A DNA stretch of 64,000 nt from an uncultured Bacteroidia bacterium (GTDB taxonomy: Bacteria > Bacteroidota > Bacteroidia > Bacteroidales > F082): NCBI GenBank assembly GCA_902802535.1, contig CADCML010000010.1, positions 53,066-117,065 on the forward strand, given 5' to 3'. Of this stretch, positions 1 through 64,000 are shown in pieces. How positions within the stretch are numbered: position 1 is the stretch's first letter; every line of letters begins with the position of its first letter. Both the position numbers and the translations under genes were made by a program. The notes beneath the pieces were generated by a model. It had not been told where the DNA came from. It ran no database searches and saw only the letters and a program-made list of their open reading frames with translations.

Positions 1-2
1 TC

Positions 3-71
3 GATGAATACAAACAATTCTTGGATGCATACCATGTGGAATATGATGAACGGTATGCATTTGGGGATTGA
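3..71 (+). CDS. C-terminal end of an unidentified protein (partial)
   Basis: An open frame enters from the left edge and codes for 22 residues, rich in Tyr, Asp and Glu and ending YAFGD, before a TGA stop. The residue mix looks like a natural protein end, and the other two forward frames look less protein-like. The start lies outside the window. No family can be assigned from so short a piece. The 52-bp repeats follow directly. Confidence 0.4.
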   Translation, partial: DEYKQFLDAYHVEYDERYAFGD

Positions 72-100
72 TTTTTCAGCGAGGGTTTGCCACGTTTTTT

Positions 101-152
101 CGGCAGGGGTTCACACCGCCTGCCTACGATGCTGTCACCCCTTCGGGGTTCC
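101..152 (+). repeat. 52-bp dispersed-type repeat, copy 1
   Basis: First of two near-identical 52-bp units between a gene end and the convergent lipoprotein gene. Each unit starts CGGCAGGGGTT and ends with the hairpin ACCCCTTCGGGGT followed by TCC. The copies differ at only a few C/T or G/A positions. The unit reads through in one frame, but it looks like an intergenic repeat and not a gene. Confidence 0.75.
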
Positions 153-174
153 GTTTTGCGTCGTGGTTTTTCAT

Positions 175-226
175 CGGCAGGGGTTTACACCACCTGCCTA
201 TGATGCTGTCACCCCTTCGGGGTTCC
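175..226 (+). repeat. 52-bp dispersed-type repeat, copy 2
   Basis: Second copy in the same orientation, with 22 bp between the units. It keeps the terminal ACCCCTTCGGGGT hairpin and ends two bases before the stop codon of the lipoprotein gene on the other strand. The hairpin could act as a weak terminator for that gene, though no T tract is seen. Confidence 0.75.
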
Positions 227-227
227 T

Positions 228-1221
228 TTACTTCTTCAATTCCGCAGCAATCAAATCATTGAGCTTTCTTGCGGCATCCATAAGCATACTCTCGTCCGTC
301 GGGACGGGCACGGGATGACTGTTCAAGCGGCTCAAGGTTTCTGCCGAACAAGCCTCGCGGTCGCCCTTGATGGTGGTGTAGTCGTTCTTGAAGGTGGAGG
401 TCACCTCGAAAGGTATCGAATACATTGGATCGTTTTCATTCCTAATGCTGCAACTCGCACAATCCATGACAATATGCCCCTTAACTGTAACACTCTTGTT
501 CTGAGTGTGATCTGTCACATCAACGGTTTTTCCGTTATTGGTTTCATTAAAGGTCACCTCATCAAGTCGGACTGGGGATATTTTCACCTCATCCACCACA
601 GCATCAACTGAATACATGATAAAAAGTTTTCGATCCCATTCGGTAAGAAAAGTATTATAGGTTGGCAGTTCACCTGCATCAAAAGCAAGCACATTCGCCT
701 TAAATTCCTGTGGCAAAGTGAAATCGCTTGCATTGCCAAAACCTCACGAGTTGCGCAACAAATTTCATTGCTTCTTGCCCATCTTCTTTCGTTCCTTTAG
801 CGAGCAACTGGTTGATTTTCGCCACCAAAAAGTTCTCCGCCTTATTACGGGCGACCATCATGTCATCATCAAGGTCAAGTTTCACATAGTTCATGCCCTT
901 TTTGACCTCTTTCGGGAAACACTTCAAGGCATCATTGCGGCCTTTCATGCTGCAATAACGCTGGTAAATCTCTGGCCACACGTCAGGCTGGCCCGTGGCT
1001 TTCAGGGCTTGGATGCGCTCATGGTCGGCTTGGTTGGCCTTGTGGTACGATGCCGCCACATAATTGATGTCTTTGTCGTTCATCTTGCCCTTGCACACTT
1101 CGGGCGCAACGCGCTGAATCACTTGGTCATACTCTTGGGCTTCATAAAGTTTCTTGGTCGTGTCGCAAGCTGTGAGCATTACGCCGAGCAACAATGCGGG
1201 AATCAGTCGGATGTATTTCAT
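228..1221 (-). pseudogene. Frameshifted lipoprotein gene
   Basis: Two overlapping frames read as one gene with a one-base frameshift. The upstream part starts at MKYIRLIP with a lipoprotein signal (LTAC, Cys at about residue 19), followed by helical sequence (TTKKLYEAQEYDQVIQRV). It runs into an unrelated-looking tail (VRFWQCKRFH) and stops at about 702. The downstream frame is open from about 743 and continues smoothly as GFGNASDFTLPQEF, but has no ATG start. Skipping one base near position 744 joins ...FVAQLV to GFGNAS and restores a protein of about 330 residues. No enzyme motif is visible. It would be an inner-leaflet outer-membrane or periplasmic lipoprotein of unknown function. The frameshift could be a real mutation or a sequencing error. 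The joined reading is an inference. Confidence 0.6.
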
Positions 1222-1300
1222 AATTTCAAATTTGACGATTAAAACAGCATAAAAACCACAAATTTCGCTCCAAAATTGCACAGAACGGAAGAAAAATCTT

Positions 1301-1308
1301 TACTTTTG
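1301..1308 (+). promoter_or_regulatory. Promoter -7 box TACTTTTG (polyprenyl synthetase)
   Basis: Matches the Bacteroidota -7 consensus TAnnTTTG and lies 21 bp before the ATG. ATTG at 1275-1278 could be a weak -33 element. Confidence 0.6.
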
Positions 1309-1329
1309 TGGGCACAAAATCGACCAACA

Positions 1330-2301
1330 ATGGAAAAAATCAAGCAACTGCAACAGGATTTCGCCGATTTTATGGCGCAACGCAACTTCAACGGACAGCC
1401 GACCGAGTTATACGAACCCATTGCCTACACCATCTTGCAAAGCGGCAAACGCCTCCGCCCCATGCTCTGCCTCTTGGCCAACGACATGTTTGACGGCGAC
1501 AAGCAGCAAGCCCTTTGGCCCTCTTTGGCTTTGGAAACCTTCCACAACTTCACCCTCATCCACGACGACATCATGGACAAGGCCCCCATGCGCCGTGGCA
1601 AGCCGACTGTCTACCAAAAATGGAACTCCGACATTGCCATCCTTTCGGGCGATGCCATGTTGGCGATGGCATTCCAGTTTGCGCTGAAGCCCCAAAAAGG
1701 TGCCGAACTCGCGCAACAGTTGGGCAAAGTGGCCATCGAGATTTGCGAAGGCCAGCAGATGGACCTCAACTTCGAGACCCTCGGCAATGTGACGATTGAC
1801 GAATATTTGGAGATGATTCGACTGAAAACCGCCGTTTTGCTGGCTACTGCCTTGCAAATGGGTGCCACCACAGCTGAAGCCGATAAGTCTGACATTCAGC
1901 ATCTTTACGACTTCGGCATTAATATGGGCATGAGTTTCCAACTGCAAGACGACATCCTTGACCTTTACAGCGACGTGGCCGTATTCGGCAAGCGCCATGG
2001 TGGCGACATTGCCGACAACAAGAAGACTTATCTTTATTTGAAGGCGCTAGAATTAGCCTCCGAGCAAGACCGCAAACGACTCGAATACCTCTTCACCCTC
2101 CGCATGGACCACGATGAGGAGGAAAAAATCGAAGAAGTTCAAGCCATTTACGACCGCCTGCATGTGAAAGAGGCTGTCGAACAAGTCATTGCCGAATACG
2201 ACCGCAAGGCTTTGGCCGAGTTGGAGGCCATCGACTTGCCGGAAGAGCGTAAAATCCACCTCCGCAATTACGCCGAACTGCTTTCGGGACGTAAAAAATA
2301 A
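1330..2301 (+). CDS. Polyprenyl (isoprenyl) diphosphate synthase
   Basis: A trans-isoprenyl diphosphate synthase of 323 residues. It condenses isopentenyl diphosphate onto an allylic diphosphate to make a short- or medium-chain isoprenoid precursor for quinones or carriers. Both aspartate-rich motifs are present: DDIMD at about residues 79-83, followed by RRGKPT, and DDILD at 207-211. The conserved GKRLRP near residue 40 and GGDIADNKKTYL near 225-235 complete the active site. The start is the ATG of MEKIKQL; an upstream in-frame stretch covers the promoter box and is not used. The gene is probably transcribed alone and ends at a bidirectional hairpin. Chain length (farnesyl, geranylgeranyl or longer) cannot be told from sequence alone, so no gene symbol is given. 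Confidence 0.93.
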   Translation: MEKIKQLQQDFADFMAQRNFNGQPTELYEPIAYTILQSGKRLRPMLCLLANDMFDGDKQQALWPSLALETFHNFTLIHDDIMDKAPMRRGKPTVYQKWNSDIAILSGDAMLAMAFQFALKPQKGAELAQQLGKVAIEICEGQQMDLNFETLGNVTIDEYLEMIRLKTAVLLATALQMGATTAEADKSDIQHLYDFGINMGMSFQLQDDILDLYSDVAVFGKRHGGDIADNKKTYLYLKALELASEQDRKRLEYLFTLRMDHDEEEKIEEVQAIYDRLHVKEAVEQVIAEYDRKALAELEAIDLPEERKIHLRNYAELLSGRKK

Positions 2302-2322
2302 ATCACGTTGCCACACAAAAAC

Positions 2323-2354
2323 CAAGGAGACCTCCTGATGTGGAAGCCTCCTTG
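2323..2354. terminator. Bidirectional terminator
   Basis: CAAGGAG and CTCCTTG form a stem, with further pairing in the loop (GACCTCC with GGAAGCC, imperfect). T-rich runs follow on both strands (TTGTTTTT forward, GGTTTTTGTG reverse). It sits between two convergent genes and can serve both. Confidence 0.6.
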
Positions 2355-2378
2355 TTGTTTTTCAAGCGATTGCAAACC

Positions 2379-2798
2379 TTATTTGTCAGTAGCGGTCTCG
2401 TTTGTTTCCGATTTCTCGCTTTTCTTGGGGGCTGGTTTCGTGGCATCGCACTTCTTGTCGCCGTGCTTGCACTCCTTCTTGCAGTCAGCTTTCACTTGCT
2501 TTTCGCTGCCTGACACTTTCTTTTCGGCGCAGCAATTGTCGGCTTTTTTCTTGTCGGCGCAACATTCACCGCCCTTTTTCTTGTCCGCTGATACATTTTT
2601 TTCAGCGCAGCAGTCGTCTTTCTTCTGTTTCACAGGCTCTTGCGCAACTGCGGAGGCAGTCGGTTGCTTCTCCGACTTCACGACCGTGGTTTCGGCCTTC
2701 TTGGATTTCACTTCAGCGTTTTGAGCATTGGCATCTTGAATGCTCATGGCACCGATGGCGAACATGGCCAAGGCGCCGAATAAGATGGATTTCTTCAT
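2379..2798 (-). CDS. Small secreted Cys/Lys-rich protein with CC repeats
   Basis: A 139-residue exported protein of unknown function. The signal peptide (about residues 1-25, ending ANAQ) leads into a very hydrophilic chain of Lys, Glu, Ser and Ala. It carries three spaced cysteine pairs in similar settings (DDCCAEK, GECCADK, DNCCAEK) and single cysteines further on (KADCKKEC, KKCDATK). The even spacing suggests an internal repeat of about 14-15 residues that could bind metal or form disulfides. No catalytic domain is seen. It is transcribed alone and ends at the shared hairpin. Low-complexity frames also exist on the opposite strand, but only this one has a signal peptide. Confidence 0.75.
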   Translation of the reverse strand: MKKSILFGALAMFAIGAMSIQDANAQNAEVKSKKAETTVVKSEKQPTASAVAQEPVKQKKDDCCAEKNVSADKKKGGECCADKKKADNCCAEKKVSGSEKQVKADCKKECKHGDKKCDATKPAPKKSEKSETNETATDK

Positions 2799-2856
2799 GT
2801 TGATATAGTTTAGATTAAAATTACAGGTTATTTCATATCAAAAACCGTTCCAAAAA

Positions 2857-4068
2857 TCAAGGGAGAAACAGGCAACTATCGCCATAACTCAGAAAGCGGA
2901 AACCATTGTCCAAAGCGAAGCGGTAGCAATCTTTCCAACGCTCGCCGATGAGGGCCGAAACCAACAGCAGTAAAGTGCTTTTCGGTTGGTGGAAATTAGT
3001 GATTAGCCCCGTGATGACGCGCATCTTATAGCTCGGCGCAATCATCAGGGCGGTGCTGGCTTCGAGTCGGGTCAGATTGTGCTTGTCCAAATAGTCCAAC
3101 ACCCATTGCAAGGCTTCAGGCGTTGAAAGTGAATCGTGATTTTCGTAAGGGAACCATTGCTCCACATGCAGCGGACGCAAATCCAGACCTTGCTCCTTCA
3201 ACATCACGCCTATCCAGTAAAGGCTCTCCAAGGTGCGGGTGCTGGTCGTCCCAACGGGGACAATCGGCTTCCCAAAACGATGAATCAAGTTTTGAATCAA
3301 CGACTTGCGCACAATGACAGTTTCAGAGTGCATGGCGTGTTCGCCGATGATTTCCGTTGAAACCGGCTTGAAAGTCCCCGCTCCCACATGCAACGTCACT
3401 TCATCGAAAGCAAAGCCTTGTTCGCGCAAGGACGCGATGAGCGGCTGGGTGAAATGCAAACCCGCCGTGGGTGCAGCCACTGAGCCGTCGTAGCGAGCAA
3501 AGACGGTTTGATAACGGTCACGATCGTCGGGTTCGGCATCGCGGTGCAGATAAGGCGGCAAAGGAATCTCGCCCGCAGCCTCCAACACCGAGGCAAACGA
3601 CAGGTTTTCAGGCGTCCACGAAAACTCAATTTCGGCATATTGGTCGTTTTGGGAAATTCTTTCCGCACTCAAAACCACAGGCTGCCCGCCTACTGTCAGC
3701 TCCATTGAGAGTTTCCCTTCCTTCCAACGTTTCGCATTGCCTATCAAGCACTTCCAGCGCACAGGCGAAACCGCACTGAAGGCTACTTGATAGTCCTTTT
3801 CGGGTTCCAAGCAGAAAATCTCAATACGCGAACCAGTCACCTTATGGAACTGCAACCTCGCCCGAATGACTTTGGTTTCATTGAAGACCAACAAGGCATC
3901 TTTCGGCAGAAAATCACCGATATACTTGAATTGGGATTCCTGTATCTCGTTGTTTTTCAGCACTAAAATTTTCGATGCATCTCGCTCGGGCAAAGGATAT
4001 TTGGCGATACGTTCCTCAGGCAAGGGATAGTCGTAGGCTTCGATGGAAATATGTTTTACGTCAATCAT
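2857..4068 (-). CDS. queA: S-adenosylmethionine:tRNA ribosyltransferase-isomerase
   Basis: QueA transfers and isomerises the ribosyl group of SAM onto 7-aminomethyl-7-deazaguanine in tRNA. It makes epoxyqueuosine, the penultimate step of queuosine synthesis. The 403-residue protein shows the family signatures in order: YPLPEERIAKYPLPERD near the N-terminus, LVFNETKVIRARL, the central APTAGLHFT, DEVTLHVGAGTFKPV, and GTTSTRTLES towards the C-terminus. The start is the ATG of MIDVKHISIEAYDYP; a longer in-frame extension crosses the promoter box and the divergent gtrA promoter. It has a single-gene promoter divergent from gtrA. Confidence 0.96.
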   Translation of the reverse strand: MIDVKHISIEAYDYPLPEERIAKYPLPERDASKILVLKNNEIQESQFKYIGDFLPKDALLVFNETKVIRARLQFHKVTGSRIEIFCLEPEKDYQVAFSAVSPVRWKCLIGNAKRWKEGKLSMELTVGGQPVVLSAERISQNDQYAEIEFSWTPENLSFASVLEAAGEIPLPPYLHRDAEPDDRDRYQTVFARYDGSVAAPTAGLHFTQPLIASLREQGFAFDEVTLHVGAGTFKPVSTEIIGEHAMHSETVIVRKSLIQNLIHRFGKPIVPVGTTSTRTLESLYWIGVMLKEQGLDLRPLHVEQWFPYENHDSLSTPEALQWVLDYLDKHNLTRLEASTALMIAPSYKMRVITGLITNFHQPKSTLLLLVSALIGERWKDCYRFALDNGFRFLSYGDSCLFLP

Positions 4069-4083
4069 CGTCGAAATTTTGCG

Positions 4084-4091
4084 CAAAAGTA
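4084..4091 (-). promoter_or_regulatory. Promoter -7 box TACTTTTG (queA)
   Basis: Reverse-strand TACTTTTG 15 bp upstream of the queA start. It forms a compact divergent promoter pair with the gtrA box. Confidence 0.6.
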
Positions 4092-4104
4092 GGAAATAAT
4101 TGCC

Positions 4105-4112
4105 TATTTTTG
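4105..4112 (+). promoter_or_regulatory. Promoter -7 box TATTTTTG (gtrA-like gene)
   Basis: Forward TAnnTTTG box 17 bp before the ATG of the GtrA-family gene, 13 bp from the divergent queA box. Confidence 0.6.
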
Positions 4113-4129
4113 CATTCCAATACCAAGAA

Positions 4130-4537
4130 ATGAACACCCTATTCAAGATAGAGCTCACCCGTAGTTTCCTGCTGAAATTCCTGAAATTCGGCGTGGTAGG
4201 CTTTTCTGGAGTTTTCGTCAACTTCGGAGTCACCTACGCTTGCAAGGAATGGCTGAAGTGGAACAAATACTTGAGCAATATCCTGGGTTTCATCGTCGCA
4301 GCCACCACCAACTACCTCCTCAACCGCTGGTGGACATTCGAGAGCACCAACCCGCAAATCGGGACGGAGTATGCGAAATACTTTGGCATCGCCTTGGTAG
4401 GCTTGGGCATCGACACGCTGACGGTATATGTGCTCAACGGCAAACTGAAATGGAACTTCTACCTTAGCAAAGTGTTTGCCGTGGGAGCCTCGACGCTGTG
4501 GAATTTCTTTGGAAATCTGCTGTTTACGTTTGCTTAG
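4130..4537 (+). CDS. GtrA-family membrane protein
   Basis: A 135-residue integral membrane protein with four predicted hydrophobic segments (about residues 17-40, 45-65, 82-100 and 112-133). It has the GtrA-family N-terminal pattern FLKFGVVGFSGVFVNFG and the central NYLLNRWWTF. GtrA-type proteins are thought to help flip or present lipid-linked sugars for cell-envelope glycosylation. The substrate here is unknown and no glycosyltransferase adjoins it. The start is set by the ATG 17 bp after the promoter box. It is convergent with the next gene across a short hairpin-bearing gap. Confidence 0.88.
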   Translation: MNTLFKIELTRSFLLKFLKFGVVGFSGVFVNFGVTYACKEWLKWNKYLSNILGFIVAATTNYLLNRWWTFESTNPQIGTEYAKYFGIALVGLGIDTLTVYVLNGKLKWNFYLSKVFAVGASTLWNFFGNLLFTFA

Positions 4538-4545
4538 ACTTTTCC

Positions 4546-4579
4546 GCAGGCATAAACCCCAGCCAACACACATGCCTGC
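4546..4579. terminator. Possible terminator hairpin
   Basis: GCAGGCAT and ATGCCTGC form an 8-bp stem with an 18-nt loop just after the GtrA gene, followed by TGGTTTTCTT. The long loop makes it a weak candidate. Confidence 0.35.
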
Positions 4580-4593
4580 TGGTTTTCTTATGC

Positions 4594-5037
4594 CTACTGA
4601 GCTGTCATTTCGGCGTAGTCGGGAAGATGGTCAAGTGGGGAAAGGGTTTGACCGTCCACTAAATAACAGTAAGTGACATTGCCATTGCTGAGGAGCAAAT
4701 ACTTGGGTCTCAATGCGGAATGATAGCGTATGGCTTGTTCCAGCACGGCCTCGGTAAGTTTTACTGTAGCTGCCTTGCATTCCACTATCATGACAGGGTG
4801 GCCATCGGTGCCAAAAACAACTGCATCGGCACGCTTGTCCAAGCCATTCACCTTCACCGAATACTCCACTGCCAAAAGTCCAGCAGGCACATGGAGATGC
4901 TCCACCAAAAGGCAAAGCATTTGTTGCCTCACCTTTTCCTCAGGCGTCAGGGCAACGAAGCGGCGGCGCAAAGGGTCGAAGACGAACATCCTCCCTTCGC
5001 GCTCCTCCGTTTCGAACCATGGCAATGGATTGGCCAT
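4594..5037 (-). CDS. HsdR N-terminal-like (PD-(D/E)XK) domain protein
   Basis: A 147-residue protein resembling the N-terminal nuclease-like domain of type I restriction subunits (HSDR_N_2 family), as a free-standing unit. The pattern KRADAVVFGTDGHPVMIVECKAATVKL carries the PD-(D/E)XK-type residues: Asp of RADAV, then Glu and Lys of VECKA. This suggests a nuclease fold. No helicase or modification subunit is nearby, so it is not part of a restriction system here. It is the last gene of an operon with the LysM transglycosylase and DUF4837 lipoprotein genes, with a 10-bp gap. Its role is unknown. Confidence 0.82.
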   Translation of the reverse strand: MANPLPWFETEEREGRMFVFDPLRRRFVALTPEEKVRQQMLCLLVEHLHVPAGLLAVEYSVKVNGLDKRADAVVFGTDGHPVMIVECKAATVKLTEAVLEQAIRYHSALRPKYLLLSNGNVTYCYLVDGQTLSPLDHLPDYAEMTAQ

Positions 5038-5047
5038 AAAAAAGAAC

Positions 5048-6052
5048 TTATTCCTCTACGAACTGAAGGCTGTAGGCGATGGACTCCAGCTGGAGCAACG
5101 CATTGCGCTTCTTCTGGTTAGGCTCATAATAGAAGCCTTCTACAGTGACAAGTTGACCCGTGCAATTGTCGGCAAAGGTATAGGAGACAAATGGTCCGCC
5201 CATGTAGTTGTTGTAAACCTTCCACATGCCACGCATTTCCTTGGCATAGCCTGCGGGAAAACCAATTGCCGTAGTCACTACAGGTGGCACAAACTCGGTT
5301 TCGGTGCCCATGTAAGAGCCTTCCGAAGGACCCGGAATGTTTTGACTCATTATCAGGTCACGCATCGAGAGCAGACTTTTGGCCTCAAACTGCAAAGTGT
5401 CGCGATAAGGCGTCTGATAGATGACAATATCGGCACTCGAGCGTTCCAGTTCCTTGCGAAGCCACATGAAGTTGGCATCATTCTTGGCAATGTAGAAACC
5501 TTTCGGGACCGTCAGCGTGAAGCCAAACGTCTTCGCAATGGAATTGGCGATTTCATCATCCTTCGTAGGACGAAACACGGTCAAAATGCGCTCGCGCTCC
5601 ACCTGGTCGAACCACTGTTGGTAAATCTCTTTTTGCTTGCCAAAAAGTTCAACCCAAGAGTCGATGGTGGGAGCGCTGATTTTCACGCAACGCTGCGGTG
5701 CTGCCCAAAAGTCCTCAGTGGTCTTGGCCACCGCCTCTTGCAAAGCGGGATTGATTTCCACCTCGATAATGCACTTGTGTTTCTTGAACATATCGGAAAA
5801 AGCCTCAGCATTGATGTGGGCCAAAGTGTTGCGCGACTCGGGCTGAGGCAGTCCGTATTGGTCTCTCAGGAAGAAATGGCGAAGCGTGTCGCCGATGGTG
5901 CCATTCCATTGCTCGGGGTTTTGCGTAATGACCAGAATTTCAGCGGTGCCACCCACCGAACGGTCTTTCCTTTGTGTCTTTGATTGTTCGGAGCAAGACA
6001 TCATCATGCCGGCAAGCACGATGACAGCTGCAATTTTCAGATAGTTTTTCAT
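5048..6052 (-). CDS. DUF4837-family lipoprotein
   Basis: A 334-residue lipoprotein with a lipobox near residue 20 (MMMSC followed by SEQ). The rest matches the layout of the Bacteroidetes DUF4837 family: an early GGTAEILVITQNPEQWNG strand region and the later AIGFPAGYAKEMRGMWKVYNNYMGGPF. The function is not known. The start is the ATG of MKNYLK, with the signal peptide following at once. It lies 43 bp after the LysM transglycosylase gene on the same strand, probably co-transcribed, which suggests an envelope role. Confidence 0.85.
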   Translation of the reverse strand: MKNYLKIAAVIVLAGMMMSCSEQSKTQRKDRSVGGTAEILVITQNPEQWNGTIGDTLRHFFLRDQYGLPQPESRNTLAHINAEAFSDMFKKHKCIIEVEINPALQEAVAKTTEDFWAAPQRCVKISAPTIDSWVELFGKQKEIYQQWFDQVERERILTVFRPTKDDEIANSIAKTFGFTLTVPKGFYIAKNDANFMWLRKELERSSADIVIYQTPYRDTLQFEAKSLLSMRDLIMSQNIPGPSEGSYMGTETEFVPPVVTTAIGFPAGYAKEMRGMWKVYNNYMGGPFVSYTFADNCTGQLVTVEGFYYEPNQKKRNALLQLESIAYSLQFVEE

Positions 6053-6095
6053 AATATGTTGTTTTTTTGGTGCAAGCAAAATGCCTGACACCTGG

Positions 6096-7631
6096 TTATT
6101 TCTTGATTTTCAGCTTTTGTCCCACTATGACCGTGTTGCTCTTCAAGCCGTTCCATTTCTTGAGGTCGTTGACCGTGCAACCGTATTTCTTTGAAATGGA
6201 GTTGAGTGTCTCGCCTTTCTTCACGACGTGGGTCTTGACCGTAGAAGTCGTCGTTGTTTTGCTGCTGGTAGTTTTGGCACTACTGCTGGTCGATTTGCTC
6301 ACCTGCGCCATGGGGGAGCCCGAGCGATAGATGGTGAGTCGCTGGCCGACATGGACGGTTTCGCGCTTCAAGTGATTCCAACGCTTGATGTTGGCCGTAG
6401 TAACATGGTATTTCCTTGCAATACTGCTGAGGCTCTCTCCTTTCTTCACCACATGGATAAAGCTGTCGCTCACCTTCTCCACCTTCTCTTCGATAATTTC
6501 GCGAGCCTTTTCCGACCTGCTCACGTAAGAGTAAATGCTGTCCTCGAGCTGTACGAAACGCAAGGTATATTTGGTAGGCATACGAAGCGAATAGGGATAC
6601 TCCTTGGTGCCTGGAATGACCCGTTTGGTGTACTGCGGATTGAAGAAAACAAGATCTTCCATAGGCACGCCAATGCACTCGTTGATTTGATCGAAAGCCA
6701 CGCGGTCGTGCACCATCACCGTGTCAGTGCCGTGAAGCAACAGACCTGGATTGGAGGGATAGAGGTTATGCTCTGCGGCGTAATTCATCACGTAAGTCAC
6801 AGCGATGAAAGCCGGCACATAGCCACGTGTCTCGGCAGGAAGATAAGGCCAGATGGCCCAATAGTTTTTCACGCCACGGGCTCTCAGGATGGCTTTGTTG
6901 ACCGTGCCAGGCCCCGAATTATAAGCGGCCAGCACCAGGAACCAGTCCTCATAGCGCGCATAAAGGCTTTTCAGGTATTGACATGCGGCCTCGGTCTCTT
7001 TTTCGGGGTCGTAACGGTCGTCCACCAAAGTGGAAACCCTCAGACCGTATTCGGCACCCGTTCCTTTCATAAACTGCCACAAACCCTTAGCGCCCGCCTT
7101 CGAGCCTGCCGTGGGATTCAAAGCCGACTCCACCATAGCCAAATACTTCAGTTCCAAAGGCAGGTTGTATTTGGCAAGATATTCCTCAAACATAGGAAAA
7201 TAGACGTATGAAAAGCCCAACATGCGGCTCGATTGCTGACGGCGACGGTTGGCATACAACTCGATGAACGACTTCACATGGTTGTTGAAAGTCAACGGGA
7301 TGGTCGTTTCGTAAGCCAGAGTCTGGATACGCCGCATATAAACACTGTCGTCATAGGTCGGAATCTCATCCCTATCAAAGCCATACTTGTTCCAGATGGC
7401 CGTATCGATGTCGAGATACACATCTCGCGTAGTGCTGATTGAGCTCACCAAATCGAGCATCTCCATCACCGTCGATTCCTCCACTACCGCCTTGCCCGAA
7501 TTCAAGTCATGAATCCTCTGATCGTCAAGCTCAAGGGTGTCAGTATCTGGCGCCGTAGGCTCGTAGACTTGCGCAAACAGGCGGACAAAAGGAAAAAGCA
7601 ACAATACTAATATGAGGTGTGTTCGTTTCAT
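6096..7631 (-). CDS. Membrane-bound lytic transglycosylase with two LysM domains (MltD-like)
   Basis: A periplasmic peptidoglycan-cleaving enzyme of 511 residues. After a signal peptide (about 1-20) comes an SLT/GH23 lytic transglycosylase domain at about 140-300. Its catalytic Glu is at about 168 in AMVESALNPTAGSKAGAKG, and the later AYNSGPGTV belongs to the same fold. The C-terminus carries two LysM peptidoglycan-binding repeats, each starting HVVKKGE, at about 391-434 and 467-510. A Ser/Thr-rich linker joins them. It is first in the operon with DUF4837 and HsdR-N genes. The start at MKRTHLIL follows a TAATTTTG promoter box, and an upstream in-frame extension would overlap that box. Confidence 0.93.
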   Translation of the reverse strand: MKRTHLILVLLLFPFVRLFAQVYEPTAPDTDTLELDDQRIHDLNSGKAVVEESTVMEMLDLVSSISTTRDVYLDIDTAIWNKYGFDRDEIPTYDDSVYMRRIQTLAYETTIPLTFNNHVKSFIELYANRRRQQSSRMLGFSYVYFPMFEEYLAKYNLPLELKYLAMVESALNPTAGSKAGAKGLWQFMKGTGAEYGLRVSTLVDDRYDPEKETEAACQYLKSLYARYEDWFLVLAAYNSGPGTVNKAILRARGVKNYWAIWPYLPAETRGYVPAFIAVTYVMNYAAEHNLYPSNPGLLLHGTDTVMVHDRVAFDQINECIGVPMEDLVFFNPQYTKRVIPGTKEYPYSLRMPTKYTLRFVQLEDSIYSYVSRSEKAREIIEEKVEKVSDSFIHVVKKGESLSSIARKYHVTTANIKRWNHLKRETVHVGQRLTIYRSGSPMAQVSKSTSSSAKTTSSKTTTTSTVKTHVVKKGETLNSISKKYGCTVNDLKKWNGLKSNTVIVGQKLKIKK

Positions 7632-7655
7632 CGGAAAGAGTTTTTTATGAGAACG

Positions 7656-7663
7656 CAAAATTA
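7656..7663 (-). promoter_or_regulatory. Promoter -7 box TAATTTTG (lytic transglycosylase operon)
   Basis: Reverse-strand TAATTTTG 24 bp before the transglycosylase ATG, divergent from the AI-2E transporter promoter. Confidence 0.6.
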
Positions 7664-7695
7664 CCAAAAATCGTCTACAAGGAAAGAAAAAATAC

Positions 7696-7703
7696 TAATT
7701 TTG
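7696..7703 (+). promoter_or_regulatory. Promoter -7 box TAATTTTG (AI-2E transporter)
   Basis: Forward TAATTTTG 26 bp before the ATG of the AI-2E-family gene. Confidence 0.6.
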
Positions 7704-7729
7704 TCACTTCAAACGTAATCGGAAACATC

Positions 7730-8887
7730 ATGGAAAACGAGAAAAACACCGAAAGATTAGCAGGTTATCTGATAAAACTGGGCGGCTTGGCCATTGTGCT
7801 TGCCCTATGTTGGTACTTTAGTAATGTGCTGATTTACATCATCGTGGCCTTTGTGGTCTCATTGGTCGGTCGACCTATCATGCAGTTGTTGCGGCGCATC
7901 AAAATCAAGGGGAAATCGGCTCCCAACTGGCTTTTGGCCCTGTTGACCCTTGTCGTCATCATCCTTTTCCTCGCCTTGATTGTCACGCAGATGATTCCCA
8001 TGGTTTCCAACATCGTCAGAGATGCCTCAGCCATAGAGAGTTATAGTTATTTCGAATCCAACCCCATCGACAAGCTGAACGACTGGATGATTGGGCTGTT
8101 TCCCAACCTTGGCCACGACTTCGACATCACCTCCATTTTGTTGGAGAAGGTCAGGGAATTGGCTGATTTCAGCAAAGTGAGCGGCATTGTGGGTTCGGTG
8201 GCCTCGGTGGTCACCAATGCCTTCGTCGGTTTGTTTGCCGTGATGTTCATCTCGTTTTTCTTCATCAAGGAAGAAGGGCTTTTCGAGCGGATCATCTGCG
8301 CCCTCGTTCCCGACAAGCACGAGATGACCTTAAGCAAAACCATGAATGAAATCAAAGAGCTGCTGTCGCGTTATTTTGTCGGTCTGCTCGTTGAGATGGT
8401 CGGCTTGGCTTTGGTCGATTTCCTTGGGTTATGGCTCATCGCCCGCCTCGACTTCACCTATGCTATCGGCATCGGTTTCATCGCGGGTGTACTCAATGTG
8501 ATTCCTTACGTCGGACCGCTCATCGGCGACGTCATCGGCATTGTCTTCGGCATTGTCTTGAAACTTGGCACGGGTGCAGGCTTGAATGTCAACATTTGGA
8601 TCTTCGCACTTATCATTTTGGCCATCATGGTGGTGGCACAGCTCATCGACAACATCATCTACCAGCCCCTCATCTTCTCCACCAGCATCAAGGCGCATCC
8701 ATTAGAGATTTTCATCGTACTGCTCATGGCTGGCCACATCGGCGGTACCCTTGGAATGTTGGTAGCCATCCCTGCCTACACCGTGGTGCGTGTCATCGCC
8801 ATCCGGTTCTTCTACCGATTCAAGCCCATACAGCGGCTTGTCCCTGATTTGAGCGAGGAAGATAAGATGATTGAGGAGATGGATTGA
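7730..8887 (+). CDS. AI-2E family (PerM-like) transporter
   Basis: A 385-residue inner-membrane protein of the AI-2E/PerM superfamily. It has several hydrophobic helices from about residue 15 on and the typical second half: FIAGVLNVIPYVGPLIGDVIGIVFG, then a long hydrophobic stretch, DNIIYQPLIFS and HPLEIFIVLLMAGHIGGTLGMLVAIP. Members have been linked to autoinducer-2 or sodium/proton transport; the substrate here is unknown. The start at MENEKNTERL is supported by the promoter box just upstream. The 3' end overlaps the convergent acetyltransferase gene by 68 bp. Confidence 0.9.
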   Translation: MENEKNTERLAGYLIKLGGLAIVLALCWYFSNVLIYIIVAFVVSLVGRPIMQLLRRIKIKGKSAPNWLLALLTLVVIILFLALIVTQMIPMVSNIVRDASAIESYSYFESNPIDKLNDWMIGLFPNLGHDFDITSILLEKVRELADFSKVSGIVGSVASVVTNAFVGLFAVMFISFFFIKEEGLFERIICALVPDKHEMTLSKTMNEIKELLSRYFVGLLVEMVGLALVDFLGLWLIARLDFTYAIGIGFIAGVLNVIPYVGPLIGDVIGIVFGIVLKLGTGAGLNVNIWIFALIILAIMVVAQLIDNIIYQPLIFSTSIKAHPLEIFIVLLMAGHIGGTLGMLVAIPAYTVVRVIAIRFFYRFKPIQRLVPDLSEEDKMIEEMD

Positions 8888-9377
8888 TAGTTTTCTGGAA
8901 AGCTAACCGCTCATTGCCGTCCAAAAGGTAAATGATGCCACAATAGTGGTAGCCGTGCCGCTCCAATCCCTTGCGCATGATGATATTGGCTTCGTGGGTA
9001 TCGATGCGGATGTTAGCGACTCGGCTCTCGCAATAGTCCAAAAGCGTGTCCAAAATACCGTGCGATTCGGGGGTACTGGCAATGCGGTGAATGACGTGAT
9101 ACGGCTCATCATCAAGCCATTGGCCTTTGTAAATCTTGTTGTAAGTCACCTCTGGGCTGGGCAGCAATGCGAAAGTCCCGACAATGGTTTCTGTTTCGTC
9201 AAGCATCACATGGCTACCGCCTAACTCGATGTCTTTCTTGAACATATCATCACGAGGGTAGCCGTCTGGCCATTGAAAGGTGTTGCCATAACTGCGCATA
9301 ATCTCGCGGGCTTGGTCGCGGAGGTTGAGGATGGTCGGCAAGTCGACCATAGTGGATTTGCGGATGGTGTAGCTCAT
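8820..9377 (-). CDS. GNAT-family N-acetyltransferase
   Basis: A 185-residue protein with GNAT-like order: an N-terminal MSYTIRKSTMVDLPTILNLRDQA helix region, central strands (ETIVGTFALLPS), the VIHRIASTPESHGILDTLLDYC region where acetyl-CoA would bind, and a C-terminal GYHYCGIIYLLDGNERLAFQKT. The substrate is unknown. The first base overlaps the stop of the ybaK-like gene (ATGA), so the two are translationally coupled. The last 20 or so residues (PSPQSSYLPRSNQGQAAVWA) run into the 3' end of the convergent transporter gene and look unlike GNAT sequence, as if an earlier stop had been lost. Confidence 0.82.
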   Translation of the reverse strand: MSYTIRKSTMVDLPTILNLRDQAREIMRSYGNTFQWPDGYPRDDMFKKDIELGGSHVMLDETETIVGTFALLPSPEVTYNKIYKGQWLDDEPYHVIHRIASTPESHGILDTLLDYCESRVANIRIDTHEANIIMRKGLERHGYHYCGIIYLLDGNERLAFQKTINPSPQSSYLPRSNQGQAAVWA

Positions 9378-9877
9378 TTCTGTCCAAGTTCAAAGATGGT
9401 CAAATCGGCGACGGTCATGTCCACCACTTGAATCAAATCCTGTGGGTTCAATTTAAACTGCAAACCTCTCACTCCCGCACTGACATAGATGTAATCGAAC
9501 AATTCACAGGTCTCGTGGATGAATGTTGGGAACTGTTTTTTCATACCCACAGGTGAACAACCGCCACGGATGTAACCCGTCAGGGGCAGCAGTTCCTTCA
9601 TTGGGATGAGGTCGCAACTCTTGTTGCCCGTGGCCTTGGCGGTTTTCTTCAAGTCGAGTTCGTCGTTGCCCGGGATGACGCAGACGAAAAAGCCTATCTT
9701 GTCGCCTTTCAGCACCAAGGTCTTGAACACTTGGTCGATGTTCTCGCCCAGTTGGTCGGCGATGTGCTGCGCCCCGAGGTCGTTCTCGTCTACCTCGTAA
9801 GGTATCAGTTCATACGCAATCTTCTTTTGGTCGAGGATACGGCAGGCGTTGGTTTTGTTTACTTTTTCTTTGGACAT
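9374..9877 (-). CDS. ybaK: YbaK/EbsC-type Cys-tRNA(Pro) deacylase
   Basis: A 167-residue protein of the YbaK/ProX editing family. These enzymes hydrolyse Cys-tRNA(Pro) that prolyl-tRNA synthetase misacylates. Signatures seen are TLVLKGDKIGFFVCVIPGNDELDLKKTAKATG (with the conserved Lys of VLKGD), GYIRGGCSPVGMKKQFPTFI and the C-terminal VSAGVRGLQFKLNPQDLI. It starts at MSKEKVNKTNA. It sits 11 bp after the AlbA_2-type gene and overlaps the acetyltransferase start by 4 bp, so it belongs to the purL-side operon. Confidence 0.92.
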   Translation of the reverse strand: MSKEKVNKTNACRILDQKKIAYELIPYEVDENDLGAQHIADQLGENIDQVFKTLVLKGDKIGFFVCVIPGNDELDLKKTAKATGNKSCDLIPMKELLPLTGYIRGGCSPVGMKKQFPTFIHETCELFDYIYVSAGVRGLQFKLNPQDLIQVVDMTVADLTIFELGQK

Positions 9878-9888
9878 ATATTTGAAGT

Positions 9889-11379
9889 TTATACAATGAC
9901 CTCCCAATATCCACCTCTATCCGAACCGACACGTCGGATATACTTATTACGCATGGCTTCAATGTTCCGTGAAACAGAATTTTCACTAATGCCAATTAAT
10001 TTAGAGATTTCAGCTTTTGAGATAGTGGGAGTTTCAAGTATCAACCGAAGTATCTTTATCTTATTTTCTGTCACTCTTTCTCCCAACATTGATGCTTTTT
10101 CTATCACCTTTTCTATCACCTTTTCACGATTTTCTATCACCCTTCCCGTTATTTTACTATCACTCTCTCCAACATTTGTTGGATTGTTTGTCAGGTTGTC
10201 TGATTTAATACTTTTACGGAAAGTCACCGTTACAAAACCACCAGACATGCTCCACTCCGGGTCTTGGACATTTTGTTTTCGGCACGCATCTATAATGCGT
10301 TTCACCCCAGAACCCCAACTTTCAAGATACGAAGTCTTGTACAACACCTCGGCAATGAGAGGATTATATGGATAAGAACCATGAGATTCCTTGATATTTG
10401 CCAAAGTAATTTGAGGCGGGAACATTCCTGGATTCTCAATCTCAATCCTGTCATCATAAATGGCAATACCGATAGTTAAGTTGTACTTTTCATATTGCCT
10501 ATGGCACAAAGCGTTGATCAAAGCCTCACGCAATGCCTCCGATGGAATTTCGAGATGTTCCTCCCGTTTGAATCCAACAATTTTGCCACTAAGTGAAAGA
10601 TGCTTGAAAAAGAATGACATTCCAGCATCCAACAAAACAAAGAAATTACCTTCAACCCTTTGGTTGTCAACAAACTCAATTTTGTCGTTGCCGCGAAAAC
10701 GAGCCAAACGCAAAATAAACTGAGGATAATTGTATGTGTCATTGGTAAACAGCATCGCAGCGGCATTGTTTGGAACTCCATCGGTAAGTAAACGCCACTT
10801 TTCTAGCACTTTCTCTACAGGCTCAGTAAAAGCCATCTCTGACATACGGCCCATCTCGACACCCAAACGCACTGCTCCTCTAATACGCTCTTGGTTCAAA
10901 TCCTCCAATTTCAGACCCTCGGCAGGCTGACGCTCCCAAGCGAATTTATGAGGTTTGCTGGCTCGCAAACGTTCATCATACATATCGCGAGGCATCACTT
11001 TGGTGACACTCTCCACCCGATAATAAGGGCGACCATGATAGGTGAAAGGTTCTTTACCCCAAACCCAACTATCAAAATATAGGGCTATCACTTGCAGACC
11101 TTGATGGTCTGGCACATCCACATACTCAACCCTCACATCCACAGCAGGTTCGATGCCTGCCAAAGCCTGTGCCAACTCACGCCGCGTATTTTCCGTAACT
11201 TCCTGCCCCACAATTTTGAGGGAAACTGGAGTGACACCAAAAATCAACCAACCGCCATCGGTATTCAGAAATGCACATGCCGAATGCATGGCATCCTTCA
11301 ACTCGCCCGTCGTCTTTTTCAGTTCGACCTGTCGAGTCTCATCGCCTGAAATAAGTTTTCTTATGTCCTCTATGGTCAT
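9889..11379 (-). CDS. AlbA_2 (Schlafen-like) DNA-binding ATP-binding protein
   Basis: A 496-residue protein of the AlbA_2/COG2865 group, putative transcription regulators often labelled RecG-like. The N-terminal AlbA_2 domain (about 1-115) has ETRQVELKKTTGELKDAMHSACAFLNTDGG. The middle carries the ATPase-like patch ALREALINALCHRQYEKYN and GMFPPQITL with ESWGSGVKRII. A winged-helix region (about 440-496, ISKAEISKLIGISENSVSRNIEAM) ends the protein. Between them is a low-complexity linker with VIEKVIEK, coded by 12-nt repeats. It lies 19 bp after purL on the same strand, an unusual partner for a purine gene, so it may be an inserted accessory gene. Its target is unknown. Confidence 0.85.
   Translation of the reverse strand: MTIEDIRKLISGDETRQVELKKTTGELKDAMHSACAFLNTDGGWLIFGVTPVSLKIVGQEVTENTRRELAQALAGIEPAVDVRVEYVDVPDHQGLQVIALYFDSWVWGKEPFTYHGRPYYRVESVTKVMPRDMYDERLRASKPHKFAWERQPAEGLKLEDLNQERIRGAVRLGVEMGRMSEMAFTEPVEKVLEKWRLLTDGVPNNAAAMLFTNDTYNYPQFILRLARFRGNDKIEFVDNQRVEGNFFVLLDAGMSFFFKHLSLSGKIVGFKREEHLEIPSEALREALINALCHRQYEKYNLTIGIAIYDDRIEIENPGMFPPQITLANIKESHGSYPYNPLIAEVLYKTSYLESWGSGVKRIIDACRKQNVQDPEWSMSGGFVTVTFRKSIKSDNLTNNPTNVGESDSKITGRVIENREKVIEKVIEKASMLGERVTENKIKILRLILETPTISKAEISKLIGISENSVSRNIEAMRNKYIRRVGSDRGGYWEVIV
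10097..10141 (-). repeat. 12-nt tandem repeat coding VIEK
   Basis: Three exact copies of TTTTCTATCACC (plus strand): two adjacent, and a third after a 9-nt spacer. They lie in the linker of the AlbA_2 protein and code for VIEK or VIEN units. Slippage here would change linker length in frame. Confidence 0.7.
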
Positions 11380-11398
11380 GGCCAATTTATGGAGATTA

Positions 11399-14300
11399 TT
11401 ACTTCCTATTCTCCTCCACCCACTTCCGTGCATTCACAAACGCCTCCATCCAAGGCGAGACCTCGTCGTTCTTGCGATCGTCGGGATAGAAGGCCCACTG
11501 CCAGGGTAGGAAGGCTCTTTCGAGGTGCGGCATCATGGCGAGGTGGCGACCGTCGTTGGAGCAGATGCCCGCCGTCGACCAGTCGCTGCCGTTGGGGTTG
11601 CCTGGATATTCGTCCTGACCGTAGTTCATTACAATCTTGTACTTGTCGCGGAAATACGGGAAGTAGAACCTGCCCTCACCGTGAGCAATCCACACACCGA
11701 GGCGACGGCCCGACAATGATTTGAGCATCACGCTCTCGTTTTGGGCAATCTCCACGTTGAGGAAACCCGACTCGAACTTGTGCGAGTCATTGTGCATCAT
11801 CACAGGGTGCTCCTCATGATCGGGATAAAGCAGGCCAAGTTCCATCATCAATTGGCAGCCGTTGCATACGCCAAGACTGAGGGTGTCTTCACGAGCGTAG
11901 AAGTCATCCAAAGCTTTCTTGGCTTTCTTGTTGTAGAGGAAAGCCCCTGCCCAGCCCTTGGCCGAGCCCAACACATCAGAGTTAGAGAAACCGCCCACGA
12001 AAGCAATCATATTCACGTCCTTGAGGTCTTCGCGACCTGTAGCGAGGTCGGTCATCGTCACATCGCGCACGTCGAAGCCAGCGAGATAAAGCGCGTAAGC
12101 CATCTCACGGTCGCACTGACAGCCTTTCTCACGGATGATGGCTGCGTTGATGCCCGAAGGCTTGCGTCGGTGCATATCAATACCGAGGCTGACCGCAGTG
12201 CCAGTAAAGTTGCGCCCGAAGCTGTAATGCAGATATTGTTTCTTATAGTTCATGAATCGCTCCATGGCCTTGCGCGGACCGCTCTGCTTGCGGTCAAGCA
12301 GATAGGACGATTTGTACCAAGTGTCGCGCAATTCATCAATGTCGAAGATATAGTTGTGATCGCCATGGGCGATGTTGATTTGCCGTTTGGCCATAGGCTT
12401 GCCAATCATCTTGAAGGTGATGCCCAGTTCGCGCAACATACGGTTGGCAATACCGTCGTTGGAAACTTGGATCACCACTGAAGGTTTCTCGCAGAACAGT
12501 ACGGCCATCAGGTCGTCATTGTCGAAGGCACTCAGGTCGAGGTTCATGCCGTAGGTTGTGTTGGCGAAATTCATCTCCAATAGCGTGGTAATCAAACCGC
12601 CCGCCGACACATCGTGACCAGCCAAAACGAGATTGCTCTCAATGAGTTTCTGGATGGCGTTGAAGCACTTTTTGAAATAGTTCACACTCTTCACGTCAGG
12701 AACCTCTTGACCGATGGCACCAATGCTCTGGGCAAAGCTGCTGCCACCAAGTTCGAAGCCGTCTTTCGAGAAGTCGATGTACAAAAGCTCAGTATTCTCG
12801 TCGGCCTTCATCACGGGGCGGACAACTTGGCGGATGTTCGACACCTCTCCTGCAGCCGAAACGATGACCGTTCCAGGTGCAACAACCTTCTCGCCATTAG
12901 GATATTTCTGCGTCATGGAAAGGCTGTCCTTGCCCGTCGGCACATTGATGCCCAAAGCTACGCAATAGTCGCTCAAGGCTTTAACGGCTTCATAAAGTCG
13001 GGCTGTCTCGCCTTCCTGCTTGGCTGGCCACATCCAGTTGGCGCTCAATGAAACGCCCTCGAGGTTGCCTTCAATCGGTGCCCAAAGGATGTTCGTTAAG
13101 GCCTCAGAAACAGATAGACGCGAAGCAGCAGCAGGGTCGATGAGGCCCGCAATCGGGGCATGACCCAAGGCCGTGGCGATGCCGCGCTTGCCATTGTAAT
13201 CCAACGCACTAATGCCGAGGTTGCTCAAAGGCAGTTGCACCTCGCCCACGCATTGCTGCTGCGCCACGCGACCCGTCACGGAGCGGTCCACCTTGTTGGT
13301 GAGCCAGTCCTTGCAGGCCACGGCTTCCATTTGCAGCACATTGTTGAGGTACTTGTGTATGTCGCGTTTGGTATAGCTGATTTTCTTGAAATGATGAGGT
13401 TTGGTCTTGTCAAGCAACACCGTCTTGGGTGCACTACCGAAGAAGTCCGAAATGGCCAAATCGATGGGAGCCTTGCCTTTCTTGCGAACGAAACGGAGGC
13501 GCTCGTCGCCCGTCACCTCACCCACTTCGTAATAGGGCGCACGTTCGCGCTCGGCGGTTTCCTTGATGATGTCCTTGTCCTTCTTGTTGACCAAAAGACC
13601 CATGCGCTCCTGCGACTCGTTGCCGATGATTTCCTTGTCGGACAAGGTAGGGTCGCCGACAGGCAAATTGTCAACATAAACCACGCCGCCAGCGTCTTCG
13701 ATAAGCTCAGAAAGGCAGTTCAAGTGACCGCCTGCACCATGGTCATGGATGCTGCGAATGGGGTTGTGGTCACTTTCGGCCATGGCGCGGATAACATTGC
13801 TCACGCGCTTCTGCATCTCGGGGTTGGCACGCTGCACGGCGTTGAGCTCGATGGCGTTGCTGTATTGGCCTGTATCAACGCTCGACACGGCACCACCACC
13901 CATACCGATGCGGTAGTTGTCGCCACCCAGCACGATAATGACATCGCCCTCTTCGGGTTCCAACTTCTTGGCATCCTTCACCTTGGCGAAGCCGATACCG
14001 CCAGCCAACATAATAACTTTGTCATAGCCCAAGGTTTCTTTCTCGCTGTGCTCAAAGGTCAGCAGACTACCGTTGATGAGGGGCTGGCCGAACTTGTTGC
14101 CAAAATCAGAGGCACCGTTAGAAGCCTTGATAAGGATTTCTTCGGGAGTCTGATAGAGCCATTTGCGCGGTTCGATATCCTTTTCCCATTCACGACCTTG
14201 CTCCGTGCGAGGATAAGAAGTCATATAAACGGCCGTTCCCGCCAAAGGCAAACTGCCCTGACCGCCAGCCAGACGGTCGCGGATTTCGCCGCCGCTACCC

Positions 14301-15088
14301 GTGGCTGCGCCGTTGAACGGCTCAACAGTGGTCGGGAAGTTGTGCGTTTCGGCCTTCAAAGAAATCACTGTCTCGATGGGCTTGATTTGGAAGGCCGAAG
14401 GCTTGTTGGGTTCGGCGGGAGCAAATTGCTCTACTTTGGGACCGAGGATGAAAGCCACATTGTCCTTGTAAGCCGACACGAGGCGGTTTGGATTCATCTT
14501 CGAGGTCTTCTTGATGAGGGCGAAGAGCGTGTTGGGCATCTTCTTGCCGTCGATGATGAAAGTGCCGTTGAAAATCTTGTGACGACAGTGCTCGGAGTTG
14601 ACTTGCGCGAAGCCATACACCTCACTGTCAGTCAGTTTGCGCCCAATCTTTGCGGATATGCCTTTCAGATATTCCATTTCTTCCTCGCTCAAGGCCAGAC
14701 CTTCCTGCTGGTTGTAAGCCTCGATGTCGTCGATATATTTCAGCGGCTCGGGCTTGCGATCGACGGAGAACACTTTTTGGTCGAGGTTCTCGTAGCGGTT
14801 TTGCAGCATTGGGTCGTATGGCGCCTTCTTCGATTCCACCTTTTGGAACTCCTCAATACGGACAATACCCTTGATGCCCATGTTTTGGGTAATCTCGACG
14901 GCATTAGTGCTCCAAGGCGTAATCATCTCACGGCGCGGCCCTATGAAATGGCCTTTCACCGTGTCTTTTTCGATTTTTTCTGCATTACCGAAAAGCCAAG
15001 TGAGTTTGGAAACAGTTTCTTCTGAAAGTTCGGATTTGGAATCAACAGCAATAACACGTTGATTTTCAGATTGGAAAAAGCTTATCAT
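11399..15088 (-). CDS. purL: Phosphoribosylformylglycinamidine synthase, long form
   Basis: FGAM synthase, the fourth step of purine synthesis: FGAR + glutamine + ATP gives FGAM. The 1229-residue chain is the usual length for the single-chain form. It starts with the PurS-like domain, followed by AIR-synthase-type ATP domains with TVEPFNGAATGSGGEIRDRL, IHDHGAGGHLNCLSELIE and GHDVSAGGLITTLLEMNF. The C-terminal glutamine amidotransferase domain has its nucleophile Cys at about 1077 (LGVCNGCQLM) and WIAHGEGRFYF. A long open frame on the other strand is an antisense shadow. It is first in the operon with the AlbA_2, ybaK and acetyltransferase genes. Confidence 0.97.
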   Translation of the reverse strand: MISFFQSENQRVIAVDSKSELSEETVSKLTWLFGNAEKIEKDTVKGHFIGPRREMITPWSTNAVEITQNMGIKGIVRIEEFQKVESKKAPYDPMLQNRYENLDQKVFSVDRKPEPLKYIDDIEAYNQQEGLALSEEEMEYLKGISAKIGRKLTDSEVYGFAQVNSEHCRHKIFNGTFIIDGKKMPNTLFALIKKTSKMNPNRLVSAYKDNVAFILGPKVEQFAPAEPNKPSAFQIKPIETVISLKAETHNFPTTVEPFNGAATGSGGEIRDRLAGGQGSLPLAGTAVYMTSYPRTEQGREWEKDIEPRKWLYQTPEEILIKASNGASDFGNKFGQPLINGSLLTFEHSEKETLGYDKVIMLAGGIGFAKVKDAKKLEPEEGDVIIVLGGDNYRIGMGGGAVSSVDTGQYSNAIELNAVQRANPEMQKRVSNVIRAMAESDHNPIRSIHDHGAGGHLNCLSELIEDAGGVVYVDNLPVGDPTLSDKEIIGNESQERMGLLVNKKDKDIIKETAERERAPYYEVGEVTGDERLRFVRKKGKAPIDLAISDFFGSAPKTVLLDKTKPHHFKKISYTKRDIHKYLNNVLQMEAVACKDWLTNKVDRSVTGRVAQQQCVGEVQLPLSNLGISALDYNGKRGIATALGHAPIAGLIDPAAASRLSVSEALTNILWAPIEGNLEGVSLSANWMWPAKQEGETARLYEAVKALSDYCVALGINVPTGKDSLSMTQKYPNGEKVVAPGTVIVSAAGEVSNIRQVVRPVMKADENTELLYIDFSKDGFELGGSSFAQSIGAIGQEVPDVKSVNYFKKCFNAIQKLIESNLVLAGHDVSAGGLITTLLEMNFANTTYGMNLDLSAFDNDDLMAVLFCEKPSVVIQVSNDGIANRMLRELGITFKMIGKPMAKRQINIAHGDHNYIFDIDELRDTWYKSSYLLDRKQSGPRKAMERFMNYKKQYLHYSFGRNFTGTAVSLGIDMHRRKPSGINAAIIREKGCQCDREMAYALYLAGFDVRDVTMTDLATGREDLKDVNMIAFVGGFSNSDVLGSAKGWAGAFLYNKKAKKALDDFYAREDTLSLGVCNGCQLMMELGLLYPDHEEHPVMMHNDSHKFESGFLNVEIAQNESVMLKSLSGRRLGVWIAHGEGRFYFPYFRDKYKIVMNYGQDEYPGNPNGSDWSTAGICSNDGRHLAMMPHLERAFLPWQWAFYPDDRKNDEVSPWMEAFVNARKWVEENRK

Positions 15089-15120
15089 AAGCGCAAAGAT
15101 TTAGGCATAAAACAATGCGG

Positions 15121-15128
15121 CAAAGATA
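15121..15128 (-). promoter_or_regulatory. Promoter -7 box TATCTTTG (purL)
   Basis: Reverse-strand TATCTTTG 32 bp before the purL start. No PurR-type operator was recognised. Confidence 0.55.
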
Positions 15129-15161
15129 GGAGTTTTATCGGGATTATTTTTCAATTTGGGG

Positions 15162-15177
15162 TATTTTTGTATTTTTG
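15162..15177 (+). promoter_or_regulatory. Two adjacent -7 boxes TATTTTTG (AraC-type regulator)
   Basis: Two abutting TATTTTTG octamers lie 19-34 bp before the ATG of the membrane regulator. Either could be the -7 element. Confidence 0.55.
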
Positions 15178-15196
15178 CGCCCCAAAATCAATTCGA

Positions 15197-16900
15197 ATGA
15201 GACTGTTTCTGACCTGCGTTTTGTTTGTGACAATGCTATCCTTTCGGGCCATAGCCCAACAGCCGGATACCTTAGGCTGCAAGACGATGAGGATTGAGAC
15301 CGAGCAGCTGCCTGACCTCAATATCCCCCGTTACGGCCATTGTATTTTCTTCGCGGGCGACGAACTGACGGTTATCGGTGGCCACACCACAGGCTTCGTT
15401 CCAACGGCCACAGCGGAGTATTTCAGCGGCGGCAGTTGGCATACGGTGTATACAGTCTATACGCATGACCACGGCATGGCAGTCCCCATGAAATCGGGCA
15501 AAGTGCTGATTTGCGGAGGTGCCAATGAGCCGTTGGGCATTGGGCAAACCTACACGGCAGAATGGTACAACCCTGCTACCCACACCTTTGAAGGCTTTGG
15601 CAGCATGGACATGAAACGTAGCAACTTCTCCGCCACCGAAATCGATAGCGGACGTGTAGTGATTTCAGGTAACTGGTATAGCGATGACTGCATGGAACTG
15701 TTTGATGGCCAAAAAACCTTCAGCCTCGTCAAGGAGGTTGCCGCAAAGCGTTCTTGTCCCTATATACTGCGTACGGATGTTGACAATGTAATGATATTCA
15801 GTAGTTTAGATACAAAGCATATCAGCGGTATTCGTCCTGACAGCATCATCGTTGACCAACTATGGGGTGAGCCTTTCCACGCGCCTCTGCTTGACGAATG
15901 GCGTCCGTTGGCCTACGACATTCCCCGAATAAGCGATTACTGTTTCATCGGCGACGCGACTGCAGGCGACTACGCTTACTTGCTGCCCGTGAAAAACGCC
16001 GAAGGTCAAATAGGCTTCGTCAAGACCCAGGGTACCGACTTCAATTTGCTTTCAACCACTTGTGCGGTGCCGAAAGTGTTCCAAGGCGATAGCATCCTGT
16101 ATCATTTCCCCGTGGTGGACAGGCAGCGCGGACGAGGTTATTTGGTGGGCTTCAGTCCAAGCAAGCGGGTTTATGTGCTGTGTGTGGATTATACGGAGCA
16201 TCTGGCACCAATGACACTCTATTATACCGACCCGCTGCCTAACATGGGGCTCTGTTGGCCTGTCCTCAATGATGACGGCAACCTCATCCTTGCCGGTGGC
16301 CTCGACAATTCCAACTATTATCCACTCAAGTCTGTATTGGTGTTGCGAGTCAATCCTGATGTGCCTTTGCTGGCCACCCGTGCCTCGTTCCCTTGGCTGT
16401 GGTTTGGGATAGCCTTGGCACTTGTGGCTGCACTCCTCGCGTACCTTATTATATATCGTGCGCGAAAAACAACACCGTGCGAGGATGACAGGACGGACGA
16501 GCCTGACGAAGCCAACGAAACGCAGGAAACAATCGAACTCGAAGCACCAGTGACCGATGTGACTGATGAAGCGTTGTTGCAGCGTGTCTGCCAACTGATG
16601 GAGGAGCAACAACTTTATTTGAATAGTGGTTTGAAGCTGTCCGATGTCGCGATGGAAGCAGGCTGCAACCGCAATGTATTGTCGGCCTGTATCAACAACC
16701 TACGCCATTGTTCATTCTCCCAGTTCATCAACACTTATCGCGTGGAGCACGCCAAGCAGCTGTTGTGCAGTAATCCCGATGTTCGCGCCTCGGAGGTGTG
16801 GATGGAGTCGGGGTTTGCGAACGAGACGACCTTCTTCCGCGCTTTCAAAGCCATCGTTGGCATGACGCCTTCCGAGTGGAAAAGCCGCAATCAGTTATAA
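15197..16900 (+). CDS. Membrane-spanning regulator: periplasmic Kelch-like propeller fused to AraC-type HTH
   Basis: A 567-residue one-component sensor. A signal peptide (about 1-20) leads to a periplasmic region (about 20-395) with repeated beta-propeller-like blades (GDELTVIGGHTTGF, SGKVLICGGANE, SGRVVISGNW, DGNLILAGGLDNS) resembling Kelch/galactose-oxidase repeats. One membrane helix follows (about 398-422), then an acidic linker, then a cytoplasmic AraC-family double helix-turn-helix (about 465-565, with LKLSDVAMEAGCNRNVLSACIN and ASEVWMESGFANETTFFRAFKAIVGMTPSEW). It probably senses an extracytoplasmic ligand and controls the secreted-protein genes just downstream, where matching direct repeats lie. 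Unlike hybrid two-component systems it has no kinase or receiver. The start at MRLFLTC follows the promoter boxes. Confidence 0.88.
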   Translation: MRLFLTCVLFVTMLSFRAIAQQPDTLGCKTMRIETEQLPDLNIPRYGHCIFFAGDELTVIGGHTTGFVPTATAEYFSGGSWHTVYTVYTHDHGMAVPMKSGKVLICGGANEPLGIGQTYTAEWYNPATHTFEGFGSMDMKRSNFSATEIDSGRVVISGNWYSDDCMELFDGQKTFSLVKEVAAKRSCPYILRTDVDNVMIFSSLDTKHISGIRPDSIIVDQLWGEPFHAPLLDEWRPLAYDIPRISDYCFIGDATAGDYAYLLPVKNAEGQIGFVKTQGTDFNLLSTTCAVPKVFQGDSILYHFPVVDRQRGRGYLVGFSPSKRVYVLCVDYTEHLAPMTLYYTDPLPNMGLCWPVLNDDGNLILAGGLDNSNYYPLKSVLVLRVNPDVPLLATRASFPWLWFGIALALVAALLAYLIIYRARKTTPCEDDRTDEPDEANETQETIELEAPVTDVTDEALLQRVCQLMEEQQLYLNSGLKLSDVAMEAGCNRNVLSACINNLRHCSFSQFINTYRVEHAKQLLCSNPDVRASEVWMESGFANETTFFRAFKAIVGMTPSEWKSRNQL

Positions 16901-16905
16901 ATCTG

Positions 16906-16950
16906 CTTACAATATATCATTTGTAAGTAGATATTGATGATTTGTAAGTA
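16906..16950. promoter_or_regulatory. Candidate operator: TTGTAAG repeats with 21-bp period
   Basis: ATTTGTAAGTA occurs at 16919-16929 and again at 16940-16950, exactly 21 bp apart (two helical turns). An inverted CTTACAA lies at 16906-16912. Direct half-sites at this spacing are typical of AraC-family dimers. The array lies right after the AraC-type regulator gene and about 80 bp before the next gene. A further inverted repeat TGTCG...CGACA is at 16967-16983. Confidence 0.5.
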
Positions 16951-17028
16951 CACAATCCTTTTTGAATGTCGAATTTTGCGACAATTTTGTAATCAATATT
17001 TCGTAATTAACATTTAATACCTTAAACA

Positions 17029-18027
17029 ATGAAAAAATCATTCTTACTCATGGCGCTTTTATGCGCGACGATGCTGGTTTTTGCACAAAACAGCACACAA
17101 ACCGCCCTGCTACAGCATGGCGACGAGATTACCACCTTCTACGGCGCTGACGCTTTTGCAGAAGCCTATGATGCCGCCGCCTCAACCGGTGACATCATCA
17201 CCCTTTCAAGCGGCACCTTTAATGCGAGCGACCTTGGCAAAGCCATCACCCTGCGCGGTGTGGGCTGCGTTAGCGATGACGAACTAAACATGCTTCCCAC
17301 CATTATCGCGGGTGATTTTCAGACTTGGAATTCTTATGCTCCCGCCGTCTTGACTGTTGAGGGTATCTTCTTCGATGGTGTAATCACAGTGAACGGCCAG
17401 AATGCCCCGGTCTTTATCAGATGTAATATCAAAGAAATCAAATGGGGCTCCGAAGGATCGTCAGCTGGAATGAACGATGCCGAGTTTATCAATTGCAGGA
17501 TTAGATGGTTCAGAGAAGACAATTTCCATAACACCACATTCCGCAACTGTGTGGTTTGGGATTGCCGCAGTGAAACAACAAGTCAACCCACCAACACCAT
17601 CCAGGCCTATAATTCCTACATCTGGTTAAATTCAGGACAATATAATTTATCTGTAAATAATTGTATCATTGGAGGGGCTGGTATGTATGGGAATAGCGTG
17701 GCTTATAATTGCATAAGCTGGGGTTCTATGTTTGATGGGTGTTCGCATCATAATTGTTGGGTTTTTGATCAGATGCTGGATGTTTTCGAGTTCTTTAATG
17801 GGAATTATAATGCTTTGGTATGGGAAACGGAGCCTCTTATCTTGAGAGGCGATGTCGCCGCCCAATACCATGGTCTGGATGGCACCGAGGTGGGCATCTA
17901 CGGTGGCAACATGCCCTACAGCACACGTCCTACTTACATGACGAACTACCGCACCACGGTCGGCCAACATTCCACCCCCGACGGCAAGCTGAACATCCAC
18001 ATCGAGGTGATTAACGGCAACAAGTGA
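17029..18027 (+). CDS. Secreted beta-helix-like protein
   Basis: A 332-residue exported protein; the signal peptide ends near residue 20 (LVFAQ). The body starts with DAFAEAYDAAASTGDIITLSSGTFNASDL, the usual opening of right-handed beta-helix (pectate-lyase-like) folds. It then repeats short strand-turn units rich in Asn and Cys (FIRCNIKEI, FINCRIRWF, FRNCVVWDC, VNNCIIGG, AYNCISWG, HNCWVF). No lyase catalytic residues could be identified and no T9SS C-terminal domain is visible. It follows the candidate AraC operator and precedes, by 19 bp, the T9SS cargo gene, so the two probably form one operon. The ligand, perhaps a polysaccharide, is a guess. Confidence 0.75.
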   Translation: MKKSFLLMALLCATMLVFAQNSTQTALLQHGDEITTFYGADAFAEAYDAAASTGDIITLSSGTFNASDLGKAITLRGVGCVSDDELNMLPTIIAGDFQTWNSYAPAVLTVEGIFFDGVITVNGQNAPVFIRCNIKEIKWGSEGSSAGMNDAEFINCRIRWFREDNFHNTTFRNCVVWDCRSETTSQPTNTIQAYNSYIWLNSGQYNLSVNNCIIGGAGMYGNSVAYNCISWGSMFDGCSHHNCWVFDQMLDVFEFFNGNYNALVWETEPLILRGDVAAQYHGLDGTEVGIYGGNMPYSTRPTYMTNYRTTVGQHSTPDGKLNIHIEVINGNK

Positions 18028-18046
18028 AACCCAAAACACTGAAGCC

Positions 18047-18928
18047 ATGAAACGATATGTATTAACAATCTTCAGCTTGCTGCTGTGCCTTGGGCTGAGC
18101 GCCCAAACCACACGCACCTGCCGCTACTGGTTCGATGGGAACTTCGGGCAAAGCGCGACCAAGACTTTCAGCGGCGACATTTGGGATGGCGAAATCGACG
18201 TGAGCCAGCTCCCCGACGGCATCCATACCTTCCACTATTACCTATCCGACAGCACCTCAACGCCCGTGTACGGAACCCTTTTCCACAAGGTCTCGACCGT
18301 TGGCGCCTCCGCATTGGAGTACCGCTATTGGTTCGACAACAATGACAACGAGATGCACCACGGCTCGGTGGGCAACGGCATTTTCCAGATAGATGTCAAC
18401 GGGCTCACCACGGGGATGCACACCATCCACCTGACGGTCAAGGACGAAAACTACAGCGCCACGCACGACTACCTCTTCATCAAGACCGAGTCGTTAAGCG
18501 ACCTCGCCTACCACTGCTGGTTCGACGAAAATGAAAGCACCGAGCAGACAGGTGCCGTGGGCGACGGCAACATTCTGCTTGATGTGACAGGCCTCGAAAA
18601 TGGTGAACATTCCGTGAGCATATATCTCGAGGGCAGCACCGTGTCGGCTCCGCAAACCTACGACTTTTTGAACAACCTCGCTGTGGACGAAAACGAGAGC
18701 ATCAGCCTCGTCGTCTATCCCAACCCTGCAACAGACCGCTTGACGATTGAGAGCGAGGAGGTTATCCACCAATGCGAGATTTACGACCTCACCGGGCAAC
18801 TTGTCGAAACCCTTGAGAATGCTTCCGAAAGGATGGAAATCTCGGTCGAGGCATTGCCGGCAGGAATCTATTTAATCAGGTTGGTGACCGATAGGTTTAC
18901 GCCAACTCGATGGTTTGTAAAGAAATGA
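18047..18928 (+). CDS. T9SS cargo protein with three WFD repeats
   Basis: A 293-residue secreted protein. After the signal peptide (LGLSAQ) come three similar modules of about 65-70 residues, each opening with a Y(R/H)-(Y/C)-WFD motif: CRYWFDGNFGQS, YRYWFDNNDNE and YHCWFDENEST. Each carries a later D(V)xxLxxGxHT/S pattern. The C-terminal 75 residues are a type A T9SS sorting domain (LVVYPNPATDRLTIES...GIYLIRLVTD...FVKK), so the protein should be moved across the outer membrane and attached or released. The function of the WFD module is unknown. It is co-transcribed with the beta-helix gene and ends at a clear terminator. Confidence 0.82.
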   Translation: MKRYVLTIFSLLLCLGLSAQTTRTCRYWFDGNFGQSATKTFSGDIWDGEIDVSQLPDGIHTFHYYLSDSTSTPVYGTLFHKVSTVGASALEYRYWFDNNDNEMHHGSVGNGIFQIDVNGLTTGMHTIHLTVKDENYSATHDYLFIKTESLSDLAYHCWFDENESTEQTGAVGDGNILLDVTGLENGEHSVSIYLEGSTVSAPQTYDFLNNLAVDENESISLVVYPNPATDRLTIESEEVIHQCEIYDLTGQLVETLENASERMEISVEALPAGIYLIRLVTDRFTPTRWFVKK

Positions 18929-18962
18929 TCTACCACATTAAAAAAACTACCAACCAAACGAT

Positions 18963-18990
18963 AAAAACCACCCTTGCGGGGGTGGTTTTT
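18963..18990. terminator. Rho-independent terminator (bidirectional)
   Basis: AAAAACCACCC and GGGTGGTTTTT form an 11-bp stem with a 6-nt loop between two convergent genes. A/T runs on both sides allow use in both directions. Confidence 0.85.
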
Positions 18991-19030
18991 TGTTGTTTGG
19001 AATTGTTTTGTCGAAAACAAGCCAAACTTC

Positions 19031-19840
19031 TTACTTCACTAAAACCTTTTTCACCGCATCTCCAGCTTTCACGAAGTAAAAACCACTCGAAAGACCTTCC
19101 AAACTGATGGTTTCTTCTTTCTTCACGAACAGGGTTCTCACGACGCGACCCATCTCATCGATAATGGTCACCATACCATCGGCCTCGATGGTGAGGGTTG
19201 ACGAAGCGGGATTGGGGTAAACATCCAAAGTGACTATTTTGGTTTCTCCGACGCCCACATGACCACAATCGTCAAAAAGCTGAATGCCTTGCCATTCCTC
19301 GGCGGCTTCGAAAGCCTCTATGCAGTTGCAGGGCACCACGATATGCACATGGTCGTTGATTTCGGCAAAGGCATCATCCCAAAGGAAGAAAGGCTCGGTG
19401 TCGTGGATGAAGATGTAATCAAGTTCTTTACAGTAACTGAAAGCGTTCGAGTTGATTTGCACCATGCCCGCCGGAATGTCAATGACTTCCAAAAGAGGGC
19501 AATCGGCAAACGAATGAAAACCGATGTTCACGATGGTGTTGGGCAAGGTGACGCTGGTAAGATTCACGCAACCATAGAAAGCCTCACTGCCAATGTAGCG
19601 AACCCTATATATCTCGTCGTTGATGGTTTCCGTTTCGGGAATGACCACATCGCCCGAATAGGTGTTTGGATCGTCGTCGTTGACCACGATCAGGTAGGTT
19701 TCGCCGCAACCTCCACCCGGGAGTTGCTGTGTGGCTTTGCGGTAATAGATGCCATTGACATAATAGTCGTAGGCAAATGCACTTTGGCAGCACATCACGA
19801 GTGCCAAGGCCAAAACTGAAAAGATAACAGTTCGTTTCAT
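19031..19840 (-). CDS. Surface leucine-rich repeat (BspA-like) protein with T9SS sorting domain
   Basis: A 269-residue exported protein; the signal peptide ends at about residue 23 (SAFA). The middle carries BspA/LRR_5-type repeats (IGSEAFYGCVNLTSVTLPNTIVNIGFHSFADCPLLEVIDIP and INSNAFSYCKELDYI). These repeats are often found in surface adhesion proteins of oral and gut Bacteroidota. The last 70 or so residues form a T9SS type A sorting domain (LDVYPNPASSTLTIEA ... GFYFVKAGD). It is short, with only about four repeats. It is transcribed alone towards the shared terminator. Confidence 0.87.
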   Translation of the reverse strand: MKRTVIFSVLALALVMCCQSAFAYDYYVNGIYYRKATQQLPGGGCGETYLIVVNDDDPNTYSGDVVIPETETINDEIYRVRYIGSEAFYGCVNLTSVTLPNTIVNIGFHSFADCPLLEVIDIPAGMVQINSNAFSYCKELDYIFIHDTEPFFLWDDAFAEINDHVHIVVPCNCIEAFEAAEEWQGIQLFDDCGHVGVGETKIVTLDVYPNPASSTLTIEADGMVTIIDEMGRVVRTLFVKKEETISLEGLSSGFYFVKAGDAVKKVLVK

Positions 19841-20045
19841 ACTTGTAATTGTTTTAAGTTGTTAAATATTAAGTGATTAAATATAAAATAGTCTTGTATA
19901 TGCAAAAGAAACAATTTATTACAATATCATTAGGTGCAAAAAATCAGGAAATCATAACAAAACAATCTCACCATACGGAAAAAAACAAATCCGCGTTATT
20001 TTTCAGTTTACCCTTGCACCTAAACCAGCAAAAGACCACAGAAAG

Positions 20046-20588
20046 ATGGAGTCTTCCGAGTCATACGGAGCCAACATAAACAAAGCCAAAGCTTCTCAAG
20101 CCGATTTCAACGCCCTCGTGCTTCGACACAAGGCCATGCTTTGGCATATCTGTTCCGACTACAGCATCGGAAAAACTTGGAAAACGGAAGACTGTATGCA
20201 GGAAGTGCTGATTAGCCTATGGAGAAGCTTCGGAGACTTCGAGGGGCGCAGTTCGGAAAAGACTTGGGTATGGCGCGTTGCGACAAACACCATGCTGATG
20301 CTGCGACGCAAAGATATCAGAAGTCCGCAAACGGAGTCCATTGAAATGGTGAGCGTGGATGACAAAATAGATGAGCAGAGCAACGACAGTTACCAACAAT
20401 TGCAGCAACTCATCGACACACTGCCCGAAGAAAACGGCACCATCATCCGCGCCTTCTTGGACGGATTCTCTTACAAGGAAATCGCCGACATGACCGGTAG
20501 TTCGGTGGGTGCCGTGGCCATGCGCATCGCACGCACCAAGCGAAAGCTCAAACAGATGTATGAAAAAGAAAACAATACCTCATTATAA
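20046..20588 (+). CDS. ECF-type RNA polymerase sigma factor
   Basis: A 180-residue sigma-70 family protein with region 2 (about 25-95: FNALVLRHKAMLWHICSDY ... EDCMQEVLISLWRSFGDFEG ... KTWVWRVATNTMLMLRR) and region 4 (about 120-175: LPEENGTIIRAFLDGFSYKEIADMTGSSVGAVAMRIARTKRKL). It should direct RNA polymerase to a small regulon. The stop overlaps the start of the next gene (TAATG), whose product has one membrane helix. That is the usual place of an anti-sigma factor, so the pair is likely sigma plus membrane-bound regulator. Targets probably include the four downstream secreted-protein genes. Confidence 0.93.
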   Translation: MESSESYGANINKAKASQADFNALVLRHKAMLWHICSDYSIGKTWKTEDCMQEVLISLWRSFGDFEGRSSEKTWVWRVATNTMLMLRRKDIRSPQTESIEMVSVDDKIDEQSNDSYQQLQQLIDTLPEENGTIIRAFLDGFSYKEIADMTGSSVGAVAMRIARTKRKLKQMYEKENNTSL

Positions 20589-20992
20589 TGGACACAAACA
20601 ACGAGAATAAAACGATGAATACAAAACGAAACGACGACTTCCAAACCGCTTGGGAACGCCGCAAGCAAAACTGGCAACAACAGGCTGAGATGACACTTCC
20701 CGACGATGCCACACTGTTGCGCCTTGCCGAAACCGCGCGGCAACAGGCACAGCAGCAAACGGCTGTGGTCGTTCCCCTCACGCGACCTCGCAAACGCTGG
20801 ATACCCTACGCCGCCGCTGCCTGCATCGCCGTTGGTGTGACTGTCATCGGACTGACCCGCCAAAGCCAAGCCGACAACGTGCTTCCCGTGGCCGAAGAAG
20901 TCACCGTGGGAGGCCAAACCATTCACTTCCTCTGCAACAAGGGCTGCTCGGCACAAGATGTGATGCTCTCGGCCAACGAAGTCATCAAATAA
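20588..20992 (+). CDS. Single-pass membrane protein, candidate anti-sigma factor
   Basis: A 134-residue protein with a Gln-rich cytoplasmic N-terminal part (about 1-75), one membrane helix (about 77-97, PYAAAACIAVGVTVIGL) and a short periplasmic tail. The tail ends HFLCNKGCSAQDVM, with a CNKGC pair. The topology and the overlap with the sigma gene fit an anti-sigma factor, but no known anti-sigma domain was recognised. The paired cysteines in the tail could make it redox-responsive; this is a guess. The gene is followed 15 bp later by a lipoprotein gene. Confidence 0.65.
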   Translation: MDTNNENKTMNTKRNDDFQTAWERRKQNWQQQAEMTLPDDATLLRLAETARQQAQQQTAVVVPLTRPRKRWIPYAAAACIAVGVTVIGLTRQSQADNVLPVAEEVTVGGQTIHFLCNKGCSAQDVMLSANEVIK

Positions 20993-21007
20993 CAAAACAC
21001 AAAGACA

Positions 21008-21844
21008 ATGAAGAAACTCCTTACATATCTCGTCTTACTCCTTGCCATCGGACTTTCGGCCTGCAAGGAGAAGACTGATGCCCCAGAGACAAAGACTTGC
21101 GAAAAAGCCGCATTAGAGCTGTACTGCAAATATGCCGACAACGAGGAGCTCACCGTGGCCTATCTCGGCGACCTCTCCATCAACGGAAAGTGCATTGATG
21201 CCCTGATGCTGCAAGCCAACGACGAAGCAGATTGGGAAACCCTGAAACGGGACTTCGGCATGATTCCACCCGACACTACTGCTATTATTTGCCCTTCCGA
21301 CGACAATTTTGTTTCAGTAGGTGTCGGCATCGAAACCGATTTTTTGGACGATGCCACCTTCGACACTTTGACCGACATCAGCCAAATTCCCGCAAAAGAC
21401 ATTGAGAAATTCACCCTCGTCGTCGCCGACAAAATCCGCGAAATCATGAACAGCTTCCAAGCTCCCGACTCGTTGCTGCCCAATACTGCCATCATCATCG
21501 GCCAAGGCGAAATAGAACACGAAGCCACCGACAACACCTACGACGACTACATTCTGACCGTTTCGCACGCCATTGTCGTGGGGCTGATCAACGAAAAGAT
21601 TGAAGCCAATGCGATAGCCAAGAACGGAGGCACTTCGACAAACTCAACGACCTTAGGCAGCCTGCAACAACAAAAGGAGCAAAGCGACCGCATCATGGAC
21701 GATGCCCAAAGTCACGGCCACATCGGCTACATCACCGCCGCCGACAACGACAACCGCACCTTATGGCTCTTCTTCTATGACGACCAGGAAGAATGTAACA
21801 CCATCATCACCCACATCCGCGAGGACATTATCATCAATGAATAA
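21008..21844 (+). CDS. Lipoprotein of unknown function
   Basis: A 278-residue protein with a lipoprotein signal (LLLAIGLSAC, Cys at about 19) and a short charged tether. The folded part has alternating strands and helices (YLGDLSINGKCIDALMLQANDEADWETLKRDFG, FTLVVADKIREIMNSF) and several Asp/Thr-rich loops. No family was recognised. It lies in the ECF operon, 15 bp after the candidate anti-sigma gene, so it probably acts in the same envelope process. Confidence 0.75.
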   Translation: MKKLLTYLVLLLAIGLSACKEKTDAPETKTCEKAALELYCKYADNEELTVAYLGDLSINGKCIDALMLQANDEADWETLKRDFGMIPPDTTAIICPSDDNFVSVGVGIETDFLDDATFDTLTDISQIPAKDIEKFTLVVADKIREIMNSFQAPDSLLPNTAIIIGQGEIEHEATDNTYDDYILTVSHAIVVGLINEKIEANAIAKNGGTSTNSTTLGSLQQQKEQSDRIMDDAQSHGHIGYITAADNDNRTLWLFFYDDQEECNTIITHIREDIIINE

Positions 21845-21894
21845 AAACAATTAGTCATAAACAAACTTAGTATTAACCATCAAACTTTAATCGT

Positions 21895-22770
21895 ATGAAG
21901 AAAAATGTATTCTTTTTGCTGATGTGCTCTTTTGCCACTATCGGCATGGCACAGGCACAGAACCGTGGCGACATCCAATTGAACGCCACCGAATTGAACA
22001 ATGTCATGATTCCACAAGACCAACTACCTTCTGTAGGTTCTTGGTTCTCTTATGTCGGTGATTATTCATCACCAAGCATTCTCGGCATCGGTATGCCCTT
22101 CAATTGGGGTTACATGCTCCCTGCATCGTTGATGAACGAGTACAAGGGTTGCTCCATCACCCAGTTCGCTTTCCTTGATGCAGGCGAAGAGCAATTTGCC
22201 ACCACCTACACCGTCAACATCTACCTTGACGGCGACGCTGCTCCAGGCTCTTTGGTTTCTACTCAACAGTTTGAAATCACGGGCACGGTCGGCGATGTCG
22301 TCACCTTCGAGCTCAACACTCCTGTCTTAATTGACGGTTCACAAAACATCTGGCTGACTTTCTACAATGACGGATCCATCCAATATCCCGCCCCGGCCGT
22401 TGCCGATGTGGGCAACCCCAACAGCCGTTGGATCGGCATCGATGGCTATGGCTGGATGGACATGGCTTCTGTCAGCAGCGAGGCCTACAGTTGGTTAGCT
22501 TGGGTTTATATTGACGGTTACGATTGGATTAGCGAAAACAACGAATCCATCAGTGTATATCCTAACCCGACCACAGGCAATGTGAACATTGTGGCACCAG
22601 GCATGAGTCATATTACGGTGATGAACGCTCTCGGCCAAATGGTTTACGATGCCAATGCCGCAGGTAACATGACAAGCCTCGACATGAGCCAATATCAAAC
22701 TGGAATCTATATGGTACGCGTGACCACAGAAAGCGGCGAAAGCATGAAACGCATAAGCATAGTGAAGTAA
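21895..22770 (+). CDS. T9SS cargo protein of unknown function
   Basis: A 291-residue secreted protein: signal peptide (about 1-22, ending AQAQ), a beta-rich body with the segments YTVNIYLDGDAAPGSLV and INIWLTFYNDG-like (read as QNIWLTFYNDGSIQY), and a C-terminal T9SS sorting domain (SVYPNPTTGNVNIVAPG ... GIYMVRVTTESGESMKRISIVK). The middle resembles the beta-sandwich seen before sorting domains in many Bacteroidota surface proteins. Its ligand is unknown. It is part of the run of same-strand genes after the ECF sigma factor. Confidence 0.8.
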   Translation: MKKNVFFLLMCSFATIGMAQAQNRGDIQLNATELNNVMIPQDQLPSVGSWFSYVGDYSSPSILGIGMPFNWGYMLPASLMNEYKGCSITQFAFLDAGEEQFATTYTVNIYLDGDAAPGSLVSTQQFEITGTVGDVVTFELNTPVLIDGSQNIWLTFYNDGSIQYPAPAVADVGNPNSRWIGIDGYGWMDMASVSSEAYSWLAWVYIDGYDWISENNESISVYPNPTTGNVNIVAPGMSHITVMNALGQMVYDANAAGNMTSLDMSQYQTGIYMVRVTTESGESMKRISIVK

Positions 22771-22789
22771 ACTTCAAAGCATTATCATC

Positions 22790-23866
22790 ATGAAAAAGCT
22801 ATCCATTCTCATCGCTTTTCTGCTCTTTGGCGCGGGACTTCGCGCACAGCAGACCAACCTCACCCAAGCCGTCGACTTCACCGTGACCGACTGCCACGGG
22901 CAAACCTACAATCTCTTTGAAATCCTCGACCGCGGTCAAGCTGTTTTCATCGACTTTTTCTTCTACTCATGCGGTCAATGTCAGGTGATTTCGCCCTACA
23001 TTACAGGTTCCTATACCCAGATGGGTTGCAACATGCACGATGTGTTCTACATCGAAATCTCCTACATCGACAGCGATGCCGTTTGCCAGCAATGGGCCAA
23101 CGAATACGGCGTTGAATTTCCTACAGTAGGAAGGGATGGCGGTGGCAACGAGGTCTTCGACCTCTATGGCATCAATGCTTGCCCAACCCTCGTCCTCATC
23201 ATGCCCGACCGTAGCATTCCCATCCAAGGGCTGTTACAGCTGTATCCTTTCTCCGCGCAAGATGTTGTCAATGCAATGCAGCAAAACGGACTCCAACCTC
23301 ACGACTGCACAGGTACTCTGACCGTCAATCCACAAACATTACATATCTACAGCGACGAAACAACTTACGAGCCCGGCCTGCTGACCATCTCCAACATGAC
23401 CGCTGAAGATGTGACTGTCAATGCCTTCACCGCCGACCCCATCTTTGCGCTACATTGCATGTATGATGGCCAAGATGTCACCGAAGGCATGTCGGTAGCC
23501 GCAGGGCAGGCTGCCACCGTGGAAGTCTATGTTGATGTACCCGTAAAGGAGACTTTCGAAGGGAAAATGTATATCAGCACCTCGGCGGGCAACTTTGAAG
23601 TCAACATCATCTACGAATCAACTCTCAACATTGGTGAAAACAACTCGACACTATCCTTGTTCCCCAACCCTGCCAATGAGAGCGTAACTCTTCAAGGCGA
23701 AAACCTTGGCGTAGTAAGCATCTACAACGCATTGGGTCAAAAGGTTGAGACGTTCTTCACCGAGGAATCGCAAATAGTCATTCCGACTTCCAAGTACCAA
23801 AACGGCATCTACTTCATCAGAACAAGCAGCGGAAAAACGCAACGCTTGGTGATTGCACACGAATAA
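22790..23866 (+). CDS. Secreted thioredoxin-like protein with T9SS sorting domain
   Basis: A 358-residue exported protein. After the signal peptide is a thioredoxin/TlpA-like domain (about 25-170) with a CGQC active site (Cys61-Cys64) inside VFIDFFFYSCGQCQV and a cis-proline loop NACPTLVLI. An Ig-like beta domain follows (about 175-280), then a T9SS type A sorting domain (about 285-358, LSLFPNPANESVTLQG ... GIYFIRTSSGKTQ). This would put a disulfide-active protein on the cell surface instead of in the periplasm. It lies 19 bp after another T9SS cargo gene and ends at a strong terminator. Confidence 0.85.
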   Translation: MKKLSILIAFLLFGAGLRAQQTNLTQAVDFTVTDCHGQTYNLFEILDRGQAVFIDFFFYSCGQCQVISPYITGSYTQMGCNMHDVFYIEISYIDSDAVCQQWANEYGVEFPTVGRDGGGNEVFDLYGINACPTLVLIMPDRSIPIQGLLQLYPFSAQDVVNAMQQNGLQPHDCTGTLTVNPQTLHIYSDETTYEPGLLTISNMTAEDVTVNAFTADPIFALHCMYDGQDVTEGMSVAAGQAATVEVYVDVPVKETFEGKMYISTSAGNFEVNIIYESTLNIGENNSTLSLFPNPANESVTLQGENLGVVSIYNALGQKVETFFTEESQIVIPTSKYQNGIYFIRTSSGKTQRLVIAHE

Positions 23867-23889
23867 ACCTTTAAGATACTTTTATGATG

Positions 23890-23918
23890 AAAAACCGCCA
23901 CATCTGTGACGGTTTTTT
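23890..23918. terminator. Rho-independent terminator (bidirectional)
   Basis: AAAACCGCCACA and TGTGACGGTTTT pair over 12 bp with one mismatch and a 2-nt loop, flanked by A and T runs. It serves the ECF operon and the convergent outer-membrane protein gene. Confidence 0.85.
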
Positions 23919-23921
23919 TCA

Positions 23922-26420
23922 TTAATATCCTTCATCAGATTGTTGTTCTTCACCACCGCCACCGCCTTCGTCATCATCGCCGCCTGGACGGTTGCGCTTC
24001 ATGTTCTGTTGGTTGATGCGGTAGTTGAAATTGAGCGAGAACGAACGACGATTCCACGTGCTGGTGTTGTATTGCCAGAAGCCATCGCCCCACGACTCGC
24101 CACCCCAACTGCGTGAGTTGAACAAATCGCGCACGTTGAAAGTAACCGTGCCGTTGCCGTGCAAGATTTCCTTGCTCACGGCAAGGTCAATCCACCAGTT
24201 GCCCTTGTGCATTCCCAAAGGTTCTTTGTGCGGACCCATGATGTGTGCCGTCAGCTGCAAATCGAACCAAGTGCTCACCTTGAACTTCGATACGGCACGC
24301 CCGAACAGCATCCAAGTGGCGTCATCATAGACCTTGTCATTGATCTTACCATTAAATTGGGAACGGAAGAAGTTGACATTGCCGTTCAGGTTCCACCATT
24401 TCGTCATCTGGCCCTGGGCGACCAATTCCACGCCAAAATCGTCGGCCTTACCAAAGTTGATAGGCATACTGTAGAACACACCATCATTTTCGTATGTATA
24501 GCTCCGAATCATGTTGGTACCGTGACGGTAATAGGCCGTGAAGTTGAAACTCGCCTTGTCCCAGAAATGGATGTAACCCAACTCATAGCTGTCCATGTAA
24601 GTCGGCGTAAGGCTCGGGTTGCCCATGCGGATATTGCGGTTGTCGTTATAAGAACGGAACGGGCTCATCTGCCAGAAACCCGGACGGCGGATGCGGCGCG
24701 TATAGCTCACCTGAAATTGGTTGAACTCGTTCACCGAATAGTTGACGTGGGCACTTGGAAAGAAATCAAAATAGGGCTTGCCACCGTTGATGGAATCGGT
24801 ACCGTCGTGGGCATAGCCCTTCAAATTGGTCATGATGTCGGTCATTTCGGCACGCAGTCCCACCTGAGCCGACCAGCGCCCCCACTCGTTGCCAATGCTG
24901 GTGTAGAGAGCCGCAACTTGTTCCTTGTACTCGTAGTCATAACAATAATCACTCAAAGGATGATACACGCCAAGGCTGTCTTTTTCAGTCACTTCCGAGA
25001 GGCTATTGATGTTTCGGTTGGTGTATTTTGCCCCAATTTCCCACTGCGCCTTGGTGAGGAAAGGATGCACATAATCAATGCTGGCCTGCAAGTTGCGCAT
25101 ATTTTGGTCGTTACCGGTTTTCTGATACAGTGCACTCAGCACCTGCTCCATGTTCTTGTCGGGATAAACCTTCTCGGTGATGTCGGAGCTGGCCTTTTCC
25201 GTATTGGTGAAATAACGCACGTTGGCCTTCAGGCTACGACCCTTGCGCTCAAAGGTCTTGTCGTAATCCAATGTAACCTCGTACATGGGTTCATACTCCA
25301 AATAATCCTCAGCGCGCTCATCGTAAGACGAGGTACCACTAAGCGGATATTCATCCAAATATTTCACCACGGGATGGGTTTCCAATCTGCCGTAACGAAA
25401 GACGAAAGCCGCGCTAATGATGTCATGGTCAGTGATGTAATAATCGGCTCCCACGCGCACGTTGTGGCCCATACGGCGCATACGGCGTTCCGTGGTCTGG
25501 TTGGTGAATTGGGTGAAAATGGTGTCGAAAGACATGTCGGGACCAGCACCGATGGTGTCAAGATAATAGCGTTTGGTCTGGTTCACGCCGCCGCCGATGT
25601 TGGAGCGGTTGTTGAAACCATAGCTGGCAAAAAGGTTCCAGCGTTTCAAGCGATAGTTGCCCGAAAGACTGGCACCGTACATCCAAGGATAACCCGTCCG
25701 AACATTGACCGCACCGTTAAAGCCCTGACGTTTGTCCTTTTTCAAAATGATATTGATGATGCCCGCCGAGCCTTCGGCATCGTAACGCACTGAAGGATTG
25801 GTAATAACCTCAATGCGTTCAATCATGTCGCCTTGCAGGGTGCGTAGCGCATCCTGGGTGCTCATACCCGACAATCCTGATTCCTTGCCGTCGATGAGGA
25901 TGCGTACACCGTCATCGCCACGAAGGCTCACATTGCCCTCCACATCCACCGAAACGGCAGGAATGTTTTCCAGCACCTCAATGGCGTTGCCTGCGGTGTT
26001 GCCCACATCCTTGCCCACGTTGAAGACATGTTTGTCCAAAGTCATTTCGTAGGTGCTCCTTTCGGCCACCACATCCACCTCGTTCAACATGCGGCTGTCG
26101 GGCGAAAGGTTGACTTTGCCCACATCATAAGGGTTTTTCGTGCCATCAAGAGTAATGTTTCTATAGGACGTAACAAATCCCATATACTGAAACTCAAGCA
26201 CATATCGGCCTTTCTCCAACTCCATGGAGAAGTTGCCAGTGGGCTCAGTGATGCAGCCCGCAATGAAGGTGGTGTCGGGCAAAGTGCAGGCACGCACCGT
26301 GGCATATTCCATCGGCAGGCCCGTCGCTTTGTCGAACACGCGACCTTTTACGGTAATGGAAGCGAAGGAATAGTGAAAACAGCATACAAGTGTCAGTAAT
26401 AGAAAGAGTTGATTTTTCAT
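23922..26420 (-). CDS. TonB-receptor-like outer membrane beta-barrel protein
   Basis: An 832-residue outer-membrane protein. After the signal peptide comes a carboxypeptidase-regulatory-like beta-sandwich (about 20-105, ITVKGRVFDKATGLPMEYATV). Next is a plug domain (about 115-225, VLENIPAVSVDVEGNVSLRGDDGVRILIDG ... IERIEVITNPSVRYDAEGSAGIINI), then a large barrel of the OMP_b-brl_3 type. The tail beyond the last strand is Gly/Asp/Glu-rich. No SusD-like partner is nearby, so it is not a classic SusC pair. The substrate is unknown. The start at MKNQLFLL follows a TATTTTTG box. A long antisense open frame within it is a shadow. Confidence 0.9.
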   Translation of the reverse strand: MKNQLFLLLTLVCCFHYSFASITVKGRVFDKATGLPMEYATVRACTLPDTTFIAGCITEPTGNFSMELEKGRYVLEFQYMGFVTSYRNITLDGTKNPYDVGKVNLSPDSRMLNEVDVVAERSTYEMTLDKHVFNVGKDVGNTAGNAIEVLENIPAVSVDVEGNVSLRGDDGVRILIDGKESGLSGMSTQDALRTLQGDMIERIEVITNPSVRYDAEGSAGIINIILKKDKRQGFNGAVNVRTGYPWMYGASLSGNYRLKRWNLFASYGFNNRSNIGGGVNQTKRYYLDTIGAGPDMSFDTIFTQFTNQTTERRMRRMGHNVRVGADYYITDHDIISAAFVFRYGRLETHPVVKYLDEYPLSGTSSYDERAEDYLEYEPMYEVTLDYDKTFERKGRSLKANVRYFTNTEKASSDITEKVYPDKNMEQVLSALYQKTGNDQNMRNLQASIDYVHPFLTKAQWEIGAKYTNRNINSLSEVTEKDSLGVYHPLSDYCYDYEYKEQVAALYTSIGNEWGRWSAQVGLRAEMTDIMTNLKGYAHDGTDSINGGKPYFDFFPSAHVNYSVNEFNQFQVSYTRRIRRPGFWQMSPFRSYNDNRNIRMGNPSLTPTYMDSYELGYIHFWDKASFNFTAYYRHGTNMIRSYTYENDGVFYSMPINFGKADDFGVELVAQGQMTKWWNLNGNVNFFRSQFNGKINDKVYDDATWMLFGRAVSKFKVSTWFDLQLTAHIMGPHKEPLGMHKGNWWIDLAVSKEILHGNGTVTFNVRDLFNSRSWGGESWGDGFWQYNTSTWNRRSFSLNFNYRINQQNMKRNRPGGDDDEGGGGGEEQQSDEGY

Positions 26421-26450
26421 TGAATGGAATTTTTGCTCGTTAAAAGGGTG

Positions 26451-26458
26451 CAAAAATA
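26451..26458 (-). promoter_or_regulatory. Promoter -7 box TATTTTTG (outer membrane protein)
   Basis: Reverse-strand TATTTTTG 30 bp before the ATG of the TonB-receptor-like gene. Confidence 0.55.
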
Positions 26459-26534
26459 GTCATTTTTGGCACAAGCACCCGATTTCTTTGCCAAAATGGA
26501 TTATTTTTCAAATCCGATGTTCCAAAAAAACATC

Positions 26535-26579
26535 ATAATCAGCCATAAGTCGGAAAAATTTTGAGTTATGGCTGATTAT
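26535..26579. repeat. 45-bp palindromic repeat, copy 1
   Basis: Perfect 14-bp inverted arms ATAATCAGCCATAA and TTATGGCTGATTAT around a 17-nt loop (GTCGGAAAAATTTTGAG). A T run follows (GCGCTTTTTTTTG), so it could also end transcription. It lies in the 405-bp gap between the outer-membrane protein and the ATPase gene, which holds only repeats and promoters. Confidence 0.8.
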
Positions 26580-26621
26580 AGAGGCGCTTTTTTTTGTGGT
26601 TGCGCATTGTCAAAAACAACG

Positions 26622-26670
26622 CTATAACCAGTCATAAGTCGGAAAATTTTTGAGTTATGGCTGATTATAG
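26622..26670. repeat. Palindromic repeat, copy 2
   Basis: A second, slightly worn copy with arms of 16 bp (two mismatches) and a near-identical 17-nt loop. It begins 43 bp after copy 1. Each copy is followed by the sequence GCATTGTCAAAAAC, so the palindrome and this tail repeat together. Confidence 0.78.
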
Positions 26671-26688
26671 AAGTATTTTTATTGCTAT

Positions 26689-26727
26689 GCATTGTCAAAA
26701 ACGGCATGAAAAAAGCCGACATTGCTG
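26689..26727 (+). repeat. 39-bp direct repeat, left copy
   Basis: Starts GCATTGTCAAAAACGGCATG and ends ATTGCTG. It matches the copy on the far side of the ATPase gene at 37 of 39 positions, in the same orientation. A shorter partial copy (GCGCATTGTCAAAAAC) lies at 26602-26617. Confidence 0.8.
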
Positions 26728-26739
26728 ACGACTGGTTTC

Positions 26740-26780
26740 TTTGGTACACCTCTTTGTGGACCACCGATTGGTGTACCAAA
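26740..26780. repeat. 41-bp symmetric repeat, left copy
   Basis: Symmetric layout: 11-bp arm TTTGGTACACC, 5-nt spacer, 9-bp quasi-palindrome GTGGACCAC, 5-nt spacer, 11-bp arm GGTGTACCAAA. It lies just upstream of the promoter of the ATPase gene and recurs with the same geometry after it. Confidence 0.82.
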
Positions 26781-26791
26781 GAAAAAAGTTG

Positions 26792-26799
26792 TATTTTTG
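26792..26799 (+). promoter_or_regulatory. Promoter -7 box TATTTTTG (ATPase)
   Basis: Forward TATTTTTG 26 bp before the ATPase ATG and 11 bp after the 41-bp palindrome. A protein bound to the palindrome would therefore meet the promoter. Confidence 0.55.
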
Positions 26800-26825
26800 C
26801 AGCGTCAAACCAACAAAACTGCGTC

Positions 26826-27953
26826 ATGAAAAAATCATTCATCTATGGTGTGGCCGTTGAAGGCGACAACTTCACCGACCGCGAAAAGGAAACGAAACGG
26901 CTCAAGCAGGATTTTGAGAACGGGCAGAATGTCATCTTGATTTCCCCACGAAGAATGGGCAAGACCTCACTCGTCAGACGGGTGCAGTCCCTCGTTGACA
27001 AGAAAACCTTGTCGGTGGTTTACATTGACGCATACGATTGCCGCAACGAATACGAGTTTTACAACAAGTTCGCCGCTGCCTTGATGAAGCAAACCGCAGG
27101 CAAAGCCGAGGCCGTTATGAAAAACATCAAGGAGTTTCTGGTGCGATTGTCGCCGAAAGTGGGTTTCAGCCCCGACCCGAGCTCCGAAGTCTCGCTTTCA
27201 TTGGGCATCACTCCAAAGGAATACTCTCCCGAAGAGATTCTGCAACTCCCACAACGAATGGCCGAGAAAATGGGGAAACACATCGTGGTATGTATCGACG
27301 AGTTTCAACAAATCGGTGAATTTCAGGATTCTTTGAACGTACAAAAGAAGATGCGCGGCATTTGGCAACTGCAAACCAATGCTTCTTATTGCCTGTTTGG
27401 AAGCAAGAAGCACTTGCTGTCCAACCTTTTCCAAAACAAGCGAATGCCTTTCTACCAGTTTGGCGACATCCTGTTTCTCCAACCCATTTCCACAGAGGAC
27501 TGGAAACCTTTCATTCGGGGAAAATTCGAGGAAAAGAACATCAGCATTAGCGATGACTTGATTGAAAAGATTTGTGCAACCGTGCAGAACCAGTCGTCGT
27601 ATGTGCAACAATTGGCCTCGAATGTGATGCTGAATGCCACTGATGTCGTCACCGAACAAACCCTTGAATTGGCTGTTGAAGATTTGCTGAACCAAAACTC
27701 ACTGCTATTCCTGCAACAATTGGACGGATTGACGGCCTATCAAATGAATTTCCTGAAAGCCCTCGCCAACGGCACAAACGCCAATTTCGGATCAAAAACG
27801 GTGCTAAACCTCTATGATTTAGGCTCAAAATCCAATGTTTCCAAAATAAAGTCTGTCTTGACACAAAAAGAATTGATAGAGTCCTCGCCCGCTGGAATCG
27901 TATTTGCAGACCCTGTTTTTCAACTATGGTTCACCAAGGAATGGTGCAAATAA
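26826..27953 (+). CDS. AAA ATPase (COG1672-type) in a repeat-flanked unit
   Basis: A 375-residue P-loop ATPase of the archaeal-type/STAND-like group that is common and multi-copy in Bacteroidales. The Walker A motif is ISPRRMGKTSLVRR (about 38-50) and the Walker B motif is HIVVCIDEFQQI (about 151-162). A sensor-like segment follows (SYCLFGSKKHLLSNLF), then a C-terminal winged-helix-like part (TAYQMNFLKALANGTNANFGSKTVLNLYDLGSKSNVSKIKSVLTQKELIE). The cellular role of this group is unclear. The gene stands alone, enclosed by 41-bp palindromes and, outside them, 39-bp direct repeats. This suggests it moves or is copied as a unit. No transposase is present. The start is the first ATG after the promoter. 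Confidence 0.85.
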   Translation: MKKSFIYGVAVEGDNFTDREKETKRLKQDFENGQNVILISPRRMGKTSLVRRVQSLVDKKTLSVVYIDAYDCRNEYEFYNKFAAALMKQTAGKAEAVMKNIKEFLVRLSPKVGFSPDPSSEVSLSLGITPKEYSPEEILQLPQRMAEKMGKHIVVCIDEFQQIGEFQDSLNVQKKMRGIWQLQTNASYCLFGSKKHLLSNLFQNKRMPFYQFGDILFLQPISTEDWKPFIRGKFEEKNISISDDLIEKICATVQNQSSYVQQLASNVMLNATDVVTEQTLELAVEDLLNQNSLLFLQQLDGLTAYQMNFLKALANGTNANFGSKTVLNLYDLGSKSNVSKIKSVLTQKELIESSPAGIVFADPVFQLWFTKEWCK

Positions 27954-27989
27954 CAAAATGATAATCAATTAATTAGTATGCAAATTTGA

Positions 27990-28030
27990 TTTGGTACACC
28001 ATTTTGTGGACCACCAATTGGTGCACCAAA
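27990..28030. repeat. 41-bp symmetric repeat, right copy
   Basis: Same 11-5-9-5-11 layout as the left copy. The left arm and centre (GTGGACCAC) are identical; the right arm differs by one base (GGTGCACCAAA). It lies 36 bp after the ATPase stop. Confidence 0.82.
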
Positions 28031-28056
28031 TTGTTGCAAAACGCCGTTATCCTTGC

Positions 28057-28095
28057 GCATTGTCAAAAACGGCATGGAAAAAGCCGATATTGCTG
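28057..28095 (+). repeat. 39-bp direct repeat, right copy
   Basis: Same orientation as the left copy, with two substitutions. It closes the ATPase unit on the outside, in the order direct repeat, palindrome, gene, palindrome, direct repeat. Confidence 0.8.
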
Positions 28096-28116
28096 CCTTT
28101 GAAAAATCAGATAACT

Positions 28117-28165
28117 TTGAAAAGTGTAGTTTTCAACCCCAAATTTATATTGAAAAGTGTAGTTT
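28117..28165 (+). repeat. Two 16-bp repeats TTGAAAAGTGTAGTTT
   Basis: Exact copies at 28117-28132 and 28150-28165, 33 bp apart start to start, between the ATPase unit and the end of priA. The function is unknown. They may be remnants of another repeat unit. Confidence 0.65.
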
Positions 28166-28180
28166 GGAGCAATAAACAAA

Positions 28181-30664
28181 TCACATCGGATCCACATCCA
28201 CCTGCACCTGAACGGCCTTATAATCAGAGTTTTGCTGAAAAAGACGGATTTGTTGCGCAATCAGCTCCTTCACCTTCTGTGTATTATAGTCGCGTCGAAA
28301 CTTCACCATCATCTGCTTGATATACAGATTCTTGACCCTTGAAACAACAGGGTATTCCGGCCCGAGCAAATCTTGCTTGAAAATGGGTCGTAGCATCGAG
28401 GCCAACTCCGCCGCAGCAGGATTGAGTTTCTGGTAGTCTTTGTGCTTCAACCGAATGAGTATCAAGCGATAAAACGGAGGATAACCGAACTGCCGACGGA
28501 TGACCATCTGTTTCTCATAAAGTCCACGGAAATCGTTGCGCAACACATCTTGAAGCACGGGATGCGCCGGCTCGTAAGTCTGGATAATGACCTTGCCCTG
28601 CTTGCCTTTTCTGCCCGCACGACCCGCCACCTGCGCCATCAGTTGGAAACTGCGTTCATGGGCGCGAAAATCGGGGAAAGAAAGCATGTTGTCGGCATTG
28701 AGTATGCCCACCACCTTCACCGAGTCGAAATCGAGGCCTTTAGTGACCATCTGCGTACCTACAAGGATGTTGGTTTCCTTGTCCTGAAACGCTTCCAAAA
28801 TGCTCTGGTAGTCGTTTTTCGAGCGCGTGGTGTCAAGGTCGAGGCGAGCAACTTTAGCTTCGGGCATGACAAGGCTCAAATCCTCCTCAATCTTCTCAGT
28901 ACCAAAGCCGTGCATACGGATATTGGCACTGTGGCAAACGGGACACTCCATCGGCACAGAAGTCGTGTAACCACAATAATGGCAACGCAACACGTTCTGG
29001 CTCTTGTGATAAATCAAGCTCACGTCGCAATTGATGCATTGTGGCACGTAATGGCACTCGTCGCACTCCAAACGCAGTGAAAATCCGCGCCTGTTTTGGA
29101 ACAAAATAGTCTGGTTGTGCTCGTCCAAAGTCTCTTTCATCGCATCAAGCAAGGTGCTGCCGAAGTCGGCCTTCATAGTCCTGCGTCGTCGTTCTACGCG
29201 CATGTCGCTGAGGATGATTTCGGGCATCTGCACACCTCCAAAACGCTCCATGATTTCCACCAAGTGGTAGCGGCCGTTCAAGGCATTGTAATAACTCTCG
29301 TAAGACGGTGTGGCTGAGCCCAATATAACGTTCGCCTTGTGCATAGCGGCCAGCACAATGGCAGCATCGCGGGCGTTGTAGCGCGGCGCTGGGTCGATTT
29401 GCTTGAAGCTGCTGTCGTGTTCCTCGTCAACGATGATGAGGCCAATATCGGAATAAGGCAGGAAAATTGCCGACCGTGAACCGATAATAATCTGATGCTT
29501 CGATGATTGCGTCTGTCCGAAATCGCGCACTTGTTCCCACACCTCTACCCTCTCATTGTTGCCATAACGCGAATGATACACACCCAACCTGTCGCCGAAA
29601 TATTCCTTCAAGCGGTTGATAATCTGTGCAGTCAGCGCAATTTCAGGCAACAAATACAATACTTGCTTTCCTTTATCAATCGCTTCCTTGATGAGCTTGA
29701 TGTAAATGGCTGTCTTGCCGCTGGAAGTAACACCATGAAGCAAAACGGGCTTGTTTTCCTCAAATCCCGCCTTGATTTCACCATAGGCTTTCTGTTGTGC
29801 CTCAGTGAGTTGTATGCTGTCCACCTCGGTCTGCACCTTGAATTCCTTCAATCGGCTGACCTTGCGCTCGTAGACTTCGAAAATGCCTTTCTCGGCCATG
29901 TTTTTCAATATCGTGGAGTTGGCGTTGGCCTTTTGCAGCAAAGCCTTGGCCATGATGTCGTTGTCGGCATCGCCGCCGAGGGAAATGAAAGAAAGTAAAA
30001 CTTCGAGTTGCTTATAGGCTTTTTTGGTCAAATTATCCATTAATTCATGCACTTTCGCTTCGTCGCGGTATGCTGCCGAAAGTCGCACAAAACGCTCATA
30101 CTTAGCCTTGTACTTCTCGTTCAGTTCTTCTTCCATCACAAGGATGCCCTTTTCCATCATCGAATGTACAAGCGGCATCACTTTCTTGAAGCCGATGATT
30201 TTGCTCACCTCACTGATGGCAATTTTCGGTTTGATTTGCAGGGCTTCCACTATCATGTACTCAAAATCGTTAAGCGACACGGAATCAAGCACATAATCAG
30301 GCGAAAGAGCGACCGTTGTCTCGCTACTCAATTTCAAGGCGGAAGGCAACGCGGTCTGCATCACCTCACCAAGATGACACATATAGTAGTTCTTCACCCA
30401 GTCCCAAAACTTCAACTGCTTTTCGTTCACAATCGGCTGGTCGTCAAGCAAATCCATCAAGAATTTGACTTCCACCGACGGCACTTGCTCCGTCAAATCA
30501 ATAATCAGTCCCGACATGATTTTGGTCTTGCCGAACTGCACCACCGCCCTTTGGCCCACGCGCACTTGGTCATTCAAGGCAAACGGAACGCGATAGGTGA
30601 AAGTGCCCGGCACCGGTATCGGCAACAATACTTCAGCGAAAAGTGTAATTCGGGAGTCGCTCAT
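28181..30664 (-). CDS. priA: Primosomal replication restart helicase PriA
   Basis: PriA reloads the replisome at stalled or repaired forks. The 827-residue protein is of family length. The N-terminal 3'-DNA-binding domain (about 1-110) has ALNDQVRVGQRAVVQFG. The helicase core has Walker A GVTSSGKTAIY (about 313-323), a DEEH box in IVDEEHDSSFKQ (about 411), and FQNRRGFS. The zinc-binding cysteines occur in CDECHYVPQCINC and CHYCGYTTSVPMECPVC (about 538-580), followed by VGTQMVTKGLDFDSVKVV and the QVAGRAGRKGKQG motif VI. It stands alone. A palindromic repeat precedes it. Confidence 0.96.
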   Translation of the reverse strand: MSDSRITLFAEVLLPIPVPGTFTYRVPFALNDQVRVGQRAVVQFGKTKIMSGLIIDLTEQVPSVEVKFLMDLLDDQPIVNEKQLKFWDWVKNYYMCHLGEVMQTALPSALKLSSETTVALSPDYVLDSVSLNDFEYMIVEALQIKPKIAISEVSKIIGFKKVMPLVHSMMEKGILVMEEELNEKYKAKYERFVRLSAAYRDEAKVHELMDNLTKKAYKQLEVLLSFISLGGDADNDIMAKALLQKANANSTILKNMAEKGIFEVYERKVSRLKEFKVQTEVDSIQLTEAQQKAYGEIKAGFEENKPVLLHGVTSSGKTAIYIKLIKEAIDKGKQVLYLLPEIALTAQIINRLKEYFGDRLGVYHSRYGNNERVEVWEQVRDFGQTQSSKHQIIIGSRSAIFLPYSDIGLIIVDEEHDSSFKQIDPAPRYNARDAAIVLAAMHKANVILGSATPSYESYYNALNGRYHLVEIMERFGGVQMPEIILSDMRVERRRRTMKADFGSTLLDAMKETLDEHNQTILFQNRRGFSLRLECDECHYVPQCINCDVSLIYHKSQNVLRCHYCGYTTSVPMECPVCHSANIRMHGFGTEKIEEDLSLVMPEAKVARLDLDTTRSKNDYQSILEAFQDKETNILVGTQMVTKGLDFDSVKVVGILNADNMLSFPDFRAHERSFQLMAQVAGRAGRKGKQGKVIIQTYEPAHPVLQDVLRNDFRGLYEKQMVIRRQFGYPPFYRLILIRLKHKDYQKLNPAAAELASMLRPIFKQDLLGPEYPVVSRVKNLYIKQMMVKFRRDYNTQKVKELIAQQIRLFQQNSDYKAVQVQVDVDPM

Positions 30665-30681
30665 GGGAAGATATTTTTTTG

Positions 30682-30768
30682 CACGCAGAATACGCTGAAT
30701 TATGGGAATCGCAATGCGCCGCCTATTTTCGATCCGTCAGGTTCTGCGTATTCTACAAGTTCTGCGTG
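30682..30768. repeat. Palindromic repeat with CACGCAGAA arms
   Basis: Outer arms CACGCAGAA (30682-30690) and TTCTGCGTG (30760-30768), and a nested pair AGAATACGC / GCGTATTCT, fill the gap between priA and the plug-like gene. A related, better-kept element lies on the other side of that gene. Confidence 0.6.
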
Positions 30769-30802
30769 AGACAATCCATAACAAAAACAATCAGCGTGAA
30801 AC

Positions 30803-32074
30803 TTAATGTGAATTCACCGTGGCATAACCAATCAACTCGTCATAGCCCTTGATGGCGTTGTAAAAGTAGAAATACAACTTATAGACGTTGTTGGTTTCCC
30901 AATGGTTTCCCATCGTCAGGTCGGTTTTGATTTCGTATGTGCTGCGGTCGATGGTGACGAACATGAAATTGTAATAGCCCTGCTTGAGCACCATCGAGCA
31001 GGTGTAGCCGCGCAACTTGTAGTCGTAAGTCATCTTGTTGCTTTCGTCGAAACGCCAATCGTTGAGTGCGCCCATGATGTAGATGTCCTCATGGGTCAGT
31101 GGAATCTCGCTCTTGTAAAAGAAATTGACGCGGCAATAGTCGGCTTCGGTCGAATTGTCGAGGTTTTCGTTCTCCACATAGACGAATTTTTCTCCATGAA
31201 TGTCCTCATACGAGCTGTAAGCCATCCTCGCCCTCGATTCACAGGTAATGATGTCGATTTCGAAGCTCTCGTCGGTCTGGCGGATGTGGGCCAAATTCTC
31301 CGACTGGAAATAGAAGTTGCTGGTATTGAAACGTATGTATTGGTTGGTAGCCTCAAAAACGGTCTGGGGATGATGCTCAAACGAGATGTAGTCGGGATAG
31401 ACGTAGGTGGGCTTCAAACCCACGGCGGCATTGTCCCAGCGACCATTTTGGCGGATGGTCAAGTGGCTGTATTGCTGGGTGTTGCCCGTCAGATAATTCG
31501 ACACATTCACTCTCACATTGAGTTGCTGGTGCGTATCGGTGAGGGTCAAATCATCGGGATAGCGCGGCACCGTGGCGTTCACCTGGGCCTTTTCGTCCAC
31601 CACCATGAAACGGCGGGTGAAATACAGGTCGTTAAAATCGTCGCCATAGACGATGAGCAAATAATTGCCCGAAATGAGGGGCATCATGTCCTCGCGCGGA
31701 AACGTGATCTGATAGTTGACGTATTCTATCAAGGTGTTGCGCGAAAATGCGTAGTCGTCCAACCGGTCGGATTCAAAACCCGATGCGTATTGCATCCGCT
31801 GAAGGTCAGTGGGTTGCCAATCATGACTGCAATGGATGAAGGTGTAGTTGAGCACTTCTCCCTCTCCGTCGATAACGTCAAACGACAGGGTCAGGCGGCC
31901 CATCATGTCTTCCAATGGGATAATCGGATCGTTCAGTTGGTTGCCGTCGGCATAGAGCAACACGGTCTGCACCTCAGGCTTATAGTTGAGGTTGCCGCAG
32001 GGCAGGTCGAAATTCTGTGCAAATGCACCTATTGCGCACAGAAGCAAGGTTGTAAAGAAAAGGAGCTTTCTCAT
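30803..32074 (-). CDS. DUF5103-family T9SS plug-like protein
   Basis: A 423-residue exported protein of the DUF5103 family, which includes the Plug protein of the type IX secretion system. Plug closes the SprA translocon pore at the outer membrane when PorV is not bound. The signal peptide (about 1-18, ending AFAQ) is followed by a beta-rich N-terminal domain (PEVQTVLLYADGNQLNDPIIPL ... YTFIHCSHDWQPTDLQRMQYASGF). The C-terminal half has IYIMGALNDWRFDESNKMTYDYKLRGYTCSMVLKQGYYNFMFV, like an immunoglobulin/E-set fold. It has its own promoter and palindromic repeats on both sides. The family assignment is firm; the exact role in this strain is inferred from T9SS cargo in the window. Confidence 0.85.
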   Translation of the reverse strand: MRKLLFFTTLLLCAIGAFAQNFDLPCGNLNYKPEVQTVLLYADGNQLNDPIIPLEDMMGRLTLSFDVIDGEGEVLNYTFIHCSHDWQPTDLQRMQYASGFESDRLDDYAFSRNTLIEYVNYQITFPREDMMPLISGNYLLIVYGDDFNDLYFTRRFMVVDEKAQVNATVPRYPDDLTLTDTHQQLNVRVNVSNYLTGNTQQYSHLTIRQNGRWDNAAVGLKPTYVYPDYISFEHHPQTVFEATNQYIRFNTSNFYFQSENLAHIRQTDESFEIDIITCESRARMAYSSYEDIHGEKFVYVENENLDNSTEADYCRVNFFYKSEIPLTHEDIYIMGALNDWRFDESNKMTYDYKLRGYTCSMVLKQGYYNFMFVTIDRSTYEIKTDLTMGNHWETNNVYKLYFYFYNAIKGYDELIGYATVNSH

Positions 32075-32094
32075 GTTAAGGGTATTATTATGCG

Positions 32095-32102
32095 CAAAAA
32101 TA
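32095..32102 (-). promoter_or_regulatory. Promoter -7 box TATTTTTG (plug-like gene)
   Basis: Reverse-strand TATTTTTG 20 bp before the ATG. Confidence 0.55.
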
Positions 32103-32131
32103 CTCAAAATTCCGATTACCCTAAGCTATTT

Positions 32132-32202
32132 CACGCAGAAATCGCAGAATCGTGAGAAACTTAGCATCGCTTTGCTTCCCATGGTTCCGCGATTTCAGCG
32201 TG
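32132..32202. repeat. 71-bp palindromic repeat with 18-bp arms
   Basis: The 18-bp arms at 32132-32149 (starts CACGCAGAAATCGC) and 32185-32202 pair with two mismatches. The core resembles the element on the other side of the plug-like gene. It ends 13 bp from the HIT gene stop codon. Confidence 0.7.
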
Positions 32203-32215
32203 CAAAGAAAATGCA

Positions 32216-32608
32216 TCAAAGGTTCTCCACGATGCGTTTCTGCACCTCAAGGAATTCCTCCTCGCTCAGATGCGCATGTTCCTTCTTGAAGTCCATGTCG
32301 CCTTCTTGTGTGATGGGAATGAGGTGGATATGGGCATGTGGCACTTCCAATCCGATGACAGCCACAGCGATGCGCTTGCAAGGCACGGCCTTTTCGATGG
32401 CCTTGGCCACTTTCTTGGCAAAGACCATCATGGCTCCGATTTCGTCGTCGTCGAGGTTGAAAATGTAGTCGTCCTCGTGCTTGGGCACCACCAAAGTGTG
32501 GCCCTTCATCACGGGATTGATGTCCAGGAAAGCGAAGAAACGCTCGTTTTCGGCAATCTTATAGCAAGGGATTTCGCCTTGAATGATTCTTGAGAAAATT
32601 GTAGCCAT
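32216..32608 (-). CDS. HIT-family nucleotide-binding hydrolase
   Basis: A 130-residue histidine-triad protein. HIT proteins hydrolyse nucleoside phosphoramidates or related dinucleotides. The triad is HAHIHLIP at about residue 95. The N-terminal FSRIIQGEIPCYKIAENERFFAFLDINPVMKGHTLVVPKHE is typical of the Hint branch. It lies 12 bp after greA on the same strand and is probably co-transcribed with it. Confidence 0.93.
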   Translation of the reverse strand: MATIFSRIIQGEIPCYKIAENERFFAFLDINPVMKGHTLVVPKHEDDYIFNLDDDEIGAMMVFAKKVAKAIEKAVPCKRIAVAVIGLEVPHAHIHLIPITQEGDMDFKKEHAHLSEEEFLEVQKRIVENL

Positions 32609-32620
32609 AATACTTAGGGG

Positions 32621-33094
32621 TTAACGGGTGATTTCGATGATTTCAAAATGAACCTTGCCGGCTGGCACTTGAATCTCGGCAACTTCGCCTACCTGTTTTC
32701 CCAACAGGCCTTGACCGATGGGCGAATTGATGGAAAGCTTGCCTTCCTTAAAGTTGGCTTCCTTCTCAGGCACGATAGCGTAAGTCATTATCATGCCCGA
32801 CTTGGTGTTCTTGATTTTCACCGTCGAATAGAGCAACACTTTCGAGTTGTCCATCTTCGACTCGTCGAGGATGCGGGCATTGAAAATCAGGTCTTGCAAT
32901 TCAGCAATTTTGGCTTCAAGCAGGCCTTGTGCCTCTTTGGCTGCATCATATTCTGCATTCTCAGAGAGGTCGCCTTTGTCGCGTGCTTCCTGAATGGCGA
33001 GCACGATGCGCGGACGCTCGCGAAGAATCAGGTCGTCGAGTTCGTCCTTCAGTTTCTGTAACCCTTCTGGGGTAAAGTATTTGATTTCTGACAT
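32621..33094 (-). CDS. greA: Transcription elongation factor GreA
   Basis: GreA rescues backtracked RNA polymerase by inserting its coiled coil into the secondary channel and stimulating transcript cleavage. The 157-residue protein shows the N-terminal coiled coil (about 8-75, with LRERPRIVLAIQEARDKGDLSENAEYDAAKEAQGLLEAKI, including the acidic tip residues DLSENAEYDAAK). The C-terminal FKBP-like domain has INSPIGQGLLGKQVGEVAEIQVPAGK. It is followed by the HIT gene. A hairpin with a T run sits between the promoter box and the start codon. Confidence 0.96.
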   Translation of the reverse strand: MSEIKYFTPEGLQKLKDELDDLILRERPRIVLAIQEARDKGDLSENAEYDAAKEAQGLLEAKIAELQDLIFNARILDESKMDNSKVLLYSTVKIKNTKSGMIMTYAIVPEKEANFKEGKLSINSPIGQGLLGKQVGEVAEIQVPAGKVHFEIIEITR

Positions 33095-33131
33095 GACATT
33101 AGTTTTTGTTCAAAAAAAGCGTCAAAAAAGG

Positions 33132-33155
33132 AGACCCTTACCGAAATAAGGGTCT
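33132..33155 (-). terminator. Terminator-like hairpin in the greA leader
   Basis: AGACCCTTA / TAAGGGTCT form a 9-bp stem with a 6-nt loop, followed on the reverse strand by CCTTTTTTG. It ends transcription of the PorV-like operon or acts as an attenuator. The greA -7 box lies upstream of it (33174-33181), so greA transcripts would have to pass it. Confidence 0.7.
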
Positions 33156-33173
33156 TCTTTTGGTTTGCGACTG

Positions 33174-33181
33174 CAAAGATA
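33174..33181 (-). promoter_or_regulatory. Promoter -7 box TATCTTTG (greA)
   Basis: Reverse-strand TATCTTTG 79 bp before the greA ATG, upstream of the hairpin. Confidence 0.5.
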
Positions 33182-33208
33182 CGAATTATTTCCGAACTGC
33201 GACCAGTT

Positions 33209-34297
33209 TTAGAAAATAATTCTCAAGCCGACGCTGTGGGTGCCACCGTAGGTGTAAGTATCTCTATAGGAATAGTCAAGAGCAAATCTCAAGGCGTTTT
33301 CCTTCTTCGAGATCGGCACGTCGATGGACAGACCAGCACTGAGACCTCTGTTGATATTCATGCAACCGTCGTCGTACAGAATGCCATTCTTCGACCAGAT
33401 ACCGTTTTCATAGGTATAGCCGACACGGAGCAAGAACATCTCTTTCCAACCGTACTCCAAGCCAAGGATGAACTGGTCGTTGGTGAAGGAGTTGGAGCAG
33501 AAGTTACCAGCAATGGTGATTCTGTTGGTTTCGGCAAACAGGAAGTCGTAGGCAGCAGCAATGCTCAACTGGGTGGGCAATTCGAAGTCGTCGACGCGCT
33601 GCACCATGGTGAACTGCTGGTTGCTGGAATTGTCCATGAACACCCTGAGGGAAAGACCGTCACCAGAGAACTTCATGGTGGGTCCAATGTTCTTCAGGGT
33701 AATACCGAAGTGGACGTTGTCGAAAGGACCAGTGACATACTGGATACCGGCATCAAGGGCGATACCAACACCACTCATATCCTTGATGGACTCGCTGATG
33801 ACCTTCAAGTTGAAGCCACCACTGATGCTGTGAGAGAACGCATGGCTGAAAGCCAAGTTGATGTTCATCAGGTTGGGTTTGTAAGTACCAAGGGTATTAG
33901 GATCGGGGTTACCCACTGTGGTAATCGGGATTTCACCGATGCTGAACGACATTAACGACAGACCCAACACGCTCGATTCGCCCACGCGGGCCAAGAAACC
34001 GAACGAGGAGATGCGGGTGTCGTTGCCCACGCCCTGAAGCCACCAGGTGTGGGTGAAGTTCACATCCAGGGTGCGGCACGAGCCGATGCCTGCCACGTTG
34101 CCGAAGATGGCATCAACGCCATGAACGAACGACATGCCTGCATTACCCCAGCCCGATGTAGCGGCCCAAGGGTTAATCAACAGCTCGGAAGCGCCTGCTT
34201 GTCCTGAACGGTCTTTATTTCCTGCAAATGCTTGAGGAGCACTTAATCCTAAAAGGACTACGAAGCTCAAGACGATATATCTAAATGATTTATTCAT
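33209..34297 (-). CDS. PorV/PorQ-family outer membrane protein
   Basis: A 362-residue beta-barrel protein of the PorV/PorQ family, whose members act in T9SS cargo delivery. The signal peptide (about 1-25, ending QAFAG) is followed by the family opening GQAGASELLINPWAATSGWGNAGMSFVHGVDAIFGNVAG. Barrel strands end in HSVGLRIIF, with a terminal Phe as in outer-membrane proteins. It is the last gene of a three-gene set with the 1519-residue T9SS surface protein and the TonB receptor, a set widespread in Bacteroidota. It probably acts as the dedicated shuttle or anchor for that large cargo. Confidence 0.83.
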   Translation of the reverse strand: MNKSFRYIVLSFVVLLGLSAPQAFAGNKDRSGQAGASELLINPWAATSGWGNAGMSFVHGVDAIFGNVAGIGSCRTLDVNFTHTWWLQGVGNDTRISSFGFLARVGESSVLGLSLMSFSIGEIPITTVGNPDPNTLGTYKPNLMNINLAFSHAFSHSISGGFNLKVISESIKDMSGVGIALDAGIQYVTGPFDNVHFGITLKNIGPTMKFSGDGLSLRVFMDNSSNQQFTMVQRVDDFELPTQLSIAAAYDFLFAETNRITIAGNFCSNSFTNDQFILGLEYGWKEMFLLRVGYTYENGIWSKNGILYDDGCMNINRGLSAGLSIDVPISKKENALRFALDYSYRDTYTYGGTHSVGLRIIF

Positions 34298-34332
34298 GAT
34301 GATAAGTTATTTACGGTTAGCAATTACATTAT

Positions 34333-37300
34333 TTAGAATGTGTTCAGGTCAACTTGACGCATGGCACCAAAGAACTTGATGGTACGCTCGCCGCCACTGG
34401 TCAAATCCTTGATATGAATCAAGTAGAAGCCGCTGGCCACAGGCGTATTGGCAAAGTTCGTGAGATCCCATTCAATACTCGTTGTTTCATTGTCCTTACG
34501 GAACTGACGCACCTTGGTTCCACTCAGCGTGTAGATCGAAACGATACACTTGTTGGGCAGGTTGATGATCTTCACCTTGTTGGTCAGTGCATTGCCTTCG
34601 TATGCGTTGTAGGCATAGTAAGGATTGGGCACCACCGTGATGAGGTTCAGATCTTTCTCCGTCTTTTCAGCATCGTTTTCGATAGGATCCCAGCCTTCAA
34701 TGGAGAAGGTGTACTTCGGATTCATATTCACGTTGGTAGGATCATACAAATCTGGATTCTCTTCCTGCAGAGCCATACCGTAGCCAGGAGCATAAGGCTT
34801 GGCCAAACGGATACGGATGCGGCATTCGTTGCCTTCTGGCAACCAGTCATAACCTTCAACACCCATCGGCATACCAATCCACATGACCATCTTATAGAGG
34901 TTCAAAAGCGTGTTCTTAGCATACGTATTGTTAGTCATGTTTTGAACGGTATCCAACGTGCGGAACAACAACTCACCACCGTCATAACCATAGTTCTTCA
35001 CTTGTTTCCAAGGTGCCGAACTAGGCATCGATAAGGAGTCCATACGCCAAATGTAGAGGAAGTGCTTGCCGCCAAACACAGCATCGCTGTTCGCGCCACG
35101 GAAAATGGCCGGGTCATACTCTTGCAGCAAGCCCGAAGCGTCTTCGGCCGTAACCTTCTGAACCTTGGCAGGGTTGAAAATCATGTCGCGGCCACCGAGG
35201 TCTGACAAGTATGAGTCTTCACCGTAAGCCACGTTCAAACGAACGCCAGTCTCAATGTCAATGACATATCCTGGGAACCAACCCATGCCTATAGGTGAAA
35301 TGAAGTTGGCATCTTCTTCGTTGCTACTGACATAGTTAGCATTGGCTCCTTGATTCCAAAGGTTGAACGGAATGTCGTTGTTGTTCTCATCCTTGATGGT
35401 ATAAGGATTGCCGTCCTTGTCAATAGATGCATGCTTACGCAAGAAGAAACGGTCAACACCATTCTCATTAAGATTCTTGTCCAAACCCATCTCAATGACG
35501 GGGCAACGGGACCACTTGCTCTTGTCGGCAGTAAACACGATATCGACACTACTGGACAACTTAATCGTGGAGTCGACACGCGAATTAGGATACACCGGGC
35601 CAGGATTACTCGCAGTGCCGTGCTTCCATGCGGTAGCGAGGACTGGCGGAGCAAACGAACGGTTGGCAATCTTCTCAAAGTTCTCGTTCGGGTCCCAAGG
35701 TTTGCTGGAGCCCTTGTTGTACTTGTCGGACGACATGGCGTAGTCGTTATTGTTAGCGTCATCCATATCGACATACGTTCCAGAACGAATCCAGTTCAGG
35801 AATGAATTCGGCACGTCAATATCACGGATGCCACTCAACCATTGACTACTCGGATCTTCAAACTCAATGGTCGAAGTAATCACACCGTTGTTCTTGGCAA
35901 CCACGGTTTCGTAGTCATGCCACTCAACGCCATCATTACCTTTATCATAATACTGACCTACCCAGATACGTCCAATTTCGTAGACCTGTGCCACGCTGAT
36001 AGAGATACCGCGTTCAATAAACAGCTGTTCGTTCTCGTAAATCGTAGTCGTGTCACTATAAATGGTATCATTGTCGGTTTTGTCAATCAAATACCAGTTG
36101 TTGACCATACGAGCAGCCGAGTCACCTCTAATATCAGTCTGATTGGTAATATTGTGTGTATACTGCTTGAACATGTCATCAAACACCAGCTCGTAGCTAT
36201 GCGTCTTCACATTCAGCGGGTCGACAATCTTCACTGCAACGGGGCCGTAGCCAGCTGCATACGTGGGATGATAACAGGCAGGATAATTGGGGTTACCAAA
36301 GCGGTTGGTCAAATCATTGGCCATAGGCTTGCTCATAATTTCGTCAATCGTGGCCTTGCTCAGCTCAAGTTCGTTGAAACCATTGCCGACACCAGTAACA
36401 CGGGTAATCGCAGGGCTGTCGCCGTATGAGGATTGAAGGACAGTACCGTTCACAATCTTGTGCGGAACAGCGGTGTACACTTGGATGTTCTTTCTACCTT
36501 CGAGGTAAGGCTTCTTCTGACCTAACAGGCCAAGAGCGTCTTCCTGGTTGTAGGGTAAATAGTTGTTGTAGGCATAAGCAACAGCCATGAAATAATAAGG
36601 AGAATGGTTGACCAATCTCGGGTTGTCGCTCGTTGAGAACGCATCCTCGGTAAGCACGAAGCTGTGGGTAATACCTGCATCGCCGCCGTTCACCTTCAAA
36701 CTCGGCACGTTGGCTTGCAATGCCTCGTCAAATTCGTAGTTGAGCAGACGACCCACGTTGTTGCGCACGTCGCACTGGAACACCAGACGGGCCTTGTCGT
36801 TGTTGCTCAACTCATCGGCACCCACCTCGCCGTTGGCCAATTGATACACTTTGTAACCTTCGAAACGATAGTATCTGTCGTAAACATAGGTGGTATCATC
36901 AAATTCCTCATGGACTTGATAGATACTGTCGCCTTCACTGCTGATATACCAAGTAGTATCTCTGGCCGTCAGAATCTCTTCAGTTCTACCCGTCGGGATT
37001 TCGGGGTCAAGCTCGATGTAGCTTTCCTTGTAGTTGTTGGAGAGCGTACCGTTCGACAGATAGATGATGAGCTTTTGGTCGAGCTCGCGGATGGTCAAAT
37101 CAGGAGCGCTGGGGCCGTCGATAACCTTAAAGCAGTTGTCGAACAAGGCTTGGCACTTGTCGTCGACCACACGCAACAGTTCAACAGAAGCCCAGGCACC
37201 GCCAGAAGTGGCACGAGCCCACGGCACACCGAAGGTGATGTAGTTCACAGCACCTGGTTCCAAGGTGAAGGGGCCAGCCGACTGCATGAAACGACGGTCA

Positions 37301-38892
37301 TTAGGTGCATTGCCGCACTGTTCCTCTGTCCAATATAATCCATTTGTGTTGAAGCCGCCCGCCGGAGGATTACCGCCGGTACCCCAGTTCCACGGGTCAG
37401 AATCGCCAGGGAACATGAAGTCGCATTCAGGACCAACGATGCCAGTGTTGTCGGCGAAAGCATCGCCACCATAACGCATCTTGGCACCATTCTTCCAAAT
37501 ACCACGCAGGTAGTTATAGTATTCAGGAGCAGTCTCGGGGTCACCGTTATCAGCAGAGCTGTTGTTGTGATACACGAAACGGCGCATACCAAAACGTTCG
37601 TCGTCGATGATGCCATTGCCGAAGTTCACGCCATTGATGCTGAAGTCGACCACTTGGGTCTGGCTAATGGTATCATAATAGAAGATAGTGTCGTTAGTTC
37701 CAGGAACAATTTCGTAATGGTCAATTTCAACTTGGTAGGTGTACTTGGGGTTATCGAGTCCATCGGGGTCCATGTAAGGGCCTTGGAAGAAGTCGATACC
37801 GATCGCCGGAGGCTGGGCACCGTATGCTTCAGGTTCACCACTACCATCGATGTAGGCACCATTGTAACCGTAACCGAGACCACGGCCAACATCGCAGCCC
37901 ACATAGTCGTCCTTGGCATAGCCGAGGTCAACGTCAGTCCAAGGCGAGAAGTAAGTACCAGTCAAGGTGTAAGTGGAACGGTTGATGATTTCGTAGCTGT
38001 AGAAGGTCATGTTGTTGATTTCGTCGTTCGTGGCGAAAGCGAAAGCTTGGGCACGCACTTCGATACCAATGGCCTGACCTTTGGATTCAGTGTGGGAAGC
38101 ACCTTTATCATTGAAAATCCACCACAAGGTTTGGTCGCCTTTCAGCACCTGGTCGGCTAAGATGGAGCCGTACATCGTTCCCTGACTCTCTTCTTCCATG
38201 GTCGGAATTTTGGTGTGGCAGAGTTCGTTGGTGATGTCGTAGTAAGGATAGTCACCATTTTCGGGATGATATTCACCATCACCGTCGGCATCGTAGAAGG
38301 GAGCCAGATATTTGGCAATGCCTTCCGGATCGTCGTCGGCACGCATAGCGGGCCAATTCTTGATGATGGTCGGGATCTCATAACCTTGTTCAGGTACGTG
38401 CGTTACCGGGTCGCAATGGCTGAGGAACTCATCCACCTCGGCGCGGGTGATCTTGAAGATCTTATCCCACTTGGCGCAGGTTTCAGGGGTGATGGAGGCC
38501 CTGCCATCGACGGTCAGAGGGCCAGTGTAGTAGTCGTTACCTACCTGACGGAAACGCAAAGCGGCGCACTTCAACTGGTTGTTGACGTCGACACCAGCAA
38601 TCCACAGCGAACCGGCATACAGTGAAGTGGCCGAGCCATTGGCTGGGATGAAATACTTGGAACCCGTTCCCGAAGGTAGATCCCACCACATGTCACCACC
38701 CGCATTGATACGGGTCCTGACATTGTTGATGTCAAGCCATTCGAAAGATGACGAAGGCGTACATCCAGCTGCAGTCTGGGCGCGCTGGCCGTTGCCGTCA
38801 GTTTGCCCATACTTGTACATTTCAGCCTTTCCGGGAGTCACAGCGCCAACAATGAGCAGCGCCGCTAACAAAAATCGAAATATATTCTTCAT
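34333..38892 (-). CDS. Large T9SS-exported surface protein
   Basis: A 1519-residue secreted protein of unknown function. The signal peptide (about 1-23, ending GKAE) is followed by GGDMWWDLPSGTGSKYFIPANGSATSLYAGSLWIAGVDVNNQLKCAALRFRQVGNDYYTGPL, an N-terminus shared by a conserved Bacteroidota surface family. The chain is rich in Asp, Asn and Tyr with many Ca-binding-like DxDxD loops (for example DADGDGEYHPENGDYPYYD). The last 90 residues are a T9SS sorting domain (VVPNPYYAYNAYEGNAL ... GFYLIHIKDLTSGGERTIKFFG). It is placed between the TonB receptor and the PorV-like gene in one operon, so it probably works with the receptor at the cell surface. Confidence 0.85.
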   Translation of the reverse strand: MKNIFRFLLAALLIVGAVTPGKAEMYKYGQTDGNGQRAQTAAGCTPSSSFEWLDINNVRTRINAGGDMWWDLPSGTGSKYFIPANGSATSLYAGSLWIAGVDVNNQLKCAALRFRQVGNDYYTGPLTVDGRASITPETCAKWDKIFKITRAEVDEFLSHCDPVTHVPEQGYEIPTIIKNWPAMRADDDPEGIAKYLAPFYDADGDGEYHPENGDYPYYDITNELCHTKIPTMEEESQGTMYGSILADQVLKGDQTLWWIFNDKGASHTESKGQAIGIEVRAQAFAFATNDEINNMTFYSYEIINRSTYTLTGTYFSPWTDVDLGYAKDDYVGCDVGRGLGYGYNGAYIDGSGEPEAYGAQPPAIGIDFFQGPYMDPDGLDNPKYTYQVEIDHYEIVPGTNDTIFYYDTISQTQVVDFSINGVNFGNGIIDDERFGMRRFVYHNNSSADNGDPETAPEYYNYLRGIWKNGAKMRYGGDAFADNTGIVGPECDFMFPGDSDPWNWGTGGNPPAGGFNTNGLYWTEEQCGNAPNDRRFMQSAGPFTLEPGAVNYITFGVPWARATSGGAWASVELLRVVDDKCQALFDNCFKVIDGPSAPDLTIRELDQKLIIYLSNGTLSNNYKESYIELDPEIPTGRTEEILTARDTTWYISSEGDSIYQVHEEFDDTTYVYDRYYRFEGYKVYQLANGEVGADELSNNDKARLVFQCDVRNNVGRLLNYEFDEALQANVPSLKVNGGDAGITHSFVLTEDAFSTSDNPRLVNHSPYYFMAVAYAYNNYLPYNQEDALGLLGQKKPYLEGRKNIQVYTAVPHKIVNGTVLQSSYGDSPAITRVTGVGNGFNELELSKATIDEIMSKPMANDLTNRFGNPNYPACYHPTYAAGYGPVAVKIVDPLNVKTHSYELVFDDMFKQYTHNITNQTDIRGDSAARMVNNWYLIDKTDNDTIYSDTTTIYENEQLFIERGISISVAQVYEIGRIWVGQYYDKGNDGVEWHDYETVVAKNNGVITSTIEFEDPSSQWLSGIRDIDVPNSFLNWIRSGTYVDMDDANNNDYAMSSDKYNKGSSKPWDPNENFEKIANRSFAPPVLATAWKHGTASNPGPVYPNSRVDSTIKLSSSVDIVFTADKSKWSRCPVIEMGLDKNLNENGVDRFFLRKHASIDKDGNPYTIKDENNNDIPFNLWNQGANANYVSSNEEDANFISPIGMGWFPGYVIDIETGVRLNVAYGEDSYLSDLGGRDMIFNPAKVQKVTAEDASGLLQEYDPAIFRGANSDAVFGGKHFLYIWRMDSLSMPSSAPWKQVKNYGYDGGELLFRTLDTVQNMTNNTYAKNTLLNLYKMVMWIGMPMGVEGYDWLPEGNECRIRIRLAKPYAPGYGMALQEENPDLYDPTNVNMNPKYTFSIEGWDPIENDAEKTEKDLNLITVVPNPYYAYNAYEGNALTNKVKIINLPNKCIVSIYTLSGTKVRQFRKDNETTSIEWDLTNFANTPVASGFYLIHIKDLTSGGERTIKFFGAMRQVDLNTF

Positions 38893-38929
38893 AATACTAG
38901 TAATTTTTCGTTATGAATATTCTCTCCTA

Positions 38930-41900
38930 TTAGAAATTGAAGCTCAAACCAACTCTGATGTGACGAGGCATCGAATAGTTGCCAGGAGCGTTGACATAGA
39001 GCTCATACATTTGGATGTAGGCCTGCGGGTCAATCTGGGCATTGATTTCATTCTGCCATTCGGGTGCTGAGAGGTAACCGTCGTCGTTGGGGTTACCAGT
39101 AGCGTTATACACACCAACAATGTTCTTTGAATTGAGCAGGTTCAGCACTTGCAGATACACGTTTATGAAAGCATCGCGTCCCTTCTTGCCTTCTTCCTTG
39201 CCACCCATGGTGAAGTTGAAGTCCTTGTCGACACGGAGGTCGAAACGGAACGAGGCAGGAATACGGGAACCGTTGTAGGTGCCTTGGAGCAAGTTGTTGC
39301 CGCCCGAGATGGGTGACGACACTTTACGAGCAGCGGTGAAAGGCGTACCCGAACCACCATTGACTTGCAGAGCGAAACCAGTGTTGGACAAGAATTGGAC
39401 GCCACCGATGGTAGGACCGTCATAGTCCTTACCGATGCTGAAACGATAGTCGAGCGTCAGGTTGAAGCTGTGACGACGGTCGGCATTGGTCGGGAAGGTG
39501 GATCTCAAGTTAGGCACACCAGCGGCAATCAAAGCGGCAGCCGTTGAGGTGGACGAACCGGTCATGTCGGCAAACTGCAAAGTGTAACTCGCACGGATAC
39601 GGGCGTTCTTTGTACGACGCATGTCGTAGCTGGCGGTCACACCCTTGACGGTACCGAAGTCGAGGTTGCTGTAAGAGTTGTAGCCCTTGGGGAAAGCACC
39701 GTTGAAACGGTACATCTGGATCATGTTACGCAACTCGTGGTAGTAGGCCGAAATCGTCATTGACGAAGTGTTGGTCACCTTCTGAGTGAAACCGAGTTCA
39801 TACTCAATGGTCTGTGAAGGTCTCAGGTTGGGGTTGGCAATCGTTCCCGAAAGGTCAGTAAAGCGCAAGTAATACAGCGGGCTGCAGTAGAAGGCACTGG
39901 TAGGACGCTGGGTCAACACATCATAGTGTGCGAAGAACAAGGCTTCGTCGGAAATCGGGAAGGAGAAGGAGATACGAGGCATGACGCTCCAAGCGGGATC
40001 GTAATCCTTGAAGGAGTTGATGTCGACCACTTGGTTCTCTTTTTCAACATACTTGTCCTTGAGCCAAGGCGTGACACCTGTACCCATGTCGAGAACACTC
40101 GGGTCGGCGATTTCAGTACCCAGGTCGTTGTACCAAGTATTGCCTTTACGATAACCCACAACGGCGGTCTTTTCGGTCAGCTTGTTGACGTAAACGGCAT
40201 AGTCGTTACCAATGTTGTCCGGAACATTAGCCCAAGTTTGAGCGTCTTCCAGCCAAATGCGGCCGTTTTCAGCCAAATCGCCAACGGTATAATAATCATA
40301 CAAAATATAAGGATCTTTCAGCACCATCTGGTTGGCGTCGAAACGGTCGACACGAACACCGATGTTGAAGATCAGGTCTTTGAATGCGAATTTGTCTTGG
40401 ATGTAACCGGCAATGTAGATGGGCTGTTGGGCACCAATTGGACGGGTGAAGACACCTTCATCATCGGTCTTGTTGAAGAAGTCGGAAAGTGAAGGACGTT
40501 CGGTCAAAGAATACTTGGTATGGCCATCGTAGCTGTAGCCATAGTAGTACACCGAGAAGTTACCGTCGCGGGTCAACTCGTCGGCACCGAACATGCTCAT
40601 ATCGAGGCCACCTTCAACCTTACCCATCTGCATTTTGCCTTCTTCATCATAATACATAATGGTATTGTTGTCGAAATCGTAAGTATCGATGAGGATCCAC
40701 TCCGTACCATTCACAGGCAGTCTCGTACCGTCGCTGGTGATGATGGATTGACGCAGACGGGCATCGAAAGTGTATTGGCTCTGCTCGTCATACAGTCTGT
40801 GATACAGCACCGTATCGGCGTGGCCGTCGTAAGCATTAGCATAAGGCTTGCTCAAGTCGAGCTCTCTGATGTGGAAGTTGGTCATGTCGCGCATCAGATC
40901 CCAATAGTTGGAGCTGTATGACATTTGCGAGTTGTTTTGCTGTTCATACTGGAAGCCCAACTTGATATCGTGAGAGTTGTCGCCTCTACCTAAGGTCAAT
41001 GAACCGTTGACGTTCACGGCAATCTGGTCGTTGACAGCCTTTCCGTAAGCCGATTGGATGGTGCCCGGCACTGCATACATGCCATAGACATAGTTGGGCG
41101 ACATACCGTTAATCAGACCGTTGTTCAACATGATGTTGGAGAGGTTGTCGTAGTAACCCGCAGCACCATAGTCCTTATACAGTTCAAAGTAGTTGCTGGC
41201 GTAAGTGGCCAAGTCAGGGTTGAACCTGGAGGGGGTGAATGTCACCAAGGTGTCGTAGTAGTTATCCAACACGAAGACATTGCTGAGGTTCTTGTATTCG
41301 CCATTGACCAACACCGAGTCGACAGACGTCGATTGGAAGTGGAAGTTGGGAGCCCTATGGGTGGTGAACTTACCCAAGTTGCCATAGGCGAAGATGTTGT
41401 TCCACAGGTCGGGGTCGCCCCATTCGCTGGTGTAGCGCGAATAGTCGGCCTGGATGCTGTAGTACACGTTGGAAATCAACGAAGTGCTCTCAGGATCGCT
41501 GGGGAAACGTTGGGTAAAACGGATATAGCCACGATAGGTGCCCGATTTGGACAGATAGTTCTTGTCTGTATTGAAGAAATAATGTCTGCGGCTATCAGGA
41601 TAGTGACCACTTGACATGACCATCGATCCACCAATGGTGAGGTTGGTAGTCTTGCCAGTACGAACGTCGATCTTACCCGTCAAGTTAATGCTTTGGTTGG
41701 TCGAATTCTTGAGGAAACGGGTTTGGAACAGGTCGTCTCTCGTCGTGTAAGCGGCAGTGGCATTGGTACCGACGCCGATGGTCAGAGGATTTGTCCTGAT
41801 ATAATCCATATACTCGTCCTTGGCACGCCAGTAACCGACAGCGGAGCTGTAGCCATACTTGTTGCGCGTGATATCAAAAGCGAGGAAGAAGCCGAGGAGG

Positions 41901-42548
41901 GCTTCCTGGTCGTTCTTCTTGCTCTTGATGAGCGGTCCTTGCAAGCTACCACCCAAGCGGCCGTGGCCGTAACCGTCGACCGAATACTCGGCTTCGATAC
42001 CGCCACCCCAAGTACGGCTGGGGCCCTTGGTGGTCATGTTGATGATACCGCCCATGGCGTCACCGTACATAGCAGGCGTACCACCCAAGATAACGTCGAC
42101 CTGCCGAACGCACAGGCAGTTTGGCGATTTCTTCAGAGGTGATGGAAGCGCCTTGTGTAGTGTTGTCCTTTGAGATCAGAGGAATCTCATAGTCGACAAC
42201 CGTGACTTCACCAATGTTGATAGCTCCACTGGCCATCTTGAAGTCGTAGAAGGTGATCTTGTTGGCCGGAATCACAATGTTCTTCGCAATGAAGGCATTG
42301 TAGCCAATGCAGCTCGCCTTGAGGTCATACGTTCCCGGAGGAATCGGGTTGATGTCATAATTACCGTCAAAGTCAGAGGAGGTTCCTCCCACTTGTGTTC
42401 CGCCTTTTTCAACAATGACGTTTGCAAATGGTACCGGTTCTCCTGTGTCATCGGTAATCTTGCCTTTGAGTCTTCCTTGCGCTTGTGCCATGGTCATCGT
42501 GCAGGCGGCCAAAACAACGGCAAGGGTCATTAGTAAATTTTTAAACAT
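38930..42548 (-). pseudogene. TonB-dependent receptor gene broken at the plug domain
   Basis: Two frames make up one receptor gene. The first part (42548 to about 42060) has a signal peptide, a carboxypeptidase-regulatory-like domain (GRLKGKITDDTGEPVPFANVIVEKGG) and the plug start ASITSEEIAKLPVRSAG. It then shifts into RRYLGWYACYVR and a stop. The second frame resumes with VDVILGGTPAMYGDAMGGIINMTTKGPSRTWGG and runs through a complete barrel to ...RHIRVGLSFNF. In this family about 50 residues (the plug core with the IDG motif) separate RSA from the ILGGTPA motif. They are missing here, with a frame change near 42098-42107. It heads the operon with the large surface protein and PorV-like genes. 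It would be inactive as written. Confidence 0.8.
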
Positions 42549-42607
42549 ACCTTGTAATTTTATGTAATACTACTTTGTTTGGTGCATAATTGTGCATTAA
42601 AAGTCGT

Positions 42608-42615
42608 CAAAATTA
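42608..42615 (-). promoter_or_regulatory. Promoter -7 box TAATTTTG (TonB receptor operon)
   Basis: Reverse-strand TAATTTTG 59 bp before the receptor ATG, heading the three-gene surface operon. Confidence 0.5.
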
Positions 42616-42639
42616 CAACCTTATTTCAAAGTACGCAAG

Positions 42640-42666
42640 AAAAATATGCGTTTTTCGCATTTTTTT
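42640..42666. terminator. Terminator-like hairpin
   Basis: ATGCG / CGCAT stem with a 5-nt loop, extended by A and T runs on both sides, downstream of the small lipoprotein gene on the reverse strand. Confidence 0.5.
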
Positions 42667-42791
42667 CTTTCCGAATTTTTGTTTCGGTTGTTTATATTTT
42701 TGATTTTCAGTCATTTGTAAAAATACGCTTCAATGAGATTTTTTGCCGCTTCAATCGCATTTTTTTAGCTACAGAGGCGTTTTATATCTGT

Positions 42792-43058
42792 TCAGGATGA
42801 AAAGAAGGGATTACTTCGCTGTCGGCGCCTCATTTGCTCGGCACGACGCCTGTCTTTTTGGATCATCCGCTTCGTTTTCTTCGCCTGACGCTTGTAGTGC
42901 GTCTCCTTGGCCTTGTCGTATTGCTTCTTCGACTGACGCTCCTGTTGCTCAAGTTGGCGTTCTGCCTTACGCATGGCCCGCGACTTGGAAGAAGCACACG
43001 AGCCAAACAGCAACAACAGGGACAACAGGCACGCTATTACATTAATTCGTTTCTTCAT
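42792..43058 (-). CDS. Small very basic lipoprotein
   Basis: An 88-residue protein with a lipoprotein signal (LLLLFGSC, Cys at about 21) followed by SSKSRAMRKAERQLEQQE and a long helix almost wholly of Lys, Arg, Gln and Glu up to the end (QMRRRQRSNPFFSS). It is probably a coiled coil tethered to the outer membrane that may bind peptidoglycan or another anionic surface. No family was recognised. A TACATTTG box precedes it. Confidence 0.7.
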   Translation of the reverse strand: MKKRINVIACLLSLLLLFGSCASSKSRAMRKAERQLEQQERQSKKQYDKAKETHYKRQAKKTKRMIQKDRRRAEQMRRRQRSNPFFSS

Positions 43059-43076
43059 TATAGGTTATTTTGGATG

Positions 43077-43084
43077 CAAATGTA
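43077..43084 (-). promoter_or_regulatory. Promoter -7 box TACATTTG (small basic lipoprotein)
   Basis: Reverse-strand TACATTTG 18 bp before the ATG. Confidence 0.45.
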
Positions 43085-43139
43085 ACATTTTTCTGTCGTA
43101 GCAACACTATTTTGCGAAAAATTGCGTTTCTTTGTTATT

Positions 43140-43631
43140 ATGAAAAACAGAAAACTACACCTATTAATATTAATGGGGCTCCAACCTTTCATCCATGGAT
43201 GCACGCCCAGTCCCCAAAATCCCAATCGGCCGATCCTGCCGACATCGGTTACCATTTACCCCAACACCATGCAATACCAGGAGTTGAACTTCGTGAGCGG
43301 TTGGCTCTACATCACCTCCGACGTGGAAAGCACCAGTCGGGGTATCATCGTCTACCGCATGAGCGACACGGAGTTCTTGGCCTACGACCGCTTGCCGCCC
43401 AACGAACCCGATGCCTGCACCGACAGCCAAGGCAACACCACGCGAATGGTTGTGGATTTCCCCTTTGTCGTCGACCATTGCAACAATGCATACTACAACA
43501 TCCTGAATGGACAAATCATCATCCGCGAGCCAGACATGGTTCCCAACTTCCCCACCGACGGCACAACAATCTATCCCCTAATCCAATACCACACCACTTA
43601 TGACGGCAGCCGGTTGACGATTAGTAATTAG
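43140..43631 (+). CDS. Lipoprotein of unknown function
   Basis: A 163-residue protein with a lipoprotein signal (LILMGLQPFIHGC, Cys at about 21) and a Pro-rich tether. A beta-rich domain follows (VTIYPNTMQYQELNFVSGWLYITSDVESTSRGIIVYRMSDTEFLAYDRLPPNEPDAC). Pairs of cysteines (DAC and DHC) could form a disulfide. The pattern ...RGIIVYR...FLAYDRxxP resembles small Bacteroidota lipoproteins with a Rieske-like beta fold, but the iron-binding residues were not found, so no function is given. The start is taken at MKNRKLH; an ATG six codons upstream is possible. It ends at a strong hairpin. Confidence 0.72.
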   Translation: MKNRKLHLLILMGLQPFIHGCTPSPQNPNRPILPTSVTIYPNTMQYQELNFVSGWLYITSDVESTSRGIIVYRMSDTEFLAYDRLPPNEPDACTDSQGNTTRMVVDFPFVVDHCNNAYYNILNGQIIIREPDMVPNFPTDGTTIYPLIQYHTTYDGSRLTISN

Positions 43632-43640
43632 GCATAAAAA

Positions 43641-43665
43641 AAGCACCTCTTTCGGAGGTGCTTTT
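43641..43665. terminator. Rho-independent terminator (bidirectional)
   Basis: AAAGCACCTC / GAGGTGCTTT, 10-bp stem with a 5-nt loop, A run before and T run after, between convergent genes. Confidence 0.88.
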
Positions 43666-43698
43666 TGCATTAATTAAACTTACTTTACTTGATAAGAA

Positions 43699-44748
43699 TT
43701 AATAACCTTCCAAGTTCACGCCCATATAAGCTACTTGACCAGGAACAATCTTCCTATCGGGATTAGCGGTATAGGTCCTGGTTGCAGTGGTATCATCATC
43801 AAACGTGAAGATGAGTTGGAAACCATACATGCAGGCTAAAGGACGCAACACAATGTTGAAAACAGGAGTAGTGTTCCTTGTCTTACCCATTTGGACAGCA
43901 GCTTGTTCACCATCCTGGACTTTCAAGGTCATGCGATTGCCCTTTACATAGGTGTCATTTTCACCAGTGAGCATGTTATAGATTGTTTCACCAGTCACAT
44001 TGTAACCCACTCTGTTCTTATAGGCCTCCAATTGAGCCATATAAGAAGAATTGTTCGGATTGAAATTTCTGAAGAGGGTCATCATTTCTACAGGATCCAC
44101 TTCGGGGATAATCAACTCGACCAAACCGCTCAGGTTGAAACCGTTGTCAACGACTTCAATCTTCTTAATGGTTCTCGGATTAGCGACATTTTCAAAGGGC
44201 ATCAGGGCAAGAACACCACAGATAGGTTCGAAATTAAAGTGAGTTTCACCATACATCAAATGCGTATCATCTAAACCTTTAGCTGCATTATACATAGCAT
44301 CTTTAGGAACCAAATTTGGACGATACTTTTGCTCAGGAGCAACATAGAACTTGCACTTGTTTTCGCCATTGTAAAGATAAGTAATCATGTGGCCAACACC
44401 ACCAGGATAGAAAGCATAGTAACCATCCATCATATCCTCACCGACTTCACCATAGCCAATATTCACGAATGGCACATTGGTAACGCCAGATTCAGTAGCA
44501 CCGTACAAAGCGGCATGGCTCTTGGTAGGAATCTCTTCGTTGATGTTGAAAAGCATACAAACATCACCTTGCTCAAAATGACCCTTAAACTGATCATCAA
44601 TATAGAGCCTTTCCTCGTCAAACGATCTGGAAGTGAATTCTGGAGCGTTGAAACGGAAAGAGTGGTGTGTTGTTTCATTCTTTTTGCATGAGGTGAAGAC
44701 CAAAGCGACCAACGCCATCATGCCCATACATTTCAATACTTTTTTCAT
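43699..44748 (-). CDS. Lipoprotein, possibly fimbrillin-like
   Basis: A 349-residue protein with a lipoprotein signal (ALVFTSC, Cys at about 21) followed by KKNETTHHSFRFNAPEF. The layout is a two-part beta-rich protein (FNFEPICGVLALMPFENVANPRTIKKIEVVDNGFNLSGLVEL, then FNIVLRPLACMYGFQLIFTFDDDTTATRTY...VPGQVAYMGVNLEGY). This is loosely like the fimbrillin families of Bacteroidales, but I cannot confirm it. It lies 49 bp after a 43-residue peptide gene and shares that gene's promoter, so the lipoprotein may be a partner, receptor or carrier for the peptide. Confidence 0.6.
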   Translation of the reverse strand: MKKVLKCMGMMALVALVFTSCKKNETTHHSFRFNAPEFTSRSFDEERLYIDDQFKGHFEQGDVCMLFNINEEIPTKSHAALYGATESGVTNVPFVNIGYGEVGEDMMDGYYAFYPGGVGHMITYLYNGENKCKFYVAPEQKYRPNLVPKDAMYNAAKGLDDTHLMYGETHFNFEPICGVLALMPFENVANPRTIKKIEVVDNGFNLSGLVELIIPEVDPVEMMTLFRNFNPNNSSYMAQLEAYKNRVGYNVTGETIYNMLTGENDTYVKGNRMTLKVQDGEQAAVQMGKTRNTTPVFNIVLRPLACMYGFQLIFTFDDDTTATRTYTANPDRKIVPGQVAYMGVNLEGY

Positions 44749-44797
44749 TTTTTCTTTAGAACTTTTTTTGGTTTAACAATTTCTGTCGCATTAAGGA

Positions 44798-44929
44798 TTA
44801 ATCACCCCAATCTGTTGAGGTATAGGAACTAGCATTCCAGTCAGAAGGTTGTTGCATGAAATCCTTGTTCACGTTCAGCTCAACCACTTCAGCTTTGGGA
44901 GCTTCGTACATTTTGTTCATTTTTTTCAT
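44798..44929 (-). CDS. 43-residue candidate RiPP precursor peptide
   Basis: A short gene too small for most finders. The N-terminal half carries YEAPKAEVVELNVNKDF, with a YxxP motif at residues 8-11. YxxP is the leader feature bound by PqqD-like recognition domains in lasso-peptide clusters. The C-terminal half (QPSDWNASSYTSTDWGD) is rich in Ser, Thr and Trp and ends acidic, a plausible substrate for a Ser/Thr kinase. It has its own TATTTTTG promoter just downstream of the nucleotidyltransferase gene of the tailoring operon. Three in-frame ATGs (44929, 44920, 44911) are possible starts; the first is listed. No signal peptide is present. That it is modified by the neighbouring enzymes is an inference. 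Confidence 0.65.
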   Translation of the reverse strand: MKKMNKMYEAPKAEVVELNVNKDFMQQPSDWNASSYTSTDWGD

Positions 44930-45006
44930 TTTGTTTACTTTTTAATTTGTTAGACTTTTGTTGATTAGTTATTAGTTTGTGTTTCTTTTCACACTGTTTG
45001 ACGCTG

Positions 45007-45014
45007 CAAAAATA
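45007..45014 (-). promoter_or_regulatory. Promoter -7 box TATTTTTG (peptide and lipoprotein)
   Basis: Reverse-strand TATTTTTG 77 bp before the first peptide ATG. TTTG about 22 bp upstream could be the -33 element. It makes the peptide and lipoprotein a separate transcript from the tailoring operon, perhaps expressed at a higher level. Confidence 0.6.
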
Positions 45015-45044
45015 GACAATTAATTCATACGACGCGCAAAAAAA

Positions 45045-46151
45045 TCATTTTTTTTGAAAATTTTTTCCAAAGCCAATTTGAATCTCATTGCACCACTCGC
45101 GAAAAGCCTCTGAGGGAAACACGCCAACACAATGGAAAAAATCGACGAATATGCCAATAAAAGCATGTACTTTGTGCCATAAACGGCTCTTGGGCTTTTT
45201 GCGCTTGAAAGTATTTGTACGTTTGAAATTACCATCCTTCATGATTTGACAGTAAAGCCGTTGCGCCCGACTTTTGCATCTGACATCATAGAAAGGAAAC
45301 TCCACTTGAGGCAGCCCGAGGCAATCGACTAACAAATAGCCAAAGGTTTGCCATGGTTTCATTACATACATTGAGGTAAGCCATCGACGTAACTTGTCAA
45401 GGTCGAGTTGCCCGTAATATGCATGAAGGGTCATGGCGACATCGGTGAGTTGGCGCCAGCCCACGCCTGATTTCAAATAATGATGCCATGCATGGAAAAA
45501 GGTGAAAAACACCGCAAACTCCTTCGATGGAACGGTGATTTCATAGCCCTCGTACTTGACGTGCTGTGGATGGTCAAGTAGACCGTCCTTCTCCATAGCG
45601 GAATAAAGAGGTTGTCGTTGGGCATCCTCGACATCGGCACTAACGCGATGCACTTCCAAAGGAATGTGCCCAAACTCAATGTTGTAGTGCCTGCCCTCAT
45701 CAATCTCCTCACCCCAATTGTAGCCACCGGGCAGTGAACGCAGTAAGGTGCATGACTCGTGGAAATCAGCAACGCCTATAAAAAGATCGATGTCGCCAAT
45801 CTGACGCAAAGAGGGATTAGGATAAAGCAAGGCCAAACCGAAACCCTTCAGCACCACCGGCTCGATGCCATGTTCACGCAACAGCTTTACCGCCTGCAAT
45901 AAAATCTGCCTCAATTGCATCTGGTGGAGCAGGTTGTTGCGCATGACCGACTGCATCTTGGCTAGCTTAGCGGGCGAAGGTTTGTTACCGTCAGGCATCC
46001 TTGAAGCCACATCGGCAATCAATACATTGTTGCTATGGAACCCAGCCACTTGCATGACGGCTTCCCAATCGATTTCACCATCGATGGATACCGGCGTGTC
46101 CCAAAGGGCAGCACGGAGCAATGCAAAATACTGTTGTTCGACAGTCAACAT
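45045..46151 (-). CDS. Nucleotidyltransferase-family protein (NTP_transf_5)
   Basis: A 368-residue protein with the NTP_transf_5 core: VVLKGFGLALLYPNPSLRQIGDIDLFIGVADF (about 99-130). Asp120 and Asp122 of GDIDLF form the metal-binding pair, and LEVHRVSADVE follows further on. Members occur with lasso-peptide and other peptide-tailoring clusters, including beside HprK-like kinases in paeninodin-type clusters, where a nucleotidyl group may be added to the peptide. The donor and target here are unknown. It is the last gene of the operon HprK-like kinase, S24/S26 peptidase, PqqD-like protein, and lies 24 bp after the PqqD gene. Confidence 0.85.
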   Translation of the reverse strand: MLTVEQQYFALLRAALWDTPVSIDGEIDWEAVMQVAGFHSNNVLIADVASRMPDGNKPSPAKLAKMQSVMRNNLLHQMQLRQILLQAVKLLREHGIEPVVLKGFGLALLYPNPSLRQIGDIDLFIGVADFHESCTLLRSLPGGYNWGEEIDEGRHYNIEFGHIPLEVHRVSADVEDAQRQPLYSAMEKDGLLDHPQHVKYEGYEITVPSKEFAVFFTFFHAWHHYLKSGVGWRQLTDVAMTLHAYYGQLDLDKLRRWLTSMYVMKPWQTFGYLLVDCLGLPQVEFPFYDVRCKSRAQRLYCQIMKDGNFKRTNTFKRKKPKSRLWHKVHAFIGIFVDFFHCVGVFPSEAFREWCNEIQIGFGKNFQKK

Positions 46152-46175
46152 GACTTATACCTTATTAATTAATAA

Positions 46176-46448
46176 TCATTCCTCTATGATACCAGCAGCC
46201 GACCACGACTTCAACAAGGCAGCCACATCGTTTTGGGCTGTTTCACGGTCGATGTCATAGTTGTCCACCAAAAGATTCGTCAACGTTTCAGCATCAAAAT
46301 CCTTGTCCTCTACTTCCTTCCAAAGAAAAGCAGAGCTTTCATTCATCGAAATCATGCGACTAAAATCTACCGCTGCGTCCAAACCTTCAACAACGAGTAT
46401 AAACTCTTGGCCTAAAGAACGAAGCGTATAACCTTTTTTAATTTTCAT
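46176..46448 (-). CDS. PqqD-family peptide-recognition protein
   Basis: A 90-residue stand-alone PqqD-like (RRE) domain: KIKKGYTLRSLGQEFILVVEGLDAAVDFSRMISMNESSAFLWKEV then ETLTNLLVDNYDIDRETAQNDVAALLKSWSAAGIIEE. The MISMNESSAFLWKEV strand-helix and the winged-helix C-terminal half are the family hallmarks. Such domains bind the leader of a precursor peptide and present it to modifying enzymes. The start overlaps the stop of the S24/S26 gene (ATGA), so the two are translationally coupled. The YxxP peptide encoded 1.2 kb downstream is the likely partner. Confidence 0.9.
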   Translation of the reverse strand: MKIKKGYTLRSLGQEFILVVEGLDAAVDFSRMISMNESSAFLWKEVEDKDFDAETLTNLLVDNYDIDRETAQNDVAALLKSWSAAGIIEE

Positions 46449-46903
46449 TTTTTTATTGTATTTAATTGTTTGTTTTTCAATTTATTCCATTTTCTGTAGA
46501 CTTTCAATTGATATTTTCTGAGAAATAAAGTATGTCGCCAAAGCCATGCCTTCCCCGGATTGTGCTTTCGATTATCAGGCGTTATAATTTCAACCACTTT
46601 ACCAACCACATCCGATCGATCTCCTTGTTCTGTACCCTTCAAAATGCCATCGCCCATCAAAGTAATTTCGTTCCCATTGATGGCAATGATACGATGCAAG
46701 ACATAGCGGTTTTCAAAATAGGCCAACACGATGTCGCCTACCCTCAAGCTATCAGGCTTGCATAATTTGACGTGATCTTCCTCACCACGAATGAAAGGGA
46801 GCATACTCCTACCTTTTGTCATCATTACCACTTCGCGACCTTCACCAAGCAATTGGGCGACTTCGTTCAGAAGCACATCGTTCGGTAGGACAATCCTATC
46901 CAT
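46445..46903 (-). CDS. S24/S26-family (signal-peptidase-like) serine peptidase
   Basis: A 152-residue protein with the S24/S26 core: VVMMTKGRSMLPFI (nucleophile Ser33 in the SMxP motif), VGDIVLAYFENRYVLHRIIAI (candidate base His70, as in SipW-type enzymes) and MGDGILKGTEQGDRSDVVGKVVEI. There is no clear N-terminal membrane anchor. The Lys/Arg-rich C-terminal part could touch the membrane. In this operon it is a candidate for cutting the leader from the modified peptide, in place of the lasso B2 protease. Overlaps the PqqD start by 4 bp. Confidence 0.85.
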   Translation of the reverse strand: MDRIVLPNDVLLNEVAQLLGEGREVVMMTKGRSMLPFIRGEEDHVKLCKPDSLRVGDIVLAYFENRYVLHRIIAINGNEITLMGDGILKGTEQGDRSDVVGKVVEIITPDNRKHNPGKAWLWRHTLFLRKYQLKVYRKWNKLKNKQLNTIKK

Positions 46904-46904
46904 A

Positions 46905-47774
46905 TTATTGTGTCACTGTTTTATAACACAAATAAGCCGCCTCCGCATTAGGCAAACAATCCAACGAATAGCACGGAACAGAGCAGACTATTTTCTCTGT
47001 TGTGGTATGCATTCCATCCGCCAATTCCTTGAGGAACCTAATGCCAGAGGAAGACGTAAACATCGTGGCGTAAGCCTCGGCAATGGACAGTCTGCGAATC
47101 TTGTTCACTTTAGCCTGATGGAGGTCAACAATGGCACCCACAGGATAATCCAGATTGCGATAGCAAGGTGTCTTGCCACTCCAAGGGGAACCATAAACGT
47201 GTGTTTCTCCATTTTCTTCTACTCGAAGCACTGGATTGTCATCATTCAGCAATTCACATCCTTCTAAATTATTAATCCACAATTGGCTGTGCGTACTTTT
47301 GCCCGTACCGCTCCTGCCCAAGAAAAGATAGCCTTTCCCATCCTTCACTGTGACAGAAGAATGCATCATAAGCGTGTCTTTTCGTTCCGTTGCAAAAGCA
47401 TACATCAACATTATTATTGAATTGATTGAGAATCTCATGCAGCCAAGTATGCGGAATCTCGCTTTAGTGAAAGCCTTATCCGTAATAAAATATAACCGCA
47501 CCGGAGCCTCAAAAGTAGGTGCTCCTTCGAACAACCATTGTCCCCTCCATTCGTAAAGATCAAAGCGTGGTGCCTCAGGAGCTTCACAGTTTGTCGTCAC
47601 TTTTTGCTTTTCAGTTGTATCAGGCATCTCATCAATCAGTTCAGCGGTAAAAATATAGTTACCCGAATCTTCTATCAAAAATGGTTCATAACTCTGCAAC
47701 GCTTCCCAAGCTCTATCGCCGTCAGGCATAATGACAGCAAAATTATGGCCCGCAACTTTATATACTTTCTTCAT
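46905..47774 (-). CDS. HprK-like kinase of a peptide-tailoring cluster
   Basis: A 289-residue protein like the C-terminal domain of HPr kinase/phosphorylase. The P-loop is LGRSGTGKST (about 152-161), preceded by MMHSS (about 136-140, the HA/HS position), and followed by ELLNDDNPVLRVEENGETHVYGSPWSGKT. HprK-like enzymes in lasso-peptide clusters phosphorylate a Ser in the precursor, so this one may phosphorylate the 43-residue peptide. The residues 1-130 N-terminal to the kinase are a separate mixed fold. First gene of the operon with a TATTTTTG promoter. A phosphotransferase-system role is unlikely, as no HPr or PTS gene is nearby. The start at MKKVYKV is chosen because upstream codons cross the promoter. 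Confidence 0.87.
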   Translation of the reverse strand: MKKVYKVAGHNFAVIMPDGDRAWEALQSYEPFLIEDSGNYIFTAELIDEMPDTTEKQKVTTNCEAPEAPRFDLYEWRGQWLFEGAPTFEAPVRLYFITDKAFTKARFRILGCMRFSINSIIMLMYAFATERKDTLMMHSSVTVKDGKGYLFLGRSGTGKSTHSQLWINNLEGCELLNDDNPVLRVEENGETHVYGSPWSGKTPCYRNLDYPVGAIVDLHQAKVNKIRRLSIAEAYATMFTSSSGIRFLKELADGMHTTTEKIVCSVPCYSLDCLPNAEAAYLCYKTVTQ

Positions 47775-47791
47775 TTTGCGAAAAATTTGTG

Positions 47792-47799
47792 CAAAAATA
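47792..47799 (-). promoter_or_regulatory. Promoter -7 box TATTTTTG (RiPP-like operon)
   Basis: Reverse-strand TATTTTTG 17 bp before the kinase start, divergent from lnt. Confidence 0.6.
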
Positions 47800-47871
47800 G
47801 GTGTTTTTTTGATATAAAAGGTTGTTTTGGAGAAAAAAAGCGAGCTCATGAGCGTTACAAACAAAAAATCG

Positions 47872-47879
47872 TACCTTTG
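47872..47879 (+). promoter_or_regulatory. Promoter -7 box TACCTTTG (lnt)
   Basis: Forward TACCTTTG 21 bp before the lnt ATG. Confidence 0.55.
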
Positions 47880-47900
47880 CCCGAATTTTTGAGATTTGAT

Positions 47901-49580
47901 ATGAAAGGAAAGAAAAAGAAAGTATCTCCTCTACCCCCCTTAAAAGGGGGAAGAAGGCATGAAACGCGGAACGGAAAAGGATTGCGCACCATTTTGGCAG
48001 TTCTTGCAGGCGGTTTGCTCACGGCGGCATGGCCCACATGGGGCATCGCGCCTTTAGTATTCATCGGCTTTGTCCCACTTCTATTGATCGAAGGTCGCAT
48101 CGCGCAAGGCGAACGAGGAAGAATGTTTTGGCTTTCATTTCTCGCCTTCTTCATCTGGAACGTAGCCACAACATGGTGGGTTTGGAACGCCACCCCTGCC
48201 GCAACATTAGCATGGATACTCAATGCAATATTCATGGCCATCGTGTTCTCCATGTTTCACCTCACGAAGAAAAAACTGTGCAACAACCCTTGGGGCAACT
48301 TCATTCTCATCCCCTATTGGATGGCTTTTGAGCTACTCACATACTGGTGGGCAGTAAAATGGCCATGGCTCAACTTGGGCAATGTGTTCTCCATGCAAGT
48401 GGAATGGGTACAGTGGTATGAATACACGGGCGTAGCAGGTGGCACGCTTTGGATTCTATTGGTCAACATATTAATTGCCAACATTATTCAATTCTTTAAG
48501 TCGAAAGAGGCGAAACCCATATTAATTAATATAGGTGTCGAGTTGGTTATCCTTTTGCTACCCATTTTTATCAGCAAAAGCACCTACAAGCATTACAAAG
48601 ACACAGGCAATGATGTGGAAGTCATCGTCGTACAACAGAATTGCGACCCATGGAATGAGCAATTTGACGAGAAGTTTTACGACCAAGTCATCCAAAACAA
48701 CATTAATTACTCGTTGCCATTAATCACTCCCGAAACAAGATTCATTGTCAGCTCGGAATCAGCAATTCAGGAAGGCATCTGGTTGCATGAGACCGACCAA
48801 GTCCGTGCCTTGAAAACCCTGCATGAATATGTGCAACGCTTCCCACAAATGGCCTTTGTCATCGGGGGAACCACCTACGAATTTGTACCCAAAGGCATGG
48901 AAGACGATTTCCCCGCACGCGATATTGGCGACGGCAAACACTTTTATTATTGTCACAACTCTGCCCTGCTCATCGATACCATCCACATGCAGCACCGCAA
49001 CAAGTCGCAGCTCACGCCCGCCGTGGAAGCCATCCCCGAATGGATGGGCTTCTTGCGCAACTTCAGTATCACGATGGGCATAGCGAGAGGCACTTTGAAA
49101 GGCGACCCCGAAGCCAAGGTGATGACCTTCGGAGAACATAAGATTGGCGCAGCCATCTGCTACGAATCCGCCTTTGGCGAATATGTCAGTTCGTTTTGCA
49201 AAAAAGGCGCTGATTTGTTATTCGTCATCACCAACGACGGCTGGTGGGGACACACGCCAGGTTATCGTCAGCACTTCGAGTTCTCGAAGCTACGCGCCAT
49301 CGAGAACCGCAGATGCATAGCGCGCTCGGCCAATACAGGACGTTCGGGATTCATCAACCAGCGCGGTGACGTGCTACAACAAACCCATTACTGGGTACCT
49401 GATGCCATCCGCGAAACGCTGAAAGCCAACACCAAAATCACTTTCTACGCCAAACACGGCGACTACTTGAGTCGCATCGCGGTGTATCTCACCTTTGTGT
49501 TTCTTATCACCTTTGTCGCCAAAACCTTGTTGGACCTTGTCAAGGGCAAGAAAGCCACCGGCAATAGGAAAAAGAAATGA
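47901..49580 (+). CDS. lnt: Apolipoprotein N-acyltransferase
   Basis: Lnt adds the third acyl chain to the N-terminal Cys of mature lipoproteins in the inner membrane. The 559-residue protein has six or so N-terminal membrane helices (about 30-230), then a periplasmic nitrilase-like domain. The catalytic Glu lies in SSESAIQEG (about 285) and the nucleophile Cys in AICYESAFGEYV (about 420). Motifs FVITNDGWWGHTPGYRQHFEFSKLRAIENRRCIARSANTGRSGFI follow, as in the family. The first 27 residues (including VSPLPPLKGG) are unlike Lnt and are coded by an embedded palindrome, CCCCCTT AA AAGGGGG. The stop overlaps the dus start (ATGA). Confidence 0.95.
   Translation: MKGKKKKVSPLPPLKGGRRHETRNGKGLRTILAVLAGGLLTAAWPTWGIAPLVFIGFVPLLLIEGRIAQGERGRMFWLSFLAFFIWNVATTWWVWNATPAATLAWILNAIFMAIVFSMFHLTKKKLCNNPWGNFILIPYWMAFELLTYWWAVKWPWLNLGNVFSMQVEWVQWYEYTGVAGGTLWILLVNILIANIIQFFKSKEAKPILINIGVELVILLLPIFISKSTYKHYKDTGNDVEVIVVQQNCDPWNEQFDEKFYDQVIQNNINYSLPLITPETRFIVSSESAIQEGIWLHETDQVRALKTLHEYVQRFPQMAFVIGGTTYEFVPKGMEDDFPARDIGDGKHFYYCHNSALLIDTIHMQHRNKSQLTPAVEAIPEWMGFLRNFSITMGIARGTLKGDPEAKVMTFGEHKIGAAICYESAFGEYVSSFCKKGADLLFVITNDGWWGHTPGYRQHFEFSKLRAIENRRCIARSANTGRSGFINQRGDVLQQTHYWVPDAIRETLKANTKITFYAKHGDYLSRIAVYLTFVFLITFVAKTLLDLVKGKKATGNRKKK
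47935..47950. repeat. Palindrome inside the lnt start region
   Basis: CCCCCTT and AAGGGGG with a 2-nt centre, 34 bp after the lnt start codon. It codes part of the atypical PLPPLKGG segment. It may reduce translation or mark insertion of a repeat. Confidence 0.65.
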
Positions 49581-50572
49581 ACGGCGCCGACTATCATTTG
49601 TCTTTAGGCCCCTTCCAAGGCATCACCGACGCACCATTCCGTAATGTATTCAAGCGGCATTTTGGTGGCATCGACAAGTTTTATACGCCTTTCTTCACGG
49701 GCATACACAAAGAGGACCACGCCAAGAACCTGCAAGGCGAGGAAATCGACCCTAAATGCAATGATGTTGAAACCCTCACACCACAAATCCTCAGTACAGA
49801 TGCAGAGGAGATTCTGCGTTTCGCCAAGCAATGCAAACAATTGGGCTACAAGGAAATCAATCTTAACATGGGGTGTCCGTTTCCAAGAGTAGCCAACAAG
49901 AAACGCGGCTGCGGCCTCCTACCCTATCCCGACATGGTGGAAACGATGTTGGAGCGGATTTTTGAGAAAATCGACATCAAATTCAGTGTGAAGTGCCGTT
50001 TAGGGTATTTCAACCCGGAGGAAATTGAAGTCATCTTACCGATTTTCAACAAGTTTCCTCTGAGCGAATTAATCATCCATCCGCGCATTGGGAAACAACT
50101 CTATAAAGGCGAAGCTGATGTGGAACGGTTCAAGGCATTGATACCTTATATTAACGCGCCCTTGGTTTATAATGGGGACATTGTTTCGAAAGAAAGCTTT
50201 GAGCGTATCCGTATGGAGATTCAGCCCGTGAACCAATTCATGCTGGGTCGGGGATTACTGGCTAATCCGTTTTTAGCGGAGGAAATCAAAGATTGCCGCG
50301 CTTCGCTCGCAATGACGAAAACCGACCGTCTACACAATTACGTCCTCGATCTGTATAACGACCGCCTTCGCCATGCTGGTGGCAGCCCAAAGGTATTGGG
50401 ACGCATGAAGGAATTGTGGTCTTATCTGATGAACAGTTTTGAAGAACCGCAGGTGGTTTGGCGAAAAATCAAGAAAACCAACACCTTGAAGGAATATGAA
50501 GATGCTGTAGAATATGTTTTTATGAACGTTTTACTTTCTTCGGAGGAATCAAATTCAAAAAATTCCTTATAA
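49577..50572 (+). CDS. tRNA-dihydrouridine synthase
   Basis: A 331-residue FMN-dependent Dus enzyme that reduces uridine to dihydrouridine in tRNA. The signatures are LGPFQGITDAPFRNVFKRHFG near the start, INLNMGCPFPRVANKKRGCGLL (about 94-115, catalytic Cys in GCP), SVKCRLGYFN, LIIHPRIGKQLYKG and YNGDI, with MLGRGLLANPFL for FMN binding. The start overlaps the lnt stop by 4 bp. The 3' end overlaps the convergent glycosyltransferase gene by 53 bp. Confidence 0.93.
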   Translation: MNGADYHLSLGPFQGITDAPFRNVFKRHFGGIDKFYTPFFTGIHKEDHAKNLQGEEIDPKCNDVETLTPQILSTDAEEILRFAKQCKQLGYKEINLNMGCPFPRVANKKRGCGLLPYPDMVETMLERIFEKIDIKFSVKCRLGYFNPEEIEVILPIFNKFPLSELIIHPRIGKQLYKGEADVERFKALIPYINAPLVYNGDIVSKESFERIRMEIQPVNQFMLGRGLLANPFLAEEIKDCRASLAMTKTDRLHNYVLDLYNDRLRHAGGSPKVLGRMKELWSYLMNSFEEPQVVWRKIKKTNTLKEYEDAVEYVFMNVLLSSEESNSKNSL

Positions 50573-51587
50573 TCCTTCCCGATAACCGATTAGGATATCG
50601 CTGCATGACATATTGATAGCGCAAATAAGTCTGATCTTTTTTACAGAAAAGATAAATCAATCTATCATGTTTGTTGTCCAAGTATCTTATGTTGGGAATG
50701 ATATCAAGAAAGCCTTTGGTTTCTTTTTGTACATAAGCGAGCGTTGTTTCATCCATCTCGACAGTTGAAATCCAACGAAAAACTTTTTTCAAATAAAACA
50801 TATAGTGATTATAGATTCCATCGATACTTTTGTATTTATCTTGCTTGACACGATCTTTTATACTTTGAAAAAAACCGACCAAACCTACAATCTTTACAAA
50901 TTGGTTTTTGCATGTTGAGATAGAGTTTTCTCTTCTTCTGTAATGATATGTGATTGCATTTACTACATAAAATTTCCTCTCTACACATGCTAAATCGAAT
51001 GACAGAATAGAATCCTCTTGGACTTTTCCTACTTCAAATAGCAAATGATTTTCTATGAGAAAAGCTTTTCTGAATAACTTGTTACAAGAAGAGACAGGGA
51101 TTTTTTTACGGTAAGTTTTTTTCAAACCTCTTCCACGGTAACCATTTCGTCTCAATCCGTAATTATGATACTCGCCCTCAGGATAAGAAACAAGCCAATC
51201 TCCACCATCTCTTTCATAATGACCTACAACATAATCATATTGTTTAATACCAAGAGGTTGCGTCAATCTTTCAATACAATCGTCTGAAATCCAATCATCG
51301 CTATCAAGGAAATAAACATACTCACCTCGGGCTACATCAATCCCAGTATTCCTTGCCGCTGATAAGCCTTGGTTTTTTTCATGATGTAAAACCCTAAACT
51401 CAATTGGTCCCTCATATTCGGCTACAAGTCGTTCCGCTATCTCCATACTTTTATCCGTGCCACAATCATCAACAAGAATACATTCAATCATTCCTCCATA
51501 GGATTGACGCATCACTGATTGAATGCATTCTTCAACGTATGGTTCCACATTATAAATGGGAACGATAAATGATACTCTTGGTAACAT
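50520..51587 (-). CDS. Family 2 glycosyltransferase, AT-rich
   Basis: A 355-residue GT-A glycosyltransferase: VSFIVPIYNVEPYVEECIQSVMRQSY at the start, ILVDDCGTDKSMEIAERL, the LSAARNTGIDVARGEYVYFLDSDDW block with the DxD metal site (DSDD), and a variable C-terminal half. It probably adds sugars to a surface polysaccharide or glycoprotein. It stands alone without other polysaccharide genes, has much lower GC than its neighbours, and its 3' end runs into dus. These point to recent gain by transfer. The donor and acceptor are unknown. Confidence 0.9.
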   Translation of the reverse strand: MLPRVSFIVPIYNVEPYVEECIQSVMRQSYGGMIECILVDDCGTDKSMEIAERLVAEYEGPIEFRVLHHEKNQGLSAARNTGIDVARGEYVYFLDSDDWISDDCIERLTQPLGIKQYDYVVGHYERDGGDWLVSYPEGEYHNYGLRRNGYRGRGLKKTYRKKIPVSSCNKLFRKAFLIENHLLFEVGKVQEDSILSFDLACVERKFYVVNAITYHYRRRENSISTCKNQFVKIVGLVGFFQSIKDRVKQDKYKSIDGIYNHYMFYLKKVFRWISTVEMDETTLAYVQKETKGFLDIIPNIRYLDNKHDRLIYLFCKKDQTYLRYQYVMQRYPNRLSGRIIRNFLNLIPPKKVKRS

Positions 51588-51649
51588 ATTATACAGCTCC
51601 TTGAAGAAGCGGTGGAAAGCGTGTTTAGGTCACAGCCCTCAGATAGCAA

Positions 51650-52285
51650 TCACTTGATCCAATAAACGTAATTATCCTTGCGAGGCTTGGCTTCGGGATA
51701 ATCACCTGCTGTATAGCCGATGATGCAGTTGCCGATGCCCACAAGATTCTCGTTCTCGATGCCAGCATCCTTCAAGATGGCTTTGCCTTCTTCGGTCTCG
51801 AAAACCTCCTTGGCACGGTGTATCCAGCAAGAGCCCAATCCCTTTGCATGAGCGGCATTAAGGAGGTTACCCATCACGAGGGAGCCGTCTTCTTTCCATG
51901 TCCTGGCTGCAGTAGTGTCGGCCAGCACCACAAGCACTACAGGGGCACCATAGAACGGGTCTGTGTCGTTATCAGGACCAAAGACAGCAGCGTTAAGCTT
52001 ACTCAAACGGTCGCGCACATCGCGGTTGGTGACGGCGATGATGACAGGTGCTTGGCGGTTCATCCCCGTAGGCGCATAAGTGCCGGCTTTGCAGATTTCT
52101 TCAATCACCTCCATGGAAGGCATTTCGTCGGTGTAGCTGCGCACACTGCGGCGCGTCAGCAGATCGTTCATTGTTGTATTCATAGTCATTTCTTCGTTGT
52201 TGGATTTCGCATTGTCGTTCTTGTCGCAGCAAACACTGAACAAAACAATGGTAATCATTGCTAAAAATAATGATACTTTTTTCAT
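51650..52285 (-). CDS. Nitroreductase-family protein predicted as a lipoprotein
   Basis: A 211-residue protein with a nitroreductase (FMN-dependent oxidoreductase) domain: LLTRRSVRSYTDEMPSMEVIEEICKAGTYAPTGMNRQAPVIIAV, the mid GAPVVLVVLADTTA, and LGSCWIHRAKEVFETEEGK. The first 35 residues are unusual for the family: MKKVSLFLAMITIVLFSVCCD is a lipoprotein-type signal with Cys at about 19 or 20. The enzyme would then be placed outside the cytoplasm, where FMN and NAD(P)H supply is uncertain. An alternative is an internal start at MTMNTTMNDLL. The gene has its own promoter box. Confidence 0.87.
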   Translation of the reverse strand: MKKVSLFLAMITIVLFSVCCDKNDNAKSNNEEMTMNTTMNDLLTRRSVRSYTDEMPSMEVIEEICKAGTYAPTGMNRQAPVIIAVTNRDVRDRLSKLNAAVFGPDNDTDPFYGAPVVLVVLADTTAARTWKEDGSLVMGNLLNAAHAKGLGSCWIHRAKEVFETEEGKAILKDAGIENENLVGIGNCIIGYTAGDYPEAKPRKDNYVYWIK

Positions 52286-52311
52286 TGTGGCATAGTTTTA
52301 ATTTTCCTATG

Positions 52312-52319
52312 CAAAAATA
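52312..52319 (-). promoter_or_regulatory. Promoter -7 box TATTTTTG (nitroreductase)
   Basis: Reverse-strand TATTTTTG 26 bp before the first ATG, which supports the long (signal-bearing) start of the nitroreductase. Confidence 0.55.
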
Positions 52320-52366
52320 GAGAAAAAAAACATTGCCTGCAAAAAAAACATCACTAAATAACTCAA

Positions 52367-52394
52367 AAAGCCCGCTTGTGACTAAGCGGGCTTT
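52367..52394 (-). terminator. Rho-independent terminator (ornithine aminotransferase)
   Basis: AAAGCCCGCTT / AAGCGGGCTTT, 11-bp stem with a 6-nt loop, followed on the reverse strand by a short T run, just after the aminotransferase stop. Confidence 0.85.
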
Positions 52395-52415
52395 CGCAGA
52401 GATTCACGCATCAAA

Positions 52416-53534
52416 TCATTCGAACGATGCAATGGCCTTCTTAATGATTTCGATGGCTTCGCGAAGTTCAGCCTCGGTGATGACCAAAGGCGGAGCGAAG
52501 CGGATGATGTGCTGGTGGGTGGGCTTGGCCAACAGGCCGAGGTCTCGCATCTTGAGGCACACATCCCAAGCCTCTTTGCCGTCTTTAGGCTTGATAATCA
52601 CGGCGTTGAGCAAACCTTTACCACGGACTTTCTCAATCATCGGGCTCTTGATCTTGCCGATTTCCTCGCGGAAAATCTTACCGAGACGCTCGGCGTTCTC
52701 CATCAGGTGCTCTTCCTTGATGACCTCAAGGGCGGCGATGGACACACGAGCAGCAATCGGGTTGCCACCGAAGGTCGAGCCGTGCTCACCGGGCTTGATG
52801 TTCAGCATGATGTCGTCGTCGGCCAAGACGCAGCTCACCGGCACCACACCGCCACCGAGGGCCTTGCCCAAGATGTAGCACTTCTTCAGGTAGCCATCAT
52901 CGGGAACGTAAACACCAGCCTCGCCTTGGATGGGTTCCAGTAGGAAACCAGCAATTTCCTTGCCTTCCTTCTCCAACACTTTCTCCAAAGCATCGGGGTC
53001 GTTGTAAGGAATGCGGATAAAACCAGGAGTCATGGGACCGTAGTTGGCGTATGATTCGGGGTCGTTACTCATCGTAATGATGGTGATGGTGCGGCCGTGG
53101 AAGTTGCCTTCGCAGCACACGATCTTCACTTTGTCGTTCGGGATACCTTTCTTGACGACACCCCAACGGCGGGCGAGTTTCAGGCCCGTTTCGTCGGCTT
53201 CGGCACCCGAGTTCATAGGCAACACCTTGTCGTAGCCGAAGTATTCGGTCACATATTTTTCCCACACGCCGAGCGCGTCGTTATAGAAAGCGCGGCTACT
53301 GAGGGTGAGGCGTTCGGCCTGATCGGTCATGGCCTTGATGATTTTCGGATGGCAATGGCCTTGGTTGACAGCGGAATAGGCCGACAGGAAGTCGAAATAC
53401 TCCTTGCCTTCGACGTCCCACACTTTGGCGCCCTTACCCTTGGCGAGGACGACCGGCAACGGGTGATAGTTATGGGCACCGTACTTGGCTTCCAGGTCCA
53501 TAGCTTGTTGCGATGATGTGATTTTTTCGATCAT
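52416..53534 (-). CDS. rocD: Ornithine aminotransferase with an internal deletion
   Basis: A PLP enzyme that transfers the delta-amino group of ornithine to 2-oxoglutarate. Most family signatures are present: [85 protein letters not shown] and GKALGGG (with the PLP Lys), then HGSTFGGNP. The protein is 372 residues, about 30-40 short of the usual length. The gap lies after GYLKKCY (about residue 219): the family segment that includes (I)ADEVQTG is absent and the chain goes straight to ILGKALGG. That segment holds the Asp which binds the PLP ring nitrogen, so the enzyme is probably inactive as written, although the frame is kept. Confidence 0.88.
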
Positions 53535-53628
53535 GTTTTGGTATTTAAGGATTTAAAATTTAAAGATTTAAGATTTCTTACAATGTAAGGGCGGGCACTT
53601 TGACAGGATCAGTGACCGCTACGGCGTG

Positions 53629-53636
53629 CAAAGGTA
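53629..53636 (-). promoter_or_regulatory. Promoter -7 box TACCTTTG (ornithine aminotransferase)
   Basis: Reverse-strand TACCTTTG 94 bp before the start, giving a leader of about 85 nt that contains runs of A and T but no clear riboswitch. Confidence 0.45.
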
Positions 53637-53655
53637 GGGTTTTATTTTCAAGATT

Positions 53656-55092
53656 TTACACTTTTGCCCGATTTTTCCGAACAATTTTGTAGGCTATCAG
53701 CACAACCAAGGCAAAAATTGCGATGGCGAGAAGGCCAAAGAATGCCATGCGGTATTGATCACGCTGTGATTGCAGCACTTTTATTTGCTCGTTTTGGGAC
53801 TCGTATTGCTCCAAAAGACCTTGGGCTTCATCTTGGAGGACGCTCAACTGATCGTATAAATCGTTGTTTTCACGTTGTAACGCTTGTTTTTGTTCGTCGA
53901 AGGCATCAAGTTCCGTAGCCATCTCGTCGAAACGCCCTAGTCGGGCATAATCAAGAATCAACGGTTTCTTCACTGCGGACTCCATCATGGTAATGCCCGA
54001 TTGCTTCGCTTCCTCAGCGTAAATTTCAAGGTAATGCAATGAAGTTGAGGCTTTTCCTTGCGATGCATACAACTGGCCAAGACTTAATGCTGAGTGCATC
54101 ATGCCAAAATGGTACTTGTTTTCCTCCGCCAATGAGAAAGCTCGTTCAAAATGGTTTTTCGCCGTCAGTTCATCGTGACAATTAAGAGCCACATTGCCCA
54201 TCTCTATCAACAAATCAACTTCCGAATAGGCCATGGTTTGCCGGTCGGCACGCGACAATGATTCCGATTCAAGACAAGCCAACGCCTTTTCAAAATAATA
54301 GGTTGCCGAATCATAGTTGACCAAATCGCGGGCGAAGAGCATACCATAATTCTTATAAGCAGTCAAAAGCATGTCAATCTCCTGATAATACTCAAGTTGC
54401 GGAATGACTTGAGCAAACAGTTTCCGCGCCTCTCTCGTCCTTTTGCGCTCATTCAAAATGATGGCCAGATTCAGGTTGGTATGTGTAACAGCAAGGCTGT
54501 CGTTGAGCAAAGCATAGATTTTCCTGCTCGCCTCGTAAGCTTTAATCGCCCCGTCAAAATCATTCCTTTGGTATTGGATGTAAGCCAAATTGTCGCTCGC
54601 TTGGGCATAAGCCAAACTGTCGTGACGCTCTTCGGCCACCGTAAGCACTTTTTGAAAAGCCACACAAGCTGTATCCACATTGCCCAAAATAAGCTCAAAA
54701 TAGGCCATGTTCCACAAGGCTTCAAAAGCATTGTCCTCATTTCCAGATTGCCGATAAAGGTCGAAGGATTGTTTCAGATAGATTTGGGCAAGGTCAAGGT
54801 CGTAATGATAGCCATAATGAATGCCAAGGGAATAATTGGCATCGGCTTCGAGTTCAACATCACCGATTTCACGAGCGCGTTGAATGGCCACCTCGCTCCA
54901 ATGGACGCAATCGTCAAATGAGAAGTCGAAAAAAGCGTTGGAAAGTTCCATCATCGCCAACACTTTCTCGCGTCCTTCCTGCTTTGCGACAACGCTTTCA
55001 AGGCTGTCGATAACCCGTGTTTCCTCCTGCGCAAAGGAAAAGGAAAAAGAAGACAAAAGCAAAAGAATCAATATGTTATGCAGCCTTTTCAT
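53656..55092 (-). CDS. TPR protein with C-terminal membrane helix and no output domain
   Basis: A 478-residue exported protein. The signal peptide (about 1-20, ending FSFAQ) leads into about eight tetratricopeptide repeats (about 35-370; for example ADANYSLGIHYGYHYDLDLAQIYLKQSFDLYRQSG and AYAQASDNLAYIQYQRNDFDGAIKAYEASRKIY). A coiled coil follows (about 385-445, with QALQRENNDLYDQLSVLQDEA), then one membrane helix (about 449-470) and a short basic tail. In Bacteroidota this layout usually precedes a histidine kinase or LuxR domain, but here the chain stops after the membrane. The start overlaps the MBL stop (TGATG). Confidence 0.85.
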   Translation of the reverse strand: MKRLHNILILLLLSSFSFSFAQEETRVIDSLESVVAKQEGREKVLAMMELSNAFFDFSFDDCVHWSEVAIQRAREIGDVELEADANYSLGIHYGYHYDLDLAQIYLKQSFDLYRQSGNEDNAFEALWNMAYFELILGNVDTACVAFQKVLTVAEERHDSLAYAQASDNLAYIQYQRNDFDGAIKAYEASRKIYALLNDSLAVTHTNLNLAIILNERKRTREARKLFAQVIPQLEYYQEIDMLLTAYKNYGMLFARDLVNYDSATYYFEKALACLESESLSRADRQTMAYSEVDLLIEMGNVALNCHDELTAKNHFERAFSLAEENKYHFGMMHSALSLGQLYASQGKASTSLHYLEIYAEEAKQSGITMMESAVKKPLILDYARLGRFDEMATELDAFDEQKQALQRENNDLYDQLSVLQDEAQGLLEQYESQNEQIKVLQSQRDQYRMAFFGLLAIAIFALVVLIAYKIVRKNRAKV

Positions 55093-55733
55093 CAAAGGAA
55101 CATGTTGTACCTTTTCTCGTCGAAAATCGTGGTGCTTTCGCCGTGACCGGAAAAGACGGTGGTGTCGTCGGGCAAACGGAAGAGGCGCGTCTTGATGCTC
55201 TCACGGAGCGTTGCATAGCTGCCTCCTGGGAAGTCAGTACGCCCAATGCTACGGCTGAAAAGCGCATCGCCGGTGAACACCCAGCCCTCCATTTCGGCAT
55301 AGAGGCTAATGCTACCCTCGGCATGACCCGGTGTGCAGATGACTTCCAAGGTGCTCTCCCCTATCTTGATGATTTCGCCGTCTTTCAAGTTGCGGTCAGG
55401 CAGCCCGCACTCGCTACGAAACGGCATCCCAAAAAAAACCGATTGTTGCTTTGAACGATCGAAATCGGCGGCGACATCGGGATGAGCCGCAACCGGGATG
55501 CCATAGCGTTGCTTCACGGTGCCGTTGCCAAGAATATGGTCGAGGTGGCCGTGCGTATTGATGATTAAAAGCGGTTTCAACCGATGACTGTCGATGAAAC
55601 CGAAAAGCTGGTTTTCCTCGGCAGAATTACCGCAACCTGGGTCGATGATGACACATTCCTTGGAATTTTCGTCGTAAACAACATAAGTGTTTTCTGAAAA
55701 AGGATTGAAGATAAAAGATTCAAGTTGAAGCAT
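55092..55733 (-). CDS. Metallo-beta-lactamase-fold hydrolase (glyoxalase II-like)
   Basis: A 213-residue MBL-fold hydrolase. The metal motif is INTHGHLDHILG (about 63-74), with later metal ligands in CTPGHAEGSISLY and FTGDALFSRSIGRTDFPGG, and FSGHGESTTIFDEK near the end. This resembles YcbL/GloB-type enzymes that cleave S-D-lactoylglutathione or similar thioesters; the real substrate is unknown. The start at MLQLESF follows a TACCTTTG box. The stop overlaps the start of the TPR protein gene, so the two are coupled. Confidence 0.93.
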   Translation of the reverse strand: MLQLESFIFNPFSENTYVVYDENSKECVIIDPGCGNSAEENQLFGFIDSHRLKPLLIINTHGHLDHILGNGTVKQRYGIPVAAHPDVAADFDRSKQQSVFFGMPFRSECGLPDRNLKDGEIIKIGESTLEVICTPGHAEGSISLYAEMEGWVFTGDALFSRSIGRTDFPGGSYATLRESIKTRLFRLPDDTTVFSGHGESTTIFDEKRYNMFL

Positions 55734-55751
55734 GATTTCAGGATTTTGGGG

Positions 55752-55759
55752 CAAAGGTA
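55752..55759 (-). promoter_or_regulatory. Promoter -7 box TACCTTTG (MBL-TPR operon)
   Basis: Reverse-strand TACCTTTG 18 bp before the hydrolase start. Confidence 0.55.
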
Positions 55760-55792
55760 GGGATTTTTCCGCTGCAATCTAAAGAATTTGCC

Positions 55793-55800
55793 TATCTTTG
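55793..55800 (+). promoter_or_regulatory. Promoter -7 box TATCTTTG (propeller-barrel protein)
   Basis: Forward TATCTTTG 19 bp before the ATG. Confidence 0.55.
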
Positions 55801-55819
55801 TCCGCCAAATTGCATTTTG

Positions 55820-58800
55820 ATGCTTCCAAAAAGAAAATACGCGATCCTGTTTTTGCTGCTCATGGCTACAGTTTTGCCTGTTCGTGCGCAGTTCTACAAC
55901 GGCATGAACATGCCTTTCGGGAAAAACCGTGTGCAGTGGAGCGACTTCCATTGGTCGTACTACACGAACGACAACTTCGACGTGTATTTTTACCAAGGCG
56001 GCAACGACCTTGCCCGCTATGCCCAAGCCTACGCCAAAGACCAGATTCCGAGACTTGAAACAAAACTCAACAGCCGCTTCAGCAAGAAGATACAATTCAT
56101 CGTGTTCAACAGCATGGGCGACTTCAAGCAAAGCAACATCGACTTAGAGGAGGAAGAAAGCGGCAACACAGGTGGCATCACCAAAATCATCGGGTCGAAA
56201 GTCATCCTTTACTTCGACGGCGACTACACCCATTTCGAGGCGCAAATCCGCGAGGGCATCACAAGGCTGCTGTTCAGCCAAGTGATGAACGGCACCAGCA
56301 TCGGGTCGCAAATCCGCAACTCCTACCGTTACGACATCCCGCAATGGTTTCGCGACGGACTGATTGCTTATATCGCTGGCAACTGGGACAGCCACAAGGA
56401 AGCCCGACTACAACGCGGCATTATCTCAGGCAATTACAAGAAAATCAACCACCTGCGCGATGACGAAGCGCAAGTTGCAGGCTATTCGTTTTGGAGCTTC
56501 ATCGACGAGAAATACGGCAGCAAGTCGTTCAACGACATCCTGACCTTGGCTCAAAACACAAACAACATCCGCAGAGCCCTGCTCTATGTGACTGGCAAGG
56601 AATACAAGGAACTCATCAATGAATGGTATGCCTTCTACAAAGACCGCTACAAAACCCTTTTGACGCATCAGCCGAGCGACTTGATGCGCCTGAAATACAA
56701 AAAGTATCGCACCTTCACGCAACCCAGCATCAGCCCGAACGGAAGATACATCGCCTATGTCAGCAATGACGAAGGAAAAATCAGGCTTTGGTTGGAGGAC
56801 TTGCAAACGGGCAATCGGCAGCAGCTTTTCAAGGCCGGCTACCATTCCGACGAGAACATCGATACTTCGTTTCCGCTGTTAGCATGGCATCCTAATAGTG
56901 AAATCCTCTCGTTCATCCTTGAAGAAGAAGGCAAAATCCAGCTCTACAATCTGGACATCAATTCGGGCAAGAAAGCCAATTTGTATCTTTTCGATTTCCA
57001 AAAGGTCAGCTCGTTCTCGTATGCCCACAAGAGCCGCAAGATTGTGTTGGCTGCCACCCGCATGGGCAAGCCCGATATTTATGTTTACAACTTGTTTTCC
57101 AACACTTTGGAACAAATCACAAACGACTGGCACACCGACCTGAACCCGGTTTTCACTTTCGATGACCGACAAGTCGTGTTCAGCTCGAACCGCGACAACG
57201 ACACGCTGAAGGTTGACGGCCAAATCGAGTTCCAGAACAAACAATTTGACCTGTTTGCCTATAACTATATAAATAAAGGTGCGGTACTCCAAAACCTGAC
57301 TCGCCAGCGCATCAGCAACAGCATCTTGCCTGAGCCGCTGAAAGACGGTAGCCTGCTCTACCTGAACGACACAAGCGGCTATTTCAACCTGTACCAAATC
57401 CGCTTCGACAGCACTATCAGCCACATCGACACCATCGTACACTATCGATATTTCGCCAAGAAAGAGCAACTTACGGACTATACAGCCAACATCATCGATT
57501 ACAGCTACCAGCCCCGCGACCACAAAGCCGCCCTGCTCATGGCCGACCAAAACGGCGAAAAATTCTTTATGTCGCCCATCCTTCGCGGAAAAGAGGAAAA
57601 CATCAGCCAGATAAGCCCTTACGCCCAAAAAAGAATCTATAATGAGCTGATACAGAAAGAAAAAGATACCATTCTCGAACCCGTTTCGAAGCACCGCTTT
57701 GCATCCAGCTACCGCTATCCAAGGCGCAAGAAACAAGTCGTCGGGCCTTTGGAAACCGACTCGACAGCGATCGTGCAACAGAATGTCGCGCCACCCGTGC
57801 CACCGAAAAAGGACACCCTGCAACGACCCAACAACTATTATGTGGAGCTCTTCGCCGACCAGCTGATGAGCCAAATCGACTTCACCAGCATGAACTACAG
57901 CTACCAGCCATTCAGTGGCGGTATGTCGCCCATCTACCTCAACTCCGGCTTCAACGTCTTCCTCGGCACCAAGATGAAAGACCTGATGGAAGACTACAAA
58001 ATTGAACTCGGCGTGAAGCTCAACACCACCCTCATCAACAATGAATACATGCTACGTTTCAGCGACTACAGCAAACGCTTGGACAAGAGTATCACCCTGC
58101 ACCGTTACGTCACCGACGACTATTCGAGCTACTACTACCGCATCTTCACCAACGAAGGTTTTTACACTTTGAGCTATCCGTTCAGTGAAATACTGAGCCT
58201 CAGAGGAACCATTATTTACCGCAACGACCATCGGGTCAACTTGGCCATTGACGACACTAGCCTTGCCGACAAGGACACCTATGAAAACTGGGGTGGACTG
58301 CGGGCCGAACTCGTCTACGACAATTCAAAAAAGATTGGCACCAACCTTCTGGTCGGGGCAAGAGGCAAGATTTTCGCCGAATACTACCAACGCATTTCCT
58401 TAAACACCAAAAACATGGTCGTTGTCGGCTTCGACTATCGCCATTACACCCGCATCAGCCGCAACTTCATCTGGGCCAATCGCATTGCGGGCAGCAGCTC
58501 GTTCGGACAGCAGAAGCTCATCTATTACATGGGCGGTGTCGACAACTGGGTTTTCGCCTCCTTCGACCAAGGCACACCCGTCGACTACTCCCAAAACTAT
58601 GCCTATCAGACCTTGGCCACCAACATGCGCGGCTTCAACCAAAACATCCGCAACGGCAACAACTTCGTCGTTATCAACAGCGAGCTGCGCTTCCCCTTGT
58701 TCAGCTTCTTCACCAACCGACCCATCAACATGAGATTCATCCGCGATTTCCAAATTGTGGCCTTCGGCGACATCGGCACCGCTTGGACGGGCTGGAACCC

Positions 58801-59020
58801 ATACGACCCCACCAACTCGCTCTACAACACCCACATCACCGACGGCAATCTGGACATCACCGTCACAGAGATGAAGGAACCCTTGGTGGGCGGCATCGGA
58901 TTCGGACTACGCACCACCATCTTGGGCTATTTCATCCGAGGCGACATGGCTTGGGGCATACAAGACGGACAAATCGCCAAGAAACCACGATTCTATCTGT
59001 CGTTCAATTTGGACTTCTGA
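55820..59020 (+). CDS. Outer-membrane protein with protease-like and propeller domains
   Basis: A 1066-residue protein. After the signal peptide (ending VRAQ) is an N-terminal region (about 20-290) resembling a peptidase MA/gluzincin-type domain without a clear HExxH (REGITRLLFSQVM then YDIPQWFRDGLIAYIAGNW). A TolB-like WD40/PD40 propeller follows (about 300-640, with TQPSISPNGRYIAYVSNDEGKIRLWLEDL and LNPVFTFDDRQVVFSSNRD). The last 350 residues are a BamA/Omp85-type surface-antigen barrel (INSELRFPLFSFFTNRPINMRFIRDFQIVAFGDIGTAW and the end FYLSFNLDF). It may help outer-membrane assembly. Its 3' end overlaps the convergent permease gene by 28 bp. Confidence 0.78.
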   Translation: MLPKRKYAILFLLLMATVLPVRAQFYNGMNMPFGKNRVQWSDFHWSYYTNDNFDVYFYQGGNDLARYAQAYAKDQIPRLETKLNSRFSKKIQFIVFNSMGDFKQSNIDLEEEESGNTGGITKIIGSKVILYFDGDYTHFEAQIREGITRLLFSQVMNGTSIGSQIRNSYRYDIPQWFRDGLIAYIAGNWDSHKEARLQRGIISGNYKKINHLRDDEAQVAGYSFWSFIDEKYGSKSFNDILTLAQNTNNIRRALLYVTGKEYKELINEWYAFYKDRYKTLLTHQPSDLMRLKYKKYRTFTQPSISPNGRYIAYVSNDEGKIRLWLEDLQTGNRQQLFKAGYHSDENIDTSFPLLAWHPNSEILSFILEEEGKIQLYNLDINSGKKANLYLFDFQKVSSFSYAHKSRKIVLAATRMGKPDIYVYNLFSNTLEQITNDWHTDLNPVFTFDDRQVVFSSNRDNDTLKVDGQIEFQNKQFDLFAYNYINKGAVLQNLTRQRISNSILPEPLKDGSLLYLNDTSGYFNLYQIRFDSTISHIDTIVHYRYFAKKEQLTDYTANIIDYSYQPRDHKAALLMADQNGEKFFMSPILRGKEENISQISPYAQKRIYNELIQKEKDTILEPVSKHRFASSYRYPRRKKQVVGPLETDSTAIVQQNVAPPVPPKKDTLQRPNNYYVELFADQLMSQIDFTSMNYSYQPFSGGMSPIYLNSGFNVFLGTKMKDLMEDYKIELGVKLNTTLINNEYMLRFSDYSKRLDKSITLHRYVTDDYSSYYYRIFTNEGFYTLSYPFSEILSLRGTIIYRNDHRVNLAIDDTSLADKDTYENWGGLRAELVYDNSKKIGTNLLVGARGKIFAEYYQRISLNTKNMVVVGFDYRHYTRISRNFIWANRIAGSSSFGQQKLIYYMGGVDNWVFASFDQGTPVDYSQNYAYQTLATNMRGFNQNIRNGNNFVVINSELRFPLFSFFTNRPINMRFIRDFQIVAFGDIGTAWTGWNPYDPTNSLYNTHITDGNLDITVTEMKEPLVGGIGFGLRTTILGYFIRGDMAWGIQDGQIAKKPRFYLSFNLDF

Positions 59021-60237
59021 TTCAAGGATTTCCGCAGCGCGTGGCGCACGGTGAGGTATGCCGAAGTGCAACCTACCACCAAAATCGTGGCGAAAATCAG
59101 CAGCACATCCTTCATTTTGAGCAAGACGGGATAGGCTTCCACAACGTAGTTGCCACCTGTGCCGAACTTCACGAAACCAAACTTTTGCTGCAACATCACC
59201 AAAATGATGCCGAGCAAAAGGCCGATGAGGCCACCTGCTACGGAAATCAGCAGGCCTTCATTCATGAAAATGCGCTGAATCAGACGGTTGTCGGCACCCA
59301 TCGACTTCAGGATTTCGGTGTCCTTGCGCTTGTCAATCATCAGCATGGAGAGTGACCCGACCACGTTGAAAGTAGCCAAAATCAAGATGAACGTAAGGAT
59401 GACATAGACCGCCCATTTTTCTGAGCGCATGATTCTGTAAAGCGTTTCCTGCTGTTCCTGTTGGTTCTTCACCGAGAAATCCTCCCCTATCGTGGCCTCC
59501 ACCGACTTCTTTACCTTATTAATATCTGCATTAGGTGCGAGGAAAAGCTCCACATGGGTGGCTTTCTGCTCATATTCAAGCAGTTCCGATAGCCAATCGA
59601 AAGGCACTAAAACCAGTTTTTCGTCCTGTTCCTGTTCGGTGGAAAAGACGCTTTGCACTGTCAGCACTTCGGAGTTGAAACTGTTTTCGAGGCTCATCAA
59701 AGAGGCGTTGCCACGTTTGGGCACATAGACGCGCACCATCGCGTAAGGGTTGTACGGACTGATGCCAAGATACCATGCCACTCCTGCGCCAGGAATGGCA
59801 AAGTTGTGTTCCCCGTCGGAAAGGGTCAAGTGGTCTTGTTGAAACAAGACCTCGCTGAAACGTCTTATCTGCTCATAATCAAGACCCACGCCCTTCACTT
59901 GCCCTATATGCTGCTTGTCGTTGGCACGAAAAAGAGCGTCTTCGGTAATCGTCGGAACCACATAATCAACGCCTTGTATGTTTTTAAGCTGGTCTAATGG
60001 AAAAGCTGTTAAATCAATTGTTTTACCTTTTACAGCGGAGATTTGCAGGTCGGACGTAAGGCGATTGTTCATCGACGAAATCACCTGTTCCAAGCCATTG
60101 AAGGCCGACAATACCACGATGAGCGCAAACGAACCCACGCTGATGCCCAAAATGGAAATCCACGTGATGATGTTGATCAAGTTGTGGCTCTTCTTGGCAA
60201 GAAGGTAACGGTTTGCTATGAATAGCGGTAGTCTCAC
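58993..60237 (-). CDS. ABC transporter permease, LolC/E- and FtsX-like
   Basis: A 414-residue inner-membrane permease of the MacB/FtsX/LolC-E type. It has one helix near the N-terminus (about 22-45, IITWISILGISVGSFALIVVLSAFNG), a large periplasmic domain (about 50-270) and three helices at the end (about 278-300, 322-350, 375-400). The family motif around DKRKDTEILKSMGADNRLIQRIFMNEGLLI precedes the third. It is likely part of the machinery that releases lipoproteins from the inner membrane, but the ATPase partner is not in this window. The start is a GTG, confirmed by the 4-bp GTGA overlap with the rbfA stop. Confidence 0.9.
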   Translation of the reverse strand: MRLPLFIANRYLLAKKSHNLINIITWISILGISVGSFALIVVLSAFNGLEQVISSMNNRLTSDLQISAVKGKTIDLTAFPLDQLKNIQGVDYVVPTITEDALFRANDKQHIGQVKGVGLDYEQIRRFSEVLFQQDHLTLSDGEHNFAIPGAGVAWYLGISPYNPYAMVRVYVPKRGNASLMSLENSFNSEVLTVQSVFSTEQEQDEKLVLVPFDWLSELLEYEQKATHVELFLAPNADINKVKKSVEATIGEDFSVKNQQEQQETLYRIMRSEKWAVYVILTFILILATFNVVGSLSMLMIDKRKDTEILKSMGADNRLIQRIFMNEGLLISVAGGLIGLLLGIILVMLQQKFGFVKFGTGGNYVVEAYPVLLKMKDVLLIFATILVVGCTSAYLTVRHALRKSLNQKSKLNDR

Positions 60238-60578
60238 TTGTCGGGATGTAGCAAGTTGTCAATGTTTTCAATATAATCTAACGAGTCATCCTCGTAGAAG
60301 CGCAGCTCAGGGATGATGCGCATCTGATGACGGATACGGTTACCGAGCAAGCCACGGATGGCACGGGCGTTTTGACTCACTTCCTCCACGACCTTTTTCT
60401 TGTCCTCAACGCCGAAAACACTCAGATACACGCGGGCGTATGAAAGGTCGGAAGTCACATTGACGTGCGTCACGGTAATCATCAAATTCGGCACTTTTGG
60501 CCTCAGTTCTTTCTGGAAAATATCGCTTAATTCCTTTTGTATCAGTCTGTTTACTTTTTCTAATCTTTTGCCGTCCAT
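60234..60578 (-). CDS. rbfA: Ribosome-binding factor A
   Basis: A 114-residue RbfA that binds the 30S subunit and helps 16S rRNA maturation at low temperature. The signatures are RLEKVNRLIQKELSDIFQKEL near the start, ITVTHVNVTSDLSYARVYLSVFG in the KH-like core and NRIRHQMRIIPELRFYEDDSLDYIENID near the end. Last codons overlap the GTG start of the permease. Confidence 0.95.
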   Translation of the reverse strand: MDGKRLEKVNRLIQKELSDIFQKELRPKVPNLMITVTHVNVTSDLSYARVYLSVFGVEDKKKVVEEVSQNARAIRGLLGNRIRHQMRIIPELRFYEDDSLDYIENIDNLLHPDK

Positions 60579-60633
60579 GATTTCAGATTCAAAAATTTAA
60601 GATTTAAAATTTAAAGATTTATTTATTAGATTG

Positions 60634-60641
60634 CAAAAATA
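60634..60641 (-). promoter_or_regulatory. Promoter -7 box TATTTTTG (rbfA)
   Basis: Reverse-strand TATTTTTG 55 bp before the rbfA start, just after the dtd stop. The gap is A/T-rich with repeated GATTTAAAATTTAAAG. Confidence 0.5.
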
Positions 60642-60653
60642 GGCAAATCTTTG

Positions 60654-61106
60654 CTATTCGCGATGCTTCGAGTCCATCAAAATGGTCACCGGCCCATCAT
60701 TAAGCAATTCCACAGCCATCATGGCACCGAACTCGCCGCTTTGTACTTCGCGGCCTGAGATTTCGGCAAGGCGTTTCAGGAACAATTCATACAGTGGAAT
60801 GGCCACCTCGGGGCGGGCGGCGCGAATGAAACTCGGGCGATTGCCTTTCTTGGTCAAGGCGTGAAGGGTGAATTGGCTCACCACGAGAAACGAGCCTTCT
60901 ACTTGGTTGATGTCGAGGTTCATAGCATCGTTTTCATCGCTGAAAATACGGAGTTTAGTGAGTTTTTGGCACAGCCAATCCACATCCTCTTGTGTGTCGG
61001 CTTCTTCAATGCCAAGCAGAGTCAACATTCCCAAGCCGATTTCCGACTTTATCTTACCGCCAATCGTGACGGATGCGTGCGTTACCCGTTGTGCTACAAT
61101 ACGCAT
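60654..61106 (-). CDS. dtd: D-aminoacyl-tRNA deacylase
   Basis: A 150-residue Dtd enzyme that removes D-amino acids (and glycine mischarged on tRNA-Ala) from tRNA. The active-site motifs are LVVSQFTLHALTKKGNRPSF (about 76-95, SQxxL) and NDGPVTILMDS near the C-terminus (the GPxT cis-Pro motif). The N-terminal MRIVAQRVTHASVTIGGK is typical. It lies 4 bp after holA on the same strand. Confidence 0.96.
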   Translation of the reverse strand: MRIVAQRVTHASVTIGGKIKSEIGLGMLTLLGIEEADTQEDVDWLCQKLTKLRIFSDENDAMNLDINQVEGSFLVVSQFTLHALTKKGNRPSFIRAARPEVAIPLYELFLKRLAEISGREVQSGEFGAMMAVELLNDGPVTILMDSKHRE

Positions 61107-61110
61107 AGTC

Positions 61111-62106
61111 TTAATGCATTAGTTTGAAAATCATCTCTCTATACAAATCCTTCTCACTAACTTCGCCGCTTTCATAGCCCTTCGACTTGAGGTCGAACTC
61201 GCGAAGTATGGAGATGCAACGAATACAAGCACCAAGAGGATAGTTGCGGGCAGCGGCTTGATAGTCACGGACGAAAAACGGACTCACGCCCAACACACTT
61301 GCCAACGAACCCTGCGACTGGTCCTTGGCGCAATGCAGTTTAATGAGTTTGGTGAAGTAACCATATAGCGTTGCTGTGGTAACCAACAGCGGGTTATCCT
61401 TGCTCTCGCCGAAATGGTTCACTATCCGATTGGCCTTCAGCACATCGCGGATTCCGATGGCGTTTTGCAACTCGAAGACGTTGAAGTCCTTGGAGATGCC
61501 GATGTTGCGCTCCACATCTGCATCATCGATGCTCTTGTTTTTGGGCAAGGCGATGGTCAGTTTCTTCAGTTCGTTGGCGATTTTGTGAAGGTCGGTGCCG
61601 AGGAAATCGGCCAACATTTGGGTTGCTTTGGGCGTGATGCTATAGCCTTCGCCCTTCAGGTAGTTCTGGATCCAGCCCGGTATGTTGCTGTCGTACAATT
61701 TCTTTGACTCAAACCAAACGCCTTTCTTGTCAATCTTCTTGGCCAAAGTCTTGCGCTTGTCGAACTTCTTGTATTTGTAGACAAAGACAAGCAACGTGGT
61801 CTCAGGAATCGTATCAAGATAAGCCTCAAATTTCTCCAACTCCTTCACATCCTGCGCCTCCTTGACGATGACCACCATGCGTTCGCCCATCATTGGGAAG
61901 CTGCGGGCGTGGTTGGCGATGGTTTCCACATCCACGTCGCGGCCATAGAGCACAATTTGGTTGAAGGCGCGGTCGGCCTCGTCAAGAGCTTCGTTTTCGA
62001 TGGTGTCCGAAATCATGTCGATAAAATACGGCTCCTCGCCCGTCAAGAAATAGATGGGCGCGAAGTTCTTCTTGTGGATTTCGGAAAGTATCTGTTCGTA
62101 GGTCAT
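61111..62106 (-). CDS. holA: DNA polymerase III delta subunit
   Basis: The delta subunit of the clamp loader, 331 residues. The family start FAPIYFLTGEEPYFIDMISDTIENEAL is followed by FPMMGERMVVIVKEAQDVKELEKFEAYLDTIPETTLLVFVYKYKKFDKRK, then the domain II/III pattern ATQMLADFLGTDLHKIANELKKL and the C-terminal collar helices (ATLYGYFTKLIKLHCAKDQ). The start overlaps the amn stop by one base (TGATG), a sign of translational coupling; dtd follows 4 bp later. Confidence 0.94.
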   Translation of the reverse strand: MTYEQILSEIHKKNFAPIYFLTGEEPYFIDMISDTIENEALDEADRAFNQIVLYGRDVDVETIANHARSFPMMGERMVVIVKEAQDVKELEKFEAYLDTIPETTLLVFVYKYKKFDKRKTLAKKIDKKGVWFESKKLYDSNIPGWIQNYLKGEGYSITPKATQMLADFLGTDLHKIANELKKLTIALPKNKSIDDADVERNIGISKDFNVFELQNAIGIRDVLKANRIVNHFGESKDNPLLVTTATLYGYFTKLIKLHCAKDQSQGSLASVLGVSPFFVRDYQAAARNYPLGACIRCISILREFDLKSKGYESGEVSEKDLYREMIFKLMH

Positions 62107-62876
62107 CAGAACTTCAAGTGCTTGACAGTGATACCATTATTGATGAGTTGCCGCAAGGAATCAATGCCGATGCGAAGGTGTTCGCCAACATAGCTTTGAC
62201 TCACTTTTTTGTCGCTTTCCTCCGTTTTGACGCCTTCAGGCACCATGGGGTTGTCGGACACCAAAAGCAACGCGCCTGTCGGGATTTCGTTGTGGAAACC
62301 AACCGAGAAGATGGTGGCCGTTTCCATATCGACACCCATACAGCGGATTTTGCGGAGGTAATCCTTGAATTCCTCATCATGTTCCCACACACGGCGGTTG
62401 GTAGTGTAAACCGTGCCCGTCCAATAGTCGCGGCCATAGTCGCGGATGGTGGTGGAGATGGCTTTTTCGAGGCTAAAGGCTGGCAACGCGGGCACTTCGG
62501 GCGGGAAATAATCGTTCGAGGTACCCTCGCCACGGATGGCTGCAATAGGCAGAATCAAGTCACCCACCTTATTCTTCCTTTTAATACCCCCGCACTTGCC
62601 GAGAAACAGCACCGCTTTAGGCTTAACGGCAACTAATAAATCCATGATGGTGGCGGCATTAGCGCTGCCCATGCTAAAGTTGATGATGGTGATTTCGCCA
62701 TCGGTGGCACAGGGCATCGATTTGTCGCGGCCAACCACCTCAACGCCTTGCCATTCGGCGAAACGGTCGACATAATTCTGGAAATTGGTCAGCAGGATGT
62801 ACTTCCCGAACTTCTCCAACGGCAGGCCCGTATAGCGCGGCAGCCAGTTTTCAACTATCTCTTGTTTGGTCTTCAT
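62106..62876 (-). CDS. amn: AMP nucleosidase
   Basis: A 256-residue enzyme of the nucleoside-phosphorylase fold that splits AMP to adenine and ribose-5-phosphate. The signatures are ITIINFSMGSANAATIMDLLVAVKPKAVLFLGKCGGIKRKNKVGDLILPIAAIRGEGTSNDYFPPEVPALPAF and the CMGVDMETATIFSVGF active-site Glu near residue 180. It is short, lacking the N-terminal regulatory domain of the E. coli enzyme, as is usual in Bacteroidota. The start at MKTKQEIVENW is preferred. Coupled to holA. Confidence 0.93.
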   Translation of the reverse strand: MKTKQEIVENWLPRYTGLPLEKFGKYILLTNFQNYVDRFAEWQGVEVVGRDKSMPCATDGEITIINFSMGSANAATIMDLLVAVKPKAVLFLGKCGGIKRKNKVGDLILPIAAIRGEGTSNDYFPPEVPALPAFSLEKAISTTIRDYGRDYWTGTVYTTNRRVWEHDEEFKDYLRKIRCMGVDMETATIFSVGFHNEIPTGALLLVSDNPMVPEGVKTEESDKKVSQSYVGEHLRIGIDSLRQLINNGITVKHLKF

Positions 62877-62886
62877 ATTTCTTAAA

Positions 62887-63231
62887 TTATTTGATTCCAG
62901 CCTCTCCCAACAAATATTTGATTCTCTTTTCTGAAATAGTTTCCTGTTCGCCCTTGTCATACAAAGCCAAAAAGCAAATCGTGCCTTCTTTCATCTCAAG
63001 CATGACATCAGCGTGGGTAATGACCCTCGCACCTCCTTTTTTACCTTTGCTTTTTGAGGTCAAAGACAAACGAATCTTATGAACTCCGTGACCAAGACTT
63101 GTTCCCATACGCGGATTCTCTTGAAGTTGCTCCATGAGATGGAACATATCTTCCTTTAATGATGGGTAGCGTTTGACTAGACGTTTAAGGTCGCGTTCAA
63201 AAGATGGAATGGTTCTAAATTTATAACTCAT
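62887..63231 (-). CDS. RelE/HigB-like toxin
   Basis: A 114-residue protein of the RelE/ParE fold: YKFRTIPSFERDLKRLVKRYPSLKEDMFHLMEQLQENPRMGTSLGHGVHKIRLSLTSKSKGKKGGARVITHA then a C-terminal strand-helix pair (TICFLALYDKGEQETISEKRIKYLLG). RelE-type toxins cut mRNA on the ribosome. It overlaps the upstream antitoxin gene by 11 bp. A typical type II pair. Confidence 0.85.
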   Translation of the reverse strand: MSYKFRTIPSFERDLKRLVKRYPSLKEDMFHLMEQLQENPRMGTSLGHGVHKIRLSLTSKSKGKKGGARVITHADVMLEMKEGTICFLALYDKGEQETISEKRIKYLLGEAGIK

Positions 63232-63484
63232 TGAGTACTTCCTCCAAAGATCTTGTTTCCAACTTCCCCTCCTGAACCAGTTTCAATTCACGGAACGATT
63301 GTCGAAGATTTTCCTCCACCGTTTCAGGTGTATCAAACTCCGATTCGTTCTGAATCTCTTTTTCTGCCTTCCGTTCCCGACGAATCTTTCGAAGGGACTT
63401 TAAGGCCCGCTCCATCATAGTCTCGTCTGTCACGATGTAACTCATCTCACGCTGCAAAGCCGATGTCAATTGTACTGTTGTCAT
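63221..63484 (-). CDS. Antitoxin of a RelE/HigB-type pair
   Basis: An 87-residue, mostly helical, charged protein (TVQLTSALQREMSYIVTDETMMERALKSLRKIRR, then an acidic tail ESEFDTPETVEENLRQSFRELKLVQ). The gene directly precedes and overlaps the toxin gene. No known DNA-binding fold was recognised, but size and position fit an antitoxin that wraps the toxin. A TATTTTTG promoter box lies upstream. Confidence 0.78.
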   Translation of the reverse strand: MTTVQLTSALQREMSYIVTDETMMERALKSLRKIRRERKAEKEIQNESEFDTPETVEENLRQSFRELKLVQEGKLETRSLEEVLNEL

Positions 63485-63507
63485 TGTTTTTGCCTTTTAT
63501 AACTTTG

Positions 63508-63515
63508 CAAAAATA
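63508..63515 (-). promoter_or_regulatory. Promoter -7 box TATTTTTG (toxin-antitoxin pair)
   Basis: Reverse-strand TATTTTTG 23 bp before the antitoxin start. Confidence 0.55.
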
Positions 63516-63603
63516 CATATTTTTCTGAAAACACATACATATAGGTATTTGTTTTGAAATAACATAACACTTATGGACATATCATGAAAACATCCCATCA
63601 GGT

Positions 63604-63622
63604 GGGGGACAAATTGTCCCCC
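63604..63622. repeat. 19-bp perfect palindrome
   Basis: GGGGGACAA and TTGTCCCCC around a single central A. It lacks a T tract, so it is more likely a repeat or binding site than a terminator. Confidence 0.55.
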
Positions 63623-63632
63623 TACTAACTCT

Positions 63633-63722
63633 TTAAATCAGCCCATAATTTGTGGCAAATGCCAAGGCTTCGGTGATGTTTCCGACTTCCAATTTCTCAA
63701 ACACTTGCTTGCTACCATCCAT
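63633..63722 (-). pseudogene. Remnant of a LuxR-type helix-turn-helix
   Basis: A 29-codon frame whose product ends VFEKLEVGNITEALAFATNY then GLI. This matches the last helix of LuxR/GerE domains (KLxVxNRTEAVAxAxxxGLI). Nothing upstream continues the frame into a full domain, so it looks like the tail of a deleted regulator gene. It could also be chance. Confidence 0.4.
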
Positions 63723-63857
63723 TTTATTTGTACTTTTGCGTCGCAGTCCCGGGCGTTCCTCTCCCAGATATTAGATGCTGGTAATGAATCCGGAGGTTTT
63801 ATTGCCTTTTTGTGATTGCAAAATTAGCAAATGTTCAACAATCAAATTTCAACTGTA

Positions 63858-64000
63858 ATGAAAAAACTGCTGTTTATCCTCGTGATTTGCTTGACGGCGG
63901 AGGTTGCCCAAGCGCAAAACGACTCTGTAACGATTTCAGGAAAAGTAACTGATTTTGATGGTACTCCCATAGACAGTTGTACAGTATGTTGGATGAATGA
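63858..64000 (+). CDS. Exported protein with carboxypeptidase-regulatory-like domain (partial)
   Basis: The first 47 codons of a gene cut by the window edge. A signal peptide (MKKLLFILVICLTAEVAQAQ) is followed by NDSVTISGKVTDFDGTPIDS, the opening of a carboxypeptidase-regulatory-like beta-sandwich. This opening is common in TonB receptors and secreted proteins of Bacteroidota. The rest lies outside the window, so the type cannot be told. A forward TACTTTTG box lies about 120 bp upstream. Confidence 0.75.
   Translation, partial: MKKLLFILVICLTAEVAQAQNDSVTISGKVTDFDGTPIDSCTVCWMN

Follow-up and report, generated by a model that had tools for sequence, protein, structure and literature searches.

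The closest described counterparts of the locus reported here are the linear polyphosphorylated peptides (LPPs), which are encoded by lppAKBSDN clusters and were described in 2026 in Paenibacillus alginolyticus, a member of the Bacillota (PMC13381572). The LPP kinase and a SipW-like leader peptidase were proved by gene deletion, and RRE-dependent cleavage was demonstrated in vitro (PMC13381572). In the LPP motif the phosphorylated Ser lies at Tyr+18, and an S3T variant was unphosphorylated (PMC13381572). Deletion of lppN in B. subtilis had no visible effect (PMC13381572), and the NTP transferase step is therefore unproved even in that organism. LPPs were called restricted to Bacillota, and according to the authors their biological roles remain unknown (PMC13381572). 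A literature search, with subscription papers and preprints mostly outside its coverage, returned no Bacteroidota LPP-like system.

Within the 64,000 nucleotides of Bacteroidales DNA analysed here (the window), four minus-strand genes fill positions 45045-47774 exactly. The kinase gene (47774..46905) is separated by 1 nt from the S26 peptidase gene (46903..46445), which overlaps the PqqD gene (46448..46176) by 4 bp; a gap of 24 nt precedes the nucleotidyltransferase gene (46151..45045). A preliminary description had reported four adjacent same-strand genes, two of them with near-zero gaps or 4-bp overlaps. Coordinates and strands were confirmed, as were the first two junctions, the third being wider. 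The order HprK-like kinase, S26 peptidase, PqqD-type RRE, NTP_transf_5 was found in 32 of 38 loci, our own included, and the arrangement is therefore not due to chance. The four-gene set is real, in place and kept together. Persistence of this neighbourhood, which the preliminary description had named as a check, was thus borne out within the window's genus. More widely, the trio of kinase, S26 and PqqD genes lay together in 62 of the best 80 loci, but NTP_transf_5 was near in only 17. HprK-S26-PqqD was the arrangement at 52 of the 80 named loci, six of these being from the window's genus. At least 591 relatives of the kinase were confirmed, and the core trio is frequent in Bacteroidales.

The kinase (289 aa; 46905..47774, minus strand; P-loop GRSGTGKST) was assigned as an LppK-like peptide kinase of HprK/PEPCK fold from its predicted structure and PDB matches. 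Family-profile matches were weak (PEPCK_ATP, E 3.2e-5; ScmC, TIGR04249, E 3.4e-8). The AF2 model (pLDDT 94.6) matched PEPCK and HPr kinase/phosphatase structures from E 1.3e-6 at probability 1.00, and these made up 49 of the 50 PDB matches listed, the exception being a respiratory supercomplex. Residues of the P-loop and the motifs NDDxP and GxPWSGKTxCY were invariant in the 29 of 38 kinases that were aligned. The window kinase is a distant sequence match to both ScmC (33.2 bits versus a cut-off of 125) and HprK-related kinase A (TIGR04352; E 1.1e-5, 24.7 bits versus a cut-off of 200), far under both cut-offs, and an HprK-related kinase A system was rejected on the latter score.

The S26 protein (152 aa; 46445..46903, minus strand) is an LppS-like, archaeal/SipW-type signal-peptidase-like protein and a probable leader peptidase, judged by conserved residues and by profile matches under every cut-off (archaeal-type signal peptidase I, TIGR02228, E 1.6e-4; Peptidase_S24, E 0.017). 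G31, S33, M34, P36, H70, R71, G84-D85-G86 and E92 were conserved in no fewer than 65 of the 66 sequences aligned, our own among them; another alignment covered 24 of 34 sequences and left out L090, which has a stop within its coordinates. Asp85 and Glu92 are both conserved as candidates for the third catalytic residue, which is Asp in LppS. On reading the sequence no hydrophobic N-terminal segment was seen, and a PDB sequence search with the family gave weak LexA and SEC11A matches only. By comparison, the adjoining 90-aa protein (46176..46448, minus strand) is a PqqD-like, LppB-like stand-alone RiPP recognition element over cut-off (PF05402, E 3.3e-15). Its family profile, from an alignment of 26 of 37 sequences, had TfuB1 (6jx3, E 2.2e-5) as its sole PDB match, and it aligned with one Bacillota comparator (Butyrivibrio) at probability 98.5.

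The fourth protein (368 aa; 45045..46151, minus strand) is an NTP_transf_5 nucleotidyltransferase-like tailoring enzyme with a GDxD motif (PF14907, E 1.4e-37, over cut-off), which by its position would be LppN/PsmN-like. G119, D120 and D122 were invariant in the 22 of 34 sequences aligned; a PDB sequence search gave no match. The nucleotidylated product suggested in the preliminary description found no support, the single precedent seen being PsmN, which adds a hexose onto phosphoserine (PMC9266682).

A single promoter had also been proposed ahead of these genes. A -7-like candidate element, TATTTTTG, was read from the sequence just 5' of the operon (47792..47799, minus strand), and a promoter-like site of Bacteroidota type, TTTG-N22-TATTTTTG, lies between the enzyme genes and the precursor gene described below (45007..45040, minus strand), matching the Bacteroidota consensus. 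A similar site, by a looser pattern, occurred 5' of the peptide gene in 19 of 31 loci. The pattern alone was not significant (3 matches in the window versus 1.4 expected by chance), and promoter and terminator scans gave site numbers close to those of shuffles. The element is thus present and the promoter claim unproved.

The preliminary description placed the set as a lasso-free relative of phosphorylated lasso-peptide clusters, with an S24/S26 peptidase replacing the B2 leader protease and with neither macrocyclase nor B2. This placement was upheld: the same layout has been proved in Bacillota (PMC13381572), no macrocyclase gene occurred among the locus genes scanned, and the window's own genome, 85% complete, had no match to Transglut_core3 (B2). 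It is extremely unlikely that the locus is instead a degenerate lasso-peptide cluster whose macrocyclase is encoded elsewhere. Its kinase, RRE and NTP transferase do match paeninodin-type clusters, and the genome yields three Asn_synthase matches, of which two exceed the cut-off and the third does not; however, these occur only on other contigs, the two clear ones on another contig in frames of 546 and 530 aa, apparently of housekeeping size. Moreover, the S26 peptidase stands in for B2, and the leaders carry YxxP versus the WxxP of paeninodin (PMC13381572). With Asn_synthase confined to other contigs and Transglut_core3 absent, a lasso pathway was rejected.

The preliminary description named no substrate and overlooked two genes downstream of the enzymes. 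One encodes a 43-aa precursor peptide (44798..44929, minus strand) with a YxxP-containing leader, MKKMNKMYEAPKAEVVEL, and a variable core; the other, which starts 49 nt beyond it in the window, encodes a lipoprotein (43699..44748, minus strand). A YxxP peptide is encoded at 31 of the 32 syntenic loci; the remaining one stops at a contig edge. M1, K2, Y8, A10, P11, A13 and E14 were invariant in these 31 sequences. Compared with the LPP leader pattern [Y/W]xxPx[L/V/I/A/F/Y], all 31 had YxxP and all 31 had Ala at Tyr+5, with variable cores. Ser occupied Tyr+19 in 14 of the 31; the window's own precursor has Gln there, and its first core Ser is at +21. The 43-residue peptide is likely the substrate of the enzyme set, which would probably add phosphate to small gene-encoded peptides and trim them.

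Our main reading, to which we assign a probability of about 0.82 from sequence comparisons, is that the four genes together make up an operon that matures a lasso-free RiPP resembling LPPs. The PqqD-type RRE would bind the YxxP leaders carried by the 43-aa precursor and by precursors encoded elsewhere, and the HprK-like kinase would phosphorylate a core Ser, which in most off-locus precursors is at Tyr+19. The NTP_transf_5 enzyme may then decorate that phosphate, most likely with a hexose, and the S26 peptidase would cleave the leader away some 16-17 residues past the Tyr. The window precursor has a calculated monoisotopic mass of 5012.276. For G000:C77, another precursor of the window's own genome, a cut before Tyr+17 would leave a core of 2660.134, rising to 2740.100 on phosphorylation and to 2902.153 when one hexose is added as well.

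Peptide and enzymes are distributed together. Profile A3, built on peptides of the window's genus, matched 33 of the 37 family genomes with a kinase and none of the 136 without one (naive Fisher p 2e-31, uncorrected for phylogeny); of the four kinase-positive genomes without a match, one, G046, has A8 matches. Across the order, A3 matched only 7 of 295 genomes: 6 of the 18 in which the kinase match was strong, and 1 of the remaining 277. Two of these 7 matches sit in long reading frames. G462, with three peptide matches and no kinase match, was the sole such exception order-wide. In three genomes neither kinase nor peptide occurs anywhere and the site is also without the S26, PqqD and NTP_transf_5 genes, yet unchanged flanking genes still enclose the lipoprotein gene and a TATTTTTG element. 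On the Lnt tree this joint absence needs three changes, at least two of them forced by well-supported branches.

These patterns bear on two other readings. The true substrate of the enzymes might be a protein or an envelope polysaccharide, in line with what is supposed for HprK-related kinase A systems, with the peptide a mere neighbour; LPP and paeninodin clusters frequently lie within capsular polysaccharide loci (PMC13381572), and a weak TIGR04352 match does exist. We consider this very unlikely, given that a stand-alone RRE accompanies a YxxP peptide in 31 of the 31 loci reaching that far, that enzymes and peptide co-occur and are absent jointly, and that the TIGR04352 score is so low. Alternatively, the small ORF might be a regulatory leader of the lipoprotein gene (an attenuator or translation-coupling uORF) and no enzyme substrate, as its closeness to that gene, in the window and off-locus, would allow. 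This appears very unlikely and was rejected on the joint absence with the enzymes, in genomes where the lipoprotein gene and TATTTTTG element remain, and on codon variation: in leaders from 25 of the 31 locus peptides, pairwise differences numbered 1091, 527 and 1987 at codon positions 1, 2 and 3, position 3 being the most variable. In addition, 5 kinase-negative genomes of the genus have a lipoprotein match, in contrast to the absence of A3 from all kinase-negative genomes of the family, and a conserved core Ser in off-locus copies also argues against a regulatory role.

The proposed maturation system appears to extend beyond its own locus, which the preliminary description also overlooked. 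A profile of the locus peptides revealed 53 further precursors elsewhere in the genomes searched, 50 of them with Ser at Tyr+19 and none with Thr; because they were found via locus peptides, 14 of 31 of which have that Ser, the set is slightly biased towards it. A lipoprotein gene follows 45 of the 53 off-locus precursor genes, within 69 bp in 39 cases. Of the 32 syntenic loci, 31 carry the lipoprotein gene. The window protein (349 aa, lipobox FTSC) was assigned to the fimbrillin superfamily from its AF2 model (pLDDT 76.6), for which the best 12 PDB matches were all Bacteroidota adhesion, fimbrial or antigen structures; Foldseek matched the fimbrillin fold of 3t2l at E 2.5e-8 and probability 1.00, with a TM by query of only 0.39. 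No Pfam match was obtained at E 0.1, the Mfa_like_1 cut-off was not reached, and 1 of 26 family members scanned matched Mfa_like_1 (E 0.014). Locus and off-locus lipoproteins, of which 26 of 31 and 38 of 45 were aligned, have a common N-terminal domain, fimbrillin-like in the window protein.

The pairing of precursors with lipoproteins points to a possible new role for modified peptides of this sort. We tentatively suggest, at less than even odds, that one Bacteroidales RiPP machine serves scattered precursors, most with their own fimbrillin-like lipoprotein, and that its phosphorylated and perhaps glycosylated products serve surface adhesins as dedicated partners (ligands, assembly factors or switches) and not antibiotics, the window's genus having no dedicated exporter at the locus. 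A secreted bacteriocin or signal, with the lipoprotein as receptor or immunity protein, is a somewhat unlikely alternative for which variable cores, as in conflict systems, and exporters beside related trios speak: an ABC exporter adjoins the trio in many related Bacteroidales clusters (ABC_tran 41 and ABC_membrane 40 among 94 of 150 listed neighbour proteins scanned, six loci of the window's genus left out). Yet no exporter gene lies between lnt and the lipoprotein gene in the window or syntenic loci, and the shared N-terminal domain of the lipoproteins seems unlike typical immunity proteins. The best match in the window's own genome to the exporter of a related cluster was 25% identical.

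A YxxP ORF near the kinase was listed in 29 of the 80 named loci (best 80), many plainly chance frames, and 8 such ORFs outside the window's genus looked credible by eye. Eight genomes were searched, 6 chosen for a YxxP ORF near the kinase and two not so chosen (L188, the trio locus of the culturable relative Segatella baroniae B14, and L133); 4 of the 12 loci subsequently read were YxxP ORFs near the kinase again. In Bacillota, Butyrivibrio plasmid pNP243 carries kinase, RRE and S26 homologues around a 57-aa YxxP peptide with no Ser at +18 or +19.

Among known systems, the fimbrillin superfamily (Mfa/FimA-like adhesins of Bacteroidia) resembles the window lipoprotein in predicted fold, with a related N-terminal domain off-locus; the window protein differs in having no Pfam match and a gene paired with a RiPP-like precursor. 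Paeninodin/pseudomycoidin-type phosphorylated lasso clusters likewise combine an HprK-like kinase, a PqqD-type RRE and a nucleotidyltransferase, whereas our locus has an S26 peptidase, YxxP in place of WxxP, no lasso cyclase seen at the locus, and no B2 match in the genome. With LPP clusters the window system shares a jointly encoded HprK-like kinase, stand-alone RRE, SipW/archaeal-type SPase-like peptidase and NTP transferase, a YxxP leader with a variable core and no macrocyclase or B2 found, and, in most off-locus copies, a Ser some 18 residues past the Tyr. It differs in lacking an LppD-type (MsbA-like) exporter gene at the locus and the extended motif YxxPxVLxHQxIxFETxxS, with HQ and FET missing and Ser at +19, not +18. 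A RiPP class first described in 2026 and called Bacillota-restricted is thereby extended into Bacteroidales. New here are the phylum (Bacteroidota), the locus without an exporter gene, the 53 in-trans precursors over the genomes searched, which provide tens of natural substrates with which to chart the substrate range of the RRE, kinase and SPase-like peptidase, and the lipoprotein partner genes, whose genetic link to the precursors makes a concrete role for LPP-like peptides testable.

Gene calls and reading of the sequence placed the four minus-strand genes (HprK-like kinase, S26 peptidase, PqqD-type RRE and NTP_transf_5 nucleotidyltransferase) at 45045..47774, exactly as in the preliminary description. 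The PqqD and NTP_transf_5 proteins scored over the cut-offs for PF05402 (E 3.3e-15) and PF14907 (E 1.4e-37), respectively. No curated family scored over cut-off for the kinase in family model scans; its predicted model (pLDDT 94.6) matched PEPCK and HPr kinase/phosphatase structures. The S26 protein was similar to archaeal-type signal peptidase I (E 1.6e-4), and an alignment of 66 sequences, its own included, kept Ser33, His70, Asp85 and Glu92 in 65 or more. According to PMC13381572, LppS, the leader peptidase of linear polyphosphorylated peptide (LPP) systems, requires Ser29, His68 and Asp93; whereas its third catalytic residue is Asp93, the window protein has two conserved acids, Asp85 and Glu92, as candidates.

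The kinase was found in 37 of 173 family genomes, all 37 from the window's genus, and these yielded 38 loci, the window's own included. The four genes proved to be a cohesive set, with the order kinase, S26, PqqD, NTP_transf_5 in 32 of the 38 loci. A divergent lnt adjoined the set in all 32 ordered loci and dus in 31, and a lipoprotein gene came next in 31; the 32nd, L085, lies on a contig of 4.3 kb that breaks off on either side. The NTP_transf_5 gene preceded the kinase in two loci, and in one the kinase alone was visible. Three loci (L096, L097 and L098) had a second arrangement, with PqqD immediately 5' of a more distant kinase; neither S26 nor NTP_transf_5 was matched nearby.

Between the NTP_transf_5 and lipoprotein genes, an ORF of 37-49 aa was present in all 31 loci extending that far (43 aa at 44798..44929, minus strand, in the window). 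Its N-terminal half was conserved as MKKMNKMYEAPKAEVIE, with M1, K2, Y8, A10, P11, A13 and E14 invariant (n=31), and its C-terminal half showed no conservation among the 31 sequences. Pairwise differences in the leader codons of 25 of these peptides numbered 1091, 527 and 1987 at positions 1, 2 and 3; the excess at position 3 is the pattern expected for a translated ORF. PMC13381572 describes YxxP as the motif that the stand-alone RREs in LPP systems, and in most lasso systems, recognise. A core Ser or Thr occurred at some position in 31 of 31 peptides, and Ser at +19, counted from the leader Tyr, in only 14. The window peptide has Gln at +19, and the earliest Ser of its core is at +21, which makes the claim of a phosphosite weaker for this peptide.

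The peptide travels with the enzymes rather than with the lipoprotein. A profile built from the 31 locus peptides gave 84 matches (E <= 0.01) in 33 of the 173 family genomes, comprising 33 of 37 kinase-positive versus 0 of 136 kinase-negative genomes (naive Fisher p 2e-31, kinship between genomes ignored). Lipoprotein matches were found in five kinase-negative genomes of the genus. In G063, G120 and G140 (98, 85 and 80% complete) the lipoprotein lay at the same lnt-dus site, preceded by a TATTTTTG element, and the peptide and all four enzyme genes were absent from that site. In a tree of the Lnt proteins from 34 loci, these three genomes need three changes, at least two of them forced by well-supported branches. 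The matches in G045 and G055 were weaker, that of G045 at a different site.

The 84 peptide matches divided into 31 at the locus and 53 elsewhere; the window's own genome has one copy (C77) besides that of its locus. All 53 off-locus matches were read and gave the consensus Y-E-A-P-K-x-E-V-I-E-I-x-x-Q-G-V-L-C-A-S, with Ser at +19 in 50 and Thr there in none. The LPP motif YxxPxVLxHQxIxFETxxS differs in placing Ser at +18, where it is phosphorylated and a Thr variant is not (PMC13381572). Trp fell within the last five residues of 42 of 53 off-locus cores versus 6 of 31 locus cores. Endings such as ...NWP, ...GSW and ...GYGW often recurred among the off-locus precursors (L206-L255), which thus form families sharing a conserved end of the core. 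Three stretches (L217, L223 and L232) each hold two precursor copies, which suggests local duplication of precursor-lipoprotein pairs.

By a pattern test, a gene with a lipoprotein signal followed 45 of the 53 off-locus precursors, within 69 bp in 39; of the remaining eight, three had a lipoprotein-like gene by eye, two were at contig ends and three lacked one. An N-terminal domain of ~270 residues is common to locus and off-locus lipoproteins (hhalign probability 100, E 3.5e-50). Some of the 38 off-locus lipoproteins scanned carried extra C-terminal domains at E <= 0.1: Lcl_C (six), fn3 (five), Fib_succ_major (five), Cleaved_Adhesin (two) and BspA-type repeats (one). The model of the window lipoprotein (43699..44748, minus; pLDDT 76.6, built from 7 sequences) matched fimbrillin-type structures, and the best 12 of 614 PDB rows (E 2.5e-8 to 6.1e-5, TM by query 0.31-0.44) were adhesion, fimbrial or antigen proteins of Bacteroidota; this evidence for a fimbrillin-like fold covers that one model. 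Pfam Mfa_like_1 matched 1 of 26 lipoprotein members (E 0.014). On the same strand, an outer-membrane-receptor-like gene is apparently split (42060-42548 and 38930-42088, frames overlapping near 42060-42088), which appears to reflect a frameshift or assembly error. Its 162-aa piece matched carboxypeptidase-regulatory and SusC/RagA models; the 1052-aa piece, with no Pfam model at 1e-5, we take to be the TonB-receptor barrel.

A kinase pattern scan of the genome collection gave at least 594 stretches, at least 591 of them confirmed, and the best 80 of the latter were surveyed. Their titles named Bacteroidales, Bacteroidia or a family or genus within them, except 'bacterium P3' and two Candidatus names; the window's genus supplied six (L126-L131). 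Within these best 80, S26 and PqqD lay within 4 kb of the kinase in 62, the order kinase-S26-PqqD was seen in 52, and NTP_transf_5 in 17. Neighbour proteins (94 scanned of 150 listed) gave 41 ABC_tran and 40 ABC_membrane matches. An LppD-like exporter is thus encoded in many Bacteroidales loci and absent from the window's locus; in the window's own genome (85% complete) the top match to a related exporter was 25% identical.

Of the order's genomes, 295 were searched: 39 had a match to the kinase profile (E <= 1e-10) and seven to that of the peptide (E <= 0.001). Peptide matches occurred in 6 of 18 genomes with a kinase match of ~1e-30 or better versus 1 of 277 others, or 4 of 18 versus 1 of 277 without two matches that lay within long frames; the exception, G462, had three matches to the peptide and lacked one to the kinase. 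Eight further kinase-positive genomes, six of them picked for a visible YxxP ORF, all had a peptide match at E <= 0.05 and seven at 0.001. Twelve peptide loci read from these genomes had Ser at +19 in eight and within +18 to +20 in 11, and in six a lipoprotein-like gene came next, by eye.

A survey of RiPPs across 1,136 Bacteroidales strains (PMC10352776) makes no mention of nucleotidyl, signal peptidase or S24, and the passages of it that were consulted describe no cluster of this kind. On plasmid pNP243 of Butyrivibrio fibrisolvens (L269), a kinase gene is followed directly by those for a peptide of 57 aa (MKKAYVKPEL...), a PqqD protein and an S24/S26 peptidase. Its kinase matched the Bacteroidales profile at E 4.6e-39 (five proteins searched), and its S26 and RRE proteins at probabilities of 98.7 and 98.5. 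The pNP243 peptide has Ser at neither +18 nor +19, and the Bacteroidales peptide profile gave no match to it. This YxxP peptide is Cys-rich, and a sensor kinase and response regulator are encoded close by.

Within our reading of the window operon, we are least sure of the NTP_transf_5 step. PsmN of pseudomycoidin is described as adding 1-2 hexoses onto phosphoserine, with a host enzyme possible instead (PMC9266682), and deletion of lppN in B. subtilis as causing no visible change (PMC13381572). Since neither the LPP exporter nor the extended leader motif was found at the window locus, we keep the operon outside the LPP class; it probably functions in the LPP manner.
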